Positions 1-64,000 of a stretch of DNA of 64,000 bases are shown piece after piece; positions within the stretch are counted from its first letter, which is position 1, and each line of letters opens with the position of its first letter. Origin of the DNA: Histomonas meleagridis (lineage: Eukaryota; Parabasalia; Tritrichomonadida; Dientamoebidae); NCBI GenBank assembly GCA_020186115.1, contig WSYJ01000186.1, positions 1,781,501 to 1,845,500 on the forward strand, given 5' to 3'. Made by a program: the position numbers and the translations under genes. Under the pieces are notes generated by a model. The model was not told where the DNA came from and made no database searches. It worked only from the letters and a program-made list of their open reading frames with translations.

Positions 1-1339
1 CATCTGGTTTATCTCCATCGAACACGTATTTATGATCCGCTTCGATATTCGACACGGAAAACATTTCTCCAATTCGTTTCTTACTTTCGAACATTTTCGA
101 AGTGAACACAAGTACAGCAGCTGAGACCGAAACATTTGCTTCAAGTCCGACGTGTAACAAACGATGAATAAATGCGGATATTATTTCGTCGTTTTTTTCA
201 TTAGTTAAAGCTTCGATTAATAAGTTAAGAAAATGTGGAAGTTTCGATGAAGTAGAAAACTCTGGTGATAACAATGCGCGATAAAAATATTCGTAAAATT
301 CTTTTGGCACTTTGTTCGCTTGTCGATGAATTGTATATAATAAACCTAACGATGGTAACGCAATGCCAATTGGCGCGTTTTGAATATGTTCATATAATGG
401 CGTAACAAGCGGTGACATTTCTTCCGGTGAACAAACTTGAGCACACTTTTGTGCGGAGCGCATTAATGACTTCAAAACTTTGGAATTGCTCTCATCATTA
501 CTTTCGAGGATTTTGAGGATTTGTGGCTTGATGGTATTTAATAGGTCTGTGGCTGTGGATTGATCATCGCTGTTGAGTGATAATTGACCAATGAAGTTAA
601 GAGCACGTTTTTGTGATTCTTTTGGAAAATTGGATTGTTGATCTTTGATGGCAGTAATAATGGCATGGTTCATATGTGGATGGTCACGAAGGATACTAAG
701 TATGGTAGAAGTGGCGACTGAAGCAACTTGTTTTAATGGATCTCCAAATTTGTAAACAAGAATATTCAGAAGAATACGCTCGTTTTCCGGTTTCTTCCGT
801 AAAAGTTCTCCAATAACACGAATTGAAGGTTCACGGACAAATTGTTGAATGGAATTTGCGAGTTTTTCAACAGCTTTAATAAATTGAGAATAAACAATCT
901 TTAGTTGATCCTCGAAGTAAAAGATAAGAAGGTGGAAATCTTTGGCATTTTTAAGTGGCTGATCATCAAATTTTTTTAATGGTCGATCTGGAAGAAGTGT
1001 TTTTATGTATATATCCATTGCACAATGCATTGCATCAATAGCTACACGTGGTTTACCTCCTAACATTTCATTTAATTGCTTGAGATTTTCAAGTGAAAGA
1101 ACTGGATAATCTTGAGCAAAAACTTTATAAGCAGATAATTTATCTTTTAGAGTACCACTTTTTAAAATGGATTCTGTAATTTCATCAACTGAAGTAGAAT
1201 TAACATATTGTTGATAAATCTCTTTAGATTTATTTAAAAGTTTGTTGATTTCTTGCCTTGGCAAACCTGAGGATTTACTTTGTATGTTCTTATTATAATA
1301 TAAAAGCTGGTACCAAGGATCTCCTTGTTGAATTTTCAT
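1..1339 (-). CDS. NOC1: NOC1/CEBPZ (Mak21) ribosome-biogenesis protein, 5' part
   Basis: The reverse strand reads open from an ATG at 1337-1339 to the window edge, giving the first 446 residues. The N-terminus contains DPWYQLLYY, then DKLSAYKVFAQDYPV, LLPDRPLKKF, LLIFYFEDQLK, ELLRKKPENERILLNILVYK, FGDPLKQVAS and DHPHMNHAIIT. These follow in order the signature of the CEBPZ/Noc1/Mak21 family (LLPDR, YFED.LK, PE.E..LL..lvNKLGDP, HP.M). In yeast and animals this protein works in the nucleolus with Noc2 in early 60S subunit assembly. The conserved CBF domain would lie beyond the window, just after the last visible residues (FDGDKPD). The gene is divergent from the zinc-knuckle gene, with only 54 bp between the two ATGs. 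The family call is from motif order by eye. Confidence 0.85.
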   Translation of the reverse strand, partial: MKIQQGDPWYQLLYYNKNIQSKSSGLPRQEINKLLNKSKEIYQQYVNSTSVDEITESILKSGTLKDKLSAYKVFAQDYPVLSLENLKQLNEMLGGKPRVAIDAMHCAMDIYIKTLLPDRPLKKFDDQPLKNAKDFHLLIFYFEDQLKIVYSQFIKAVEKLANSIQQFVREPSIRVIGELLRKKPENERILLNILVYKFGDPLKQVASVATSTILSILRDHPHMNHAIITAIKDQQSNFPKESQKRALNFIGQLSLNSDDQSTATDLLNTIKPQILKILESNDESNSKVLKSLMRSAQKCAQVCSPEEMSPLVTPLYEHIQNAPIGIALPSLGLLYTIHRQANKVPKEFYEYFYRALLSPEFSTSSKLPHFLNLLIEALTNEKNDEIISAFIHRLLHVGLEANVSVSAAVLVFTSKMFESKKRIGEMFSVSNIEADHKYVFDGDKPD

Positions 1340-1393
1340 TCCGGAAGAGAATTCGACCAATGTCAAAACCGAAAATCTTTTGAACGATAGAAA
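1340..1393. promoter_or_regulatory. Compact bidirectional promoter region
   Basis: Only 54 bp separate the divergent ATGs of the NOC1-like and zinc-knuckle genes, so both 5' leaders and core promoters must fit here or overlap coding sequence. It contains ACCGAAAATCTTTTGAACG, with a CCG core and a CTTTTGAA box like those seen before other genes in the window. The role is inferred from position. Confidence 0.4.
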
Positions 1394-1777
1394 ATGTTTA
1401 TTGATGAAACTAATCACAAAACAATAGATCTTAAAGTAAAAAAGTATGAATCATGTTCTCGGTGTGGTCAAATTGGACATACTTCAGAAAAATGTCCCAA
1501 TGCAATTCCATCAATTCAACAAATGAAAAATGAAATTGAAAAAAATATTCAAAAGGCAATAAAGCTTGCACCAAGCGATTGGGTAGAAGATGAATATGGG
1601 TTATATATGCCTTCAAAAAATCCAATAATTACAGAAACGCATACATGGAAAGATGGATCTTTTTGTTTTAATTGTGGTGAGTTTGGACATACATCAGAAA
1701 CATGTACCAAGCCAACATTCGAAAAGTTTGAAAAAGTTTTAGCAAAGCAACATTTAAAACGAAAATCAACAAGTTAG
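1394..1777 (+). CDS. Two-knuckle CCHC zinc-finger protein
   Basis: A 127-residue protein with two retroviral-type CCHC zinc knuckles. The first is at residues 21-34 (CSRCGQIGHTSEKC) and the second at 91-104 (CFNCGEFGHTSETC); both have the spacing C-X2-C-X4-H-X4-C. The linker is charged and mildly helical, and the C-terminus is basic (KRKSTS). Such knuckles bind single-stranded nucleic acid, so an RNA-associated role is likely, but I cannot name an orthologue. The ATG at 1394 is the first possible start and lies only 54 bp from the divergent NOC1-like ATG. Confidence 0.8.
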   Translation: MFIDETNHKTIDLKVKKYESCSRCGQIGHTSEKCPNAIPSIQQMKNEIEKNIQKAIKLAPSDWVEDEYGLYMPSKNPIITETHTWKDGSFCFNCGEFGHTSETCTKPTFEKFEKVLAKQHLKRKSTS

Positions 1778-2060
1778 ATAACAAAAAACAAGTTTTTCCA
1801 CTATGCAATCGAATGTTCATCTTTTTATTTAGTTATGATCTTTATGTGTATATTTAAATTTACCAATTGATAATTATCATAACGTAATAGTAAATATACA
1901 CTTTAAAATTAACCAAACATCATATTATTAGCAAAAAAGATATCAGTAATTATTCCTAATTATCCTCTTAAAATTTGCGTTATCTCTCTTGAATCGGGCA
2001 TTTATAAGCTCAAATTCAAACAATTGTCCAAAAAAACATCAATCATTTCAACGTAAACTT

Positions 2061-3713
2061 AGTATATTATCGACATCATCTGCAGTTTTTGGATTTTCAC
2101 TTCATGCAAATAATGATGATGTACTCCACACACCTGAACTCATGAATACAGAATGAGGATATGATAACAAAATTGATGTTTATGCATATGCAATTGTTTG
2201 TTGGGAACTATTAAACATGTTAATTACCTTATAACAAAACAAACTCAAATCATTTCAATGGTAAATAATATGAAAAGGCAACCAGAGTTATACTGTCGGA
2301 ATTTCTGTCTAACCACTAATTATGTCAACAAAGCAGCAAAACTTCTTCGTAAGTTTCCAAATGACACATTATCCACCAAACAGCAATCGCTGCTATTCCA
2401 ACAGGTAACGAAGATGTTGATACAACATATGTAAACATTGCATGTAAAAGCGACTTTGCGACAGAAGCTGTGTTACATGCGCTGAATCATAGCGACTTAA
2501 AACATGCTCTTGAAGTAGCAGCGCAAAAAGGAGCACCGAAAGAGAATATGAGATATAGGGGGTGCAAAAAGTCCTGACCCCATTTTCTCGACATCCTCTT
2601 GATCAAGAAAAATAAATGATATATAAATAAAAACTATAATGAATGAACTCTATGTGCATTTTATTATTTTTAAAAAATTTTGTTCACTTGTTGAAATATA
2701 AGTGATTGAATTTTTTCTCCCCACTCAAAATCGTCACTTTTTTGATTTTTAAATGGAATGATAGAGTTGGAACTCAAAAATGACATCAAAGATAATTTTC
2801 GACAAAGAATATGGTATCAATTAATTTACAAAAACAAAAACTTTTCTTTTTTGGTCTCTCTTTTACAAGTTCTAAATAATATTATAGAAATTTTTTTTAG
2901 ATAGCTTAATTTACTATGATTTTTTGTGTGGCAAAATGCCTAATTTCAATAAAATAAATAAATTCATGGTAGTTTTTAATGAATAGTCATTTTTATCCAT
3001 AAAATATATTGAACCAGAAATAGAAGAATCATATAATATAAAAAAAGAAAATTTTTATAAATACTTTGTTGTAAAAAAATATCGTAGAAGAAAGATCTTT
3101 CCATATGCTATCGGAATATATATATATATATAAATGGATTAATGCTAAAAAGATAAAAGTATAGGTTTTACTGTATCATTTATATTAAAAAAATATCTAA
3201 AGAGAAAAGCCTTAAAAGAAATTCTTACCTATATCAGTCATTAGATTTAAGATAGTACAATATTTAATTCTTTGGAATGGTAAAAAAAATTGAAAGGGTA
3301 TGGAGAAAAACACATAATATGATTTAAAAAATGAAATTATTTGTATATTTGGAATTGCCACTTTCGGAGAGCTTTAACTATGTTTGTATCAAAGATAAAA
3401 AGACTTTATAGGTGATTAAGAATCAAGATGACCACTTCTTTCAATAAATATGTATGAGTGATAAATACCTTTTTTATTCATCAAAAAAAGGTGGTTTCAG
3501 AACTTTTTGCGCCCCCTATATTATTAGAATAATATTTGCAATGTTTAAATGACGAACACCCAATACGAATTATAGCAGTGATTCGTTGTATCATTCCATT
3601 AGAAAAAGACAAAGAAGTGAACATTTGTACAGTCGAAGAATCACTCGATGAAGTGCACTGCGTTCATTTTGGTGGTGAAAATGTGCTTCGAAGGCTTCCT
3701 GTTGCCAATTGAC
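2061..3713 (+). pseudogene. Decayed protein kinase gene split by a transposable element
   Basis: Translated pieces resemble the C-lobe of a TKL/Ser-Thr kinase: TPELMNTE, then a TGA stop, then GYDNKIDVYAYAIVCWELL, matching the APE...D.K.DVYSFGIVLWELL region. Further degraded segments follow in shifted frames, including a helical stretch (FATEAVLHALNHSDLKHAL). The 959-bp inverted-repeat element at 2558-3516 then interrupts it, and coding-like sequence resumes (CLNDEHPIRIIAVIRC, then ESLDEVHCVHFGGENVLRR). The stops, frameshifts and insertion make it a pseudogene. The start cannot be placed; kinase N-lobe motifs are not recognisable upstream. Confidence 0.6.
2558..3516. mobile_element. 959-bp terminal-inverted-repeat element (MITE-like)
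   Basis: The left end reads GGGGGTGCAAAAAGTCCTGA (2558-2577). The right end, reverse-complemented, reads GGGGGCGCAAAAAGTTCTGA (3497-3516), matching at 18 of 20 positions. Both ends are flanked by TATA (2554-2557 and 3517-3520), which fits a TATA or TA target-site duplication. The interior is very AT-rich, with no open frame long enough for a transposase, so this looks non-autonomous. It sits inside a kinase pseudogene. I cannot assign a superfamily. Confidence 0.8.
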
Positions 3714-4224
3714 TTGATCAACGCTATGGTAATGTAAATGATTAAAAAAATTTATGAATAAGAAAAAAGTTATAAGCTTGTTTAGGAAAATAATATATTT
3801 CCCGAAAAGCTTTTGATTTCAGAAAAATACTGCCTTTTGGGAAAATAGTTCTTTTCCGAAAACAAAAGAATTTCCGAACAGTCTATAATGACTCGATTTT
3901 TTTTAATATATTTTATCATTTACTTTTCTTGTAATTTGTTTATTATTTGAATTAAATTTTTCTAAAAATACATTATCGGAAATTAAAAAAAAAGCAAAAA
4001 AAGTTTCTTTTTATAAAATCCATCATTTCCCGATAATTCTTAGAAGGAATTTTTACAAATTGAAATATGATGAATAATTTAAAATAGTAATATTAGATTT
4101 TTTGTTTTATTTAGATTTATATACCAAATTCAAGAATATTATCATTTAAAATGGTAATAAACTTCAATTGCTTCGTAACTTTTTAAATCAAAAATAATCA
4201 TTCGAAAGCCAACAACACCAAAAA
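3714..4224. other. Non-coding AT-rich stretch
   Basis: No open frame of note. It contains a mixed run of TTTCCGAAA-like words around 3790-3870 that could pair locally. Nothing further is supported. Confidence 0.4.
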
Positions 4225-4749
4225 CGGTTCCTATTCTCTAAACGGTCGTTTGACATCAAATAGAATATAATTATCTCGTTGTTTTCATTATATTAATCCT
4301 TAAAAAATATATAGCAAAGATTAATGATAACAGTAGATAATATTCTTATATCTTTATAACACAAAAACTTTTATTTAAAGATTTGACAATTAAAAATAAA
4401 ATAAATATATCATCATATAAAATTGGTTTACACACATAATTTTATGAGTTTTATATATTCCATTATATATGATTTTGCATATTAAAAATAATCAAATTTT
4501 TATAGAAGAATTATTGACTTTCTGTTAAAATTGAAAAGTCAGAATAATTATTTTGCAATTATTTCGATAATGATAATAGATATCAAAATTCTGTCTTCTA
4601 GAAAATGGGGTTTTTTATAGCATTTCTATAAATATGTTTATTTATTTGATATCTAAAAAAATGAGATCTGTAGCCAATCAGGAAATTTTTTCTGATTTCT
4701 GAGACAGGGTTGACTTTTTCACTGAAATTATACGTTAAAGGATCTTATC
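4225..4749 (+). repeat. Dispersed ~520-bp repeat, copy 1
   Basis: From ACGGTTCCTATTCTCTAAAC to about CGTTAAAGGATC, this is the inverted counterpart of 52690-53221. The first 58 bp differ by only a few substitutions, and the far end (TGACTTTTTCACTGAAATTA versus the reverse complement near 52730) also aligns. No protein-coding capacity is visible. It could be a MITE, a solo element or an old duplication; no clear terminal inverted repeat or target duplication was found. Confidence 0.7.
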
Positions 4750-4750
4750 A

Positions 4751-4921
4751 ACTTTTTGAATACTCTGGTTCCAGCATAAAATATAAAGTGTAAATCCGTA
4801 CTGAATTTACTTGAATCCACTTTTGAATGATATCATAGAATATGTTATATAAGATAATATAAAAACCTCGCATATGAAAAATCTTTTTGATGAAACGACT
4901 TTTTGAATACTCTGGTTCCAG
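4751..4921. repeat. Pair of exact 24-bp direct repeats
   Basis: The same 24-nt word, beginning ACTTTTTGAATACTC and ending TGGTTCCAG, occurs at 4751-4774 and 4898-4921, 147 bp apart. It abuts the end of dispersed-repeat copy 1. The ACTTTTTGAA part is a word that recurs near gene starts elsewhere in the window. Function is unknown. Confidence 0.6.
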
Positions 4922-5073
4922 TAACTGTTGAATAACAAACATTTCAACAAAATTCTTACAAAAACCTCAGCAATTTTATTCAAACCATATCTCAGAATTT
5001 GAAATCAATGTTTTTACAACAATTCAATCAATAGCGTACAAATTTATATCATTCTGATATTTGCTGTATTACT

Positions 5074-7674
5074 ATGATTACGAGAATTCTAATGATAATA
5101 TTCGCATCTATAATTTTACCAACACATGCTAATGCTGTTATAAATCTTAATTATACAACTGAATATTTATGGTCAGCAGACATCTTAGGCAGCGAAAAAA
5201 TAGAAGATCTTCTCATTCTAAACTATACAAATGATAGGTATGATGAAGTTCTAGAACTGCTCATAAGAGCCACGGTTTCATGGAGATATACCGTACCAAT
5301 TACTCTCGTTATGACTCGTGAAGAACATCATAAAATAACAGGCCTTCCTGTGGATGTGGAATTAAATGGAATCGGAGATTTCTGGGAACAATATTTAGCA
5401 AAAGCATATTATGATGTAAGAAAATTCGCAAGGCAAATTGACATTCCATATGCTAGCTATTTAAATGCATCTATTAATGGGTTGACAACTTATGTTCAGT
5501 GGCTCAATGAAAATCATGATCTTAATCCATATAAAGGTTACATCACAGTTAACCTTAAATCTACATCACATTTCTTGACCAGTCAAGATGAAGAACGTCG
5601 TTCTCGGCAAGAAGTTGATAAAATGTTTGCAACTGGTAATTTTACAGGATATGGTCCTGAGAATGATCTACACACAGATTACGAAAGATTAGTTGTTATT
5701 TGGTGGTGGATGCATGACAACGTTGTATATGGCCATGTTCCTCAATACGGAAATTCAGTATATAGTGCTCTATTCCAACATAGAACTGTATGTCGAGGCT
5801 ATTCTGCTCTATCAACTCTCTTCTTCAATCGCGCAGGTGTTGAAGGTTTTACTGTTCTAGGAGTTACGACAAGTGCACATGCATGGAATTGGGTACATCT
5901 TGGCGAAGATTGGTATGCATTCGACAGCACTTCAACTCTTGAAGGATTGTTCTTAAGGGGAATCAATGCAGAGTATCATAGGACTCATTATACTTATGAT
6001 GATGGTGAATTAGATTGGGGTTACCCAATTACTGATGTTGATTATGAGTATAGAAGGTATCCTTGGAATGAACCTAAAGATAAGCCAATATTATATCAAA
6101 TAGAAGCAACAGATTCTGGTAGAATTGGATCAAATCTTAAATGGACATTGAAAAAAGGGCTTCTTACTATTAAAGGAAATGGACCAATGCGTGATTTTGA
6201 AAACGAAACACTTGTTCCTTGGAAGAATTTCTTTGATGATATTAATGATATTAAGATTGAAGAAGGTGTTACGACAATTGGTGCTTATGCATTTTATAAT
6301 GTAGAGAAACTTACATACGAAAATTGCAAAGATAAATTGGGATCAATTCAATTAATTGGCAAAAAGGCATTTTCTGATTTAGATAAATTCCTTAAAGATT
6401 TTAAAGTTGAAGCATCAAGCAAAATTAATAATTTGAAGTTTTTAGGTGAAGAAAATAAAGCAAATTATGCTGAAAAAATTTCAAATGCAAACTCACAAGA
6501 AGAATTAAATGAAATTGTTGTAAAAGCACAATCTGAATCAAATAAAAATGAAGAAACACAAAAAACATTAGCAAAGAATAAAATTAATAATTTAATATTT
6601 TTAGAAGAAGAAAATAAAGTAAATTATACTGCACAAGTTTCAAATGCAAACTCACTAGAAGAATTAAATGAAATTGTTGTAAAAGCACAATCTGAATCAA
6701 ATAAAAATGAAGAAGCACAAAAAACATTAGCAAAGAATAAAATTGATGATTTTAAGTTTTTAGAAGAAGAAAATAAAGCAAATTATACTACACAAATTTC
6801 AAATGCAAACTCACAAGAAGAATTAAATGAAATTGTTGCAACTGCAGAATCTGCATCAAATAAAAATGAAGAAACACAAAAAACATTAGCAAAGAATAAA
6901 ATTAATGATTTTAAGTTTTTAGAAGAAGAAAATAAAGTAAATTATACTGCACAAGTTTCAAATGCAAACTCACAAGAAGAATTAAATGAAATTGTTGCAA
7001 CTGCAGAATCTGCATCAAATAAAAATGAAGAAACACAAAAAACATTAGCAAAGAATAAAATTAATGATTTTAAGTTTTTAGAAGAAGAAAATAAAGTAAA
7101 TTATACTGCACAAGTTTCAAATGCAAACTCACAAGAAGAATTAAATGAAATTGTTGCAACTGCAGAATCTGCATCAAATAAAAATGAAGAAACACAAAAA
7201 ACATTAGCAAAGAATAAAATTAATGATTTTAAGTTTTTAGAAGAAGAAAATAAAGTAAATTATACTGCACAAGTTTCAAATGCAAACTCACTAGAAGAAT
7301 TAAATGAAATTGTTGCAAAAGCGCAATCACAAAATGAAGAAATAAAATCAAATGAAAAAGAATCAGTAAAACAAGATATTGAAAAGTTGGAATATTTAGG
7401 CGATTTACAACAAGAATATATTGATAAATTAAACAATGCCCAAACAGAACAAGAATTTAATCAAATATTACAAGAAGCAATTGCGAAAAATGAAGAAATG
7501 AAATCAAATGGAAATGACTCCAAAGGTAACACCAATACAGCAGTGGCTATAGCTGTTCCTGTTGCTATTGTCGTAATTGCTGTTGTTGCTGTTGTTATTG
7601 TTCTTGTTGTTCGAAGAAAGAAGAACAATTACAAAACCATAAGTGAAAGTAGTGAAAAATCATCTGAAGTTTAG
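5074..7674 (+). CDS. Secreted/membrane transglutaminase-like protein with GA-type modules
   Basis: 866 residues. Residues 1-21 are a signal peptide (ILMIIFASIILPTHANA). A transglutaminase-like core follows with a complete apparent triad: Cys240 in TVCRGYS, His269 in SAHAWNW and Asp284 in AFDSTS. Residues ~350-420 resemble a BspA-type LRR unit (LLTIKGNGPM, IEEGVTTIGAYAFYN). From residue 450 come six near-identical 53-residue modules plus a divergent seventh, each with a three-helix pattern like the bacterial protein-G-related albumin-binding (GA) module. A transmembrane helix near residues 818-843, a stop-transfer RRKK and a short Ser/Glu-rich tail end the protein. It is probably displayed at the surface or in a secretory/lysosomal compartment. 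GA-like assignment is by pattern only. The modules look bacterial in style, so lateral transfer is possible. Confidence 0.8.
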   Translation: MITRILMIIFASIILPTHANAVINLNYTTEYLWSADILGSEKIEDLLILNYTNDRYDEVLELLIRATVSWRYTVPITLVMTREEHHKITGLPVDVELNGIGDFWEQYLAKAYYDVRKFARQIDIPYASYLNASINGLTTYVQWLNENHDLNPYKGYITVNLKSTSHFLTSQDEERRSRQEVDKMFATGNFTGYGPENDLHTDYERLVVIWWWMHDNVVYGHVPQYGNSVYSALFQHRTVCRGYSALSTLFFNRAGVEGFTVLGVTTSAHAWNWVHLGEDWYAFDSTSTLEGLFLRGINAEYHRTHYTYDDGELDWGYPITDVDYEYRRYPWNEPKDKPILYQIEATDSGRIGSNLKWTLKKGLLTIKGNGPMRDFENETLVPWKNFFDDINDIKIEEGVTTIGAYAFYNVEKLTYENCKDKLGSIQLIGKKAFSDLDKFLKDFKVEASSKINNLKFLGEENKANYAEKISNANSQEELNEIVVKAQSESNKNEETQKTLAKNKINNLIFLEEENKVNYTAQVSNANSLEELNEIVVKAQSESNKNEEAQKTLAKNKIDDFKFLEEENKANYTTQISNANSQEELNEIVATAESASNKNEETQKTLAKNKINDFKFLEEENKVNYTAQVSNANSQEELNEIVATAESASNKNEETQKTLAKNKINDFKFLEEENKVNYTAQVSNANSQEELNEIVATAESASNKNEETQKTLAKNKINDFKFLEEENKVNYTAQVSNANSLEELNEIVAKAQSQNEEIKSNEKESVKQDIEKLEYLGDLQQEYIDKLNNAQTEQEFNQILQEAIAKNEEMKSNGNDSKGNTNTAVAIAVPVAIVVIAVVAVVIVLVVRRKKNNYKTISESSEKSSEV
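6421..7374 (+). repeat. Six tandem 159-bp coding repeats
   Basis: Units start at 6421, 6580, 6739, 6898, 7057 and 7216, each encoding a 53-residue module beginning KIN(D/N)(F/L)KFLEEENK. Units 4 and 5 are nearly identical at DNA level, which shows recent expansion or gene conversion. The sixth unit changes after NEIVAKAQ and leads into a divergent seventh module (IEKLEYLGDLQQEYIDKLNN). Such an array should vary in copy number between strains. Confidence 0.9.
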
Positions 7675-8094
7675 ATTTGCAGTTTTTAATAAACAAATAG
7701 AATATCTAAAACTAAATGTAAAAATAAAAAATGAAAATAAAATCTATGTATTTTTCAAATCATTTGAGAAGAGCTTCTTCCACATTAGTGTTTCAGGGAA
7801 AAGTGTACTTCACATCCGCATTCTCAGATAGTTTGTTAATAGTCCTTCTCTTTGAAAGTGCCATAAATAATGTGTTATGCGAATAAGTCCGCCATTATAT
7901 GATTTGATCAACTAGTGATGAGTAGATGCCAAATTCGCGTATTGGGAATATCCCTGTTTCTTGACTATTCATATAAAAATCATGTGAAATTATATATTTA
8001 GCGATATGTTCGGTGGCTGTAGTAGTTGTGATTGAATATCCTGCAAAACATGTACCAAAGATAAGAACATAATAATCATAGATAAATTCGGGAT
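7675..8094. other. Intergenic, no gene seen
   Basis: No convincing coding sequence on either strand. It is less AT-skewed around 7900-8090 than true intergenic DNA, so it may be part of the decayed sequence annotated next. Confidence 0.4.
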
Positions 8095-8425
8095 TAGATT
8101 AAATGTTACCTTCGAAATCATTGATTGACATAATATTAACGAAAATAAGTCGTTCTTTCTTGTCTTGATCTATTCCAGCAGGTTCATATTCCTCTGTTTC
8201 ATATTTTTCGATTATTTGATCACCTTTCATCATAACTTTTAATGCAGCTGACTATGATAAATTTTTACTTGTGCCATCTTTGAATTTGACCTCATTTGTA
8301 TTGTATTTTTGTGCGTTTTTTAATGATTATTAATATTCTTCATGTTATCCCATGTCAGGTGTATAACCTTTGCCTGATCCATAATCCAATCTACCTTCTG
8401 CTATAAGATTGAATCCACCTTGGCT
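8095..8425 (-). pseudogene. Decayed coding fragment, family not recognised
   Basis: On the reverse strand a frame reads GGFNLIAEGRLDYGSGKGYT, then stops, then KYNTNEVKFKDGTSKNLS, a TAG, and SAALKVMMKGDQIIEKYETE, followed by ERLIFVNIMSINDFEGN. Codon texture and amino-acid composition look protein-like, but at least four stops break it. I do not recognise the family. Confidence 0.4.
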
Positions 8426-9131
8426 GCAAATAAGGTTAACAAATAATAATAATAATTTTTGAATAATTTAAATATGAACTAAAAAATTATGCTTTATTGA
8501 ACTAAATATAATTTAAAATCATTTCATACAAAAGGCTCAAAGTAAATTGACTTGTTTTTTATGATATTCCAACCTAACGTTAATTTACGATTGCTTTGGG
8601 TCCCAGACTGGGGGACTCCCAGCATATAAATGAAGCTTAACCAAACGTATACATTTTTGAATAGTTTATTTGATTTAGAAACTGAAATCTAATTGTACCG
8701 ATCATTATTAATACAAAAAAATGAAAATATAAATATAAATATCTCTATTTAGAATTGGTTATGGAATAAAAAACGATATATATAATGAAATACATCATAT
8801 GTTATTTAATTATGAATAAAATATTTTAAATCCATAAGAAAATTAGGATAGGAACCGTTCTCGAAAAACCGTGAAAGTGATGAGATATTTCTAATCAGTG
8901 CGCATAAAATAGAGAATAAATCGCAAAATAATTTAACCAACATATATTTATAATAAATATAAAATATAAATAAAACATATCAAAAAAATCAGACTCCCTC
9001 TAACTCTCTGTAAAATGGTGGAAATCCTTCACGCAAGAAGGGTTTGTTTTATCTCATTGAATTTGTTCGAAAAAATTTACAACCTTAGATACCTGATTCA
9101 AAAAAAAAAAAAAGGAATCATATCTTGTTTA
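8426..9131. other. Intergenic stretch with a small hairpin
   Basis: AT-rich, no gene seen. A GC-rich hairpin CTGGG-GGACT-CCCAG lies at 8608-8622, within a locally GC-rich patch. ATAGGAACCGTTC at about 8852 shares a 12-base core with the outer end of the dispersed repeat (copy 1) and with 32234. Confidence 0.4.
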
Positions 9132-12100
9132 CTAACTTATGTTAAAAATAGTATTTGCATCTATATGAGCAATAACTGTTTCGTAATTGAGTAAACTAGT
9201 TTGAAATTCTTGAATTTCCTCATCTGTCAAAATTAATTTTGGATCTTTCATCAAATACCTACATGCATATTTAATTGAAGCCATGCATCTTGGGCCATAA
9301 TCTTCAAAATTATAATCCTTGGCATGAACTGGTAAATATTTTATTTGTGTATTATTATTTAAATCATTTATTCGCCTATTTACTTGATACATTTCTTTCT
9401 TAAATCCTTTTTTAGATACCAGATTTATCTCAAAATGACTTCCAGAAAGTAAAATTACATTTAATGATTGAGTGTTTTCTGGTGTTATTTGGATTTGTTC
9501 TTCTTCAATTATTGATGTAATGAATATCGTTTCTTCTGATTCTTGTCTTCTTATTTCTTCAATTCTTAAAATATCATTTTGTTGAACATTTTTCACATAT
9601 AAAAAGCTGACTGTTTCAGGAAGTGTTGTTGTTACATTATCGCTATGACGCAAAAATCTTTTCATTAATTTAGGAACATTAATTGAGTGATAAAGTTTTA
9701 TATTACTTTGATCATTTTGTTTAATTTTTATTCCTGTTAATGCTTGGAAAAGTAAATGTGAATCATGATTAGGTTGTTCATAATATATAAATAATATATT
9801 CCCTTTTTCTATACGTGAAGGAATTTTGTTTAATGTGATTATTTTTGGATTTATTTCTTCAATGTTTCTTTCCCAAATATATGGATATATAGTTGTCGCT
9901 AATGTATCAACAATTTTCTTTTGTTCTCTTCTAAGTAAATAAGCTTTGATCTGCATACCAAGAACATATCCAAAAGAAGTTAATAATGAGGCAGCAGTAC
10001 CAACAACTGGAATAAATGCAACTGCAAATGCTACAGAACCTACACCTGCAGTCATTACCCATTTTTTACTTTGTAAGAAATTTCCTTCTTTCATAATTTT
10101 TCCCCATTCAGGGTTACGATATTTTACATATGAAAGTAAATCACGATATATCTCCCAGTAAAATTGGTAAAAATCATTAAATGGAATTTTGTCCTCCCCA
10201 AGAATATAAGGTAATACATATTCTGTTGTTACATCTACAATAGTTTTAATGTTCATTAAAATTATATCAACATCATAGGAACCATTAATTCCAGAATGGA
10301 TAAAATCCAAAATAACGAAACTTAAGAGTAAACAACAATTGCAACAATGCTTTAGGGCTGAATTAAGAGTATTTGGAATTTTATCATGTTCAAAATTAAG
10401 AATTGCATCTAACCAATTTACATATTGTGGAAAAAATAATCCTTTGATAGCATTTTTCAAAGAATTTATATAAAGGTCTTGATTATAATTCATAAATTTA
10501 ATCGAGTCTAACATATAATATAATGATTGATACACTGAGTTAATATAACCAGGGAGATTTTTTACATTATTACCAAGCGGAAGTGGATATAATGAATCAT
10601 ATGCATAAAGTTCCTTTGCAATGTTATGCTCATTCATCCATTGCTCTGAAAAACCCCGGACATGATGTTGATATTCATCTGGATTTGGTACATCTAAAAC
10701 ATTTTCTAAATCTTTCCACCCTTTCACAAGAAAATAAACTTTTGAAAATGGAATTTTTTTTGAAAGTTGTGCTCGTCGAATTGTAGTTAATATAGTTTGT
10801 ATGTCTCCAACTTCAACATTTGATTCACAAATCGTAAGACAAATTGTAGAAATTGATGTAAATAATGCATTAACTTTATCTAAAATTGGTTTAAGTTCTT
10901 CTTCATATCTTTTATCACCAATTCCTTGTGAATCAATAAAGAACAAAGCTGTGTCTGGATTAACATTAAGCGAATTACATTTTTCTTGAAGTTCCACATA
11001 ATCGGTACCTAATCTTTCAATTAAATCAGAAACATAATATGGGCCATCAATTAAAATACCTTGCGTTTGACTCCGAACACCTTTCCCTGCATAAAATGCT
11101 GCATTCCCTGTGAGTGTTTTTAAATATGTCGATTTCCCTGATTGATATGGTCCAAAAAGCATTACTAATACAATAGGTCGATCTCCTGCTTTTCGAATAA
11201 CGGCTTCAAATTCATTGATTTTAATCGGAATCTTCACTTCATTTCGTTCTGGAAATGGAACTCCTTCTTGAGAAAATAATGGCGTTGGTATGACAAAATT
11301 ATTTAATGGACATATTTCTGAATCTAATAACAAATTTTTATATTCATCAACTATTGCTATATTAATACCTCGAAATCTTCGATCTGTATATGCAGCAATA
11401 ATATTATTTGATATAGTTTGAAACGTTGGTCTATTATTCGGATCTTTTGAAAGACATTCACGAATTATTGTTGCATAAGCTTGTGGAATTTGTAATGGCA
11501 TTTCTGGTAAAACACCATTGGTTAAATTTTCTTGAATTTTATCCGGTGTTAAACCTTGATATGGTTGATGGCCTGTAAAAATTTCATACATAAGCAAACC
11601 AAATGCATATACATCAGTCTCCTTTGTATATTCATTTCCATTTATGATTTCTGGTGCTTCAATTGATATATCCATAGAATTTGCAAAACCTGAGATAATT
11701 GGATGAAATTGTTCTCCAATATAAATATTTTTGGCTGTAAGATGGCGGTGAATAATTTCCTTTTGATGTAGATATTGCATTCCAAATGAGATGCCAATAA
11801 TTACTATGATTTTTGAAGTAAGATTAAAATTGATATTGGTTGTATTACCAGCTTGAATTATGTTACTTATTGTTCCTTTTTCATAAAATGGTGTAATAAG
11901 TGTTGCTTCTTCGTGATTCTTTCCGAGATAAAGTCCAACAACCGATTGAACTGTTGGATATGCAACTGAACATAATTCCTTGAATTCATCAACAAGGGAT
12001 TTTTGTGCATTTAAGCTTTTTGACTTTTTCATTACTACTTGTTGACCTGTGTATTTAATCATTCCAATGCTAATATCATAATAATCTGTACTAGCTTGAG

Positions 12101-12173
12101 AAGAATTAATCTGGAATAAATCAAGGTTGTCAAACAGACGTTCTTTTTCAACCTTTGTAAAGTCGGACTCCAT
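9132..12173 (-). CDS. TKL-like pseudokinase fused to a dynamin/GBP-like GTPase
   Basis: 1013 residues. Residues ~20-270 are a protein-kinase fold: QVVMKKSK supplies the beta-3 Lys, EAPEIINGNEYTKETDVYAF and LMYEIFTGHQPY match the C-lobe, and RPTF closes it. The catalytic HRD is HRH (IIHRHLTAKN) and the DFG is SGFA, so it is probably catalytically dead. From about residue 335 a GTPase begins: P-loop GPYQSGKST near 340, DSQGIGD as the G3/Walker B motif, and KGWKD where NKxD is expected. A glycine/alanine-rich hydrophobic pair near residues 704-737 could be a membrane hairpin. The order kinase then large GTPase is unusual. The GTPase could belong to the dynamin, GBP or another P-loop family. The ATG at 12171-12173 is preceded by GTAACGGTCAC 34 bp upstream. 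Confidence 0.7.
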   Translation of the reverse strand: MESDFTKVEKERLFDNLDLFQINSSQASTDYYDISIGMIKYTGQQVVMKKSKSLNAQKSLVDEFKELCSVAYPTVQSVVGLYLGKNHEEATLITPFYEKGTISNIIQAGNTTNINFNLTSKIIVIIGISFGMQYLHQKEIIHRHLTAKNIYIGEQFHPIISGFANSMDISIEAPEIINGNEYTKETDVYAFGLLMYEIFTGHQPYQGLTPDKIQENLTNGVLPEMPLQIPQAYATIIRECLSKDPNNRPTFQTISNNIIAAYTDRRFRGINIAIVDEYKNLLLDSEICPLNNFVIPTPLFSQEGVPFPERNEVKIPIKINEFEAVIRKAGDRPIVLVMLFGPYQSGKSTYLKTLTGNAAFYAGKGVRSQTQGILIDGPYYVSDLIERLGTDYVELQEKCNSLNVNPDTALFFIDSQGIGDKRYEEELKPILDKVNALFTSISTICLTICESNVEVGDIQTILTTIRRAQLSKKIPFSKVYFLVKGWKDLENVLDVPNPDEYQHHVRGFSEQWMNEHNIAKELYAYDSLYPLPLGNNVKNLPGYINSVYQSLYYMLDSIKFMNYNQDLYINSLKNAIKGLFFPQYVNWLDAILNFEHDKIPNTLNSALKHCCNCCLLLSFVILDFIHSGINGSYDVDIILMNIKTIVDVTTEYVLPYILGEDKIPFNDFYQFYWEIYRDLLSYVKYRNPEWGKIMKEGNFLQSKKWVMTAGVGSVAFAVAFIPVVGTAASLLTSFGYVLGMQIKAYLLRREQKKIVDTLATTIYPYIWERNIEEINPKIITLNKIPSRIEKGNILFIYYEQPNHDSHLLFQALTGIKIKQNDQSNIKLYHSINVPKLMKRFLRHSDNVTTTLPETVSFLYVKNVQQNDILRIEEIRRQESEETIFITSIIEEEQIQITPENTQSLNVILLSGSHFEINLVSKKGFKKEMYQVNRRINDLNNNTQIKYLPVHAKDYNFEDYGPRCMASIKYACRYLMKDPKLILTDEEIQEFQTSLLNYETVIAHIDANTIFNIS

Positions 12174-12718
12174 ATTTAATGGAAAAACCCATTTGGCATA
12201 TTTTGGTGACCGTTACAGAACTCTGTCTTTTGCCCTTCATAATGCTGATAATTTCATTTGTTTTGTACTGGTTAATCAACTTTGTTACCATTTAATGGAA
12301 ATTTGCTGAAAATAGGTAGATTTAAAAAATATGGTCAAAAAAATTCATATTTATAAATATGAAGCAAAAGTACGAGTTTATATATTTAAAAAAGATTATA
12401 TTTTTATTAAAAAATTGGGATATAATTTGTTCTTTAACTTTTTCAAAATCGAAAAATTAAGAAATTTAATATTAATAAATTTCCCCATTTCCTGCATTAC
12501 TAAAAAATTTACTTAGGGAAATTATAATTTTCATCTTATATGATATGTTCGGGAAAATGAAACAACAGCACAATTTTAATCAAAGAAAAAAACTTTGTTC
12601 TAGCTTGGGACTTAGTCACTTTTAGCCGGAAATATGTCATATTAAATTTATTCAATTTTTTATGCACGATAAATCTTCATAAAATCAAAAGTTTAGTCTT
12701 CAAATTTAACGTTCATTT
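12174..12718. promoter_or_regulatory. Divergent intergenic region with a Myb-core-like motif
   Basis: 545 bp between two divergent genes. TGACCGTTAC at 12207-12216 (AACGGT on the minus strand) lies just upstream of the pseudokinase-GTPase start. TCACTTTTAGCCGG lies near 12620, before the LENG8-like gene. Only spurious short frames occur otherwise. Promoter function is inferred. Confidence 0.35.
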
Positions 12719-14188
12719 ATGGATTTCGATCCCATAATTGCATATGTTCCAAAAACAAAAAGGTCGAAAAATGCCTCTGTTGCAAGTATTTTTTCAACAA
12801 AAAAAGCAACTCCAGTAAAACCCAAATTTGATTCAGCAATTCCAGTACAATTTTTACAAAAAGTAAATTTTATGGAAAAATATCCAGAATCACTTAAAAA
12901 ATTTATTACCCGATGCTTCCACAATTGTGACACTGAGCAGTCAAAAGCGTTGGTTTCTTCACGTTTACTTAATAAAATCAATGCTGTTTCTGCCCAAGGA
13001 ATGATAAACCTGCACAACTGGAACAATGAGCAACTTGTAACTTCGGTTGAAAAGCCTAAGCCCAAGCTTGCTTTTTCTTCGAATTTTATACAAAATCAGA
13101 TAAGTCCAAAACCTCAACCTCAAAAACAACAGCCTCCTGCTAAGAGTAATAATCCAATTGCTCCTGTTAAAATTAACAAAACCCAAACAAATACTTTTTC
13201 ATCTGGATTGGCAGCATTTTCCCCTGCGCAGAAAAGCATTGAAATCCCAACCAAAAAGCCATTGCTTATTTCTTCGTCATGGGTTAATTTACCAATCCAA
13301 AATAATTTATCAACACATAATTCACAGCCTGCACAAACATCTAAGAAATTGTCCAAAGCTGCTAAAAAGAAAGCATTGAAGCAAAGTAAAACTGATAAAT
13401 TTTTAATTTCTAACTCACAGATAGAAAATAATAATATTTTCTTCCCATATGATTCTAACAACAAGGGGAATAAGCCAATTGTTGGAACCTCTAAAGCCCT
13501 TGAAAAGCCTTATTTCCGACTTGCTGGTGAAACCTTACCTGATGCATCAGAATTTCGACCATTAGAAGTTCTTAAGAAGAGTTTGAAGTATTGCATTAAA
13601 AAGTACGAGAAAAGTAATGATTATGAATACATAAGTGAACAGCTTCGAAGCATTCGTCAAGATTTATTAGTACAACATATTGAAGATCCATTTTGCGTTG
13701 AAGTATATGAAATACATTCTGTTCTTTCCATTGAGCACAAGGATTGGGGGAATTTCAACCAATCAATGACATCTCTCGAAACCTTGTATCAAATGGGCTA
13801 TGGCACTTTTGAGCACGTTTGTGAATTTTACGGTTATAGAATACTTTACTTGATCGGCGTTGATGACATTAACGGTCTCTATTCATTTCTACCAAAAATT
13901 CCTGACAATGTGATGAAAAGCAAAGAAATCCAATTTGCACTTAATGTTTGGAAGTTTGCATCATGTGGTGAATGGTGTTCTTTTTTCAAAATGATGAATG
14001 AAGCATCACCAATTTGCTCAAATGTGATGTCCATTAAGGCAGATTCAATTCGATTTCTAGCATTATCATCATCATTTAAGGGATATAGAAAAATAACTTT
14101 GAGAGGATATCGTCAATTACTTTACTTAGATTCAGATGAAAGCACAAGAAAATATCTTGCGGACAAAGAAATTACAATTCCTGAGTAG
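12719..14188 (+). CDS. LENG8/Thp3-like SAC3/GANP-domain protein
   Basis: 489 residues. The first ~240 are low-complexity, rich in Lys, Gln, Pro and Ser, with a basic stretch (SKAAKKKALKQ). The rest matches the LENG8/Thp3 branch of the SAC3/GANP/THP3 family: IVGTSKALEKPYFRLAGE, FRPLEVLKKSLKYC, YEYISEQLRSIRQDLLVQHI, FCVEVYEIHSVLSIEHKDW and FNQSMTSLETLYQMG. Family members are PCI-type scaffolds in the nucleus; Thp3 with Csn12 acts in transcription elongation and splicing, and GANP in mRNA export. The likely role is therefore nuclear mRNA metabolism. The length and the disordered N-terminus followed by the SAC3 domain agree with the family. Confidence 0.85.
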   Translation: MDFDPIIAYVPKTKRSKNASVASIFSTKKATPVKPKFDSAIPVQFLQKVNFMEKYPESLKKFITRCFHNCDTEQSKALVSSRLLNKINAVSAQGMINLHNWNNEQLVTSVEKPKPKLAFSSNFIQNQISPKPQPQKQQPPAKSNNPIAPVKINKTQTNTFSSGLAAFSPAQKSIEIPTKKPLLISSSWVNLPIQNNLSTHNSQPAQTSKKLSKAAKKKALKQSKTDKFLISNSQIENNNIFFPYDSNNKGNKPIVGTSKALEKPYFRLAGETLPDASEFRPLEVLKKSLKYCIKKYEKSNDYEYISEQLRSIRQDLLVQHIEDPFCVEVYEIHSVLSIEHKDWGNFNQSMTSLETLYQMGYGTFEHVCEFYGYRILYLIGVDDINGLYSFLPKIPDNVMKSKEIQFALNVWKFASCGEWCSFFKMMNEASPICSNVMSIKADSIRFLALSSSFKGYRKITLRGYRQLLYLDSDESTRKYLADKEITIPE

Positions 14189-14674
14189 TTATCGTTTGTG
14201 ATTATTTGTTTTTTGTGTTTTGTGTTTTGTTTTGTATTTAAAATTTCTTTTTCTTTGACTTTTTTTTGAAGACAGAGATATTTTTCTAATAAATTGTTCC
14301 TTTTTAATTTAATTTTTTTTTAATCAAATACATTTTCAAGATAATATTAAATTTTTTTAATAATAGAATATGATTTTGCTATTCATGAAAAGCTTTATTA
14401 TTAATTTTTTATGGGAGACTCGATAAAAAATTTGAAGAAACTTGGATAAATGAATTTTAAAAATGAAAAGTTTTGTTCTGCTTACTTCATGTTTGAATTC
14501 CAATTCAATTGTGTTAAAAACATTATTGTATCAACAATCTAAAGAATCTCTATAGAAATGTCATTACATATTTATATGAACACTGTGACTTTGTTAAGCA
14601 AATCAATTTCTGCATTTATTTTTTCACTCATTAAAAACAACAATTTACAAATAATATTTACAAAACAAAAACAT
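14189..14674. other. Convergent intergenic region
   Basis: Space between the 3' ends of two convergent genes. It starts with a T/G-rich run (TTTGTGTTTTGTGTTTTG) just after the LENG8-like stop, then is AT-rich. No gene seen. Confidence 0.4.
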
Positions 14675-16600
14675 TTAATCCGGCAATTCTATTTCATCCG
14701 TTGATGTTGTTGATTCATCTTGTTTTTTCTCTCTTTTTATTACGAATGTTGCAATGAGCATTATATACGTCACTATTTGCACGTAAGTAAAATACGACGT
14801 GAACACCGAAAATGTACTTCCGTAGAACAGACACAAGATTACCCACGCAACAGTTGCCACAATCAATACCAAACCGTTTACACAAAATTCCACATTTTGC
14901 ATCAAACAATGTTCTTTCGATTCGAAGTAAAGTCCGCACAAATTAATCACAGGCAAAACCCACAACAAGTAATAGCACACCATAATCAAATATGAATGTG
15001 CATCGAAATATATATCGCCATCAGCTTTATAACCCCATAACCAAACTAATGCCAAATAATTTTCTATTTTCGTTTCAGCATAAGGGATAAATAAAGTCGC
15101 AATCGCTAAAAATAATATAAATAAATATAAATACAACGGTACTTTCCTTAATCGATTCCATATATATAATGGTCCTAAAATGATTTGCTTAAGTATTGGA
15201 ATATTATTATCATTATTATAAAACATATAATCTTCAAATTCATCAAGTTGCTTCTTTAAGAATATCCATAATGGTATTAGTTTTAATATGGTAATAGTTA
15301 GAAACACAAATCCAAGTGCTACATAGAAATCTTTCGTGTTCGAATTACGTATAATTTCAATGAAAATCGGAGATTTCTTTCCAACATAAAATTCAAATTT
15401 CTTCGTTACGTCACCTGTAACTTTAAGTTTATGTTTCCCATCTTTAATCGTAATATTTAATGAATAAAGTCGTACATTCTTTTTCATTGTCTTTGTCATT
15501 GGTATTTTACCAATTTCTTTCCTATCAATAATTAATGTTAAGTTTAATTCATCTGTAGAAAAGCCAATGATTCGAACAGGAAATGTGTTCTCATTAAAGA
15601 CTTGGAATTTACCAACTTGATGTAATGGAATTGGATAAGAAATCGCTATATTGTTTGTATCAAATGGATTAATTTCATTATAAACAATTGCTCCTTTCTC
15701 AACTGTAATAACTCCTACTGTATCTGTATAACATGTTGAAGTTGAAGTTACTGTTAATGTGTCTTCAATATGATGAGTATAAAACTCTTTTGGATGTATA
15801 TGTCCTGCTAAATAAATGTCCGATTTACTAATGATGGAATGGAAACTTTCACCATTCGATGCAGATCGTCCCCATAATGAACCAACTGGAAAATGCGAAA
15901 TTATTATATTTGTTGCATTATCCATAAAGCTCTTTTGAAGAGAATCAACATCGGATTGAAGTAAAATTGGTATTGAGCCAAATGGTCCAGTTGGATATGG
16001 GAAATGTAATCCGGTAAATGATATAAAATTAAGTTTACCGACGTTTGAATTAAGTAAATAATTTGTCCCTGAAATTCGTAAATCGGAATTAAGTGAAAAT
16101 TGTCTGTAATAATTTTGTGGGGAATCATCATCTGATATTCCAAAATAATCATGATTGCCTGGATATTCAAGAATAATTCTGCCTTCTTTAATTAGACCGG
16201 AATCATAACGTGAATTATTGTACAAAACCCAATTTTGAAGATTAGGTCCATGTTTTTGAATAAAAGATCCTTCATCAGTACCATCAGTAATATCACCTGC
16301 AACAATTACAAGTGGCGGTCTGATCTTTTTTGAAACGTTACCAAAAATATTTTTAACTTTTTCAACATTAGATGGACTCTTTTGTGTGAAATGTGTATCA
16401 GACATTTGGACAAAATAAAATGGTTCTTCAGTGAAAGGTTCTGTACGATTATTAGAAATTATATTTCCGACTGTTGAATATTTTGTTACCAAAAATGCAA
16501 CGAGTAAACAGAATAAAATGAAGATAAGGTTAAAGTAATGGGAGAAGAAGTATGGTAAACGTCGTACATGAAATTGTTTTTCTTCTACGACCTCATCCAT
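14675..16600 (-). CDS. TMEM62-like membrane-anchored calcineurin-type phosphoesterase
   Basis: 641 residues from the ATG at 16598-16600; the open frame extends upstream but has no earlier ATG. One N-terminal membrane segment (FFSHYFNLIFILFCLLVAFL) precedes a metallophosphoesterase domain with all metal motifs: QMSDTHF, VAGDITDG, YPGNHDYFG, ISHFPVG and LAGHIHPKEF. A beta-rich region follows, then about five further membrane segments and an acidic tail (STTSTDEIELPD). This arrangement matches TMEM62, a eukaryotic endomembrane protein of poorly known function. Complete metal ligands predict activity, with the catalytic domain on the lumenal or outer side. Confidence 0.85.
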   Translation of the reverse strand: MDEVVEEKQFHVRRLPYFFSHYFNLIFILFCLLVAFLVTKYSTVGNIISNNRTEPFTEEPFYFVQMSDTHFTQKSPSNVEKVKNIFGNVSKKIRPPLVIVAGDITDGTDEGSFIQKHGPNLQNWVLYNNSRYDSGLIKEGRIILEYPGNHDYFGISDDDSPQNYYRQFSLNSDLRISGTNYLLNSNVGKLNFISFTGLHFPYPTGPFGSIPILLQSDVDSLQKSFMDNATNIIISHFPVGSLWGRSASNGESFHSIISKSDIYLAGHIHPKEFYTHHIEDTLTVTSTSTCYTDTVGVITVEKGAIVYNEINPFDTNNIAISYPIPLHQVGKFQVFNENTFPVRIIGFSTDELNLTLIIDRKEIGKIPMTKTMKKNVRLYSLNITIKDGKHKLKVTGDVTKKFEFYVGKKSPIFIEIIRNSNTKDFYVALGFVFLTITILKLIPLWIFLKKQLDEFEDYMFYNNDNNIPILKQIILGPLYIWNRLRKVPLYLYLFILFLAIATLFIPYAETKIENYLALVWLWGYKADGDIYFDAHSYLIMVCYYLLWVLPVINLCGLYFESKEHCLMQNVEFCVNGLVLIVATVAWVILCLFYGSTFSVFTSYFTYVQIVTYIMLIATFVIKREKKQDESTTSTDEIELPD

Positions 16601-17337
16601 TTCCTGCAAATTTGAAATATGAATGCACGATCGCACAAGAATTTGTGCCTGTAACTTTTTCAAAAAATTGTAAAAGAGAACAATTTTTGATTCAAAATTC
16701 AAAATCGATTTTAAATGAATTGAAAAATCTAAGTTAACCCATCAAAACTTTGAATTTTGTGAGAACTTATGATAACACTCCGATCAGCATAATACACGAT
16801 AGATAAAATTGTGAATAAATATTTTGCCACATGAAGAATTTACATCAAAATAATAAATATATAATGTATTTCACATTACATTAAATTAATAATATATAAC
16901 AAGTAATAGTGAATTTAATTTTATTAGTATATTATAAATTAGTAATATGGTTGATGGATTATGATACGTTTTGTTCCCAAAATTTTGTATTGTTCTGTAG
17001 TTGTCAATGACGATACAACCATTTTATTTCAATTTACTCTGTCATAAATCTGGAACGTGAGTGTCGCGGTTTTTTTAACCCAAACCGATAATTCTTCCAT
17101 TTTCACAAAAACTCCCAATCAAATTCAAAAAATTTTGCCAAATGACAAATGACACGCTCAAAAGTATTCCTGAAATCAAACTCGAATTATCTAGTTTCAT
17201 ATATAAAACATGAATAAAATACATTAGCGTATTTAAATCGTTGAATATAAATATATATTTCATTTATATTTCTAAAAATAAGAAATCATGATTTGATTAA
17301 TTTTAAAAACTAAAACATAAAAAAGAAATAACACATT
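16601..17337. other. Intergenic region
   Basis: 737 bp, largely AT-rich. A CCGATAATTC patch near 17085 and a GTGTCGCGG patch near 17060 stand out by G+C. No gene or RNA was recognised. Confidence 0.4.
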
Positions 17338-20300
17338 TTACTTTTCATTTGCTGACATCAAAGAAACAATTTCCACTAAAATTGTTTCTCCTTCAATGCT
17401 CATATGTGTTTGGTAATATTCAGCTATTTTCTCCAAATCTTCATTTGATATGTTCAAATTAGGTTTTTGTTTATCCGCAATTAATGAAACATTTGAAATG
17501 AATTGCATTGCATCATGAATCAAAATTCTATTTTTCGAACCTTTTCCATTTGCCACCTTTAACAACTCAATTCTCAAAAGCTTTGATCCCATTTTTAGCC
17601 AATCGTCGATTGCAAATTCATTCCATAATCCTTTGTTCGTCATCAACAAATCGAAAACTTTTTGACAGAAAAATTCAATATGAATTGAATTTTTCAACAA
17701 CACATTCAATGCTTTACATATTCTTTTCATCGATCTTTCGTCGAACCACCCCATATTGAACTTTTTGGAGAAGCATTCAATTAAAGTCATGTAAACCTCC
17801 GCTTTTGAATTATTTACATTCACCAAAATTTTGAATTCATTTATTAACGTATCCAAAGCGTATTTAATTGTAATTTTTTTATATTGGAATATTGTATTAA
17901 TGAAACATTTTATTGCATATTTTTGCTTATCCATATCGAATGAATTTATGATACCTTTTTCTTTCAGCTTGATGAAATAATTAAAAATTTTTTCGACAAA
18001 TTCATCGGAAATTAACATCAATGAATTCAATAAGTTATAAGTTGCAGAGTTACAACATAATTCGTCGTTACTACTTGTTAACGCGATTTTAAAGACGAGG
18101 TCGAGACTTGGCATATATTGTTTTATATACGAAATCACAAAATTTTTGGCTTTAGATCGATTATCAGAATTAATTTCGACATAACTTTGTATGAAAACTG
18201 CAATGACTTTTATCATGTACGAAGTTAATACAGAAAATGTTTGGTTCATTAAATAACTTTGGATTCGCTTTATATAATATTCGAACAAATATGCGGATTT
18301 AAATGTATTCGATGTTTCAGGATATGTATACATTAATTTCCATGAAAGTCTTAATAATATTAATGAGTTCGGATTGCGTGATAACTTTTCTTCATATAAA
18401 AATCGTGAAAATTTCGTTGGCTCTTTAAGATGTTTAACTTTGTGAGTTAAGATATGTTGGAATTCATTCGAATATAATGAGTTTTGTTCGAATATAAATT
18501 TAAATGTGTTCCGGAAGAAATCGGATTGAACATAAGTATCGAAACATGAGTTTGGAATTCTTTTGACAAAACTTATTACTGTTTCTTGTTCAGTTTTCGG
18601 TAAAAGTCCGAATTTAAAGAACGAGAAATTACCTAAAAATGATGAAAATGTTTTTGGCGTATTAAAAAATGATTTAAAAATATTTCGATCCAAAAACGAA
18701 CTTAAGAAATCAAGTAAGAACAAGTTTGGAAGATTAATATCAAATGAACTAAATTGATACGAAAATTTTATATAATCATTTGCATATTTAACAACTTCTT
18801 GTTTTAAGTTTCCTTTAGTTATTAAATGTTTTAACAACAGGAAATATTGTTTCGATACACTACATTCAGCGAAAGTTCGAAAATCGAATTTATATTCCGA
18901 ATAAAGTGATTTCTCATGTTTAATGAAATTTGTATTATAAAGATTAACAATGTTAAATAAACTTAAATAATCAGTCGTTAAGATACAAAATATTTTATAT
19001 ATAGCTTCACGAACACTTTTAATTTTCCAAAAGAACCAATTTTCGATTAAACTTTTTGATATTTTTATTATGATTAATGATAAATCAGATTTAAATTCAT
19101 TACATATATCAGAGAAATAAGTGATAAATAACTCATTAAATTCTCTCGATTGATTCATTATAAGATTAATGAAATTGTTATAACGAATTTGCGTTTGTTG
19201 GTTTTCAACAGATAATATACAAATGAATATTAAACAAAACACTTTATATGAATTTGTTTGGAAGTTATTTATTAAATCAAATGAAATTATATCTTTTTTC
19301 AAGAATTTGATTAACATTTTAGTAAAGTCAACTGCATAAATTTCGGAATTTAAAAATGTGAAAATTGTATTTTTATTATTTATTATTGGTATTATTATAT
19401 CGAAATCATTTGGATATAATGAAATTGTTTCTTGAATTATATTAAATATTATACTTAAATCAATAACTTCAAGTAAACAATTTGACTCTAAAAAGAATTT
19501 TAATAAGTTATTCATACAAGTTAAACATTTATATGAATTAATCTTTTGATATGTTTTAATATATTGATATAAAGGTAAAAACAATTCTTTAAATATTTCA
19601 ATGTTTGATTCGATTTTATCAATTTGAGTATATAATTTATCGAATAATTCATCAATGAAATTATTACAAATTTCTTCATTTTTTGATTTTGATATTGCAT
19701 TTAATATAATATTTATATATTTTTGTTTTGAGTTTTGTGAAACATTTTGACTAAATAATATATTTATAAATAAATCAGATTTAACTAAAAATTTTTCTAA
19801 AATATTTTTATCGTTTTGTATTAAATTATTACATTGATCTAATACAAATGATATAAATATATCATTTTGTATTGATTTTTCAAGAATTTCAAATATATCA
19901 TCGATATTAATTTTAATATCATTTAATAAATTTGTTACAATTCCAGATTTTTCTAATGAGCTTAAAATTAAGTTTTTAATATCATTTTGTAATCTTTCGA
20001 TTAAATTTTCATTAATTTTATATTCATCATCATTATATTTATAATTTTTATTCTTATAAAACAATAAATAAGCTGTAGGACTTTCAGTTGTAGTATTATA
20101 ATAACTATTTGTTTGATTATTATATAAACGAATTGTTTTCTTACCTCCAAATGATTGTTCTTTAACTTCTATAAAACTTTCTCGATTAACAGAACTATCA
20201 TTAAATTTATACCAATTTTTATCATCTGAAATTTCTTTTATATGTGAGAAATAATGTCCTGAAGAAGCACTACCAAGATGTGAAACTATACCAACTAATT

Positions 20301-23300
20301 CATATTCGACTTTTTCTTCTTCATTTTCATCATTATCTAATATTGATGAAACATTTAAAGTTTCAGGGAATTCAAAATAACTATTAATCTTTTCACGTAT
20401 ATTTGTATTAATATTAAACTCAAATCGTTTTAGATTTAATATTAATACTGATGGTAATTTCTTAATTCGATGTATTTGTGTTGCATCAATTTTACCAATT
20501 CCTTCTGCATAATATTGGTTTTCATTGACTAATGAATCTGGTGAACAAAATGCTTTTAATGATTCTTCAATTTTAACATGATTTTTAATATCTAAAGGAA
20601 AAGTAATGAAGTTTTCATTAGTTGAATTCTCAAAATCATTATCAATTCCTTTAGTTTTATGTATTATAATTCCTTGAAATATTTCATTGATATTCGACTC
20701 ATTTTGTTCAATTCGATCTAATAACATTTGTAAAAATTCGACAGAATCTTGTTGTCGATGTGGATTTATAGGTTTTCCATCCCAATCTTTCCAATTCTTA
20801 ATGAAATTTGTTGGATCAATATTTAACGAAGGATAAAATAATAATTTCATAAACAAATATTGGAATTCCATTAACCATTCTTCATTAGTTTTAATTGATA
20901 AAATATGATAACGAAATTCACTAATCGAAAATAATAATTGGATAATAGAATTCATATAACATGTAGCACCTAAATTCTTTAAACCTCGATATAATACACG
21001 AGGTTTAAGTTCGATTTCATTATTTATTACAGTTTGAGTATTATTAGTTGTATTAAATGTATTTAATATTTTATGGAATAAAATTGTTGGAAATTCGGAT
21101 TTTATTTGTAATATTTCATGAATTAATTCTTCTAAAATTTTTGATTTTTCATAATAAATTTCTGTATTTAATAATACATCATTAATTAAATAATTAAATA
21201 ATTCATCGATTTTTGGTATATTTTCTTTATTAAGTTTCTTAATTAAAGTTAATAATATCTTATAAATGCTTTGTGATATATTAGAAAAAGGTGGTTTAAA
21301 ATGAAGTTTTTCGATTATGTTTTCTGTGTTTGGAGGTTTATGATATTTAAATATATTATCTAATAAGTTATTCCAAATCGTTAACAAACCTTTTGATTTC
21401 TCAATAATTAAAATTAATATTTCGAAATATCCTTCATAACTTAATTGAAATGCTTTTTCCATTAAATTGATTATATTCTCTTCATAATCTAATGGTGAAT
21501 AATGTTGTAAAATTTCACGTAAAATATGTCGAATATTATCTTTTGTTGTGAATAATGTTTCTTCTAATAAATTATTAAAGTTATTTAATGAGAATAAATT
21601 TGGTTTATTAATTATTTTTAATAAATTTAACATTTGATATGTTAAATTCGAATTATTTTTAATTTTTTCTATTATATCATTTATTAACTTTTCAATTAAT
21701 TCATCACTAATATTAATATTATTATTTAAAAGTGAATTTATTAAATTAATTATTAATAAATTTTGTTCATCATCAATTATAATATTATTAACAAGAATAT
21801 TAAACAAATGTTCAATACCTTTAATTTCAACGAATTTTGATTTAAATTCATTTTCTTGAATTAATAAATTTCCAATTAAATTTAATCTATAAATTAATAA
21901 ATTTATATTATTTATATTTAATATTTCATTTATATTATCTGCATTTAAACTATTTATTAATTGTTTCTCACTTTCTAATGGAGGCATTTCATTTAATATT
22001 TTTAATGAAACTTTTCCTAAGTTTTCATCATTCAATAAATTCATTAATTTATCCGAATATTTTAATAATATTTGTGAAGGTAATTCATTAATATTAATTT
22101 GTTTTTGTGTTGAATATTTTGAATAATTATTTTTAGTCACATTTATAGTAAAGTTATTATTAATTTGAAAGTTTTGATTCATTAAAGAATTACCATTTTT
22201 ATCATTAAAAGTAAGATTTTCAACATTTTCACCAAATAAATTTGCAATTCTTTTAAACAAATTTATCGAATTTATATTTTTCGGCATATTAATTTTAGTA
22301 TTAATTTCACCAATTATATTTATCGTGATTTGATCATTATTTAAATAATATTTATTCGATGAAATATTTAATAAACTTTTATCAATTCCATCTTCAATTA
22401 AATGTAAATAATAATCAATTGCCCATAATGAATACTTATTAATATTTTCTTGTTCCATTATAATATTTATATATTTTTCATTACCATTTTCTATTTTTTG
22501 ATAATATTTTGTGATAAATATTAATGTATCCTTATCATTAGTCTTAAAGAATAAGTTCCATATGTTTTTAATTTTATTATCTTCATCTTCAATTATATTA
22601 AATAAATATGAAATTAATTCAAACAACTCCGAATTCATTGATTCTAAATTACATAATTTCTCATATAATATTTGTATCATTTCAGTTGTAAATATTTTCT
22701 TGTCGATTTGATTCTTTAAGAAATATCGAATTTCTTTTGATTGTGTTAAGAATTCACTTGAAATTAAATCAATTAAATAATTGAAATCTTCAATTTTTAA
22801 TTCTTCAAGTTTAGATAACGCTGGACTTAATAATGTTAAAAATTTCGCTGAATTATTCTTTGGTAATGAATATAAAAGTGTATTAAAGTCAATATTAAAA
22901 TCATTTTTCAAATTATTATAAAAAGATAATAACAAATGAAATCCTAAATCGGAATTTTTGTTATTTTTGATCATTTCTAATGCTTTTTCTTGTATTTCAT
23001 TTGTTTTACTTTGAGGAATACATCGACATAAAAATATGATAATACTTAATTTATAATTTTTTTCTAATTCTTTATTCTCATTAAATTTATCCCAAAACAT
23101 TTTAAAAAGTTCACATTTTTGTTGTTCATTTGCATTTCCAATTAATTGTTCCAAGAAATTTATCGATTGTATTGGGAAAACTTTGATCTCAATTGCAGCA
23201 TTAATAATATAATTTATAACTTCAGGTGTAAAATCACTTAATAATGAAAACCAACCTTCGAAAAATGTATCAATTGTTGATGAATGTTGTTTCACTGATA

Positions 23301-24246
23301 TGTTCCAAAACTCTTTAATTTGTTGATATTCAATTAAATTATATCGAATCATATTACGAAGAATAATAATGAAATCAGGAACAAGTTTATAATGTAAATC
23401 TTCTAATATGTTATCAATTAATTTCTCGTTTTTAATGATGTTACAGACAATTGTCGGATTTTTTAATAATTGCTTTTTGATATATGAAAGACCAAAAAAT
23501 CGTTTCGGTAAATACTGTGAACGAATGAATTTAATGTTAATACCAACGCAAACACTCCATAAGTCATATGACTGTGATATTTTTTGAAGAATTCCAAATG
23601 TTTTAAATAATTTGGTTTCATCAACATCGCGTAAATCTGTTCCTTCAATAATAGAACAGAGATTAACAATGTTGTCGAAAATGATTTGTTCTGTTTTTTG
23701 AATAGAAGTGGTGGAAAATAAGGGTATTGCAATATAGAATAATCGAAGAATAATTTCAATGTGTGTAAAATTATAACTTTTGTTCTCGGAAAAGAAAATT
23801 TGAACCTTTTGAATGAAATTTGTTTTCTTAAAAATTGAAATATTCTTTTCGTAATATGGTGGGTCAATAGATAATGAAAAAAAACTTTGGGAATTTGTGG
23901 ACTTATAATATTTACAATCTTTAGAAAAAATTTTTAGAGAAGTTTCAAGAAAAGGAATAAAAGGATGTGAGAGTAAACTAACTAATAAATAAATATAATA
24001 CTCTAAAATTATTGGAAATAATGCAAGCTGCTCTTTGTTTGGGGCAGAATTTATAATAAGTGATATAACCCTGGGTGAAAATTCATTGATAAAATTTAAT
24101 GTTTCTGAATCAAATGAAGAATGAAGTTCTTCCTTTTGTATTATACTGGCAATATGAACATTTAGTGCTTCTACTGGTTTTTCTGATGTAGATTTACCAT
24201 TTATTATATTTAAAATAGAAGATTTAAATTCCTCATACCCACCCAT
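17338..24246 (-). CDS. Giant ubiquitin-specific protease (USP9X/24/34-like)
   Basis: 2302 residues from the ATG at 24244-24246; an in-frame extension upstream has no ATG. A USP catalytic domain sits mid-protein between long alpha-helical, armadillo-like arms rich in Asn, Ile and Leu. The Cys box YRGLKNLGATCYMNS puts the nucleophile at Cys1096, followed by QQDSVEFLQMLLD, PSVLILNLKRFEF and the His box SSGHYFSHIKE with His1331, then NWYKFNDSSV. All catalytic motifs are intact. The size, central catalytic domain and helical arms match the USP9X/USP24/USP34 class of deubiquitinases. A ubiquitin-like segment may lie just N-terminal (near INLFKRIANLFGENVENLTF). Upstream lies TTTTGAAAAAGTG and a CCGATC word. 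Confidence 0.9.
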   Translation of the reverse strand: MGGYEEFKSSILNIINGKSTSEKPVEALNVHIASIIQKEELHSSFDSETLNFINEFSPRVISLIINSAPNKEQLALFPIILEYYIYLLVSLLSHPFIPFLETSLKIFSKDCKYYKSTNSQSFFSLSIDPPYYEKNISIFKKTNFIQKVQIFFSENKSYNFTHIEIILRLFYIAIPLFSTTSIQKTEQIIFDNIVNLCSIIEGTDLRDVDETKLFKTFGILQKISQSYDLWSVCVGINIKFIRSQYLPKRFFGLSYIKKQLLKNPTIVCNIIKNEKLIDNILEDLHYKLVPDFIIILRNMIRYNLIEYQQIKEFWNISVKQHSSTIDTFFEGWFSLLSDFTPEVINYIINAAIEIKVFPIQSINFLEQLIGNANEQQKCELFKMFWDKFNENKELEKNYKLSIIIFLCRCIPQSKTNEIQEKALEMIKNNKNSDLGFHLLLSFYNNLKNDFNIDFNTLLYSLPKNNSAKFLTLLSPALSKLEELKIEDFNYLIDLISSEFLTQSKEIRYFLKNQIDKKIFTTEMIQILYEKLCNLESMNSELFELISYLFNIIEDEDNKIKNIWNLFFKTNDKDTLIFITKYYQKIENGNEKYINIIMEQENINKYSLWAIDYYLHLIEDGIDKSLLNISSNKYYLNNDQITINIIGEINTKINMPKNINSINLFKRIANLFGENVENLTFNDKNGNSLMNQNFQINNNFTINVTKNNYSKYSTQKQININELPSQILLKYSDKLMNLLNDENLGKVSLKILNEMPPLESEKQLINSLNADNINEILNINNINLLIYRLNLIGNLLIQENEFKSKFVEIKGIEHLFNILVNNIIIDDEQNLLIINLINSLLNNNINISDELIEKLINDIIEKIKNNSNLTYQMLNLLKIINKPNLFSLNNFNNLLEETLFTTKDNIRHILREILQHYSPLDYEENIINLMEKAFQLSYEGYFEILILIIEKSKGLLTIWNNLLDNIFKYHKPPNTENIIEKLHFKPPFSNISQSIYKILLTLIKKLNKENIPKIDELFNYLINDVLLNTEIYYEKSKILEELIHEILQIKSEFPTILFHKILNTFNTTNNTQTVINNEIELKPRVLYRGLKNLGATCYMNSIIQLLFSISEFRYHILSIKTNEEWLMEFQYLFMKLLFYPSLNIDPTNFIKNWKDWDGKPINPHRQQDSVEFLQMLLDRIEQNESNINEIFQGIIIHKTKGIDNDFENSTNENFITFPLDIKNHVKIEESLKAFCSPDSLVNENQYYAEGIGKIDATQIHRIKKLPSVLILNLKRFEFNINTNIREKINSYFEFPETLNVSSILDNDENEEEKVEYELVGIVSHLGSASSGHYFSHIKEISDDKNWYKFNDSSVNRESFIEVKEQSFGGKKTIRLYNNQTNSYYNTTTESPTAYLLFYKNKNYKYNDDEYKINENLIERLQNDIKNLILSSLEKSGIVTNLLNDIKINIDDIFEILEKSIQNDIFISFVLDQCNNLIQNDKNILEKFLVKSDLFINILFSQNVSQNSKQKYINIILNAISKSKNEEICNNFIDELFDKLYTQIDKIESNIEIFKELFLPLYQYIKTYQKINSYKCLTCMNNLLKFFLESNCLLEVIDLSIIFNIIQETISLYPNDFDIIIPIINNKNTIFTFLNSEIYAVDFTKMLIKFLKKDIISFDLINNFQTNSYKVFCLIFICILSVENQQTQIRYNNFINLIMNQSREFNELFITYFSDICNEFKSDLSLIIIKISKSLIENWFFWKIKSVREAIYKIFCILTTDYLSLFNIVNLYNTNFIKHEKSLYSEYKFDFRTFAECSVSKQYFLLLKHLITKGNLKQEVVKYANDYIKFSYQFSSFDINLPNLFLLDFLSSFLDRNIFKSFFNTPKTFSSFLGNFSFFKFGLLPKTEQETVISFVKRIPNSCFDTYVQSDFFRNTFKFIFEQNSLYSNEFQHILTHKVKHLKEPTKFSRFLYEEKLSRNPNSLILLRLSWKLMYTYPETSNTFKSAYLFEYYIKRIQSYLMNQTFSVLTSYMIKVIAVFIQSYVEINSDNRSKAKNFVISYIKQYMPSLDLVFKIALTSSNDELCCNSATYNLLNSLMLISDEFVEKIFNYFIKLKEKGIINSFDMDKQKYAIKCFINTIFQYKKITIKYALDTLINEFKILVNVNNSKAEVYMTLIECFSKKFNMGWFDERSMKRICKALNVLLKNSIHIEFFCQKVFDLLMTNKGLWNEFAIDDWLKMGSKLLRIELLKVANGKGSKNRILIHDAMQFISNVSLIADKQKPNLNISNEDLEKIAEYYQTHMSIEGETILVEIVSLMSANEK

Positions 24247-24488
24247 TTCAAATAAATTTGTCAATGATAGCACTTTTTCAAAAGATGCCTTTTATACCGA
24301 TCATTTGACCCACAAAATAATTGGCAGTTTTTGAAGTGAGCACTTTTCCATAAAGAACGATAATATTAATTTTTGTGAATTTTGTTTTCAATAAAAAAAT
24401 TTACCAATCAATTTTTGTTTTTATTATGGGAAATATGTTTGGAATGAATATAAATATAAAATTATAGTTCTTGAAGTAATTTAACGAT

Positions 24489-25953
24489 TTATGTATGACC
24501 TTTTTCAGATGCCCGCATAAGTGCTGTTTCAAAAAATTTAAATAATTTCCAAATATTATTTTGAAATAATAAATTATTAAAATAAATTTTAAGTAAAATA
24601 AATAAGTATCTTCATCATTAATATCAATTCCTTTTTGTTCAAGAAGTAATTTAACAATTTCTATGTATCCTTTTGAAGATGCTCTCAAAAGTGCTGTCCA
24701 AAATATTATAAATAATTTCCAAATAGTATTTAGAAATAATAAATTATTAGAATGAATAATAAATAAAACAAACAAATATTTTTAGCATTAATTTCAATCC
24801 CTTCTTGTTCTAGAAGTAATTTAACGATTTCTGTATATCCATAATAAGATGCTCTAATAAGTGCAGTATAAAATAATTTGAATCGTTTTCAAATATCATT
24901 TTGAAATATCAAATTATGAAAATAAATTTTATCTTTAGCATTAATATCAATTCCTTCTTGTTCAAGAAGTAATTTAACGATTTCTGTATGACCTTTCTCA
25001 GACGCATAAATAAGTGCTGTATAAAATAATTTAAATAATTTCCAAATATTATTTTGAAATATTAAATTATTAAAATAAACAAAAAATAAAACAAATAAAT
25101 ACCTTTAGCATTAATATCAATAATTTTTTGTTCAAGAAACAACTTCACTGTTTCTGTGCGATTATTTTTAGATGCAACTATAAATGCTGTATTAAATCTT
25201 ATCAATGAATTCCAAATATTATTTTCATATAGAGAATTATTTATAAGAATTTTAAATAAGATTAATAAATATTTTTAGTATTAACATCAATTTCTTTTTG
25301 CTTAAGAAGCAATTTAACTACTTTTGTTTGGCCTTTACGAGATGCTTCAATAAGTGCTGTACTAAATATTTTGAATCGTTTTCAAATATCATATTGAAAT
25401 TTTCCATAATTGTAAATAATATTAAATAATTCATATAAATATTTTTATTATTGATTTCAACGCCTTCATGATTAAGAATTAATTTAACTATTTCTTTATT
25501 TCCTAACTCAGATGCAAACATAAGTGCTGACCAAAATAATATAAATAATTACCAAATATTATTTTGAAATTCGAAATTATTAAAATAAATTTTAAATGAA
25601 ACAAATAAATATTTTTAGCATTAATGTCAATTCCTTCTTTTTCGAGAAGTAATTTAACTATTTCGCTGTTACCATATTTGCATGCAAACATTAATGGTGT
25701 GTTAAATAATCAAAATAATTTTGAAAAATTATTTTGAAATAATAAGATATTAAAACAAATATATAATAAAATAAATAAATATCTTTAGCATTAATATTAA
25801 TTCCTTCTTTTTCAAGAAGCAATTTAACTGTTTCTGTGTTACCTAATCGAGATGCTAAAATAAGTGGAGTCTCATATAATTCAAATAATTTTCAAATATT
25901 ATTTTGAAATAAAGAATGATTAAAATAGATTTGAAATAAAAGAAATATATATT
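24489..25953 (-). repeat. Ankyrin cassette array A (nine cassettes)
   Basis: Downstream of DUF3447 gene A, nine units follow, mostly 169-171 bp apart (one 152). Each has an open ankyrin core, such as TPLILASRLGNTETVKLLLE, TALIEASRKGQTKVVKLLLK and TALIYASEKGHTEIVKLLLE, ending near GIDINAK(D/N). An AT-rich ~83-nt spacer then contains stops in the next frame. Cores have diverged from one another yet eight of nine stay open. The last core is stopped early, at ASEKGHT followed by TAA at 24489-24491. The period is not a multiple of three, so the cores are joined only if part of each spacer is removed from the RNA or skipped. One spacer (25191-25273) contains no GT. Confidence 0.85.
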
Positions 25954-26733
25954 TACAATATTAATATCAATTCCTTTTAGTTCCAAAGTATATTTTATAA
26001 GTTCTATATTTTTTGATTCTATTGAACATATCAAAATATTTTCTGGAATTTTAATATTTTGAAGAAAATATTTCGTAATATAGAAATTTCCTAATTTTGC
26101 TGCTTCATTTATCGTTTCACCAAAAATTTTCACACCTTTCTTCATTAAAAATGAAAGAATCTCATAATTATGATACAAAATACATTTTATTTTTAAATCT
26201 CCTTCATTATAATATGATATAATTTCATTTTCATAAAGATAATGAAAAATATCATTTCGATGGAATTGAATTGCTGCTTCAAATGCCCAATAAAATGTTG
26301 AATGATTTTGTTCACATAAATGAATGATTTCTTCATCTCCACCTGCAACTGCATATTTACCTGTATTTTTTACTTTCGCACCATTCATAAGTAAATATTT
26401 AAAACATTTAACTGATGAAAAAAATGCTGCATAATCAATTAATGAAACATTTTCTTCATTAATAAAATCACATCTTTCATAAAGTGATGGTTCAATTTTT
26501 TGGTTAAAATCAAAATTTGGTTGTGATGATATTTCTTGAAGTTTTTCTATGTCATCATTTCGAATTATCTTTGCAATTTCATTTGGATTATGTCCTTCTT
26601 GAATTAATTTCTTATGAAGTTCCCAATCATTTGCTGAAAGTTCTTCATAATAGTCCAGAACTTTATCCATAAATTTATGGTATTTTAATTTTTCATTTTC
26701 TGTATATGATCTCATGTATGCAAAATGATTCAT
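25855..26733 (-). CDS. DUF3447-type ankyrin protein A, second part
   Basis: Open frame of 292 residues; about the last 33 run into the first spacer. It contains LSANDWELHKKLIQEGHNP, IIRNDDIEKLQEISSQPNFD, SLYERCDF and VSLIDYAAFFSSVKCFKYLL, the signature of the trichomonad DUF3447 ankyrin family. Ankyrin-like repeats follow, to GIDINI at about 25957. It overlaps the first part (26693-27118) in another frame: FCIHEIIYRK in one frame versus HFAYMRSYTEN in the other. Compared with protein B (YFIHYKTEENM) a one-base frameshift is likely near 26715. Either the gene is newly broken or the assembly has an indel. These proteins are large multicopy families in trichomonads with unknown function. Confidence 0.7.
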   Translation of the reverse strand: MNHFAYMRSYTENEKLKYHKFMDKVLDYYEELSANDWELHKKLIQEGHNPNEIAKIIRNDDIEKLQEISSQPNFDFNQKIEPSLYERCDFINEENVSLIDYAAFFSSVKCFKYLLMNGAKVKNTGKYAVAGGDEEIIHLCEQNHSTFYWAFEAAIQFHRNDIFHYLYENEIISYYNEGDLKIKCILYHNYEILSFLMKKGVKIFGETINEAAKLGNFYITKYFLQNIKIPENILICSIESKNIELIKYTLELKGIDINIVNIYFFYFKSILIILYFKIIFENYLNYMRLHLF

Positions 26734-27118
26734 TTAGATTTTGAATTATTTTTTCTTCAATAAAATTATTTTCAAGCATATATTCAAGAAGATAATTTGA
26801 CTCTTGTTTTTCTGTATTTATAAGTAAATGAACAAAATCATCAATTATTTTTGTTATGATTTGATTTTCATTCTCAAAAATTTTCTTAATAAAATTCAAA
26901 AATACACTGGGAGTTTGTATTTTCGTATAAAAAAATATGTACAACATTTGAGTTATAATACGATTAAATGAAAATGGATGATCATTATCAAATATGTTAA
27001 TAATTAATTCTATTGTTTTATCAATATTTTCACTGTTCAAGCTGAATATTATATTGTTAATTAACAATAGTTTTTCCATTTCATCTTGATTTTGATTTCT
27101 ATTTTGTTTGCTTTCCAT
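26693..27118 (-). CDS. DUF3447-type ankyrin protein A, N-terminal part
   Basis: Starts at the ATG 27116-27118 (MESKQNRNQNQDEMEKLLL); 141 residues to a stop. The helical pattern (SENIDKTIELIINIFDNDHP, then FVHLLINTEKQESNYLLEYM) parallels the first ~150 residues of protein B at 31383 (FEISIEQTMELFDLNFPL, then FSHYLIQKDSHESNYLIEKM). It is therefore the N-terminus of the same gene as the overlapping 25855-26733 frame, separated by a one-base shift. Confidence 0.7.
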   Translation of the reverse strand: MESKQNRNQNQDEMEKLLLINNIIFSLNSENIDKTIELIINIFDNDHPFSFNRIITQMLYIFFYTKIQTPSVFLNFIKKIFENENQIITKIIDDFVHLLINTEKQESNYLLEYMLENNFIEEKIIQNLNESFCIHEIIYRK

Positions 27119-28148
27119 GGACAAAAATAAAAATTATTTTGAATAGTTTTTATAATCAAAAAAGCCAAACTTCGGCATTTTTTTTCAAATACAGAGGCGT
27201 AAGAATCCAATTTCTTTGTCCTGAAATTGCAAGACTAATATAAAGAAATGATGGTGGTATTGGTGGATGAATTAACCCATTGAACAATACTTGCATTTAT
27301 TCAATGTTTTCAAAATATTTGTCGCAATATATAAGGTGCCTGACTTCACTTTCTCCACTTTTGAGTTAACTCATTGAATCATTTGTATGAGATAATTCAA
27401 AAAGTGGAGTATACAACAAGTAAAAGAAAATTTTATATGAGATATATCAAAAAGTGGGCTACGTACAGAATTTTTTATTTACTTCACTTTTTGATATAAA
27501 TTTGGCCACAAAAGGTTGATGGTATAAACATATCAAAAAGTTGATAATATAAATAACATTAAAAGTCGCTGGGTAAATTAATCAAAAAGTTACTGAAGAC
27601 GTTTATTTTTTACACAGGTTATTCCTCATTGGAGATTTTCAACAAACAAACAAAATATTTCATATTCCGTAACTAATATATCCATGAATTTATAAAAATT
27701 TCCATAAAAATCAAATAGCCAACTTATAATATTATAAATCAACAGAATATAATGAATTTGAAAATAAAAATTATTTTGAGTTGAAATTAAAAAAAAAAAA
27801 ACATAGTTATATTAATGAAATAGTTTCTTTTAACCAAGAATGATTTTAACCATTTTGGTTATTTTTCAACTTATAAGTTCAGGGTTCACAAGATATACCA
27901 ATTAGATTAATAGAATAAAAAGATGATATACACATATGACCCAGATACCCCTGTTGTAAATGCAATTCAAAAAGTTCGTATAATATTTTTCTATTAACTA
28001 ATAGAATTTATTGTATGAGTTCAATCAAAAAATGAAGTCAGCAGCTTTTTCTCTTACCACACATGAAAATCACTTGTGCCCTTCAATATTATGTGTACTT
28101 ATGCCATTTTTTTTGTAAGATCAGAAATATTTTTGTTTTTTTTAAATA
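27119..28148. other. Intergenic region with a short decayed coding remnant
   Basis: About 1 kb between the two ankyrin genes. On the reverse strand near 27180-27300 a short stretch reads NGLIHPPIPPSFLYISLAIS then GQRNWILTP; I do not recognise it and it has no start. The rest is AT-rich, with repeated AAAAAGT/ACTTTTT words (27395-27600). Confidence 0.35.
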
Positions 28149-30057
28149 TTACTTATTTCGTGTAGATGTTCTAGAATCTTTGGATTTAGGTTTTTTATTG
28201 ACACCTTTTTTTCGAAGTAATTTAACTATTTCTGTATAACCACCTGAAGATGCGTATGAAAGTGCATTAGCAAATATTATAAATAATTTCCTAATAATAT
28301 TTCGAAATATCAGGTTAAACTAACAAAATTTATATAAAATAATTAAATATTTTTAGCATTGACATCAATTCCTTTTTGTTCAAGAAGTAATTTCACTATT
28401 TCTACATAACCGCTTTCAGATGCATATGCACAAATAAGAGCTGTATTAAATAATTTTGTTAAATTCCAAATATTATTTTGAAATATCAAATTATCATAGT
28501 AAATAATAAATAAAATTAAAAAACATCTTTAGCATTAATGTCAATACCTTCTTGCTCAAGAAGTAATTTAACTATTTCTGTATGACCCATTGAAGCTGCC
28601 CAAATAAGCGCTGTTTCAAATAATCTGAGTAGTTTCCAAATATTATTTTTAATTTTCAAATTAATAATATAAATATTAAATAAAATTAAAAAATATCTTT
28701 AGCATTAATATCAATTCCTTCTTGTTCAAGAAGTAATTTAACTGTTTCTGTTTTACCATTTGAAGATGCTATAATAAGCGCTGTTCTAAATAATTCAAAT
28801 AATTTCCAAATATTATTTTGATATATCAAATTATTAAAACAAATTTTAAATAAAACAAATAAATATCTTTAGCATTAATATCAATTCCTTCTTGTTCAAG
28901 AAGTAATTTAACTATTTCTGTTTTACCATTTGAAGATGCTATAATAAGCGCTGTTTTAAATTGTTTGAATATTTTTCAAATATTATTTTGAAATATCAAA
29001 TTATTAAAATCAATATCAAATAAAACAAATAAATACTTTTAGCATTAATATCAATTCCTTCTTGTTCAAGAAGTAATTTAACTATTTCTGTTTTACCATT
29101 TAAAGATGCCCAAAAAAGTGCTGTATTAAATAATTTAAATAATTTCCAAATATTATTTTGAAATATCAAATTATTAAAATCAATATCAAATAAAACAAAT
29201 AAATACTTTTAGCATTAATATCAATTCCTTCTTGTTCAAGAAGTAATTTAACTGTTTCTGTTTTACCATTTGAAGATGCTATAATAAGCGCTGTTCTAAA
29301 TAATTCAAATAATTTCCAAATATTATTTTGAAATCCGAAATTATTAAAATAAATTTTAAATAAAACAAATAAATATTTTTATCATTAATATCAATTCCTT
29401 CTTGTTCGAGAAGTAATTTAACGATTTCTGTATGACCATTTAAAGATGCATACATAAGTGCTGTATTAAATAATTCAAATAATTTCCAAATATTATTTTG
29501 ATATATCAAATTATTAAAACAAATTTTAAATAAAACAAATAAATATCTTTAGCATTAATATCAATTCCTTCTTGTTCAAGAAGTAATTTAACGATTTCTG
29601 TATGACCTTTTTCAGATGCCCGCAAGAGTGCTGTATCAAATAACTTAAGTTGTTTTCAAATATTATTTTGAAATAATAAATTATTAAAATATATTTTAAA
29701 TAAAACAAATAAATATTTTTAGCATTAATATCAATTCCTTCTTGTTCAAGAAGTAATTTAACGATTTCTGTATGACCTTTTTCAGATCCCCACATAAGTG
29801 CTGTATCAAATATTTTAAATAATTTCCAAATATTATTTTGAAATAATAAATTATTAAAATATATTTTAAATAAAACAAATAAATATTTTTAGCATTAATA
29901 TCAATTCCTTCTTGTTCAAGAAGTAATTTAACGATTTCTGTATGACCTTTTTCAGATCCCCACATAAGTGCTGTATCAAATATTTTAAATAATTTCCAAA
30001 TATTATTTTGAAATATTAAATTATTAAAATAAATATTAAATAAAACAAATAAATATT
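28149..30057 (-). repeat. Ankyrin cassette array B (ten cassettes plus terminal cassette)
   Basis: Eleven units continue DUF3447 gene B. Ten have the open 87-nt core TAL(M/I/F)xASxxGHTEIVKLLLE then QEGIDINAK, followed by an 83-nt spacer; the period is exactly 170 bp between most units. One unit (28350-28445) is 176 bp because of a 6-nt, in-frame insertion inside the core (LICAYASESG). The last unit begins NALSYASSGGYTEIVKLL and departs into a distinct basic tail, KKGVNKKPKSKDSRTSTRNK, with TAA at 28149-28151. Three spacers (before array coordinates ~29860, ~29210 and ~29040 only in part) carry GTATTT near the 5' end; most have ATATTT. The spacer 28615-28697 contains no GT at all. Confidence 0.85.
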
Positions 30058-31383
30058 TTTAGCATTAATATCAATTCCTTCTTCTCCTAAAATATATTTA
30101 ACAAGCTCAATATTTCTTGATTCTGTTGCAAATACTAAGATGTTTCTTGGAATTTGATTATTTTGGAGAAAATGTTTAATAAGATATATATTACCACTTT
30201 TTGCTATTTCATTTAATAAGAATTCATTAATTTCAAGACCATTTTCAAGTAAAAATTTAAGAATTTCATAATTTCCGCTTTTAATACAAAAGAATCCTAA
30301 ATTATTAATTTTATTACCTTCCATTCCTATATCTGATGAAGATTGATTAGAATTTCCATTCCCAAGATTTTGTGAATTATGTTGAGCGTTTTCATCCAAT
30401 TTTTCTATTTTGTTTTCATAAATATATTTAAAGATATCATTTTGATGAAATATAATTGCTGTTTCATATGCATTTCTAAATATTGAATGATTCTGTTCAC
30501 ATAAATGAATGATTTCTATATTTCCACCTGCAATTGCATATTTGCCTGTATTATTTACAATTACACCATTTGCTAATAAATATTTAAAACATTTAATTGA
30601 TCCAAAAAATGCTGCAAAATCAATTAATGAAAGATCATGATTAACAAACCCATATCTTTCATAAAGTGATGATTCAATTATTTGATTAAAATTAAAATCT
30701 GGCAGTGATGACATTTCTTGAAGTTTTTCTATGTCATCATTTCGAATTACTTTTGAAATTTTATTCGGATTCACTCCTTCTGTAACATATTTTTTATGAA
30801 GTTCCCAATCATTCTTTGAAAGTTCTTCATAATTTTCGTCTCTTTGATACATAAAAAAAGAATTAGAAAAAGATTTTTGCATATTTTCTTCTGTTTTATA
30901 ATGTATAAAATAATATGAATTGATGTGATTGGTAATATTTTTATTTAACATGTTTCGCTCAATCATTTTCTCAATTAAATAATTTGATTCATGTGAATCC
31001 TTTTGAATCAAATAGTGACTAAAAGTATCAATAATTTTTGAACTATTTTTATTAATATCTGCTTCTTTTGATTGAATCATTTCTAAAAAATTTAAATATA
31101 AATCACCCACTTCTTTTCTTGATAAAAAACTATAATAAATCAAATTACAAATTATTAAATTGTATGATAATGGGAAATTTAAATCAAATAATTCCATTGT
31201 TTGCTCAATACTGATTTCAAAATTATCTTTAGTCAAACCAAAAATTAATTGTTCGAGCTTAGATAGCAACTCCATGAAGGTGGCTTTAAAGCTGGTCGAC
31301 ACTTTCCTAATCAATCTTTCAATTATTGACTGTTTTACAATCATGGCGCCAGACCTCAAAGACCACTTTTGATCGGCAGTCAT
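30016..31383 (-). CDS. DUF3447-type ankyrin protein B, main exon
   Basis: 455 open residues from the ATG at 31381-31383; authentic ankyrin sequence ends near 30058 (GEEGIDINAK) and the last ~14 residues are spacer. It has a helical N-terminal region, then YEELSKNDWELHKKYVTEGV, KVIRNDDIEKLQEMSSLPDF and SLIDFAAFFGSIKCFKYLL, the DUF3447 signature. Ankyrin units with LICNLIYY, IEIIHLCEQNHS and SRNIELVKYIL follow. An Asn/Ser-rich insert lies near residues 330-350. It is immediately followed by cassette array B. The leader reads ACTTTTTGGAAATAAA just before the ATG. Such proteins are probably interaction scaffolds or effectors; the function is unknown. Confidence 0.8.
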   Translation of the reverse strand: MTADQKWSLRSGAMIVKQSIIERLIRKVSTSFKATFMELLSKLEQLIFGLTKDNFEISIEQTMELFDLNFPLSYNLIICNLIYYSFLSRKEVGDLYLNFLEMIQSKEADINKNSSKIIDTFSHYLIQKDSHESNYLIEKMIERNMLNKNITNHINSYYFIHYKTEENMQKSFSNSFFMYQRDENYEELSKNDWELHKKYVTEGVNPNKISKVIRNDDIEKLQEMSSLPDFNFNQIIESSLYERYGFVNHDLSLIDFAAFFGSIKCFKYLLANGVIVNNTGKYAIAGGNIEIIHLCEQNHSIFRNAYETAIIFHQNDIFKYIYENKIEKLDENAQHNSQNLGNGNSNQSSSDIGMEGNKINNLGFFCIKSGNYEILKFLLENGLEINEFLLNEIAKSGNIYLIKHFLQNNQIPRNILVFATESRNIELVKYILGEEGIDINAKNIYLFYLIFILII

Positions 31384-32473
31384 TTTATTTCCAAAAAGTC
31401 GGGGGCATACACCCCCCTAAAAAAATACGTCTGGGTAAAAATTTTTTTTTACAAAAACTGAGCAGACCATTTAAATATTTGGAATAGAAATTGTTGACGG
31501 GCTGGTTTGAGAAGAAATTGAATACTTTTGATCGTAATTTGCGCCACAAAAGTAATATAGTTTGAAACTTTTTGTTTAGCATTTGGTGGGAATTTTCTTA
31601 GATCAAGCTTTTTTATTGATATACTCTTAATTCAATAAATAAAATTAATTTTAATAGAAGGTGTTTAATAAGTTTTTGACATTCTTTTTCGGCCCCATGG
31701 TTATAATTCTGTTGTTCTGCAGATTGCCAATTTACTATTTTATCTTACCATTTACCATTTTTGCAAAGCTCTGCAAAAAAATCTTATAGTATTTCAAATT
31801 TCATTATTTTCGTCTTTAGTTGTTATATAAATTTCATCAAATTTTTTTACATTAAACAAATATTTTTTAACAAATTAATTGCCAATGCTCGAAATATTTT
31901 TATATGATCTTTTTTCTTTTTTCACGGAAATTATCATATGTTATATTCAACTGGTTAATGTCATTTAATGTAATTTTGTCTAATCATATATTTATAGATA
32001 CTCAAGCTGAATATCTTTGATTATTATGTTTTAATTTTAATGAGTTATTTGTTGAATACAAAAATTTTGTTTTTATCATAATAATCATTTTTTAAAATTT
32101 AATTCAATCATTGTTTGTTAAGAGACTGAATTACTATTTTATTTGCTGAAATAGAAGAAAACATTTGACTGAAATGTATAACAGGATCAACAAGTTGTTC
32201 AAATGCAGAACTTATTAACCGAGGAGACCACATATAGGAACCGATCCTGTATCCTTTTTTCTAATTCATGTGATATGGAATTTTTCTTTATTAAATTAAA
32301 TTTACATTGGCTATGCTGATATTTTTTTTAGCATCTCCAATAACGACAAAACTCAAATGCATTTTCACGTCATTACTCATCGCGCGCATTTCTTTGCCAA
32401 TACAAAATTCGCCAAAAAGTAAAATTTTAATAATTTTTTTAATACCATAGAAAGATAATTTGACATCCACGAT
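31384..32473. other. Intergenic region
   Basis: 1.1 kb, AT-rich. A GC patch (GGGGGCATACACCCCCC, 31402-31418, a small hairpin) lies just upstream of DUF3447 gene B. ATAGGAACCGATCCTG at about 32234 resembles the outer end of the dispersed repeat. No gene seen. Confidence 0.4.
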
Positions 32474-34459
32474 TTACAACTTCAGTGGATAATACTGTGA
32501 CACGTCCCAATTCTCTATCAAGAACTGCAAGAATCCGATTGCTATATCCGAGTATTCCTTTACCTGCGCTGGCTCATTAAAGTCTACTTGAGGCTGCACG
32601 ATATTTGGCGAGAACACAATCGCCAAATTCTTTGGCCCCATTTTTGTTTCCTCTTCAGCCTTCGCAAGTCTCTGTAGGAATCCGATTAAGTATCCGAGCA
32701 AGTTCAAGTGCGCAGGCGGCAAATGCTGCACCACGAAGTCGAGATAATTCCCGTCTTCATGCGCGTTCTTTAAGTAAGGCAATGCCTCCACTGGCACTGT
32801 CGGGTTAGACAAGTCTCTAAACCATAACTTAAACAATGATAACAAATCAAAGATTTCAGAATTAGGAATCGGATCATTTCCTTTGTCGATGTCTTGCACC
32901 ATCTGTTGGACTAATTTCATATTGCCTGGCAATCGAAAGATACCAGTGATACGTTCCGCGCCTTTGGATAGAATCGTTTCCGCCATACGATGAACGAGTA
33001 TTGGAATCGGAAAATTCGGATATTCGCTTCGTTGAAACCAAAGATGCTCATAGATAGACGCCGAAAATGTACTGTGTTCGCGATTAATTTGCTTGGGGAT
33101 CTTAACAGAGTAATTGATTTCGAGATTCGTCTTAGGTTTGCCGATCGCGCATCTGGCAGAAAATCGAATGTATGTAAATTGCGCAAGATTGGATATCCAC
33201 TTGTTATCCGACATGGAGGAGCGGGCAAGATGAGACTTGATCCATACTTCGCTGTTTCGTGACGATGGGAAAATTGTGGCGATGATCAAAAAAAGTTCCC
33301 AAGTCTTCACCTCCCAGTCGGGATCTGGGTTCTGACGGGTCTGCTTGATCAGTTGGAAGTAAACTTCGTCGTATAGGCTGGGATTGTTGGTCAATATTTG
33401 GACAAGTTGGTCGGCACAAACTGAGGCGCCTTTGACGAAAATTACGCCGGTGTAGTTAAGGATGAGCTTGAAACACTTCACTGCGTTCTTTTCGTCGTTG
33501 GGATTGGTTAATTTGATGAGTGAAAATTCAAGAGGCTCTTTGGAGAATTGAGTTATTTGTTCAAGCGAAACAAGTTTGCGATTAAAAACTTTGCCTGTGC
33601 GATGCTCCCTGAAGTATTGTTTAGCATATTCTTCAACTTGGAATTTATGGATATTTTCTTGGATATCAGATGGAAGATATGGAGCATTGGCATTGGGATA
33701 AAAGGATGCATCCCTCTTGGGGAATAATGATGATGATACTTTGTTTTCATCAAAATTATTGACTTCATCCGGTATATCAAGAATGTTAGTATTTTGATGA
33801 GCACGAGATCGCTTGTGCTTTCCTGAGTGTTTCTTGCGTTCTACGACAATACCATCATTGACAAATTTGAGTGGATCTTGATACATATGACTTTTCCGAA
33901 TTCCACGGTGTTTTGATGTCTCGTGCTGTCGGACTGTACGACTTCGCTTTAGATTTCGTACGTCTGGATTGATATCAGGAAGAGTTTCTTCGGATTGTTT
34001 GGGTGTTGAATTATCAAGTCCAAGATTTTCAAAATCAGAAGTTTTGTTTCGTACAAGTGCATTATCATTCTTTACCTGGTTTTCATTTGAGAATTTTATA
34101 TTTTTATCATTTCCATCTGTTGTATCTTTTGTTTGTGATTCTGATGTTTTTTCAGTTTGATCGGATTCTGTTGTTTGTGTGGATGTTCCTGGTGTGGATG
34201 TATCTTGTAAACTTGGATCCTCATTATTTTCTTTTGCCGCTTTTAATGCCGACTCCCGCTGTTGTAAAACAAATTCATTATAAGATTCCAATAACATTGC
34301 ATATTCAGGATTTTGAGTTGCATCAAATTCGATAGGTGTCAATGTTGTTGGATCTAGGACAATTCCATCTGCTGGAAATTGATAAGTAGTTACATTTGTT
34401 GATGGATCGAAATAATATGGATCTATATCATTATAATATCTGTAATAAACATGTATCAT
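32474..34459 (-). CDS. ARHGAP39-like WW-MyTH4-RhoGAP protein
   Basis: 661 residues. The N-terminus is WW-like (YYNDIDPYYFDPSTNVTTYQ). A disordered Thr/Ser/Lys-rich linker runs to about residue 260. Residues ~300-450 are a MyTH4 domain (LYDEVYFQLIKQTRQNPDPD, WELFLIIATIFPSSRNSEVW). The rest is a RhoGAP domain with the arginine finger in ITGIFRLPG (near residue 508), LLSLFKLWFRDLSNPTVP and MGPKNLAIVFSPNIV. The WW, MyTH4, RhoGAP order is that of ARHGAP39/Vilse. It should stimulate GTP hydrolysis by Rho/Rac GTPases and couple them to the cytoskeleton. The codon use is less AT-rich than in neighbours at 32500-33500. Confidence 0.9.
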   Translation of the reverse strand: MIHVYYRYYNDIDPYYFDPSTNVTTYQFPADGIVLDPTTLTPIEFDATQNPEYAMLLESYNEFVLQQRESALKAAKENNEDPSLQDTSTPGTSTQTTESDQTEKTSESQTKDTTDGNDKNIKFSNENQVKNDNALVRNKTSDFENLGLDNSTPKQSEETLPDINPDVRNLKRSRTVRQHETSKHRGIRKSHMYQDPLKFVNDGIVVERKKHSGKHKRSRAHQNTNILDIPDEVNNFDENKVSSSLFPKRDASFYPNANAPYLPSDIQENIHKFQVEEYAKQYFREHRTGKVFNRKLVSLEQITQFSKEPLEFSLIKLTNPNDEKNAVKCFKLILNYTGVIFVKGASVCADQLVQILTNNPSLYDEVYFQLIKQTRQNPDPDWEVKTWELFLIIATIFPSSRNSEVWIKSHLARSSMSDNKWISNLAQFTYIRFSARCAIGKPKTNLEINYSVKIPKQINREHSTFSASIYEHLWFQRSEYPNFPIPILVHRMAETILSKGAERITGIFRLPGNMKLVQQMVQDIDKGNDPIPNSEIFDLLSLFKLWFRDLSNPTVPVEALPYLKNAHEDGNYLDFVVQHLPPAHLNLLGYLIGFLQRLAKAEEETKMGPKNLAIVFSPNIVQPQVDFNEPAQVKEYSDIAIGFLQFLIENWDVSQYYPLKL

Positions 34460-34912
34460 TGTCTAAAAAGTGAGGATGCCCTTTTTTTAACAGATCAAAA
34501 ACCGGAACAATTCAAATTTTTGATTTTAATTCAAAAAGTTGAAACTTTTTGAAACAAGTGTGATCTGACTTTTATGCAGGATGACAAAAAAACGAACAAT
34601 GAGTTTAAAACTGTATTTATCAGCTTAAGTTTTGAACCACAAGATTTTTAATATAATTTGGAAAAAGATGAAAATATGAATTTAATATCGTATTTTTTTA
34701 TGATCTAAGTTTTTATTTTACCATTAATTGATCATTTTTAAAGATGTTTTTCAAAGAAATAAATGAAAAAATTTATAGTGATAATACAGTATTTTTTGTT
34801 TTAATATTTTTTGCATTTAAGAAGCCGGAAATATGAATAATTCTTTTGATTTATGATTAATTGGTTGGAACCGTCAATAACCGAAACGTAAAAAGTTAAC
34901 GAATTATTTTAG
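34460..34912. promoter_or_regulatory. Divergent promoter region, RhoGAP / PP2A B''
   Basis: 453 bp between divergent ATGs. Near the PP2A side, AACCGTCAAT and AACCGAAACG (34869-34888) place two AACCG words exactly 10 bp apart. On the RhoGAP side AACCGG lies near 34500 and TCACTTTTTAGACA directly precedes its ATG (minus strand). These words recur at other gene starts here. Promoter role is inferred from position. Confidence 0.4.
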
Positions 34913-36193
34913 ATGAGCTATCTCACAGCTGGTGAGCCATCTCTCAAACTTCTTAAAACAACAGGCCATGAAAATGAACAAGCTGAATATCAAAAATTAA
35001 TTGGCCAAACTAATTCCACAGAAGATGAAATACCATCATTTTGGCATAAAAATATTCCTGACAATTTAGAAAAAAGCCATTGCCAAATGATGGGCCAACA
35101 AGCAGCAGAACACATCCTTAATAAAGTTCCTGATGATGAAGAACTTGAAGAAATATTTCATTATTTTTCATTCAAGAACAGTCAAATAATCAAATACGAT
35201 GAAAATCGATTCAAAAAGATCATTAAAGATGTCAATTTTTTCCTAATTTCTGAGAAAACCGTTAAACTTTTTGTCAGTTACAACAGGTATTTCAATTTTG
35301 GGTTATTTAGAGAATATATTAAGCTTCTTTGCAAGCTTTTCATATATCTATCACGAATAGTTCGTTATTCTACGAACGAAGGTCTTCTTCTTGATGATAA
35401 TAATTATATGAAATTTGTTGAAGAATTTCTTGATGACATTTCTTCTTTCAAATTTATTAAGTACAACAATATTACACAATTTTACCTTCAATATTTTTGC
35501 GTTATTATACAAATCTGTTTTGATCCATATCAGACAAATTCATATAATCCATTTCAAATGGTTTGTTCATCAGATTTTATTTCATTCTTTAACATTGAAG
35601 AAGAGACAGGCAAAGACAACATCTTTTCATATGAATCATTTCTTGACATATATAATCAATTCTACAAATTATCGAAAGAAGGATTAATTACCAAAAGCAA
35701 ACTCAAAAATTATCAAAACCATAAACTTACTGATGCATTTATTGAACGTGTTTTTGAGGTATCAAGTAAATATGGAGATGAAAAAGGAATTGATTTCTTT
35801 GGCTTTTTAATGTTTCATTTAAACTTTGACTTACTTATAAAACATCCAAACTCGGGCGTTTACTTGTTTAGGTTATTTGATATTGATGGTGATGGAGTCG
35901 TAAGTCCATTTGACTTAAGTTTCTTCTTTAAGGATTGCATGCGCGAATCACGTATAAATCAAGTAATCGATTTCGATAATTTCGTAAAGGAAATGTTCGA
36001 TAGGTTAAATGCAAATTTGTCGGGATTTACAATTGAACAATTTTGTAAATCACCTGAAAGAATTTACGTAACGTACTTGTTGGCGGATTACTCAAACTTT
36101 GTTAAGGGTTTTATAGAGGAAGAGGAAGATGACGACCACCAGGATGACGATTCATTCGATTCAGATTATGATGACTATGACGATTATGAATGA
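34913..36193 (+). CDS. PP2A regulatory subunit B''-like (PPP2R3 family)
   Basis: 426 residues. Near the start is EIPSFWHKNIPDN, the counterpart of the IP.FY motif of B'' subunits. A helical region with EF-hand-like segments follows. A canonical Ca-binding loop, DIDGDGVVSPFDL, begins near residue 322, then FFKDCMRESRINQ and a second EF-like helix pair (FVKEMFDRLNANLSGFTIEQ). The C-terminus is a strongly acidic tail (DDDHQDDDSFDSDYDDYDDY). B'' subunits direct the PP2A catalytic core to substrates in a calcium-dependent manner. The length is close to the short B''-gamma (PPP2R3C) form. Confidence 0.8.
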   Translation: MSYLTAGEPSLKLLKTTGHENEQAEYQKLIGQTNSTEDEIPSFWHKNIPDNLEKSHCQMMGQQAAEHILNKVPDDEELEEIFHYFSFKNSQIIKYDENRFKKIIKDVNFFLISEKTVKLFVSYNRYFNFGLFREYIKLLCKLFIYLSRIVRYSTNEGLLLDDNNYMKFVEEFLDDISSFKFIKYNNITQFYLQYFCVIIQICFDPYQTNSYNPFQMVCSSDFISFFNIEEETGKDNIFSYESFLDIYNQFYKLSKEGLITKSKLKNYQNHKLTDAFIERVFEVSSKYGDEKGIDFFGFLMFHLNFDLLIKHPNSGVYLFRLFDIDGDGVVSPFDLSFFFKDCMRESRINQVIDFDNFVKEMFDRLNANLSGFTIEQFCKSPERIYVTYLLADYSNFVKGFIEEEEDDDHQDDDSFDSDYDDYDDYE

Positions 36194-36516
36194 ATTTATA
36201 ATAATAAAATATGATTATATATACAATTGTAATCATTTATTGATGTAATTAACTTGTGTTCTGCCGATGAAATTTCGTTTTTTTGATAAGAAATTGTAGA
36301 ATCAGCAAATCAATGTGATTCTTGTTTTAACAAACACCAAAATTTTTCATATCTTCTTTTTGATAAAAATGATTGAATATGATTTTATAAAAAAAAAATT
36401 TTTTTCTTGTACCTTATTTTTCAAAATATTCAAAAACTTTCCATTGTACTTCTTTTGTAGTATTCATATGTTATATAAAATTGAAAGTAGATTTTCTAAA
36501 AAACATATATATATGT
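36194..36516. other. Convergent intergenic region
   Basis: About 320 bp between two 3' ends. A possible missing C-terminus of the NTF2-like gene was looked for here on the minus strand and not found. A TA-rich tract (ATATATATATG) lies next to its stop codon. Confidence 0.4.
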
Positions 36517-36810
36517 TTAAAAATCTCTTCCTGCCCATTGATCTTCTAGAACGCGTGCAACAGCAACAGATCCATCAATAAAAACTACATCTGCACGCGC
36601 TTTATATCCCTCAGGCGCACCTGCTTCACTAAGTACATCATAGAGTATTTGGATAGGACCTGAATTATTTTTATCATCTAAATAACCAGCAACGATTGCG
36701 TAAGGAACAAAGATTGGTTTGCATATTTCAGGATCTCCTTTTTCAACAGCTTCAGCATACTTATATGCTACTTCTTGAACCTTATTAAAATCTTCAATGG
36801 AAGCTCTCAT
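36517..36810 (-). CDS. Truncated NTF2-like (putative lumazine-binding/SnoaL-type) protein
   Basis: 97 residues from the ATG at 36808-36810. It reads VQEVAYKYAEAVEKGDPEIC, FVPYAIVAGYLDDK, GPIQILYDVLSEAGAPEGYK, DVVFIDGSVAVARVLEDQWA and ends at GRDF. This matches the first three-quarters of bacterial proteins of the putative lumazine-binding family (an NTF2-like cone fold). In that family the sequence normally continues with TDYF-type strands finishing the sheet (...F.LLK.dG.WKI..K.F). Here a TAA follows at that point, so the last ~25 residues are missing. The gene is either recently truncated or a short variant. The family is mainly bacterial, which suggests lateral transfer, but that is inference. 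Confidence 0.65.
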   Translation of the reverse strand: MRASIEDFNKVQEVAYKYAEAVEKGDPEICKPIFVPYAIVAGYLDDKNNSGPIQILYDVLSEAGAPEGYKARADVVFIDGSVAVARVLEDQWAGRDF

Positions 36811-37208
36811 GACAATCAATAAGTGAAGTCATTTGTGTTATGTTAAATAATTGGTGAAATTAGTGATAAATGGTGATGTGTTCGATAATTTTTTATATAA
36901 ACAAATTAATTATAATTGTGAAAAGTTACAAAAATTTCAAAGCAACACAAAACATTACAAATAAGCTCTGGTCATTTTAATGATAAAATCCATTTTCCTT
37001 GAAAGAAGTAAATTTTTAGAGATCAAAACATATCAAAAAATAAATAATTTAATTATATTAAAACTGTTAATTAAAAATACATATGATCAAACCAATTATA
37101 ACAAAACACACAAAATATTTAATAATTATAAACAATTTTATTTCAAAAGAAGAGTAATATTTGCTGATTTTAAGAATTTCCTCTTAACATCAGTTCATAT
37201 AAACACTT
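36811..37208. other. Intergenic region
   Basis: About 400 bp, AT-rich. GACTTCACTTATTGATTGTC directly precedes the NTF2-like ATG on the minus strand. No gene seen. Confidence 0.4.
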
Positions 37209-37667
37209 TTATAAATCAATAATATTAATATTGTTATCTTCTTTAAAATCTTTCGAAAATGGATCTTCTTCGATTTGTAATTTATCATTACATATTTCTA
37301 GATTATTTAGGGTTTCGATTTCTTCTTGACTTATAGCGTTTTCACTACTTTGTTTATGTTTTCTTTTATTATGATATAATGTTATAAAAATTACTATAAT
37401 AATGATGACAACAATAACCACAACTATGCAAGCAATTATTATAAGAGTCATATTATTATCTTTTCCATTATGTTCAATTGTATTAATATATGAATATGTA
37501 TAAAACTCATACAATGAATAATATCGAACAATACTATATTCATAATATATAAATTCTGTGTAAGAAATCATAAATGATGAATGATATAGCGAATATATTA
37601 ATGTATTTGATATAAACGAATTATTTATTACAACAGTTTCAGTAATTTTTAAATATGTTAATAACAT
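37209..37667 (-). CDS. Membrane anchor and tail of the BspA-like protein (shifted frame)
   Basis: The open frame begins LLTYLKITETVVINNSFISN, which reads as the continuation of a leucine-rich repeat. A Tyr-rich stretch follows, then a strong transmembrane segment (LIIIACIVVVIVVIIIIVIF) and a cytoplasmic tail (NKRKHKQSSENAISQEEIET) ending in acidic residues. It overlaps the end of 37658-38869 by 10 bp in another frame. It lacks a signal peptide and an LRR domain of its own, so it is best seen as the 3' part of one gene split by a small indel. Confidence 0.6.
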   Translation of the reverse strand: MLLTYLKITETVVINNSFISNTLIYSLYHSSFMISYTEFIYYEYSIVRYYSLYEFYTYSYINTIEHNGKDNNMTLIIIACIVVVIVVIIIIVIFITLYHNKRKHKQSSENAISQEEIETLNNLEICNDKLQIEEDPFSKDFKEDNNINIIDL

Positions 37668-38869
37668 TTTTCTATTGTTTCAACATTTAGAAGATCAATT
37701 GATGTTAATGATGAACAAGAATAAAATCCATAAGATCCAATTGATTTAATGTTTTGTCCAACATTAATTTTCATTAGTCCTGCTGAAGAAAATGCATTTT
37801 TGTCAATTGTTGTAACTTTTGAAGGTAATGAAATTTCTTTAAGTGCACTACAACCACTAAATGAATAAGCTCCAATTCCAGTTATTAATTCATTTAATGT
37901 AACTGAAGATAACATTACACAAATTTGGAACAAGCCCAATGGAATGTAGCTTATATTTCCAACATTAGCCCTTGTTAAATGTGAACAACATTCAAATACA
38001 GAATCGCCAAGTGTATCAACAGATAATGGAATATCAAATTCAGTTATTGCTGTATATGCCAGTGCAGAATCGCCAATTGTTGTTAAATTACTTCCATTAA
38101 TTGTAAATTTTGTAAGTTTATCACAATGATAAAATGCTTCACTACCAATTGTTAGGGTATTTGAAGGAAGTACAACTGATGTTATCCCACTATATTCGAA
38201 TGCACCACGAGAAATTCTTCTAATTCCTGATCTGAATGTGATATTTAATAATGATGAACAATGCTCAAAAGCATAAGAACTGATCTTATTAACTGAGTTT
38301 GGAATATTAATAGATATCAAATTTATACAACATGAGAAACAATATTCAGAAATTTCAGTTAAAATGTTAATATCTTCTTCAAAAGTAAAATTAGTCAAAT
38401 TCATGCAATATCTAAAAACCTGGTAACCCATATACACAAGATTTTTTGGAATAGTTACTGAAGTTAATGAAATACAATGTTCAAATGCAATAGATGAAAT
38501 TTCGAGAATATTAACAGGTAATGTAATAGATTGAAGAGATTCACAATAATAAAATACACCACTCCCAATGATTCTTAATCCTTCACCAAATGTAATATTT
38601 TTTAATTTTGTGCATTCGCGAAAAGCGTCTTCTTCAATTGTTGAAACAGAGTCAGATAAAGTAACAGTCTCAATTAGTTCTGCAACGATGAATTGACATC
38701 TCGGAATATAGGTAACATTATCACCTTTGATTTCCAGTTCAATTGTCTGATTTTTAAGATTCAAAATATCATCAAAATCAAGTTGTTTATTAAGAGTAAG
38801 CTTTCCTGCATCAAAGGTCCATTCTTGAGTTGTCTTTCGAAATAATATGAATAAAAAAAGGGAAAACAT
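37658..38869 (-). CDS. BspA-like leucine-rich repeat surface protein (frameshifted)
   Basis: 403 residues. The start MFSLFLFILF is a signal peptide or anchor. Then come about a dozen BspA/TpLRR-type repeats (LRR_5), each near 23 residues, such as SVSTIEEDAFRECTKLKNIT, GIRRISRGAFEYSGITSVVL and SIGSYGFYSCSSLTSIDL. The frame stops after ETIEKCY, in the middle of a repeat, and the transmembrane tail continues in the neighbouring frame. BspA-like proteins form a large family in trichomonads and resemble bacterial adhesins; a surface role is likely. A real frameshift or an assembly indel near 37665 would explain the split. Confidence 0.8.
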   Translation of the reverse strand: MFSLFLFILFRKTTQEWTFDAGKLTLNKQLDFDDILNLKNQTIELEIKGDNVTYIPRCQFIVAELIETVTLSDSVSTIEEDAFRECTKLKNITFGEGLRIIGSGVFYYCESLQSITLPVNILEISSIAFEHCISLTSVTIPKNLVYMGYQVFRYCMNLTNFTFEEDINILTEISEYCFSCCINLISINIPNSVNKISSYAFEHCSSLLNITFRSGIRRISRGAFEYSGITSVVLPSNTLTIGSEAFYHCDKLTKFTINGSNLTTIGDSALAYTAITEFDIPLSVDTLGDSVFECCSHLTRANVGNISYIPLGLFQICVMLSSVTLNELITGIGAYSFSGCSALKEISLPSKVTTIDKNAFSSAGLMKINVGQNIKSIGSYGFYSCSSLTSIDLLNVETIEKCY

Positions 38870-39326
38870 TGTTTGTGAACAGTCAAGATTTTTTTGACAA
38901 AACAGTTATTTAAAGACAGAAATTCAGAGAGTAACCGTTTACTATATCACGATTTTTAAATTCACTCAATATTTCACAGAAATCTGACTTTTTCATATAA
39001 TTAGCTGAAATTATTTGTGAAATTTGTTTTGACAGTTTCGTTGTTGTTCTTTCCATAGAGGGTGAATACATTTTTTAGATCTTAGCAGTTCATGTTTAAT
39101 TGCTCTTGCATGAAACGTGACAAATTTTTAATCATTACTATTTAAATTAAGAATTTTGAGATTAATCTCATTTTATGCTTTATAGCTGATATTAATGATT
39201 TTTATGCTGCTTTGTTATTAACCATTTATTTTAATATTATCTTCTATTCAAAATAATGTAAAAAATTTTTACTCTTCATTGAGAACGTTAATAATTGACA
39301 AAAACCGTTTCGGCTTGGCCTTTCGC
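38870..39326. promoter_or_regulatory. Divergent region, BspA-like / eS17
   Basis: 457 bp. GTAACCGTTTAC near 38930 lies about 60 bp upstream of the BspA-like start. AACCGTTTCGGCTTGGCC at 39303-39320 ends 6 bp before the eS17 ATG. Both contain the CCGTT core. Otherwise AT-rich. Confidence 0.4.
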
Positions 39327-39710
39327 ATGGGTCGCATCAGGACCAAGACAACCAAAAGAGCTTCACGCCTTATTATCGAACGTTTCTACGGTCAATTAAG
39401 CTTTGACTTTCAAGACAACAAACGTGTTTGTGACGAAGTCGCAACAATCCCATCAAAAAGAATGAGAAACAAGATTGCTGGTTATGTAACACACTTAATG
39501 CGTCGTCTTGAACGTGGTCCAGTTCGTGGTATTTCATTCAAACTCCAAGAAGAAGAACGTGAAAAACGTGATAACTGGATGCCAAAGGTTTCACAACTCG
39601 AACAACCAACAATCAGCGTTGACCCTGACACAAAGGCTATGCTTGCTGCCATTGGTCTTGACAATATGGAAGGTGTTGTTGTTAGGGACAATGCTCGTCG
39701 TCGCAAATAA
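39327..39710 (+). CDS. RPS17: Ribosomal protein eS17
   Basis: 127 residues from the ATG at 39327. It starts [20 protein letters not shown] and continues [54 protein letters not shown] and [14 protein letters not shown], which aligns along its length with eukaryotic eS17 (RPS17), a 40S subunit protein. The frame is open 48 nt upstream without an ATG, and MGR is the conserved N-terminus, which fixes the start. The eL39 gene follows 92 bp downstream on the same strand. Confidence 0.95.
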
Positions 39711-39767
39711 ACATTTTTATCTCCATTCCATATCCAACTTTTTCAATGGTTTATTGAAGTAAACCCA

Positions 39768-39784
39768 GCGGTTTGAGCGGTTTT
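39768..39784 (+). promoter_or_regulatory. Tandem GCGGTTT motif before eL39
   Basis: GCGGTTTGAGCGGTTTT contains two GCGGTTT copies separated by GA, 19 bp before the eL39 ATG at 39803. The eS17 gene has the reverse-oriented CCGTTT word at a similar position. In a genome this AT-rich the paired CGG cores stand out. A shared ribosomal-protein promoter element is inferred. Confidence 0.4.
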
Positions 39785-39802
39785 GGTCGAACCTTAATAT
39801 CA

Positions 39803-39958
39803 ATGACCGCCCACAAGACCCTCCGTATGAAGCGTATTCTCGCAAAGAAAATCAAGCAGAATCGCCCAATGCCACAATTCATCAGACAAATGACAGGTGT
39901 TCGTCATGTTCAAAACCCAATGCGTCGTCATTGGAGAAGGAGGAAGCTCAACATCTAA
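39803..39958 (+). CDS. RPL39: Ribosomal protein eL39
   Basis: 51 residues: [20 protein letters not shown], then [10 protein letters not shown] and [14 protein letters not shown]. This is full-length eL39 (RPL39), the tiny basic protein lining the 60S exit tunnel; the family length is 51. The ATG at 39803 is fixed by the conserved start (M..HK..R.KR.LAKK.KQNRP). It lies just downstream of eS17 in the same orientation, with 92 bp between, and has its own upstream GCGGTTT motifs. Confidence 0.95.
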
Positions 39959-40224
39959 ATTTGACTAAAATATAATCACCCTACCTGTATTCTTTTATTT
40001 TATTTTGTTTTTTTTAAATGTCTATTTTGATTAATTGTCAAATATAATATTCAAAATAACAGTTATACTTTATTAGATGATGGGCATGACTAACAATGGT
40101 TAAGTTCAGTTTATTATATTAGGTCTTTTGTTTTTTATTTTGTATTAGACATTTGTTTTGCGTTTCTTTTGGTTTTGTGCTGAGTAGCACTTTTTCATTT
40201 TTTAACGTTTACAATTGAATCCAA

Positions 40225-40237
40225 ACCGATAATCGGT
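40225..40237. promoter_or_regulatory. Perfect palindrome ACCGATAATCGGT
   Basis: A 6+1+6 palindrome ending 6 bp before the ATG of the 638-residue protein. Further upstream is GTAGCACTTTTTCATTTTTTAA. Its position suggests an initiator-proximal regulator site, but it could also act in the 5' leader. Confidence 0.45.
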
Positions 40238-40243
40238 AATCAA

Positions 40244-42160
40244 ATGCACAAAGAAGCTGGAAAGACATCCATTTTTATTACTATTCCTTCCTTGTGCAAA
40301 CTTGTTGAAGTAAACGTAATTTTCAATGAGAGGATATCAGAATTAATTGCGAAAGTCCTTTCTAAATTCAAAATTAAAGATGAAGAAAATTTCCATTTAA
40401 TGGGTAGAACACCTAATATCAAAATGTTTGAAGCCAATGATTCATGTAATTCTTTATTTGCAAGCAATTTTGATTCGTTTATTCTTGATAATCATTATGT
40501 TGTTCCAATCACAGTTTACTTTGAAGGCCAAGAAGAAATTTTCTTTTACGATGTAACTTTGAACCTAGACAACTTAATTTCCATGATTACTGACCGTTTT
40601 GTTCTTCCTATTCATAAAAATTATTTTATAATAATCGATCCAAGCACTAATAATATACTTCCAATAGACAAACCCACAGTATCACCAGCATTGGTTGTTT
40701 TTCGAATTGAAACTCATGCCAATCCACTTATTTTTGATCTCTCACATTTTCCATCTCAGAAAGATCATAGTTCTTTTTATCTTTCCAACTTGTCACGTCT
40801 TATTCTCACAGATTCTATGAAATCACTTTTTGCCCAAGTTCGTTCACATATAAATGATGAAGATTTTCAAATTATTACTTTAACGAATGATGAAATTACA
40901 AAATGCCTTCATGTTTTTACCACTGGCCAAAATGTTTTATCCCTTACTCCTGTACAACAAAACTCATTATTATTTATTCTTCTTTCATTTCAATCCAAAT
41001 CATTAGCTCCTACTCTTTCATCACTTTGCTCATCTTCAATGAGTTTACCCAATGATCTTTTACGACTTAATTCCATTATTTCAATTCTTTTCAGTTTTCC
41101 ACTTCCATTATATTTGATGCTTTTAGAACTTTCCCGTACCTTTGGAGGCATTCCAGCTCACCCACTACGTCGGAAGAAAGTCATTGAGCTTATCACTGAG
41201 GTCATTTTTCGCGAGCATCAAAACATTGAATTTGAGCGAAATTTCATATCGTTCATCTTAACGTTCTACCGGATTATCTTCCGCGACACTTTTCTAACGG
41301 ACGACACGGAATTTCGTACTGATTCTGAAACATTATATATAACAAATTCCGACAAAATATTATATACATTTAAAGGTAAATCAACCACGAATTATTCTGA
41401 TACAAATCCATTTAATCCCGAATCCATTGATATTGTTACCAATTTACATACACAATTTGGAAAGTCAACAGATAATAACAAAAACATTATCACTAATGAG
41501 ATCATCAACAATAACTTTAATTTATTAAACGAACGAATTGATAAAATCCATAAACTTGTTAACAAATATAAATTACGAAATCAACTTACATTTATCAACA
41601 ATAGCATTCCATCGCCACAAGCATTTTTCCAATTAGATTATGATAATTATGCATTATCTGAATTACCCGAACAAATAATGACAGAAGTATCACCTATTAT
41701 ACTCGAAGATAATGATGATGAGTTTAAAGTACGAAGTCTTGATACCGCTTTATTAGAACCAAAAGTTTCGCGACCGATTTCTAATAATAAACATTTGATA
41801 CCGAAGCCGAGAGTTAAAATTAATCAGACTCCAATACAATCGAATAATATATTCGAAAGATCAAAGACTTCGGATATGTTTAACTCGTTAAGAACAACTT
41901 CTTCTTATGTGAAACTTAATAATATTAATAATAATATTCGAAATCTAAGAAATCGAATGAACGCTAAAAGAGATAGTTTGGAGGCGTGGTCAAGCGAATT
42001 GGAGTTTTTCTCAAGCGAGAACTCAAATAGTTTGGAGATGTTCAACACAATGAAATCCGACGTATCAGGTTTAAATAGTTTGAAGTTAGAAGAAGAGGAT
42101 TATGATGAAGAGGATGAAGAGGAATTAGATGAAGAAGATGAAAATGTTGAAAAAAAATAG
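40244..42160 (+). CDS. Unrecognised 638-residue protein with acidic tail
   Basis: I do not recognise a family. Residues ~8-150 look like one or two beta-grasp (ubiquitin/RA-like) units (TSIFITIPSLCKLVEVNVIF, VVPITVYFEGQEEIFFYDVT). Residues ~175-375 are helical, with LLRLNSIISILFSFPLPLYL and HPLRRKKVIELITEVIF, resembling a helical GAP- or GEF-type domain without a diagnostic motif. The rest is Asn/Ser-rich and disordered, ending in an acidic run (EEEDYDEEDEEELDEEDENV). A signalling adaptor is possible. The ATG follows a perfect ACCGAT palindrome closely. Confidence 0.6.
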   Translation: MHKEAGKTSIFITIPSLCKLVEVNVIFNERISELIAKVLSKFKIKDEENFHLMGRTPNIKMFEANDSCNSLFASNFDSFILDNHYVVPITVYFEGQEEIFFYDVTLNLDNLISMITDRFVLPIHKNYFIIIDPSTNNILPIDKPTVSPALVVFRIETHANPLIFDLSHFPSQKDHSSFYLSNLSRLILTDSMKSLFAQVRSHINDEDFQIITLTNDEITKCLHVFTTGQNVLSLTPVQQNSLLFILLSFQSKSLAPTLSSLCSSSMSLPNDLLRLNSIISILFSFPLPLYLMLLELSRTFGGIPAHPLRRKKVIELITEVIFREHQNIEFERNFISFILTFYRIIFRDTFLTDDTEFRTDSETLYITNSDKILYTFKGKSTTNYSDTNPFNPESIDIVTNLHTQFGKSTDNNKNIITNEIINNNFNLLNERIDKIHKLVNKYKLRNQLTFINNSIPSPQAFFQLDYDNYALSELPEQIMTEVSPIILEDNDDEFKVRSLDTALLEPKVSRPISNNKHLIPKPRVKINQTPIQSNNIFERSKTSDMFNSLRTTSSYVKLNNINNNIRNLRNRMNAKRDSLEAWSSELEFFSSENSNSLEMFNTMKSDVSGLNSLKLEEEDYDEEDEEELDEEDENVEKK

Positions 42161-42518
42161 AAAAAATTATTAAAGATTTAATGTGATATATGGCTACATT
42201 GAAATTATAGTGAACAACTTAAGATGTTTCTATAAACTTATCAAGGTATACTTCCGATTTTTGTTTTTTTAAGGTGAGAAATGTAAAAAGATAATGTAAT
42301 TTATATTTTTTATGAATAATTCTTTCATCCCAGATATACAAAAATGGAAATAAAAAAATTAGACTTTTTAAATAGTTTATTTCTTACCCACCAAACAACA
42401 ATCGAACTCAGTCAAAATTGATGAAAAATTCGATGCAAATTTGTTTGATTTCACAACGAATTAGTTGTTCGTCCAACTTTTTGAATAGTAATTCAAAATT
42501 TGAATTAATATAGAAAAT
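42161..42518. promoter_or_regulatory. Intergenic region with an ACTTTTTGAATAG box
   Basis: 358 bp. AACTTTTTGAATAG near 42475, about 40 bp before the GOST-like ATG, matches the word seen at 63202 and near 4751. No gene seen. Confidence 0.35.
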
Positions 42519-43511
42519 ATGTCACTTTTTGACGAAATTTTGCATTCAAATTTGAATCTGTTGTTCGCGAACAAAGAAGATTTTTTGATGATTCTTTTGT
42601 TTCCTCTTCTTGTAAGTGGAAAAAATTATAATGGAAGCGATGCAAGAATCGCTGTACTACGTTTGCCTTATCCTTTCAACCACAAAGTTTTAAAGGTAAC
42701 GTTACCTTACATTAATGTATATGAAGACTTTTCTTTATCACGGTTAACTTACTTATTACCAATATTTATATTATTGTTCTCTTTGCTTTGCGTTTTTTGG
42801 CTTTTAAACGTGGTAAAAAATGATCAATATCGAGCAAAAATGCATTATCTTATTACAATTTATTATGGGCTATGCTTAATAACATGTACTATTGATTATT
42901 ACATTAATGTCAAAACAAATCATGGTGATTCAATTCCTAATTTTATTAAAACTTCATCATCTTTCATGCGAGTTCTTGTTACAACCTATGGGTTCACAAT
43001 ATGGTATTTAGTTTCTAATGGCTATAATCTCATTACGAATGAAATCCATTTATTTGAATTTATACTTTATATCATTTTAACTTTCAGAATTTGTTGGTCC
43101 TCATATTGCATTTCAGACATATCTGTTAGTCCTCTCCAGGAGTTAATTGATTGGCCTATTTCTTTATTAGTGTTATTTCTTCTTCTTCGAACAATCAAAT
43201 ACAACAAAAGAAACTTTAATGAAGTATTTACATATGGAGAAATAGAAAACACTTACATGTATCCAAATATTCTCATGAAAAAATACTTATCATTGATGGC
43301 ATTTATTACAGTATTTGTTTACTTCATTACATGTTATGAGATAAAAGCATTTTGGTTTGCAAGATGTTCATTATATTCGATGCATTTCATATTCTGCTCC
43401 TTGTTGTATAATCTTTTTATTAAGAACTATAAGAAACTAACAACAACAGAAATTTTGTTTAAATTGGATCCAAACATAGCTGTAGATACAATCGTTGATC
43501 AATATATATAA
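42519..43511 (+). CDS. Seven-helix membrane protein, GOST (GPR107/TMEM87/PTM1)-like
   Basis: 330 residues with about seven membrane helices starting near residue 80 (LSRLTYLLPIFILLFSLLCV). The second-third helix region reads MHYLITIYYGLCLITCTIDY then FMRVLVTTYGFTIWYLVSNG followed by YNLI, which resembles the GOST signature (LH..I.......E....; ...lLL.vSlGYGIv). Four more helices follow. The N-terminal lumenal Golgi-dynamics domain of typical GOST proteins is very short here (about 75 residues). A role in Golgi-endosome trafficking is possible; the family call is moderate. Confidence 0.5.
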   Translation: MSLFDEILHSNLNLLFANKEDFLMILLFPLLVSGKNYNGSDARIAVLRLPYPFNHKVLKVTLPYINVYEDFSLSRLTYLLPIFILLFSLLCVFWLLNVVKNDQYRAKMHYLITIYYGLCLITCTIDYYINVKTNHGDSIPNFIKTSSSFMRVLVTTYGFTIWYLVSNGYNLITNEIHLFEFILYIILTFRICWSSYCISDISVSPLQELIDWPISLLVLFLLLRTIKYNKRNFNEVFTYGEIENTYMYPNILMKKYLSLMAFITVFVYFITCYEIKAFWFARCSLYSMHFIFCSLLYNLFIKNYKKLTTTEILFKLDPNIAVDTIVDQYI

Positions 43512-44256
43512 GTTATTTTGTTATGTAACTTAGTAAATGATTCTCTAAACTACGAATTTTTGTATTTAATCATAAAGTTAAAATAAAATTATTTTCATTT
43601 TATATGATCGAGAAATGCTTTGTCTAGACTGGTAAAAAATGTCCTTATTGTTCTATAATTTGAAGTTCATTCTTCATTTGTTGTGCAAACATATCGATAT
43701 TTCGTTGTTTTCTGAATTTATAAGTACCTCAATTAAAGAAAGAAAATCATCACATGTGAAAAACGCCAATGATAATAAATTAAAAGTTTTATAACTTTCG
43801 AAAGAAGAAATTCTACACCAAATGAGACAATATCAACAGGTTGTTTATTTACGATTGGCTAAGCTTACAACATATAAGATATGTTAATACAGCATTTAGT
43901 GTTTTACTGTGTACTTGGATTAAAAAACTTTAGGTCGAATGATAAAGAATTCAAGTTGGTCATATATCAGAAGAAAAAATTTGAAAATCAAAATTCTGTC
44001 TCGTATTTACATTCATCTAATTTTTAATGTATTTATAAAAAAACAAATTGTATTTTTAAGTGTGAATTTATAATAGTTAAAATTGACTATTAGTTGAGAT
44101 ATTTATATTTGAAAAAGATTAGGTAACCACGAATTAAATTCGTTAAAATTTTAACTTTTGAGAACCAATTCATTGAATTAGATTTTTCTTATCTTGAAAT
44201 ATTGAATGGTTTTTTCTCAAATTTGGAAGGTGATTTTGAATAGTTTACTTGACCAA
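43512..44256. other. Intergenic region
   Basis: About 745 bp of AT-rich DNA with no coding texture. TTTTGAATAG at about 44234 lies just before the ARL-like ATG. Confidence 0.4.
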
Positions 44257-44804
44257 ATGGGTTGTTGCGGAAGTTCTGTAGATGAGAAAAGAATTTTACT
44301 ATTGGGTTTAAAGGGCTCTGGAAAAAATCAAATTTGTATGTTTTATTTCTAACAATAGTATGTCAGTTACAAAGTAAAAATAAAAAGCAAACTATCCATC
44401 ATTTTCAAACTAAGGATTTCGACTCGCAAAGTCTCGCGTATGAAGGATATACAGTCTATTCATGGGATTTGAATGGAGTTGAAAATTCACGTCCAATTTG
44501 GAGACATTATTTTAATGATGCAAAAGCCATTATTTTTGTTGTTGACTCCACTGCCGAAGACCAGCTTGATAAAATCAAAGAAGAAATTCATCAAATTGTG
44601 AAAATTAGTGAAATTAAAAATTGTCCTATTTTAATATTTGCAAATAAGCAAGATATAGAAGGAGCTCTTTCACCAGATCAGATCAAAGAAAAAATAAACA
44701 TTGATTCTATACCACAACAGAAGCAAACAATTATTGGATCGAATGCAAATAATGGGGATGGAATATTTACAGGGATGAAATGGGTTTTATCATCTATTAA
44801 ATAA
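44257..44804 (+). CDS. ARL-type small GTPase with one 23-nt intron
   Basis: Joined 44257-44335 and 44359-44804 it gives 174 residues, a normal ARF/ARL length. It starts MGCCGSS, with a myristoylation-type Gly2 and palmitoylation-type cysteines. The P-loop is GLKGSGKN, where family members have GKT/S. Switch II is WDLNG in place of WDxGG. The G4 motif NKQD is intact (ILIFANKQDIEGALSPDQIK), and the C-terminus GDGIFTGMKWVLSSI fits. Without splicing, the first exon runs into a stop within nine codons. The unusual Asn in the P-loop and changed WDxGG suggest altered nucleotide cycling. Confidence 0.85.
44336..44358 (+). other. 23-nt spliceosomal intron
   Basis: The intron begins GTATGT and ends TTTCTAACAATAG, with a branch-like CTAAC next to the 3' site, as in trichomonad introns. 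Removing exactly 23 nt joins codon T|TA and connects the MGCC...GSGKN exon to the rest of the GTPase. It is one of the shortest intron classes known. Confidence 0.85.
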
Positions 44805-45259
44805 CGTCATAGTTGTTTATATTTACTTGATTACATTTTATTATTTAAATAAACATTTTATCATGAAACAAAAAAATCATTATTAAAATTACAAATTTAT
44901 TTATTTGTTTTCATTTGAGATAATATTAAAATATTTTTTAATATCAAAATGTGTAAATTTTTATTTATTATTATTATTATTATTGTTTAAAGTATTTTAG
45001 CTAAGTTCACATAATCATTAAAATATTGTTATTGTAAATTGTGAAGTTAATTTTTTTATGCATTAAATATTCAACTAAGCTTTAAATATAAATATCAATA
45101 TTTAAAGAGTATGATGATTTAAATGTAATTTATATCATAAAATTAATTCATTTTTTCTCGTGTGATATATCTGAAAAATAAAACTATTTTAGGAAAAAAT
45201 ATTTTGTAATAATTTTTACTTAACATATTTATTATAGAGAAAACTCAAATTTCTCTTTG
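44805..45259. other. Intergenic AT-rich region
   Basis: No gene seen. It contains a short TAT trinucleotide run near 44968-44990. Confidence 0.4.
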
Positions 45260-46073
45260 GTTAAATGTACTTTGTTCCTGAAGCAATTTAGCAAATTCCA
45301 CCAGCAACTGCATATTCACAAGAATTTTCGATATTTGCACTTCATAAGTAAATATTTAAAACATTTTATTGATCCAAAAAATGCTGCATAATCAATTAAT
45401 GAAACATCTTCTTCATTAACAAAATCATGTCTTTCATAAAGTGATGGTTTAATTGTTTGATTAAAATCAAAATTTGCTTGCGATGATATTTCTTGAAGTT
45501 TTTCTATTTCATCATATCGAATTATTTTTGCGATTTCATTCGGATTAACTCCTTCTTTAATTAACTTCTTATGAAGTTCCCAATCATTCTTGGAAATTTT
45601 TTTTAAATTACTGATAGTTTCACAATAAAATGGAGTGTTATAACTATGAATTTTCACCCTATGAATATCTTTCTTTGTTTTATAATGTACAAAATATATT
45701 GTTCCTATTTTAGTTTTAACTAAACTTGGGTCGATTAGATTTTGCTCAACCATCTTTTCAAGAATAAAATTTGATTCTTGCATGTTTATAGTCATAAGCG
45801 TACGACCAAACATTTCAATAACATCATTTTCAATAATGTTTTTTTCTTTTTGTTTAAGTTCTAACAAATAATCAATGTAGATACTTAAAACATTTAACAT
45901 TTTTGATAGAATACAGTCATAAACAATTTGACATATTAAAAGATTGAATATGGAAAATTATTATTGTAAAATTTCATTGTTGAGTTTACTGATTCCTTAA
46001 TATCACCTTTTTTATCTATGTTAAACAAAACCTCTTCAAGCTGTTGAAGGTTTGATGTTTTGGAGAGTGACAT
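45260..46073 (-). pseudogene. DUF3447 ankyrin gene fragment C
   Basis: Begins at an ATG (46071-46073, MSLSKTSNLQQLEEVLF), then NNNFPYSIF and a stop. One base later in frame it resumes as LICQIVYDCILSK and MLNVLSIYIDYLLELKQK, through KKISKNDWELHKKLIKEGVN and PSLYERHDF to FGSIKCFKYLLMK. It breaks again there (a shifted frame gives CEYAVAGG) and ends. The order and motifs match proteins A and B, so it is a 5' fragment of the same family with at least two frameshifts and no ankyrin array. AACGGTC lies at 46144-46150, upstream of its ATG. Confidence 0.8.
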
Positions 46074-48928
46074 TTCTGAAATTTTAGAAGATGCAATTAG
46101 TGCAAATCTTTTTCAAAAATGGGAAAAAAATTTTTAGATACTTAACGGTCGCAGACCCAATTCATGTAAAAATCATGATTTTTTATATGCGGATTTAATC
46201 ATTTACCCTATAAATATGAGTATGTTTTATATAAAACAATACTAGTCATTTCATCCGGTGTATTTGAAACAGTATGAACACATCTTAAAATCGTAAAAGA
46301 AATAGCAATTCTATAAAGAACACATATACCTGTACAATCCATGAGTTTTATTCATTTTATCTATCTATAAAAAAGCTGAAAAAGAGGGAATTTGTGAAAT
46401 GTATCGTGTTCAAAATAAGACGCTGTCAACCAAATAAACGGTCATTTCAAATCAGAAAATCAATTTTTTTTCATTTTCCACTGAACAAAATTTAAAAAAA
46501 TATAAATAAATAAGTATACACATTCTATTCAATAAAATTATCTTAACCAAATTTTGTTATCTTATTCTTTTATGAGCAATCTCCAAAATTTCGAAATGCT
46601 TTTTTGGGCTTTAGGATTAAATACAGTAGTTCAAATTCAATGAATATATAGAACTAATAATAGTCAATATTAATTTATATAATTTTTCTATAGTTTTCAT
46701 TTCTATTACTGTTTTTAAATTATACAAGATTTTCAATATCTATAGATCATAGCAAAAATTCGAAAATCTGTCTTTGCAATTTTTTGTAATTTATATGTTC
46801 TATAAATAGTATAATTCTTGAAACAATTTATTCATTATTGGAGACTCTGAACAAAGAAGAAAAAATAACTTTTTGAATTAATTTTGCGGTTACAAATTCA
46901 TCAAGATTTGACTGCAAATTTTAATACTTTACAAAAAAAATTTGAGAGCATATTCATTAGTATCACAACAAGGAATTACAAAATTAAACAGATGATAAAA
47001 ATATTTTGAATATTTTTTCAACAATTCTTGTATATACTTATTTAGATGTGGTTAATAGATACATTTAGTCTTTGTACAGATGACCGTTTGTGTATTGTAT
47101 CGTACACGAATTCAAATGGAAAGTGACTAAATCCAAAGAAAATTTAAAAAAAAATATTATATCTTCATAAGAATTTGTCTACTGTTCTAATACGTCAAAA
47201 TTTGATATGTTTTATATACATTACAGAGTAGTGTATGCGAAAAAAAACCTCCCAAAAAATGAATATTTTCCTTAATAAAATCAAGCCAAATTTTTTCAAT
47301 GTTACCTAGGTACTTTAGTAAATACGATTTTGTAACATATTTTAAAAAAAATTGAAATTGCAAATTTACTGATTTTTTTGAAAATTCTCATAATATTGAA
47401 ATATTTTTATAATAATTAAATATTTTTTTTTAATTATTATCAAATAATAGTAAAGTAAAAATGAAATTGTTTATATATGAAATTTTACTCCATGTTTAAT
47501 TATTTTTTCATATGATATTATTTCGATTTGTTACAAAAAATTCCACAATGATATTTTAATATTTGAAGTGCCATTAAATAGAATACAATCAATATTTTGT
47601 GTTTATATAGGTTTTATCAAAATTCTTTCGTACATTTGAGAGAAATTTTCCATTTAAGCAACAACAAATTTCAATATAATGATGTGACATGTGAATTAAA
47701 AAACATTCCTAAATATCACAAAAACATGAAAAAAAGATCATAATGAAATTAATGTATACTATTCATAATAAAAATTAGAAGAATTTTGATCATTGTATAT
47801 GTTATTCATCAAAATAATGCATTTTAATTAAGAAATGCAATCATCGTAAATTTCGATAAAAATAGAAAATAAATAGAATTTAATGTCATTACATCAGCAA
47901 CTTCAATTTAGGAGCATATGTTAAATAATTTTTATATAAAACAATTATGTTATATCAACAAAAATGAACAAAAAGTTGTAGCAACATGTTTCTTTGTGAT
48001 AATGCGGTTTTGAGTTGACTTTTTGTGTGCAATGTTAACTTTTTGTAAGCGTATTCAAATATTTGAAATCAAAAAACAAAAATATCCAAAAAATATTTGA
48101 ATGAATTCACTTAAAGACATGTGACATATGGTTTAACCCCTATGTTTATTAATAATTACAAGTTATATAAAAATCCCATTGTGGAATTTTTCGCTTACAC
48201 TCCTCTTACAATAAAATATCTCATTTTATAATCATTTACTATTCATTAAAATATGTTATTTAGATTGAATATTAAATGTATAATATTATATTAAAATTAA
48301 AAGTTTTATTTTCACTTTTTTCAGATTTATCTGAAATTTTAAAGTTCTTTTGAGTTTATAAAATATTATAAGTTGCTCATATGAGCACACAATGTGTGTA
48401 GTTATTTAATATTTTTTCTGTGGACATTTTTTGCTGTCCGGTACTGTAATTTACTTAATTCTTTATTAATAAATTCAATTGTTTGTTCTTTAGAGACGTA
48501 AGCCATCTCGATTTGCATTCATAGAGGCTCCGATTAATAATTTGCTGCGTGATCAGATCCCATCATCTTTATTTATTTCAAAAATGCAAAAAAGAGTTGT
48601 TTAAATGAATTATTCTAAATACACACAAATTTGATGAAAAGTTTATTCATTGCCGAGTTTCGAATTTTAGTTTATTTTTTTGAGAAATCAAAAAATCATA
48701 TGAAATGTTTTGCATGTTGTTTCAAAAATGATTGCATTAACGAAGAATAAAAAAAGAGACTTAATGTTGCAATAAATCTGTCTTAAAATATATGTAAAAA
48801 GAAAAGAATCATGTTTAAACAAATCAAGTCCAAATCATTCTACATTTTTTTAAACGGTTAACCGTTCAGAAATAGCCTACACTCGTTTTTTTATAGGCCG
48901 CCTGATAGATTTTATTTCCATCTTATTA
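46074..48928. other. 2.8-kb AT-rich region without recognisable genes
   Basis: No sustained open frame, RNA gene or long repeat was recognised. ACTTTTTG words occur (near 46868 and 48018-48042). It ends at AACGGTTAACCGTT (48854-48867), a perfect palindrome of two Myb-core-like words, shortly before the hAT relic. Confidence 0.45.
48854..48867. promoter_or_regulatory. Perfect palindrome AACGGTTAACCGTT
   Basis: A 14-bp perfect palindrome made of two inverted AACGGTT words. It may be a paired Myb-type binding site or part of a transposon end. No gene start follows closely except the hAT relic. Confidence 0.4.
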
Positions 48929-50018
48929 GGGCGGGTCGAAATGTCCATTTTATGGTATTTTGTCCGTCAGCGGTCCAGGTGAGATGGACCAATGGCCATG
49001 ATTTTTTCAGAAGTGATCACTTCCCAGCGTCAAATGTTTTTCCTCTAATTCTAAGTTTAGAAAAATATTATCATGAAATTATTGATTATTTGAACAAGAA
49101 AATTGATTATGATTCAATTCATCGGAAAGTAATTAATCGTTTAAAAGTTACAGGTGATTATCAACTTATAAAACTTACTTAATTTATTACATTCCAAGGA
49201 AGAGAATTTGCTAAACAAGTTGAAATTTCACAATTATCTATTGACATTTAATCAAAATTAAAACTTGATAATAATGATTTAAGATTACTTGATGCAGTAA
49301 AAAATTATCAAAAAATAATTGATCGAAGATATAATGGAGTACAAAATGAAGAAGAAGAGGAAGAAGTTCAATTAACCATCGATCAAGATCATATTATTGA
49401 TAATCAATATATTAAATACAATCAAGAAGAAGAAGAAGAATTTATTGAAGAAGAAGAATATTATAGTGAAGACGATATGCATTACTATTTCAATAATGAA
49501 GTAAGGGAAGAAATAAATGAAGACTTATTTACAATGGAAGCATTGCTAGAAAGAACAATAAATATTGCTGAAATGTTCAAATATGAAAAAATGGAAATTA
49601 ATTTAGTACGTGAAAAGTTTATCTATTGGTTTACAGAAGATTATAATAATTGACCATTACGATCACAGAGAAATTTCGAAACACATAGATATATCAAATT
49701 TCTGAAATCTGATAATGATTGGAAATCTTTATTAAGAATTTGCTCACTTCTTATAACTATTCAAGCAACAAAGGCATCAGCAGAACGAGGGTTTCCAAAA
49801 TTGAAAAAAATTAAATCTGATTTAAGAACAAGAATGGAAGAACAGTTAGAAGAAGCGAGAATTTTTCTTACATAATTTTAATCAAAATATATTATAATAA
49901 TTTTTTTTATCTTTTTCTCTTTTGTTGTTCATTGAAGAGACCGTTAAAAATACGTTATCCCCACTTATGCTTTTCCCCCTCTCCATTTGGGGTCCAAATG
50001 CAATGGGTTGCCAACCCT
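48929..50018 (+). mobile_element. Decayed hAT-family transposase
   Basis: Coding remnants run from about 48950 to 49875. They begin FFRSDHFPASNVFPLILSLE and continue through acidic stretches (QEEEEEFIEEEEYYSEDD). The 3' part is the hAT C-terminal dimerisation domain: WKSLLRICSLLITIQATKAS, AERGFPKLKKIKSDLRTRM. Internal stops (TAA near 49180 and 49249, TGA near 49652) break it. The left edge TAGGGCGGGTCGAAATGTCC and the right-side GGGTTGCCAACCCTA (50005-50019) both put TAGGG outermost, as in hAT ends, but they match poorly and no 8-bp target duplication was seen, so the boundaries are uncertain. Confidence 0.7.
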
Positions 50019-50181
50019 ATTATAACTATTTTAATGGGATAATAGATTATATTTTAACAGTTTTAAAGAAAAATTATAGAATGGATATCAGAAATATGAA
50101 CGTTACATTTTTGTGAACTTTAGAATAAAATTTTTATCGGGTTTTTCCTATTATAAGTCGACATAATTTTTGAGGGGGGGC

Positions 50182-50289
50182 TGTGCGAAATCCTCGGAAT
50201 TTATTTCAGGATGGTGAGAACCTTATGTGCAATTTCGAATGGTTCGGCAGAAAAGGCATAAGGCCGAACCACTCTATTATTTTCGCACA
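50182..50289. other. GC-rich nested inverted repeats
   Basis: The outer arms TGTGCGAAA (50182-50190) and TTTCGCACA (50281-50289) enclose a perfect inner stem TGGTTCGGC (50240-50248) / GCCGAACCA (50263-50271) with a 14-nt loop. The patch is much richer in G+C than its surroundings. It could be a structured non-coding RNA, the end of an element, or part of the inserted DNA upstream of the ARF-like gene. No RNA family was recognised. Confidence 0.5.
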
Positions 50290-50345
50290 TGGAAGGGGGC
50301 TTCTCCCAAGATAGTAGCGGTTTTTTGAATGCCCTCTCAATTCAA

Positions 50346-50447
50346 AACGATCAATTTCAACACAAAAAACAATCAGTCGTTATTAAAAAAGCTGGCTGGC
50401 CAAATAAATAATGAAAAATCTCATTCTGGAAATTGAAATTGATCGTT
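50346..50447. repeat. Perfect 15-bp inverted repeat
   Basis: AACGATCAATTTCAA at 50346-50360 is exactly inverted as TTGAAATTGATCGTT at 50433-50447, 72 bp apart and about 60 bp upstream of the ARF-like ATG. It may be a regulatory hairpin or the ends of a tiny element. The chance of a perfect match at this distance is low. Confidence 0.6.
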
Positions 50448-50506
50448 ATAACTACGATAAGTATTCAATCCATTTCTAGTTCTTCAAAATTGATTTGACT
50501 ATTCAA

Positions 50507-51137
50507 ATGGGTGCACCCTCTCGAAAGCGCTGTCTACAGGATACGTTCATTTAATGATGGACCCTACGTTGCAAGAGGTAGGTGGGGGCGATATTTAGGT
50601 CACACAGGGGATCTTGCGCCACCTGATAAACCTGATATTTTAATTGAGAATGACACTAATCCAAAGAAAATCACTATTTTTGGTATAGGCACAACAGGAA
50701 AAACAACTCTTTGTGAACTTTTACAAGGCATTGATCATGGTGATTATAAACCAACTTTAGCGAATACCTATAATATTGAAGATGACAAGAAACAAATTTA
50801 TTTATGGGATATCGGAGGAGTTGAAAAATATTCAGAACTTTATCATGTCTTCGTCCATCGTTCAGATAAGATAATTATTGTTAGTAGTCCTGATCAACCT
50901 AATTGTTTAAAAACCTTCGATGCATTAGAGCAAATTCGAGATTTTCTTGGTAAACCTCAGTTTATTATTGTATACAATAACAAAAGTGATAAATCATATG
51001 AAAAATTATTTTCATTAGATGATTTAAAGGAAAAATGTGAAAAACACCTGAAAGATTATGATTACAAAATATTTGAAGTTTCATTACTAGAAAATATAAA
51101 TACTGAATCGCTTATTGAAGAAATATTAAAATTTTAG
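50507..51137 (+). CDS. ARF/ARL-like GTPase with a disrupted 5' end
   Basis: An ATG at 50507-50509 begins MGAPSRKRCLQDTFI, an ARF-like MG start, then hits a stop. The main domain is open in another frame to 51137: KKITIFGIGTTGKTTLCELL (P-loop GIGTTGKT), IYLWDIGGVEKYSELYHVFV (WDxGG intact), QFIIVYNNKSDKS (NKSD as G4) and a helical end. The open frame between, with GRWGRYLGHTGDLAPPDK, is GC-rich and lacks an ATG. Either an unusual intron, an insertion or a frameshift separates start and domain. No intron with the GTATGT/CTAAC signals was found. All GTP-binding motifs are intact, unlike its neighbour at 44257. Confidence 0.65.
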
Positions 51138-51739
51138 TTTTTGTAATATTTTTAGAAGCAGTTAAAGAGGTCGAATGCGGAATCCGAAAATATTCAAACA
51201 AAGTAAATATAATTTTCAAATGTTTTGTTGTGTATAATTTTTTATAAATTTTTTCTTTATAGAGTATACTGTTATTTACATGAAAAATGGAACGATAAAT
51301 AGAGGTGCAGACAAATTTAAATTTTCAATTTTTTTTAAATATATATATAAATATGCTCTCCTTTATGTACTGATATCTTATATGTGATTTGTTTTGTTCA
51401 ATTTTTTATGTTTAAAATGAATTCATAAAAAATGGGATTTCTAACATTTTTCATTTGATTTAATTATATTTTACTCATATGTCCATAAATAAGATGTAAA
51501 TTTTATTTTATTCACAAAATGATCAAAAATATGAAATTTTATATTTTTTCATTTTTGACGTAAAGATGCGAAACATGATATTATTTATTTATTCATTATA
51601 TACTAATTAAAAATCGAAGCAAAATAATATCTATAATATTTTTTAATATTATAATATTAAACTAATCGTAAATGAGAAGTAAAAAATGAAAATGTTTTTT
51701 CAAATTTGATTTATTTTTTATTTATAGATCTCTAAATAT
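51138..51739. other. Intergenic AT-rich region
   Basis: No gene or element recognised. Confidence 0.4.
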
Positions 51740-52030
51740 TTGAATCAATTCCTTTGTGTCCATGAAGTAATTTAACTATATCTATATGACCATTTGAAGA
51801 TGAAATCATAAGTGCTGTTTCAAATAATTCAAATAGTTCCTAAATATGATTTAGGAATTCTAAAATTAAATAAAAATTTCCATAGTTAATATCAATTCCT
51901 TTTTGTTCAAGAAGAAATTTCATTAATTCGAAATTTCCTGACTCTGTTGCACAAGTTAAAGTTTTCTTTTGAAGTTTACAATCATTCATAATATATTTCA
52001 CTCAAAAAATATTACCAATTTTCCTAAATT
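51740..52030 (-). pseudogene. 3' remnant of a DUF3447 ankyrin gene (D)
   Basis: On the reverse strand: KYIMNDCKLQKKTLTCATES then GNFELMKFLLEQKGIDINY, a spacer with a stop, then TALMISSSNGHIDIVKLLHG and HKGIDSNI with a stop. This repeats the core-spacer-core pattern of arrays A and B, but with a shorter spacer and only one cassette. The upstream domain is lost. Confidence 0.65.
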
Positions 52031-52145
52031 TGATTTTTATAGAAATATTCAAAATTTACCTTCGGAAGGATTTATATAATCTTTATGCAATTTTATGTTC
52101 ATTATCAGGTTATTTTATTTTGCTTTTTTTTTTATGGATGGTTAA

Positions 52146-52394
52146 AGGTGCATCTTTATAATATTTGATTCTTGGGAAAATGAATTAATTAATTTTCCTC
52201 GTGTGGACATTTTCTTAAAAAATAAAATTAGTGCAAACAGATGGTCAATGCATTTATCTAAATATAAAATTACCCAAAAAGTAGGAAGAAATATTGTCGC
52301 GAGATACGTAACATCAATAAATAAGTATCGATTTCCACAAATATCAGAAGATGAAATCCAGGAAATATGTGATAATGATGTTGAGATTATTTAG
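52146..52394 (+). pseudogene. Possible Myb-like DNA-binding domain fragment
   Basis: An open stretch without an ATG reads FDSWENELINFPRVDIFLKN, ISANRWSMHLSKYKITQKVG, RNIVARYVTSINKYRFPQIS and EDEIQEICDND. The pattern R.IVARY..SINKY...IS.dEI..I resembles the end of one Myb repeat and the start of the next, as in trichomonad Myb proteins, but the key Trp spacing is incomplete. Stops immediately upstream and the absence of a start mark it as a fragment. Confidence 0.35.
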
Positions 52395-52689
52395 TAAACA
52401 CCATCCAAATAAGCTACTTATTATTGAGAAGCATCAATGTATAAAAATGAGAATCAATTAATGATTTCAATTTATATTTAGTATTATAAAGCATAATTTA
52501 TATTACCTATAATAAATAAATTATTAAATTCTTATAATGTATATAGATACATAGCATATATATTATATATTGATAAAAATATTTTCATTTTATGTCGAGT
52601 TTATAACTGATAAACTGAACACTATATGAGGTGAACTTGGACACAAAAATTTTTACGTTTTGTATCAATATTGAATGAACTGTAAAGTT

Positions 52690-53221
52690 GAAGTGATCCT
52701 TTAACGTATTATTACAGTGAAAAGGTCAACCCTGTTGCAGAAATCAGAAAAAAAATTTCCTGATTGGCTACATATCTCATTCTTATAAATATCAAATAAA
52801 TAATAAACATATTTTTTGCAATGCCATAAAAAAAGCTAATTCACTATAAAACGAAATTTTGATATCTATTATCATTATCGTAATAATTGCAAAATAATTT
52901 CTGATATTTCAATTTTAACTAGAAAGCCAATAATTTACTTATGAAAATTTTATTATTTTCAATATGAAAAATCATTTCTGATGTAATATATTAAACACCT
53001 AAAATCATGTGCGTAAACCAATTTAATATGAAGATATATTTATTTTATTTTCAAGTGTCAAATCTTTAAATAAAAGTTTTTGTCTTATAAAGATATAAGA
53101 ATATTACCTACTGTTATTATTAATATTTGATATATATTTTTTAAAAATTAATATAATGAAAACAACGAGATAATTATATTCTTTTCGATGTCAAACGACC
53201 GTTTAGAGAATAGGACCCGTT
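52690..53221 (-). repeat. Dispersed ~520-bp repeat, copy 2 (inverted)
   Basis: Reverse complement of 4225-4749. Matching blocks include GATCCTTTAACGTA, TCAACCCTGT, TTCCTGATTGGCTACA, ATAATTGCAAAATAATT and, at the outer end, TCAAACGACCGTTTAGAGAA then TAGGACCCGTTC. Many single-base differences and small indels show it is not recent. Confidence 0.7.
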
Positions 53222-53250
53222 CTATTTTTTTCAACCGTTTTTCACCTCAT

Positions 53251-53267
53251 CTGGGCCATTGGCCCAG
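53251..53267. other. Perfect palindrome CTGGGCCATTGGCCCAG
   Basis: A 17-bp GC-rich palindrome adjoining the end of dispersed-repeat copy 2. A related word (GGACCAATGGCC) lies in the hAT relic near 48984. It may mark an element boundary. Confidence 0.45.
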
Positions 53268-53319
53268 TTTTTCCCAACTCTATGCATAAAATATTTAAGA
53301 ATTTATTATTATAATATTT

Positions 53320-53470
53320 TTTATTGTTTCTTGGTGAAGCATATGTAAATACTGTTTGAAATCATTTAAATAATTACCAAATAGAATTTTAAAATGAAAT
53401 ATTAAATTGATGAACATCTTTATCATTAATGTCAATTCTCTCATGTTCATGAAGTAATTTCATCAATAAA
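53320..53470 (-). pseudogene. Ankyrin cassette remnant (E)
   Basis: On the reverse strand: MKLLHEHERIDINDKD, a spacer containing TTTGGTAATTATTTAAATGA, then TVFTYASPRNNKKYYN. It shows the same core-spacer-core layout as arrays A and B, reduced to parts of two cassettes. Confidence 0.55.
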
Positions 53471-54163
53471 AAATAATTAATTGTTTTTTTTAAAACTTAA
53501 TTTTCAAATTATACACTTAATTCTAATAAATTTGACTTGATATATCATTTTAATTATATATTTATAATATATATTTTATTTAATTATTTAATAATTTCAA
53601 GGATGTAACGAGATATTTTTATTTCATTAAATAAAGTTCCTTAACGGTCGCCAAATGGTGTTGTCTATGTTTTTGACTAATCTATAATACAAATTCGTTT
53701 TTCTGACCTTTCATTAGAAGATCTGAGCAATGAGTCAGAAATAAACAGCAACCACAACAGAAATATACTTTTGGGCCTTTTTTATTAAAAAGCAAGGATG
53801 AGCAAAAAATGAACCTGAAACAAACAGTGGTGATTTGTTGTAATTTTTTCTGAGAGTTTCACGAGTTCTTGTTGTTCCTTGGCGTATATTATCCTGGATA
53901 TAGTTTTGATATCAATTGTTGTTTGATTCAAATTAATTTAAATGAAGCATGATATTGAACGCCATTTTGCTTTTCGATAACCGGTCAAACAAGTTACTGT
54001 AAAATTATCGTTTGAAAGTTAACCGCTAAACATTACAAATAATTTTAAAATTAAAAAGAAATCTATAAGAGGGAAAGTTGGTTGACAGTGTCTTTTCAAA
54101 AACGATTCATCACTAGTAAGTATTTCCATTCTAATTCATCATGATTTCCAACTCAAATCTCTC
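53471..54163. other. Intergenic region
   Basis: AT-rich, no gene seen. TAACGGTCGCC near 53642 repeats the AACGGTC word found upstream of ankyrin fragment C (46144). Confidence 0.4.
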
Positions 54164-54405
54164 AGGATTATTAATATAATATTATTACTATTATATATAA
54201 TATTACTATTATATATAATATTACTATTATATATAATATTACTATTATATATATTATTACTATTATATATATTATTACTATTATATATATTATTACTATT
54301 ATATATATTATTACTATTATATATATTATTACTATTATATATATTATTACTATTATATATATTATTACTATTATATATATTATTACTATTATATATATTA
54401 TTACT
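54164..54405. repeat. 18-bp minisatellite, about 13 units
   Basis: Unit ATTATTACTATTATATAT, with the first few units carrying AATATT in place of ATTATT. Both reverse-strand frames stay open by chance of composition (NSNNIY or IIVIIY repeats), so apparent proteins here are artefacts. Length polymorphism is expected. Confidence 0.9.
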
Positions 54406-54414
54406 GCTGGACAA

Positions 54415-55318
54415 TGTGGCTCCACTGTTATTTCAAGAAGCAACACGTTTATTCTCGACCATGGTAATGCGACTTCATTATACTTAATTTGGCCTTTATC
54501 TTTTAGCAAATCGTAGACTTCAGGATAGCGTTTGACATCATGTAGCCATTTGCTATGGGTTGTTATCAATTTACTCAAAAACAAATTGGTTTGAATCGTC
54601 GTTATCAAATTGCTTTCTTAAGAAATTGCTTCGTCTGTTTTGGATTCTTCCCACTTTAACATGCTTTCATAGTAATCAAGCTTGATATTGAGTTTGAAAT
54701 TTTCTTTAATTTTCGATTGAAGATAATTTAATGTCAAAGAAGTAATTGAAAAATCTTATATATTTCTGATCAGTTTTTGCAATATATGTATTTAATTATG
54801 CATTGTTTCTTGCACTCATAAATAAATCGATAAACAGATTAAAAATCATTAATATCTCTTTGGTAATCGCCTGAAATAACAGGAAATATTTTGTTGATAT
54901 TCTCTTTTTGTATGACTGAAGCCTTTTTATTCGATTTATCATAATCATTATTACTTTGAGAAGAAATGCTTTTTTACCATTTATCTTAGAAAAAACGTTT
55001 TTAAATCGTTTGTAATCCATTAATTTCCATGAGGAAGATGTTCCGTAAATTGTTCCCGAATTCATTATGATTTTGTTTAATTTATTGAATTTAGTAATTC
55101 TTGTAAACAATGAAGCTTATGATGATTAATTTTTGGATCATTTGTCTATTCTTGCAACTTCTTCCCAAAGTCCCAATTATTCGCTTAAAACGTCCTTTTG
55201 GCGTATCAAATCCCAATTTTTCTGCTTTCCTCAGAACACTACCTTTAACAAGTTTAAATCCCAATTTTTGGTTAATCTGTAGTATTCGATTGCTCAAATC
55301 CAATTGCCCCTCTTTCAT
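54415..55318 (-). pseudogene. Decayed coding region, family not recognised
   Basis: Reverse-strand pieces with protein-like composition: EGQLDLSNRILQINQKLGFK, LVKGSVLRKAEKLGFDTPKG and RFKRIIGTLGRSCKNRQ. A frameshift follows, then DPKINHHKLHCLQELLNSIN, SGTIYGTSSSWKLMDYKRF and RLQSYKKRISTKYFLLFQ. Further down (54600-54420) is THSKWLHDVKRYPEVYDLL then YNEVALPWSRINVLLLEIT. Basic, helix-turn-helix-like segments suggest a DNA-binding or transposase-related protein, but no diagnostic motif is visible. Confidence 0.35.
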
Positions 55319-55378
55319 AGAACAGGGTGCCCCAAAACGTTACAAGGTTAATTGGTTTGTTTCATTTTTTTTATAGCT

Positions 55379-55588
55379 ATGATTTCGCTAAAGCATATGC
55401 CTATTGATGATACTATAAACACAAGAGATAAAAATTTGAATAATTTTCCAACCTGCTTGAAATTCCTAATTGAGATTGAGAAAACTATATTTGATTTAAC
55501 CGAAGAAAACTTTCAGCCGTCCATTAAAAAAATATTGGAATTATTCGATTCAAATTATCCCTTTACGTTTCTTCTAACTGCTATATGA
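55379..55588 (+). pseudogene. DUF3447 N-terminal fragment (F), cut by an opposite-strand cassette
   Basis: ATG at 55379: MISLKHMPIDDTINTRDKNL, then FLIEIEKTIFDLTEENFQPS and KKILELFDSNYPFTFLL. This matches the first ~70 residues of protein B (LEQLIFGLTKDNF..SIEQTMELFDLNFPLSYNL). At about 55570 the sequence switches to ankyrin cassettes on the other strand, and the frame stops at 55588. A rearrangement joined the two. Confidence 0.65.
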
Positions 55589-55860
55589 AGTGCTGTTTCA
55601 AATTATTAAAACATATTACAGATTATTAAAATGAATATTTTTTGCATTAACATCAATTCCTTCTTTATCTAAAAGTAATTTTACTATTTCTATATTATTA
55701 TTTCTAATTGCTATATGAAGTGCTGTTTCAAATTATTAAAACATATTACAGATTATTAAAATGAATATTTTTTGCATTAACATCAATTCCTTCTTTATCT
55801 AAAAGTAATTTTACTATTTCTATATTATTATTTCTAACTGCTATATGAAGTGCTGTTTCA
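55571..55860 (-). repeat. 130-bp ankyrin cassettes (two-plus units)
   Basis: On the reverse strand the core TALHIAIRNNNIEIVKLLLD then KEGIDVNAK repeats with an exact 130-bp period (ATGAAG marks at 55585, 55715 and 55845). The core is 87 nt and the spacer 43 nt, again out of frame from unit to unit. Removing 31 nt would give the same 33-residue period as in arrays A and B. Confidence 0.75.
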
Positions 55861-55970
55861 AATTATTCAAACATATTAAAAATTATTAAAACATATATAA
55901 AATTATTAAAACATATTCCAAATTATTAAAACATATTCCAATTTATTAAAACATATATAAAATTATTAAA
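55861..55970. repeat. 20-bp minisatellite derived from a cassette spacer
   Basis: About six units of AATTATTAAAACATATNNNA in exact 20-bp register. The same words occur once in each 130-bp cassette spacer, so the satellite grew from a spacer. Confidence 0.75.
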
Positions 55971-56253
55971 ATAACCTAGAATAAATATAGCGCTATATCA
56001 GTATCATAAAGAAATCTTTTGAAAAATGTTGAGTCGGAACTACTCTTTTTCTCTTAATGAACTTTGGATTAATGATTCGAAGACATGGATATTCCTTTGC
56101 ATGTGTATTTATAGTTTCATTTTTTTTTATTTTTTATTTATAATATGTATCAACAACACAATGAGTAATGCTATAATTATAACTAAAATAGAATAAATTC
56201 ATTTATTATTATTAAAGTGCATAGAAAATTCTCTTTTTTTTAAGTTTAATATT
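55971..56253. other. Short intergenic region
   Basis: No gene seen between the satellite and the stop codon of the giant Furry-like gene. Confidence 0.4.
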
Positions 56254-59200
56254 TCATGCAAAGACAGAAGGTGCTCCAATATCGCTCAGTAAATCCTTAC
56301 CAATCTCCTCTATAGTTTGATTCGAAGGTATAAAAGCGATTGGGTTCATATAGTCATAACTTGGTTGTTGTGCAACATTTGCAAATGAGAAGATACTTGG
56401 AATCTTTTCTGTTTTTGATGCAGCCGATCCGAATTGTTTTAATGTTGCAGACTTTAAGCTACTAAATGATCCAACCTTTGAACCCAAATCAGAGAAACTA
56501 TTTTCTTCTGCCAACGATGGGAAAGATTGCGAGTACTTTTTGAGTAAACCAAAGAAATCCTTAGCCGGCGGTTCCACGTCAGTTTTCAATATATCGTCGT
56601 AACCGTCTTCATTCAAATCGATACTTTGACACACGACACATTGAACTTTGAATTTGTTTTCATTCCAAATCGTAAACGGCTGCGCGGTTACTCTTTCAGC
56701 AACAGTATGAACAGTATTAAAGAATGGACATGTCATATAACTTAAGTCGGCTATAACCATTGGAGGGAACAATGTAATGTTTTGGAAAAGTGACTCGTCA
56801 CTATTTTTAACTTCGATAAAGTTATAATTTTTAGCGAAATAAATTTTCGGTAATTTTTTAGTTTTATTTTCTCTTGATATTAATCCGCCATTAGTATTTA
56901 ATGACTGTAAAAGATGTGACATTGAAGAAGAGTTAATGTTCATATTAATGATTGAGCCAGCAAAGAATGCAATGTTTTCTTCATTATCTTGAATCTTATA
57001 AATGAAATTAGCACAAAAGTCATATAAATTATTTTCGATTTTCTTGTTTGAATAAGAACGAATCATTTTGGAGAATATCTTAAGTAAAATGTTTTGTGAT
57101 TTTGTACTTAGTTTAGAACAATCGACATCAATTTTTGTAGATATGTTTTTAGTTTTAGTTTCAATGATATTAATTGCATTAATTAATATGTTAAATACTA
57201 TATCAGAATCATCATGTGAATAACCAATCGAATGTAATTCGGGTATTGATAATATTTTTATGATTTCATTCACAAGTTTTGGTGTATCTTCATCAAATTC
57301 GATATTCGATATTAATGGAATTATACCATCGAATTCAAATGGTACATTATTCGAATCATTTAATATTAATAATTGGAAATTCTTATGATTTAATAAGTTA
57401 ATTAAAATGTTTAAGATATCATTAGTAAATTGTGAAGTTTCATTCATATTATAACCTAAAAATGATATTGAAGTCCAAAAGATATCAATTCGTGGTGTAG
57501 TATTAGAGACGATTTTTAATAATTTCGTCATGTATTGTAACGCTAAATTATAATCCGGCTCTTTATTTATGTCTAATACTTGATAAGTCCATGGCATTTG
57601 AGATAATGATATATTATTACTTTTCTCATACATAAATCTAGAAATTACATAAAGTGTTTGGAATATTGTATCAATTGTTTCATTATTAGGTTTAATCTTT
57701 AACCATAAATATACATCTAATGAATTACTTGCTAATTCTAATTCACCACAACATAAACCCCATGCTAAACTATCAATAGATATATTATTTTTAATTTTTG
57801 GATTTAATTCCATGAAATAATTCTTTAATTTGGTTTCATCTAAGAAATTAAAATCTAATAATTCATGTAATACTAATGATATTTCTTTTATATATATTTC
57901 ATTGTTATTAAAGATATAATAAAATAATAAAAATAATGGAATATGTTGTTTTAATGGTTGTGGATTTTCTATTGCACAAAGTTGTAATACTTTTAATGCA
58001 AATTTTATTGATTCTTGATAATTATCAAAATCATCTTCTTTATCATTTTCTATTGTTTTATCTTCAATTGTTGATGATAAATTCTTTTTATTATCACTAC
58101 TAATAGCATTAAAGAATTTATTTAAGTCAAAGAATTGATCCATTTTATTAAATTGTACTTGATAATAATGCCAAAAATCATATTTAAAGAATGATATTAA
58201 TTCATTAACAATTTTATATGGATCAATAAAGAATAAGAAAACTAAAATGTTTTGGAATTTATCCATAATTTCTTCATTATTAGTAATACTTGTAAAGATT
58301 ATAATACAAATAAAATGTATAATATTAATTGAATCTTCTGTTTGTTCATTAACTAATTTACCAAATAATTCTAATGAATCAACAGTAATTTTTAATGATA
58401 TTAAATCTTGAATTAATGTATAAGGTGTATAAGACGTAAATATTGGTTCTGATAATTGAAATACATTTGCTTTATCACTTGAGAATTTAACATTTTTAAT
58501 CCATGGTAAGATGATCTTAACCATAGATTCTTTCTTTACTGCTAATTTTAATGCGAATTTAATAAATTGTTCAGTACAAAATGGAAAATCATTTGCTAAA
58601 CTATTACTTAATTCGATACATGGTAATAATGATACATTTGATAATTTGGAATCAATATGTTGATATAAATAATCGATCTTTTTACTACTTTCAATGTTTG
58701 GATTTTTCTTTAATATAGAAATTCCAATTATTAATGGTATTAATATTCTAAATGAAGCTCTTCGTAAATCGAAATCTTCGGATAAGAAATAATAAAAACA
58801 TAATGCAAATAATGCGCCACAATTTGCATATGTAAAATCATTATAATCTTTATTAGTTTTATCATCATTTATATAAATCTTTTCTAATGTATCTAATGCA
58901 TGTTTAATTGATGTAAATGATTGGAATTGTAATGAAATTGCTATGAAATAATTTGGGTTTTCTAATGATCTATTAACATAATCACAAATTTGTAATTTAT
59001 AATATTGGATTAATAAAATTGATAATATTTCAGGTGAATCTTCAAATAATTTTATGTTTTTTACAAAACTACTATATAATGATTCAAATGGTAATTCGAA
59101 TAATGTTAAAATTGATGTTAATGTAGTTTTAGCTGCTTTAGCTATAGTATTAGTACCAGATGATACATTAATCATAAAGATTAACCATCGATATTGATTC

Positions 59201-62154
59201 GGATGAATATTCATAAATGAAGTTCGAAATGGTATATTTAAAAATGGTCCTTTATAATTAATTTCACATTTAGTATATATAATATCAAATAATACTTTTG
59301 TGAAATCAAAGAAATCAATTAAATGTCGTTCAGTAATACTATCACATTTAGGATGTGAAAATGTTAATGATGATTTAGAGAAATCTTTACTTTCGAATTC
59401 AAAGAATAAATTATTAATGAATTGAAAGATTTCTGTGATTTCTTCTTCTGTTTTACGTATTTCATTTGAATCAAATCGTAATCGAATTGAATATAAAAAT
59501 GCATAATATAATGAAGAAGGTATAAATTTAGAAGTTTTTTCATTATTAGCGATTCGAACTAATTTAATACATACTTCATGATTAATACATGATAATAAAG
59601 CAAATTGTGATTGAGGATATTCTTCGACTTTATTATATCTAGAAAAATCTTTAATTAAAGGTAAAAGTTTATCTAATTCATCACCAGAAGAATTTAATGA
59701 ATTTAATAAAAAGATAATTAAATTAGTTATAAAGACATGATCCGCTTTCTTATCAAATCCTCCACCTATAGCTGATACTAATATATTAATAATAATTTCT
59801 CGAATTTCATTAATATTACATAAGTTTTGATTTTGATTAAATTGTGATGCAAATGATGCTAAATAAAATTGATAAATCGAATTAAACTTACTTAACATTA
59901 CATCAATAAATGGAATCTTTTGTCCATCAGCTGCTGAATATTTACGATATTTTACGGATGCAAACATATTATTTCTTACAATAGATGACATTTCTTCTGA
60001 TTTCTTTTGAATTATATTATAAATAGTTTCTTCTGATTTAAAATGTTCATTAATTAATTGTGATAATTTATAAGATAAATCTCTTATAGCATATTTAGGT
60101 GAACATAATCCAATAATAACTACTGAATTTAAGAAGTTTAAATAATGATCAGGTATATTTTTATATGAATAAATATAAGATTTAATAATCATTGTAACTA
60201 ATCGAATTGTCATATATAAAGTTTCATTAGTTGATATGAAATATTCCGGTTTCATAGTTTTAACTTTTAATAATAATGATTCTGCATGTTCTTTGTTAAT
60301 ATAAACTAATGCTTGAATAACTCTTGTAGCTGCTGCTGATATATGAGGATTATTACAAAAGACTAATGGGAATATATCACTAACTGTTAATTTATCAGGA
60401 ATAGTAAATGGTATTAAAAATAATGCTTTTGTTATTATATTAATTTCACTTTTAATTTTTTGTGGTTCATATATATTTAATGTTTGTGAAATTGGATCAA
60501 ATAATTTAATGTTATTTTCTGGGAAAAATTTCTTATATTTTTGTATTACATTAGCAATTAATCGTTCTCCTTGAATTACTGGTGTTGATATTTCACTTTC
60601 TTCTGGTAAATACATTAATGCAATATCTAATTTCTTATTATGTAATATAACAGAATCAGAAAATGATATAAAATCGCATATAACTGATTTAGTTGGATCA
60701 TATTTTAATTCATCATTTAATATAAATTGAATTACTGTTTCTCGAAATGCATTCTTTAAATCATCACGTTGATTATCTTTGATTTTAATGTCATACGCTG
60801 GATGTATTAATATTCGTAATGCATCAAATATTGCACCTGCATTAGCTTGAAAGAATTTCTTAGAATTATTATGTAAAAGGATTTTAACTCTATTTTTAAT
60901 AAAACCAAATATATTTGAAGCTGCAAAATGTACAAAGAATTCAGTAAGTAAATCTTGATAATTATTATATAAGTTTGCTTCTTGTTTAAAGATAATATCA
61001 AAAATATAATTAAGTGTTTCTTCTTCACTAATTACATATTTAGCTTGATATTGTGTCATCTTTGTTGGGACTGGATTATAACATTTACCTTTTAATAATA
61101 TAATTAATTCTTGTAAAATTAATTGTGTAAATTCTGGATTAGAAATCGGTGTTTTCTTCTTCATTTCAATAAATTTCTCGATAAAATGATTAACTTTGGC
61201 ATTGATCTTAGGATGTTGTGAAAAGCGATAAAGTAACGTATGAAAGATTCGCGCATAACCTGTATATGATGATTTAATTGGTGTTGATGATAAATTATAA
61301 AATTCTAAATAAAGTTTATGCTTGGGAACTTGGCCTGTTTGATCTGATTGTGCTAAACTAATAACATAATTAGATACAAATTCATAAATAGCATTATGAA
61401 GTGGTAAATCTTTCTTAAGAATATCATTGGCAAATGATATCATTTCGGTTAACTTTTTGAGATGCGTTTGGGCGTTAAGACTGGTGAAATTCACTTTGGA
61501 ATAGAATTTAAGCGTTTTGATTTTTAACTCAGAATTTAATTTATTGGTCTTGGATGAAAATTCTTGATTAATAAAATCTATGACTTTGTTAAGAAGTAAA
61601 TCTCCAATGGTGTCAGATAGCAGGTAAAGACAATTGCTCCATTTATCAATCGAGATATATTTATACTTTAAATAAATGGAATCATATGGTTGATTGACAA
61701 TTTGTGAAATAGCATCAAAGATTTTCTCTCCTTCAGGAATTGGTGATGTGGAGTTTTCAAGAACAAGTTGAAGAAAAATTGAATTTGCCATTTCAGAGAA
61801 AAGATGCATCGCAATTCTCGTACCTTGATCATCCCATTTTACGTTCTTAAGAAGAATTGCAAATGTGTTTTTGTTTTCAGGAGGTTTGTTTCCTGAAATT
61901 GGAACGATTGGCATTGCTTTTTTGAATGCTTCAAATGCGGCAAGAGGAGAGCTCGAGGAAAGGGATGCCAAGCTTGAAACTTCTTTTTTTAATGAATTAT
62001 CGTTTTTCCAAAAATTAAAAAGATATTGGTAATGATTGTTAGAAGTTGAATCAAAAGGGGGAAGCTTGTCTAGCATGCGCTGAGCAATATTTCCAAGTGG
62101 ATAAGAGAATGAATTCAATCTTGTGGAGATTAATGATTCAGCTCCACTTGTCAT
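56254..62154 (-). CDS. Furry/TAO3/PAG1-like cell-morphogenesis protein
   Basis: 1966 residues from the ATG at 62152-62154 (MTSGAESLISTRLNSFSYPL). The protein is one long alpha-helical, HEAT/armadillo-like array without membrane segments or enzymatic motifs. Pointers to the Furry family are the N-terminal region (LISTRLNSF, YQYLFNFWKND), the central LRRASFRILIPLI (in FDLRRASFRILIPLIIG), and ILPWIKNVKF, like the PWL.N+.L segment of the Furry/PAG1 C-terminal part. Furry proteins scaffold NDR/LATS kinases with Mob in polarity and morphogenesis. The C-terminal ~150 residues include a Cys-containing stretch (VQCVVCQSIDLNEDGYDD) and a Ser-rich tail. The assignment is from overall pattern and should be checked. 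Confidence 0.5.
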   Translation of the reverse strand: MTSGAESLISTRLNSFSYPLGNIAQRMLDKLPPFDSTSNNHYQYLFNFWKNDNSLKKEVSSLASLSSSSPLAAFEAFKKAMPIVPISGNKPPENKNTFAILLKNVKWDDQGTRIAMHLFSEMANSIFLQLVLENSTSPIPEGEKIFDAISQIVNQPYDSIYLKYKYISIDKWSNCLYLLSDTIGDLLLNKVIDFINQEFSSKTNKLNSELKIKTLKFYSKVNFTSLNAQTHLKKLTEMISFANDILKKDLPLHNAIYEFVSNYVISLAQSDQTGQVPKHKLYLEFYNLSSTPIKSSYTGYARIFHTLLYRFSQHPKINAKVNHFIEKFIEMKKKTPISNPEFTQLILQELIILLKGKCYNPVPTKMTQYQAKYVISEEETLNYIFDIIFKQEANLYNNYQDLLTEFFVHFAASNIFGFIKNRVKILLHNNSKKFFQANAGAIFDALRILIHPAYDIKIKDNQRDDLKNAFRETVIQFILNDELKYDPTKSVICDFISFSDSVILHNKKLDIALMYLPEESEISTPVIQGERLIANVIQKYKKFFPENNIKLFDPISQTLNIYEPQKIKSEINIITKALFLIPFTIPDKLTVSDIFPLVFCNNPHISAAATRVIQALVYINKEHAESLLLKVKTMKPEYFISTNETLYMTIRLVTMIIKSYIYSYKNIPDHYLNFLNSVVIIGLCSPKYAIRDLSYKLSQLINEHFKSEETIYNIIQKKSEEMSSIVRNNMFASVKYRKYSAADGQKIPFIDVMLSKFNSIYQFYLASFASQFNQNQNLCNINEIREIIINILVSAIGGGFDKKADHVFITNLIIFLLNSLNSSGDELDKLLPLIKDFSRYNKVEEYPQSQFALLSCINHEVCIKLVRIANNEKTSKFIPSSLYYAFLYSIRLRFDSNEIRKTEEEITEIFQFINNLFFEFESKDFSKSSLTFSHPKCDSITERHLIDFFDFTKVLFDIIYTKCEINYKGPFLNIPFRTSFMNIHPNQYRWLIFMINVSSGTNTIAKAAKTTLTSILTLFELPFESLYSSFVKNIKLFEDSPEILSILLIQYYKLQICDYVNRSLENPNYFIAISLQFQSFTSIKHALDTLEKIYINDDKTNKDYNDFTYANCGALFALCFYYFLSEDFDLRRASFRILIPLIIGISILKKNPNIESSKKIDYLYQHIDSKLSNVSLLPCIELSNSLANDFPFCTEQFIKFALKLAVKKESMVKIILPWIKNVKFSSDKANVFQLSEPIFTSYTPYTLIQDLISLKITVDSLELFGKLVNEQTEDSINIIHFICIIIFTSITNNEEIMDKFQNILVFLFFIDPYKIVNELISFFKYDFWHYYQVQFNKMDQFFDLNKFFNAISSDNKKNLSSTIEDKTIENDKEDDFDNYQESIKFALKVLQLCAIENPQPLKQHIPLFLLFYYIFNNNEIYIKEISLVLHELLDFNFLDETKLKNYFMELNPKIKNNISIDSLAWGLCCGELELASNSLDVYLWLKIKPNNETIDTIFQTLYVISRFMYEKSNNISLSQMPWTYQVLDINKEPDYNLALQYMTKLLKIVSNTTPRIDIFWTSISFLGYNMNETSQFTNDILNILINLLNHKNFQLLILNDSNNVPFEFDGIIPLISNIEFDEDTPKLVNEIIKILSIPELHSIGYSHDDSDIVFNILINAINIIETKTKNISTKIDVDCSKLSTKSQNILLKIFSKMIRSYSNKKIENNLYDFCANFIYKIQDNEENIAFFAGSIINMNINSSSMSHLLQSLNTNGGLISRENKTKKLPKIYFAKNYNFIEVKNSDESLFQNITLFPPMVIADLSYMTCPFFNTVHTVAERVTAQPFTIWNENKFKVQCVVCQSIDLNEDGYDDILKTDVEPPAKDFFGLLKKYSQSFPSLAEENSFSDLGSKVGSFSSLKSATLKQFGSAASKTEKIPSIFSFANVAQQPSYDYMNPIAFIPSNQTIEEIGKDLLSDIGAPSVFA

Positions 62155-62486
62155 TTCTTGCAATTTTACTGTATAATAAACTATACAATTTCCAGCAGTT
62201 ATTTCTGGAGAAGAGGGTTATTTGGTACCCTGTGAAAAAATTGAATTGGGAAAAAGTAAAGTGAAGAAATCCCGGAGGTTGGAATAAATGGTTCTAAAAA
62301 ATCAACAACACATTTGAACAAAAATAAGAGACAAAAATCACTTTTCAATCAAACTATAATTTGGCATAAAAAAATTCTCTGAAAAAATAAAACAAACGGC
62401 AACAGATTTTTAACAAACTCATCAAAATTTCATACTAGAGCTAACACATTGCTTAGCTTGCTAATAATGTGACTTATAGATGCCCA
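62155..62486. other. Intergenic region
   Basis: About 330 bp upstream of the Furry-like start. The imperfect inverted words CACATTGCTTAGC and GCTAATAATGTG (62445-62473) could pair. No gene seen. Confidence 0.4.
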
Positions 62487-63058
62487 TCAGTCTTTTTCAT
62501 CAGATAATTGAGTTAAAATAGAAATTGCTGATGCAAGTGAATCCTTTTTAATTGATTGGATAACAACTAAATGGATAAAACTTATGAACTCAAATGGTGC
62601 AATCGAAAGCAATGAAAACTTTCAACGCCAATAATGATACCATGTTGTAAGTCATCATCCAAAAACAATTCATTATTATCAGCACCTAGAAGACGCCATT
62701 GTTCACCAAATAATAACAATGGCCATGAATTAGAACCTGTTTCTTGGAACCCGAAACCATCAGAAAAATTTTTTATTTTATTCGAATGATATAATAAAAG
62801 TAATTTTCGATTTAATGTATGAATTGCAATTAATTCCGGATTTAGAAATGCAACTCGTTTTATGATTGGCTTACCTAAATTACTTGTCGAAATAGGTTTC
62901 TCGGGATTATCAAAAAGATAAAATGATAAACTATCTCTAAAAGCTATAAGTAATTTAGATACAGAAATCGAAATCGAAATCACTTTTTCATTTAATGAAA
63001 ATGAAAACAAAATTTCGATTTTTTCATTTTTAATAGTTAAGCCAGAATTTTTTTTCGA
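62487..63058 (-). pseudogene. Fragment of a beta-propeller/Vps8-like protein
   Basis: The reverse-strand open frame has no ATG (SGLTIKNEKIEILFSFSLNE...) and reads VISISISVSKLLIAFRDSLS, KPIIKRVAFLNPELIAIHTL, LLLLYHSNKIKNFSDGFGFQ, SWPLLLFGEQWRLLGADNNE and ESFHCFRLHHLSS to a stop at 62582. A shifted frame continues at once as EFISFIHLVVIQSIKKDSLA, SAISILTQLSDEKD. Repeated short beta strands followed by a helix fit the end of a WD40-like propeller entering a helical arm, as in HOPS/CORVET (Vps8-type) proteins, but this is weak. The missing start and frameshift indicate a gene fragment. Confidence 0.45.
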
Positions 63059-63291
63059 TCAAATAGCAATGCATATATCATTCGAAAAAATTGCAGAATA
63101 TATTAGGGGTGTATAGGGGTATTTCTGCCGGATAGGAATTAATTCGGTGGCTACACCGAAAATTAAGGTAAACTATGTTCAAATGGAAACAAAGAATCCG
63201 ACTTTTTGAATGGTATTTCTATCAAAAACGATCAAAAGTAGTTATTGTTTTGGCTAATTAACGTACATATAAACGGTTTTGCGCAAAAATT

Positions 63292-63896
63292 TTGACAAAA
63301 AACCAAAAAGGGTACAAGGCTTGTATTGTCGGAGCTCCACTAGTAGGTAAAACTTCTTTAGCAATAACATACAAGCAAGGCGTTTTTCCAAACACCGAAT
63401 ATATACCAACATGCATAGATGACTATCAAAAAGATGTTAATTACGAAGGAAAAACAATTAAACTAAACATATGGGATATAAGCTGGCAAGTGATGAATAT
63501 GATGTTATTAGAATATTTCATTATTCAAATGCCAGTGTTTTTCTTCTATGTTTTTCACTTGTGGATTCACTATCTTTAGAATCTGTAACAAAACAATGGG
63601 TTCCAGAAGTAAGACAATACTGTCCTGGTGTTCCTATTCTTTTAGTAGGTACGAAATCCGATATTAGAGATCAACCAAACGCGAATGATCTTTTTTTTTA
63701 TGAACCTATTTCTTCAGATAGAGGGCAAGAAAAAGCAAACGAAATCGGTGCATCTTCTTATATTGAATATTCTTCTAAAAATGGATATAATGTAAATGAA
63801 ACTTTTCAACTTGCAGTCGAATGTTTCATGAAAGGGAAAAAATCTAAAACAGACAAACCACGCAATCACAAAAAAGAAGTTTGTAAAATTTTTTAA
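63292..63896 (+). pseudogene. Rho/Rac-family GTPase with broken start and G3 motif
   Basis: First frame: KGYKACIVGAPLVGKTSLAI (P-loop), YKQGVFPNTEYIPTCIDDY and GKTIKLNIWD. The second frame continues DEYDVIRIFHYSNASVFLLC, FSLVDSLSLESVTKQWVPEV, CPGVPILLVGTKSDIRDQPN, an RGQEKANEIGASSYIEYSSK segment (SAK-like SSK) and a basic CKIF terminus that fits a CaaX prenylation box. The join falls exactly at the switch II WDTAGQE motif (sequence around 63470-63500), where two single extra bases would explain the shift. No in-frame ATG precedes the P-loop. Both defects suggest a pseudogene; a two-base sequencing error could explain only the second. AAACGGTTTT lies at 63271-63280. Confidence 0.75.
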
Positions 63897-64000
63897 AGTT
63901 ATAAAATCTATGATGTGTTTTTTGATTTAGTTTAATTTCATTATTCATTGCTCAATACGAAATAATTATTCATTTTGATAAACTGATAGTTAATAGGGAA

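What the first reader, a model, noticed from the sequence alone, without database searches (positions are those of the whole stretch)
24489..31383. Ankyrin genes continued by out-of-frame 170-bp cassette arrays
Two DUF3447 ankyrin genes run straight into arrays of about 9 and 11 cassettes. Every cassette has an 87-nt open ankyrin core, then an 83-nt spacer, so the 170-bp period shifts frame each time. Removing 71 nt (169-171 bp units give 70-72) would give the canonical 33-residue ankyrin repeat throughout. Cores have diverged yet stay open, while spacers accumulate stops. If expressed, each protein would need about ten precise removals of nearly identical spacers, giving large scope for isoforms that skip whole cassettes. 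Alternatives: a silent cassette reservoir for recombination, translational bypassing, or a recently dead expansion.
Basis: partly seen in the sequence, partly recalled or inferred. Interest (0 to 1): 0.9.

Follow-up and report, generated by a model that had tools for sequence, protein, structure and literature searches.

The report
Ankyrin genes chopped by 17-base inserts
In a poultry parasite, a large family of ankyrin genes is interrupted thousands of times by inserts exactly 17 bases long, often with just one codon between neighbours, so the cell must have a way of skipping or removing them that fits no known kind of intron.

Summary
The arrays are real, but the spacer is not one 71-nt insert. 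In the standard 80-nt spacer, four 17-nt AT-rich elements alternate with four single codons. Those codons plus the next one spell the ankyrin hairpin (D/N-x-x-G-x) that the cores lack, giving a 34-residue repeat.

Evidence: 400 cassettes in 49 segments of the same genome (43.3 Mb; Histomonas meleagridis by size, GC and a protein match). 394 of 400 cores are intact; 317 of 346 spacers are exact multiples of 20 (3+17) nt; 0 of 1,373 spacer triplets is a stop (35 expected among 336 variants, P about 1e-17). Five spacers lack exactly one element with codons kept. Between genes elements fall to 41-53% identity while the 20-nt step holds. Several arrays end in capping repeats with stop codons. Two element sequences alone occur 2,213 and 2,028 times exactly, against 4 and 0 for reversed controls.

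The elements lack GT-AG ends, the T. vaginalis intron motif, RNA structure, matched bypass codons and consistent TA borders. Best reading: a new length-defined intervening sequence removed from RNA; translational skipping is not excluded. No transcript was available. Array B looks intact; array A carries a frame change and a nonsense codon.

The parts
30058..31383 (-). Gene B, N-terminal open frame: DUF3447 plus degenerate ankyrin repeats, running into the first cassette core (30144-30058)
   Evidence: Pfam DUF3447 9.5e-11, Ank_4 1.6e-12; 68 other near-full-length matches in the genome among 93 scored of 8,423 candidates
29975..30057 (-). Gene B spacer 1: AAT[17]AAT[17]AAT[17]GGA[17] then GAT (hairpin N-N-N-G-D)
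   Evidence: parsed
28272..30144 (-). Array B: 11 cores and 11 spacers of 80 nt (44 elements of 17 nt); hairpin codons NNNGD, NKIGD, NKIED, DKDGN, NKRGR, SDDGN, SDDEK, DKDGR, DNEGE, DIDGN, NKDGA
   Evidence: nine spacers parsed by script; spacers 10 (core 11 carries a 6-nt in-frame insertion) and 11 parsed by eye from the printed letters
28149..28271 (-). Gene B C-terminal cap repeat with basic tail and stop codon
   Evidence: open 40-residue reading ANAL..EIVKLLRKKG..TRNK then stop (letters)
25954..27124 (-). Gene A N-terminal region (DUF3447), with a frame change near 26.69-26.73 kb, running into the first core of array A
   Evidence: two overlapping ORFs in different frames; DUF3447 2.8e-10 on 25855-26733
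24528..26040 (-). Array A: 9 cores and 9 spacers, 8 of 80 nt and one of 63 nt
24868..24933 (-). Array A 63-nt spacer plus x codon: first 17-nt element absent, codons GAT AAA adjacent, other three elements present
24441..24530 (-). Last repeat of array A with an in-frame TAA; decayed end
55641..55971 (-). Third, group-2 fragment: two cores with a 40-nt spacer (two 17-nt elements), preceded by a run of 20-nt units
   Evidence: TRF periods 130 and 20; sequence; hits

Best explanation
The spacers are runs of 17-nt intervening elements placed exactly between codons, with single-codon exons between neighbours. SHOWN by sequence: the unit is 3+17 nt; the triplets behave as codons of the ankyrin hairpin D-x-x-G-x; element length is nearly fixed while element sequence is loose; single elements can be absent with codons kept; array genes begin with a DUF3447 domain and several end with a cap and stop. 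INFERRED: the elements are removed from the RNA, one by one or in runs, so that a long ankyrin protein of 34-residue repeats is made. Removal is set mainly by length (17 nt) plus weak end signals (usually starts A, ends ATTT), and is either non-spliceosomal or done by a strongly altered splicing route. Group-2 genes add or lose whole 3+17 units, which changes hairpin length without breaking frame. Diversity at ankyrin surface positions suggests the family makes variable binding surfaces.
For: 394 of 400 near-full cores lack frameshifts and stops. 317 of 346 spacers are multiples of 20; allowing codon gains and losses, 10 of 346 fail the 17k+3m rule, four of which span a core the profile missed, leaving 6. 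0 stops in 1,373 unit triplets; 35.2 expected among 336 variant events, P 9e-18 assuming independence. Codon 1 is D/N in 149 of 168 and codon 4 is G in 142 of 168; in 36 hairpins of spacerless ankyrin genes of the same genome these are 27 and 27. Exactly one element absent in five 63-nt spacers at four loci, codons kept. In 18 of 20 genes chosen by their N-terminus, 45 of 47 measured spacers obey the rule; in the 33 standard ones elements fall to 41-53% identity. 12 of 12 isolated copies of one element lie beside ankyrin cores, read by eye. Genome counts 2,213 vs 4 and 2,028 vs 0 controls. In-frame read-through of the 61 spacers divisible by 3 meets a stop in 56.
Against: No transcript, cDNA or peptide across a junction was seen. 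No removal machinery is known that would act on these ends, and a run of 3-nt exons is hard for a spliceosome. Of 51 proteins found, 3 carry the species name, and P0007 of these ends two residues past the first NAK position. Element substitutions look near-neutral in group 1 (0.08-0.11 vs 0.042 at third positions of conserved residues) and like third positions in group 2 (0.02-0.05 vs 0.040, only 10 distinct cassettes), so sequence gives little sign of a recognition motif. Cassettes are partly homogenised (294 distinct elements among 1,505 units), which weakens independence in the counts.
Confidence: 0.6

Rival explanations
1. The 17-nt elements are spliceosomal micro-introns with changed splice sites, removed in sequence by an ordinary spliceosome, as the 15-16 nt introns of Stentor are.
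For: Fixed tiny length as in Stentor (15 or 16 nt; PMC9505925 passages). The genome has Prp8 in one 2333-residue frame and a U6 candidate with the ACAGAGA box. The group-2 element begins ATATGTTTTAAT, which recalls GTATGT with the first base changed.
Against: 0 of 1,505 units have GT..AG, and 1 in total at shifts of up to 3 bases. T. vaginalis intron motif ACTAACACACAG: 3 hits vs 2 reversed control; the one GTATGT..CTAACACAG hit lies inside an open frame. U1 not found at E up to 1.
Confidence: 0.14
2. The ribosome skips each 17-nt element (translational bypassing); the mRNA keeps them.
For: Fixed length with loose sequence; stops inside elements do not matter; codons on both sides kept.
Against: Bypassing as I know it (recalled: T4 gene 60, yeast mitochondrial byps) re-pairs the tRNA with a matching triplet: 19 of 1,505 units have the codon before the element equal to its last triplet. 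32 different triplets precede elements. No RNA structure in the spacers tested.
Confidence: 0.12
3. Silent cassette store or recently dead expansion; the protein ends in the first spacer.
For: Several predicted relatives end two residues past the first NAK (P0001, P0002, P0005, P0006, P0008, P0017). Array A has a frame change and a nonsense codon. Relic cassettes exist (L065), and several arrays end in decayed sequence.
Against: Triplet diversity without stops inside already interrupted hairpins needs translation after insertion. Caps with stops follow a number of arrays. Frame-breaking lengths are about as rare in spacers (6 of 342) as in cores (4 of 400).
Confidence: 0.1
4. Spacers are translated in frame as a linker between ankyrin repeats.
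For: Three-element spacers are 63 nt and some are open: 0 of 3 found in L068 have a stop; P0013 from another record reads through what looks like one into a cap.
Against: 56 of 61 spacers divisible by 3 contain an in-frame stop, as do 2 of 3 found in L067 and 6 of 8 in L069. 285 of 346 spacers are not divisible by 3.
Confidence: 0.02
5. Programmed DNA elimination removes the elements in an expressed form of the genome, as with ciliate IES.
For: AT-rich short inserts between codons.
Against: TA at both borders in 212 of 1,505 units; parabasalids are not known to have a second nucleus (recalled).
Confidence: 0.02

Closest known systems
Stentor coeruleus 15-16 nt introns
   Same: Tiny, AU-rich, nearly fixed length
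   Different: Most Stentor introns start GU and end AG (PMC9505925 passages); these do not, lie in runs with 3-nt exons, and were seen in one gene family only
Trichomonas vaginalis / T. stableri type B introns (23-28 nt)
   Same: Parabasalid, short, T-rich
   Different: The 63 T. vaginalis introns are GT/AG with a fused branch-site/3' motif, shortest 23 nt, no multiple introns per transcript in T. vaginalis (PMC12316389 passages); the motif is at background level here
Nonconventional introns of euglenids and diplonemids
   Same: No GT-AG, variable borders, unknown removal route
   Different: Those are longer (medians 37 and 91 nt in two diplonemids; PMC12621601 passages) and pair their ends; no structure found in these spacers
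Translational bypassing (T4 gene 60, yeast mitochondrial byps; recalled)
   Same: Short non-coding gaps between codons
   Different: No matching take-off and landing codons, no structure, thousands of gaps, up to 19 in a row
Ciliate internal eliminated sequences (recalled)
   Same: Short AT-rich inserts in coding sequence
   Different: No consistent TA borders; 17 nt is below lengths I know of

Membership tests
U2-type spliceosomal introns | GT at 5' end and AG at 3' end | tested here: not met
   0 of 1,505 units; 27 start GT, 0 end AG; shifts of up to 3 bases give 1 in total
U2-type spliceosomal introns | Parabasalid branch-site/3' motif | tested here: not met
   ACTAACACACAG 3 genome hits vs 2 for the reversed control; not in the printed element frequencies
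U2-type spliceosomal introns | Organism has a spliceosome | tested here: met
   Prp8 domain 5.5e-206; U6 43.7 bits, just under the cut-off of 44; U1 not found
U2-type spliceosomal introns | Absent from mature mRNA | not testable with these tools
   no transcript data at hand
Trichomonad type B introns | Length 23-28 nt | tested here: not met
   17 nt in the units parsed
Euglenid/diplonemid nonconventional introns | Base-pairing that brings the intron ends together | tested here: not met
   RNAalifold on 31 distinct diverged 80-nt spacers: no pair; mean z +0.29 for 25 of these folded singly. Single 17-mers were not folded apart.
Translational bypassing | Take-off codon equals landing triplet | tested here: not met
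   19 of 1,505
Ciliate IES | TA at both borders | tested here: not met
   212 of 1,505
Ankyrin repeat / DUF3447 proteins | Pfam DUF3447 and Ank above cut-off | tested here: met
   both N-terminal ORFs
Ankyrin repeat / DUF3447 proteins | D-x-x-G-x-T hairpin between repeats | tested here: met
   only when the 17-nt elements are passed over: D/N 149/168, G 142/168

The most novel reading that the evidence does not exclude
A new class of intervening sequence: length-defined, 17 nt, no splice-site dinucleotides, inserted between codons in runs of one to nineteen with single-codon exons, numbering many thousands in one protist genome and so far seen only in ankyrin hairpins, removed by an undescribed RNA route or skipped by the ribosome. 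Inserting or losing 3+17 units would let hairpin length change without ever breaking frame.
Probability: 0.6. Interest if true: 0.97.

Novelty: categorically new. Interest (0 to 1): 0.93.

Why it matters
No gene structure I know of has codons carried one at a time between fixed-length inserts. If the inserts are removed from RNA, some of the shortest and densest intervening sequences on record would lie outside the GT-AG system, in an organism that keeps a spliceosome, and would ask for a new removal activity. If they are skipped in translation, bypassing would exist in a nuclear genome thousands of times. Either way a large diversified gene family of a poultry parasite is probably missing from current annotation, since the annotated member seen here (P0007) stops at the first spacer. 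The question can be settled by reading long cDNAs.

Tried and rejected
Single 68-71 nt intron: no GT near the start and AG near the end that keeps frame, and it would throw away the D-x-x-G codons. Read-through linker: stops in 56 of 61 in-frame spacers. Programmed -1 shift once per 20-nt unit: the third group-1 element carries a conserved TAA in that frame (letters). RNA structure in spacers: none. Shifted element borders: a shift of one base to the left would make every codon end in T and predict TAA/TGA triplets, which are absent. T. vaginalis-like introns: not found. DNA of sister species: IMG/VR protein scan found no relative and two DNA patterns found 0; one bacterial MAG contig (L107, CALUSQ010000040.1) carries a relative but is cut before any array. 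The stop test by offset is not clean alone: offsets 3, 13 and 17 also show no stops because those bases hardly vary; one search is the proper test. Rfam on the array region: one match at E 0.76, far below its cut-off. Broken LRR gene at 37.2-38.9 kb: no 17-nt element seen at the break, by eye. Papers: searches showed no description of this structure in their listings; papers were seen as listings or passages only, none read whole.

Rows dropped: of 473 core hits, 73 partial ones were left out of core counts; spacers of 400 nt or more were left out; spacers not divisible by 20 were left out of triplet and element counts. Of the 20 sampled genes, L071 and L089 (group 2) were read by eye only; in the other 18, four spacers beside cores that the script missed were not among the 47: one in L075 is 81 nt and so fails, two in L087 are 80 nt, one was not measured. 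Core starts there were set partly by hand.
Full report
WHAT WAS GIVEN. Two DUF3447 ankyrin genes run into arrays of 170-bp cassettes whose spacers shift the frame. The window is C120:1781501-1845500 of a 43.28-Mb, 121-contig genome. Size, GC and contig length fit Histomonas meleagridis (43.41 Mb, 28.66% GC, largest contig 3,384,422; PMC8529796, passages): contig C120 is 3,384,422 bases, and two proteins named Histomonas meleagridis are listed with a contig of that length. That paper reports 573 introns in 11,119 genes, at most one per gene.

OBSERVATION. Both arrays are present on the minus strand. Array B has 11 cores and 11 spacers of 80 nt and then a cap with a stop codon at 28271-28149. 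Array A has 9 spacers, 8 of 80 nt and one of 63 nt; its N-terminal region has a frame change and its last repeat a TAA, so A is probably decaying.

THE FAMILY. A cassette search of the same genome gave 256 matches and a second query, from a 130-bp array at 55.6 kb, gave 322; both are lower bounds. Sixty loci of about 3.3 kb were kept, and with the window they merge into 49 segments, 226,774 bp. A DNA profile of the core found 473 hits, 400 of them near full length. Of the 400, 394 have neither frameshift nor stop; 100 are exactly one codon shorter than the profile.

THE 20-NT QUANTUM. Of 346 spacers under 400 nt, 317 are exact multiples of 20: 20, 40, 60, 80, 100 and on to 380. Remainders on division by 3 are 2 in 239, 0 in 61 and 1 in 46, so in-frame read-through is not what is kept. 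Each 20-mer is a variable triplet followed by a conserved 17-mer. In group 1 the usual spacer holds four different 17-mers; in group 2 it holds one to nineteen, the inner ones closely similar.

THE TRIPLETS ARE CODONS. In 168 group-1 spacers of 80 nt the four triplets read D/N (149), then mostly K/N/D/E, then mostly D/Y/N, then G (142), before a variable codon and T-A-L. This is the ankyrin hairpin that the cores lack. In 36 hairpins of three spacerless ankyrin genes of the same genome, position 1 is D/N in 27 and position 4 is G in 27. None of 1,373 triplets is a stop. With the substitution spectrum of the elements, 336 variant triplets (each counted once per segment and position) should hold 35.2 stops; none is seen, P 9e-18 if independent. 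The 80-nt group-1 cassettes share the same four elements, so I infer that they descend from one interrupted founder and that the codon diversity arose after the interruption. A dead or silent array does not explain that.

LENGTH IS KEPT, SEQUENCE IS LOOSE. Five 63-nt spacers at four loci lack exactly the first element, with both codons kept; others gain a whole codon between elements, and one 66-nt spacer has lost most of an element but stays in frame. Counting codons and elements, 10 of 346 spacers fail the rule length = 17k+3m with k and m within two of each other; four of these span a core the profile missed, leaving six; 26% of lengths from 20 to 120 would pass by chance. To avoid choosing loci by cassette, I took the ends of 20 genes picked by their N-terminal match. 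All show spacers after the first core (by eye). In the 18 that were parsed, 45 of 47 measured spacers obey the rule, and the 33 of 80 nt, cut at fixed 20-nt steps, hold no stop in 132 triplets although their elements fall to 41-53% identity between genes. Four spacers beside missed cores were not in that count; one, in L075, is 81 nt and fails, and the next core of L075 has a stop, while near copies L080 and L084 have 80 nt and no stop there. In group 1, element diversity (0.08-0.11) is above third positions of conserved residues (0.042), and triplets are far more diverse (0.30); in 10 group-2 cassettes the values are 0.02-0.05, 0.040 and 0.42.

ENDS AND ABUNDANCE. Of 1,505 units, 1,417 elements end TTT, 1,233 start AT and 206 AA; distinct elements are 91% A+T. 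One group-2 17-mer occurs 2,213 times exactly in the genome (reversed control 4), and one group-1 element plus G occurs 2,028 times (control 0). Since each of the latter normally sits among three or four elements, the total is probably above 10,000 (inference). Twelve of 12 isolated copies examined, picked from the 100 places listed, lie beside ankyrin cores; other gene families were not surveyed.

GENE ENDS. A number of arrays are followed by capping repeats, some with QIAQQKGYTEIVNLL plus a tail and stop; others end in decayed sequence or beyond the fetched piece. A minimal gene (L064) is N-terminal domain, one 40-nt spacer, cap.

OTHER ORGANISMS. Relatives at 44-54% identity from unnamed records end two residues past the first NAK (P0001, P0002, P0005, P0006, P0008, P0017). 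P0003 reads on for a length that fits an 80-nt spacer plus codon and then an out-of-frame T-A-L; P0013 reads through what looks like a 63-nt spacer into a cap; P0004 has one hairpin with no insert (interpretation of protein ends, no array DNA seen). So the structure is probably older than the species.

MECHANISM. Spliceosomal removal is not favoured: no GT-AG, no T. vaginalis intron motif above background (the only GTATGT..CTAACACAG hit is coding), although Prp8 and a U6 with the standard ACAGAGA box exist. Bypassing lacks matched codons (19 of 1,505). Nonconventional introns pair their ends; these spacers show no structure. Read-through meets stops in 56 of 61 in-frame spacers. What remains is a length-defined removal from RNA, or a skip in translation of a kind not described. 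I commit to RNA removal at 0.6; that the triplets are or very recently were translated as one product I put near 0.9.

FUNCTION. Residue diversity in 198 distinct group-1 cores is highest at the x codon and positions 5, 8, 9 and 11, which are exposed positions in ankyrin repeats (established knowledge), pointing to varied binding surfaces. What they bind is unknown.

LIMITS. No transcript or peptide was available. Cassettes are partly homogenised, so counts are not independent. Some 81-nt and 41-nt spacers may be long-read errors. H. meleagridis introns of ordinary genes were not characterised.

Noticed in passing
window 55572-55971: Third, group-2 cassette fragment: two 87-nt cores with a 40-nt spacer (two 17-nt elements), followed on the + strand by a run of 20-nt units of the same kind.
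   Followed up: yes
window 51744-51960 and 53420-53462: Further core relics, with odd spacing, on the minus strand.
   Followed up: partly
window 37209-38869: BspA-type leucine-rich repeat gene whose frame changes near 37.66 kb, before a transmembrane-like stretch and tail; the break does not look like a 17-nt element.
   Followed up: partly
window 5074-7674: Transglutaminase-like protein with 5.7 in-frame copies of a 159-bp repeat matching the GA module (4.4e-21).
   Followed up: no
window 32474-34459: MyTH4-RhoGAP gene in a stretch of 38% GC, above the rest of the window (20-33%).
   Followed up: no
window 54167-54405: 18-bp unit repeated 13 times at 97% match, overlapping a short ORF.
   Followed up: no
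P0023 (Tritrichomonas foetus TRFO_07820): Annotated protein has about 14 unexpected hydrophobic residues in an ankyrin hairpin and ends oddly at another; unannotated inserts may exist there too.
   Followed up: no
L107 (CALUSQ010000040.1): Contig binned as a Gastranaerophilales bacterium encodes a relative of this parabasalid family, so it is probably contamination.
   Followed up: partly
genome G000: The T. vaginalis intron 3' motif is at background level, Prp8 and U6 are present, U1 was not found: ordinary introns of this species may look different.
   Followed up: partly
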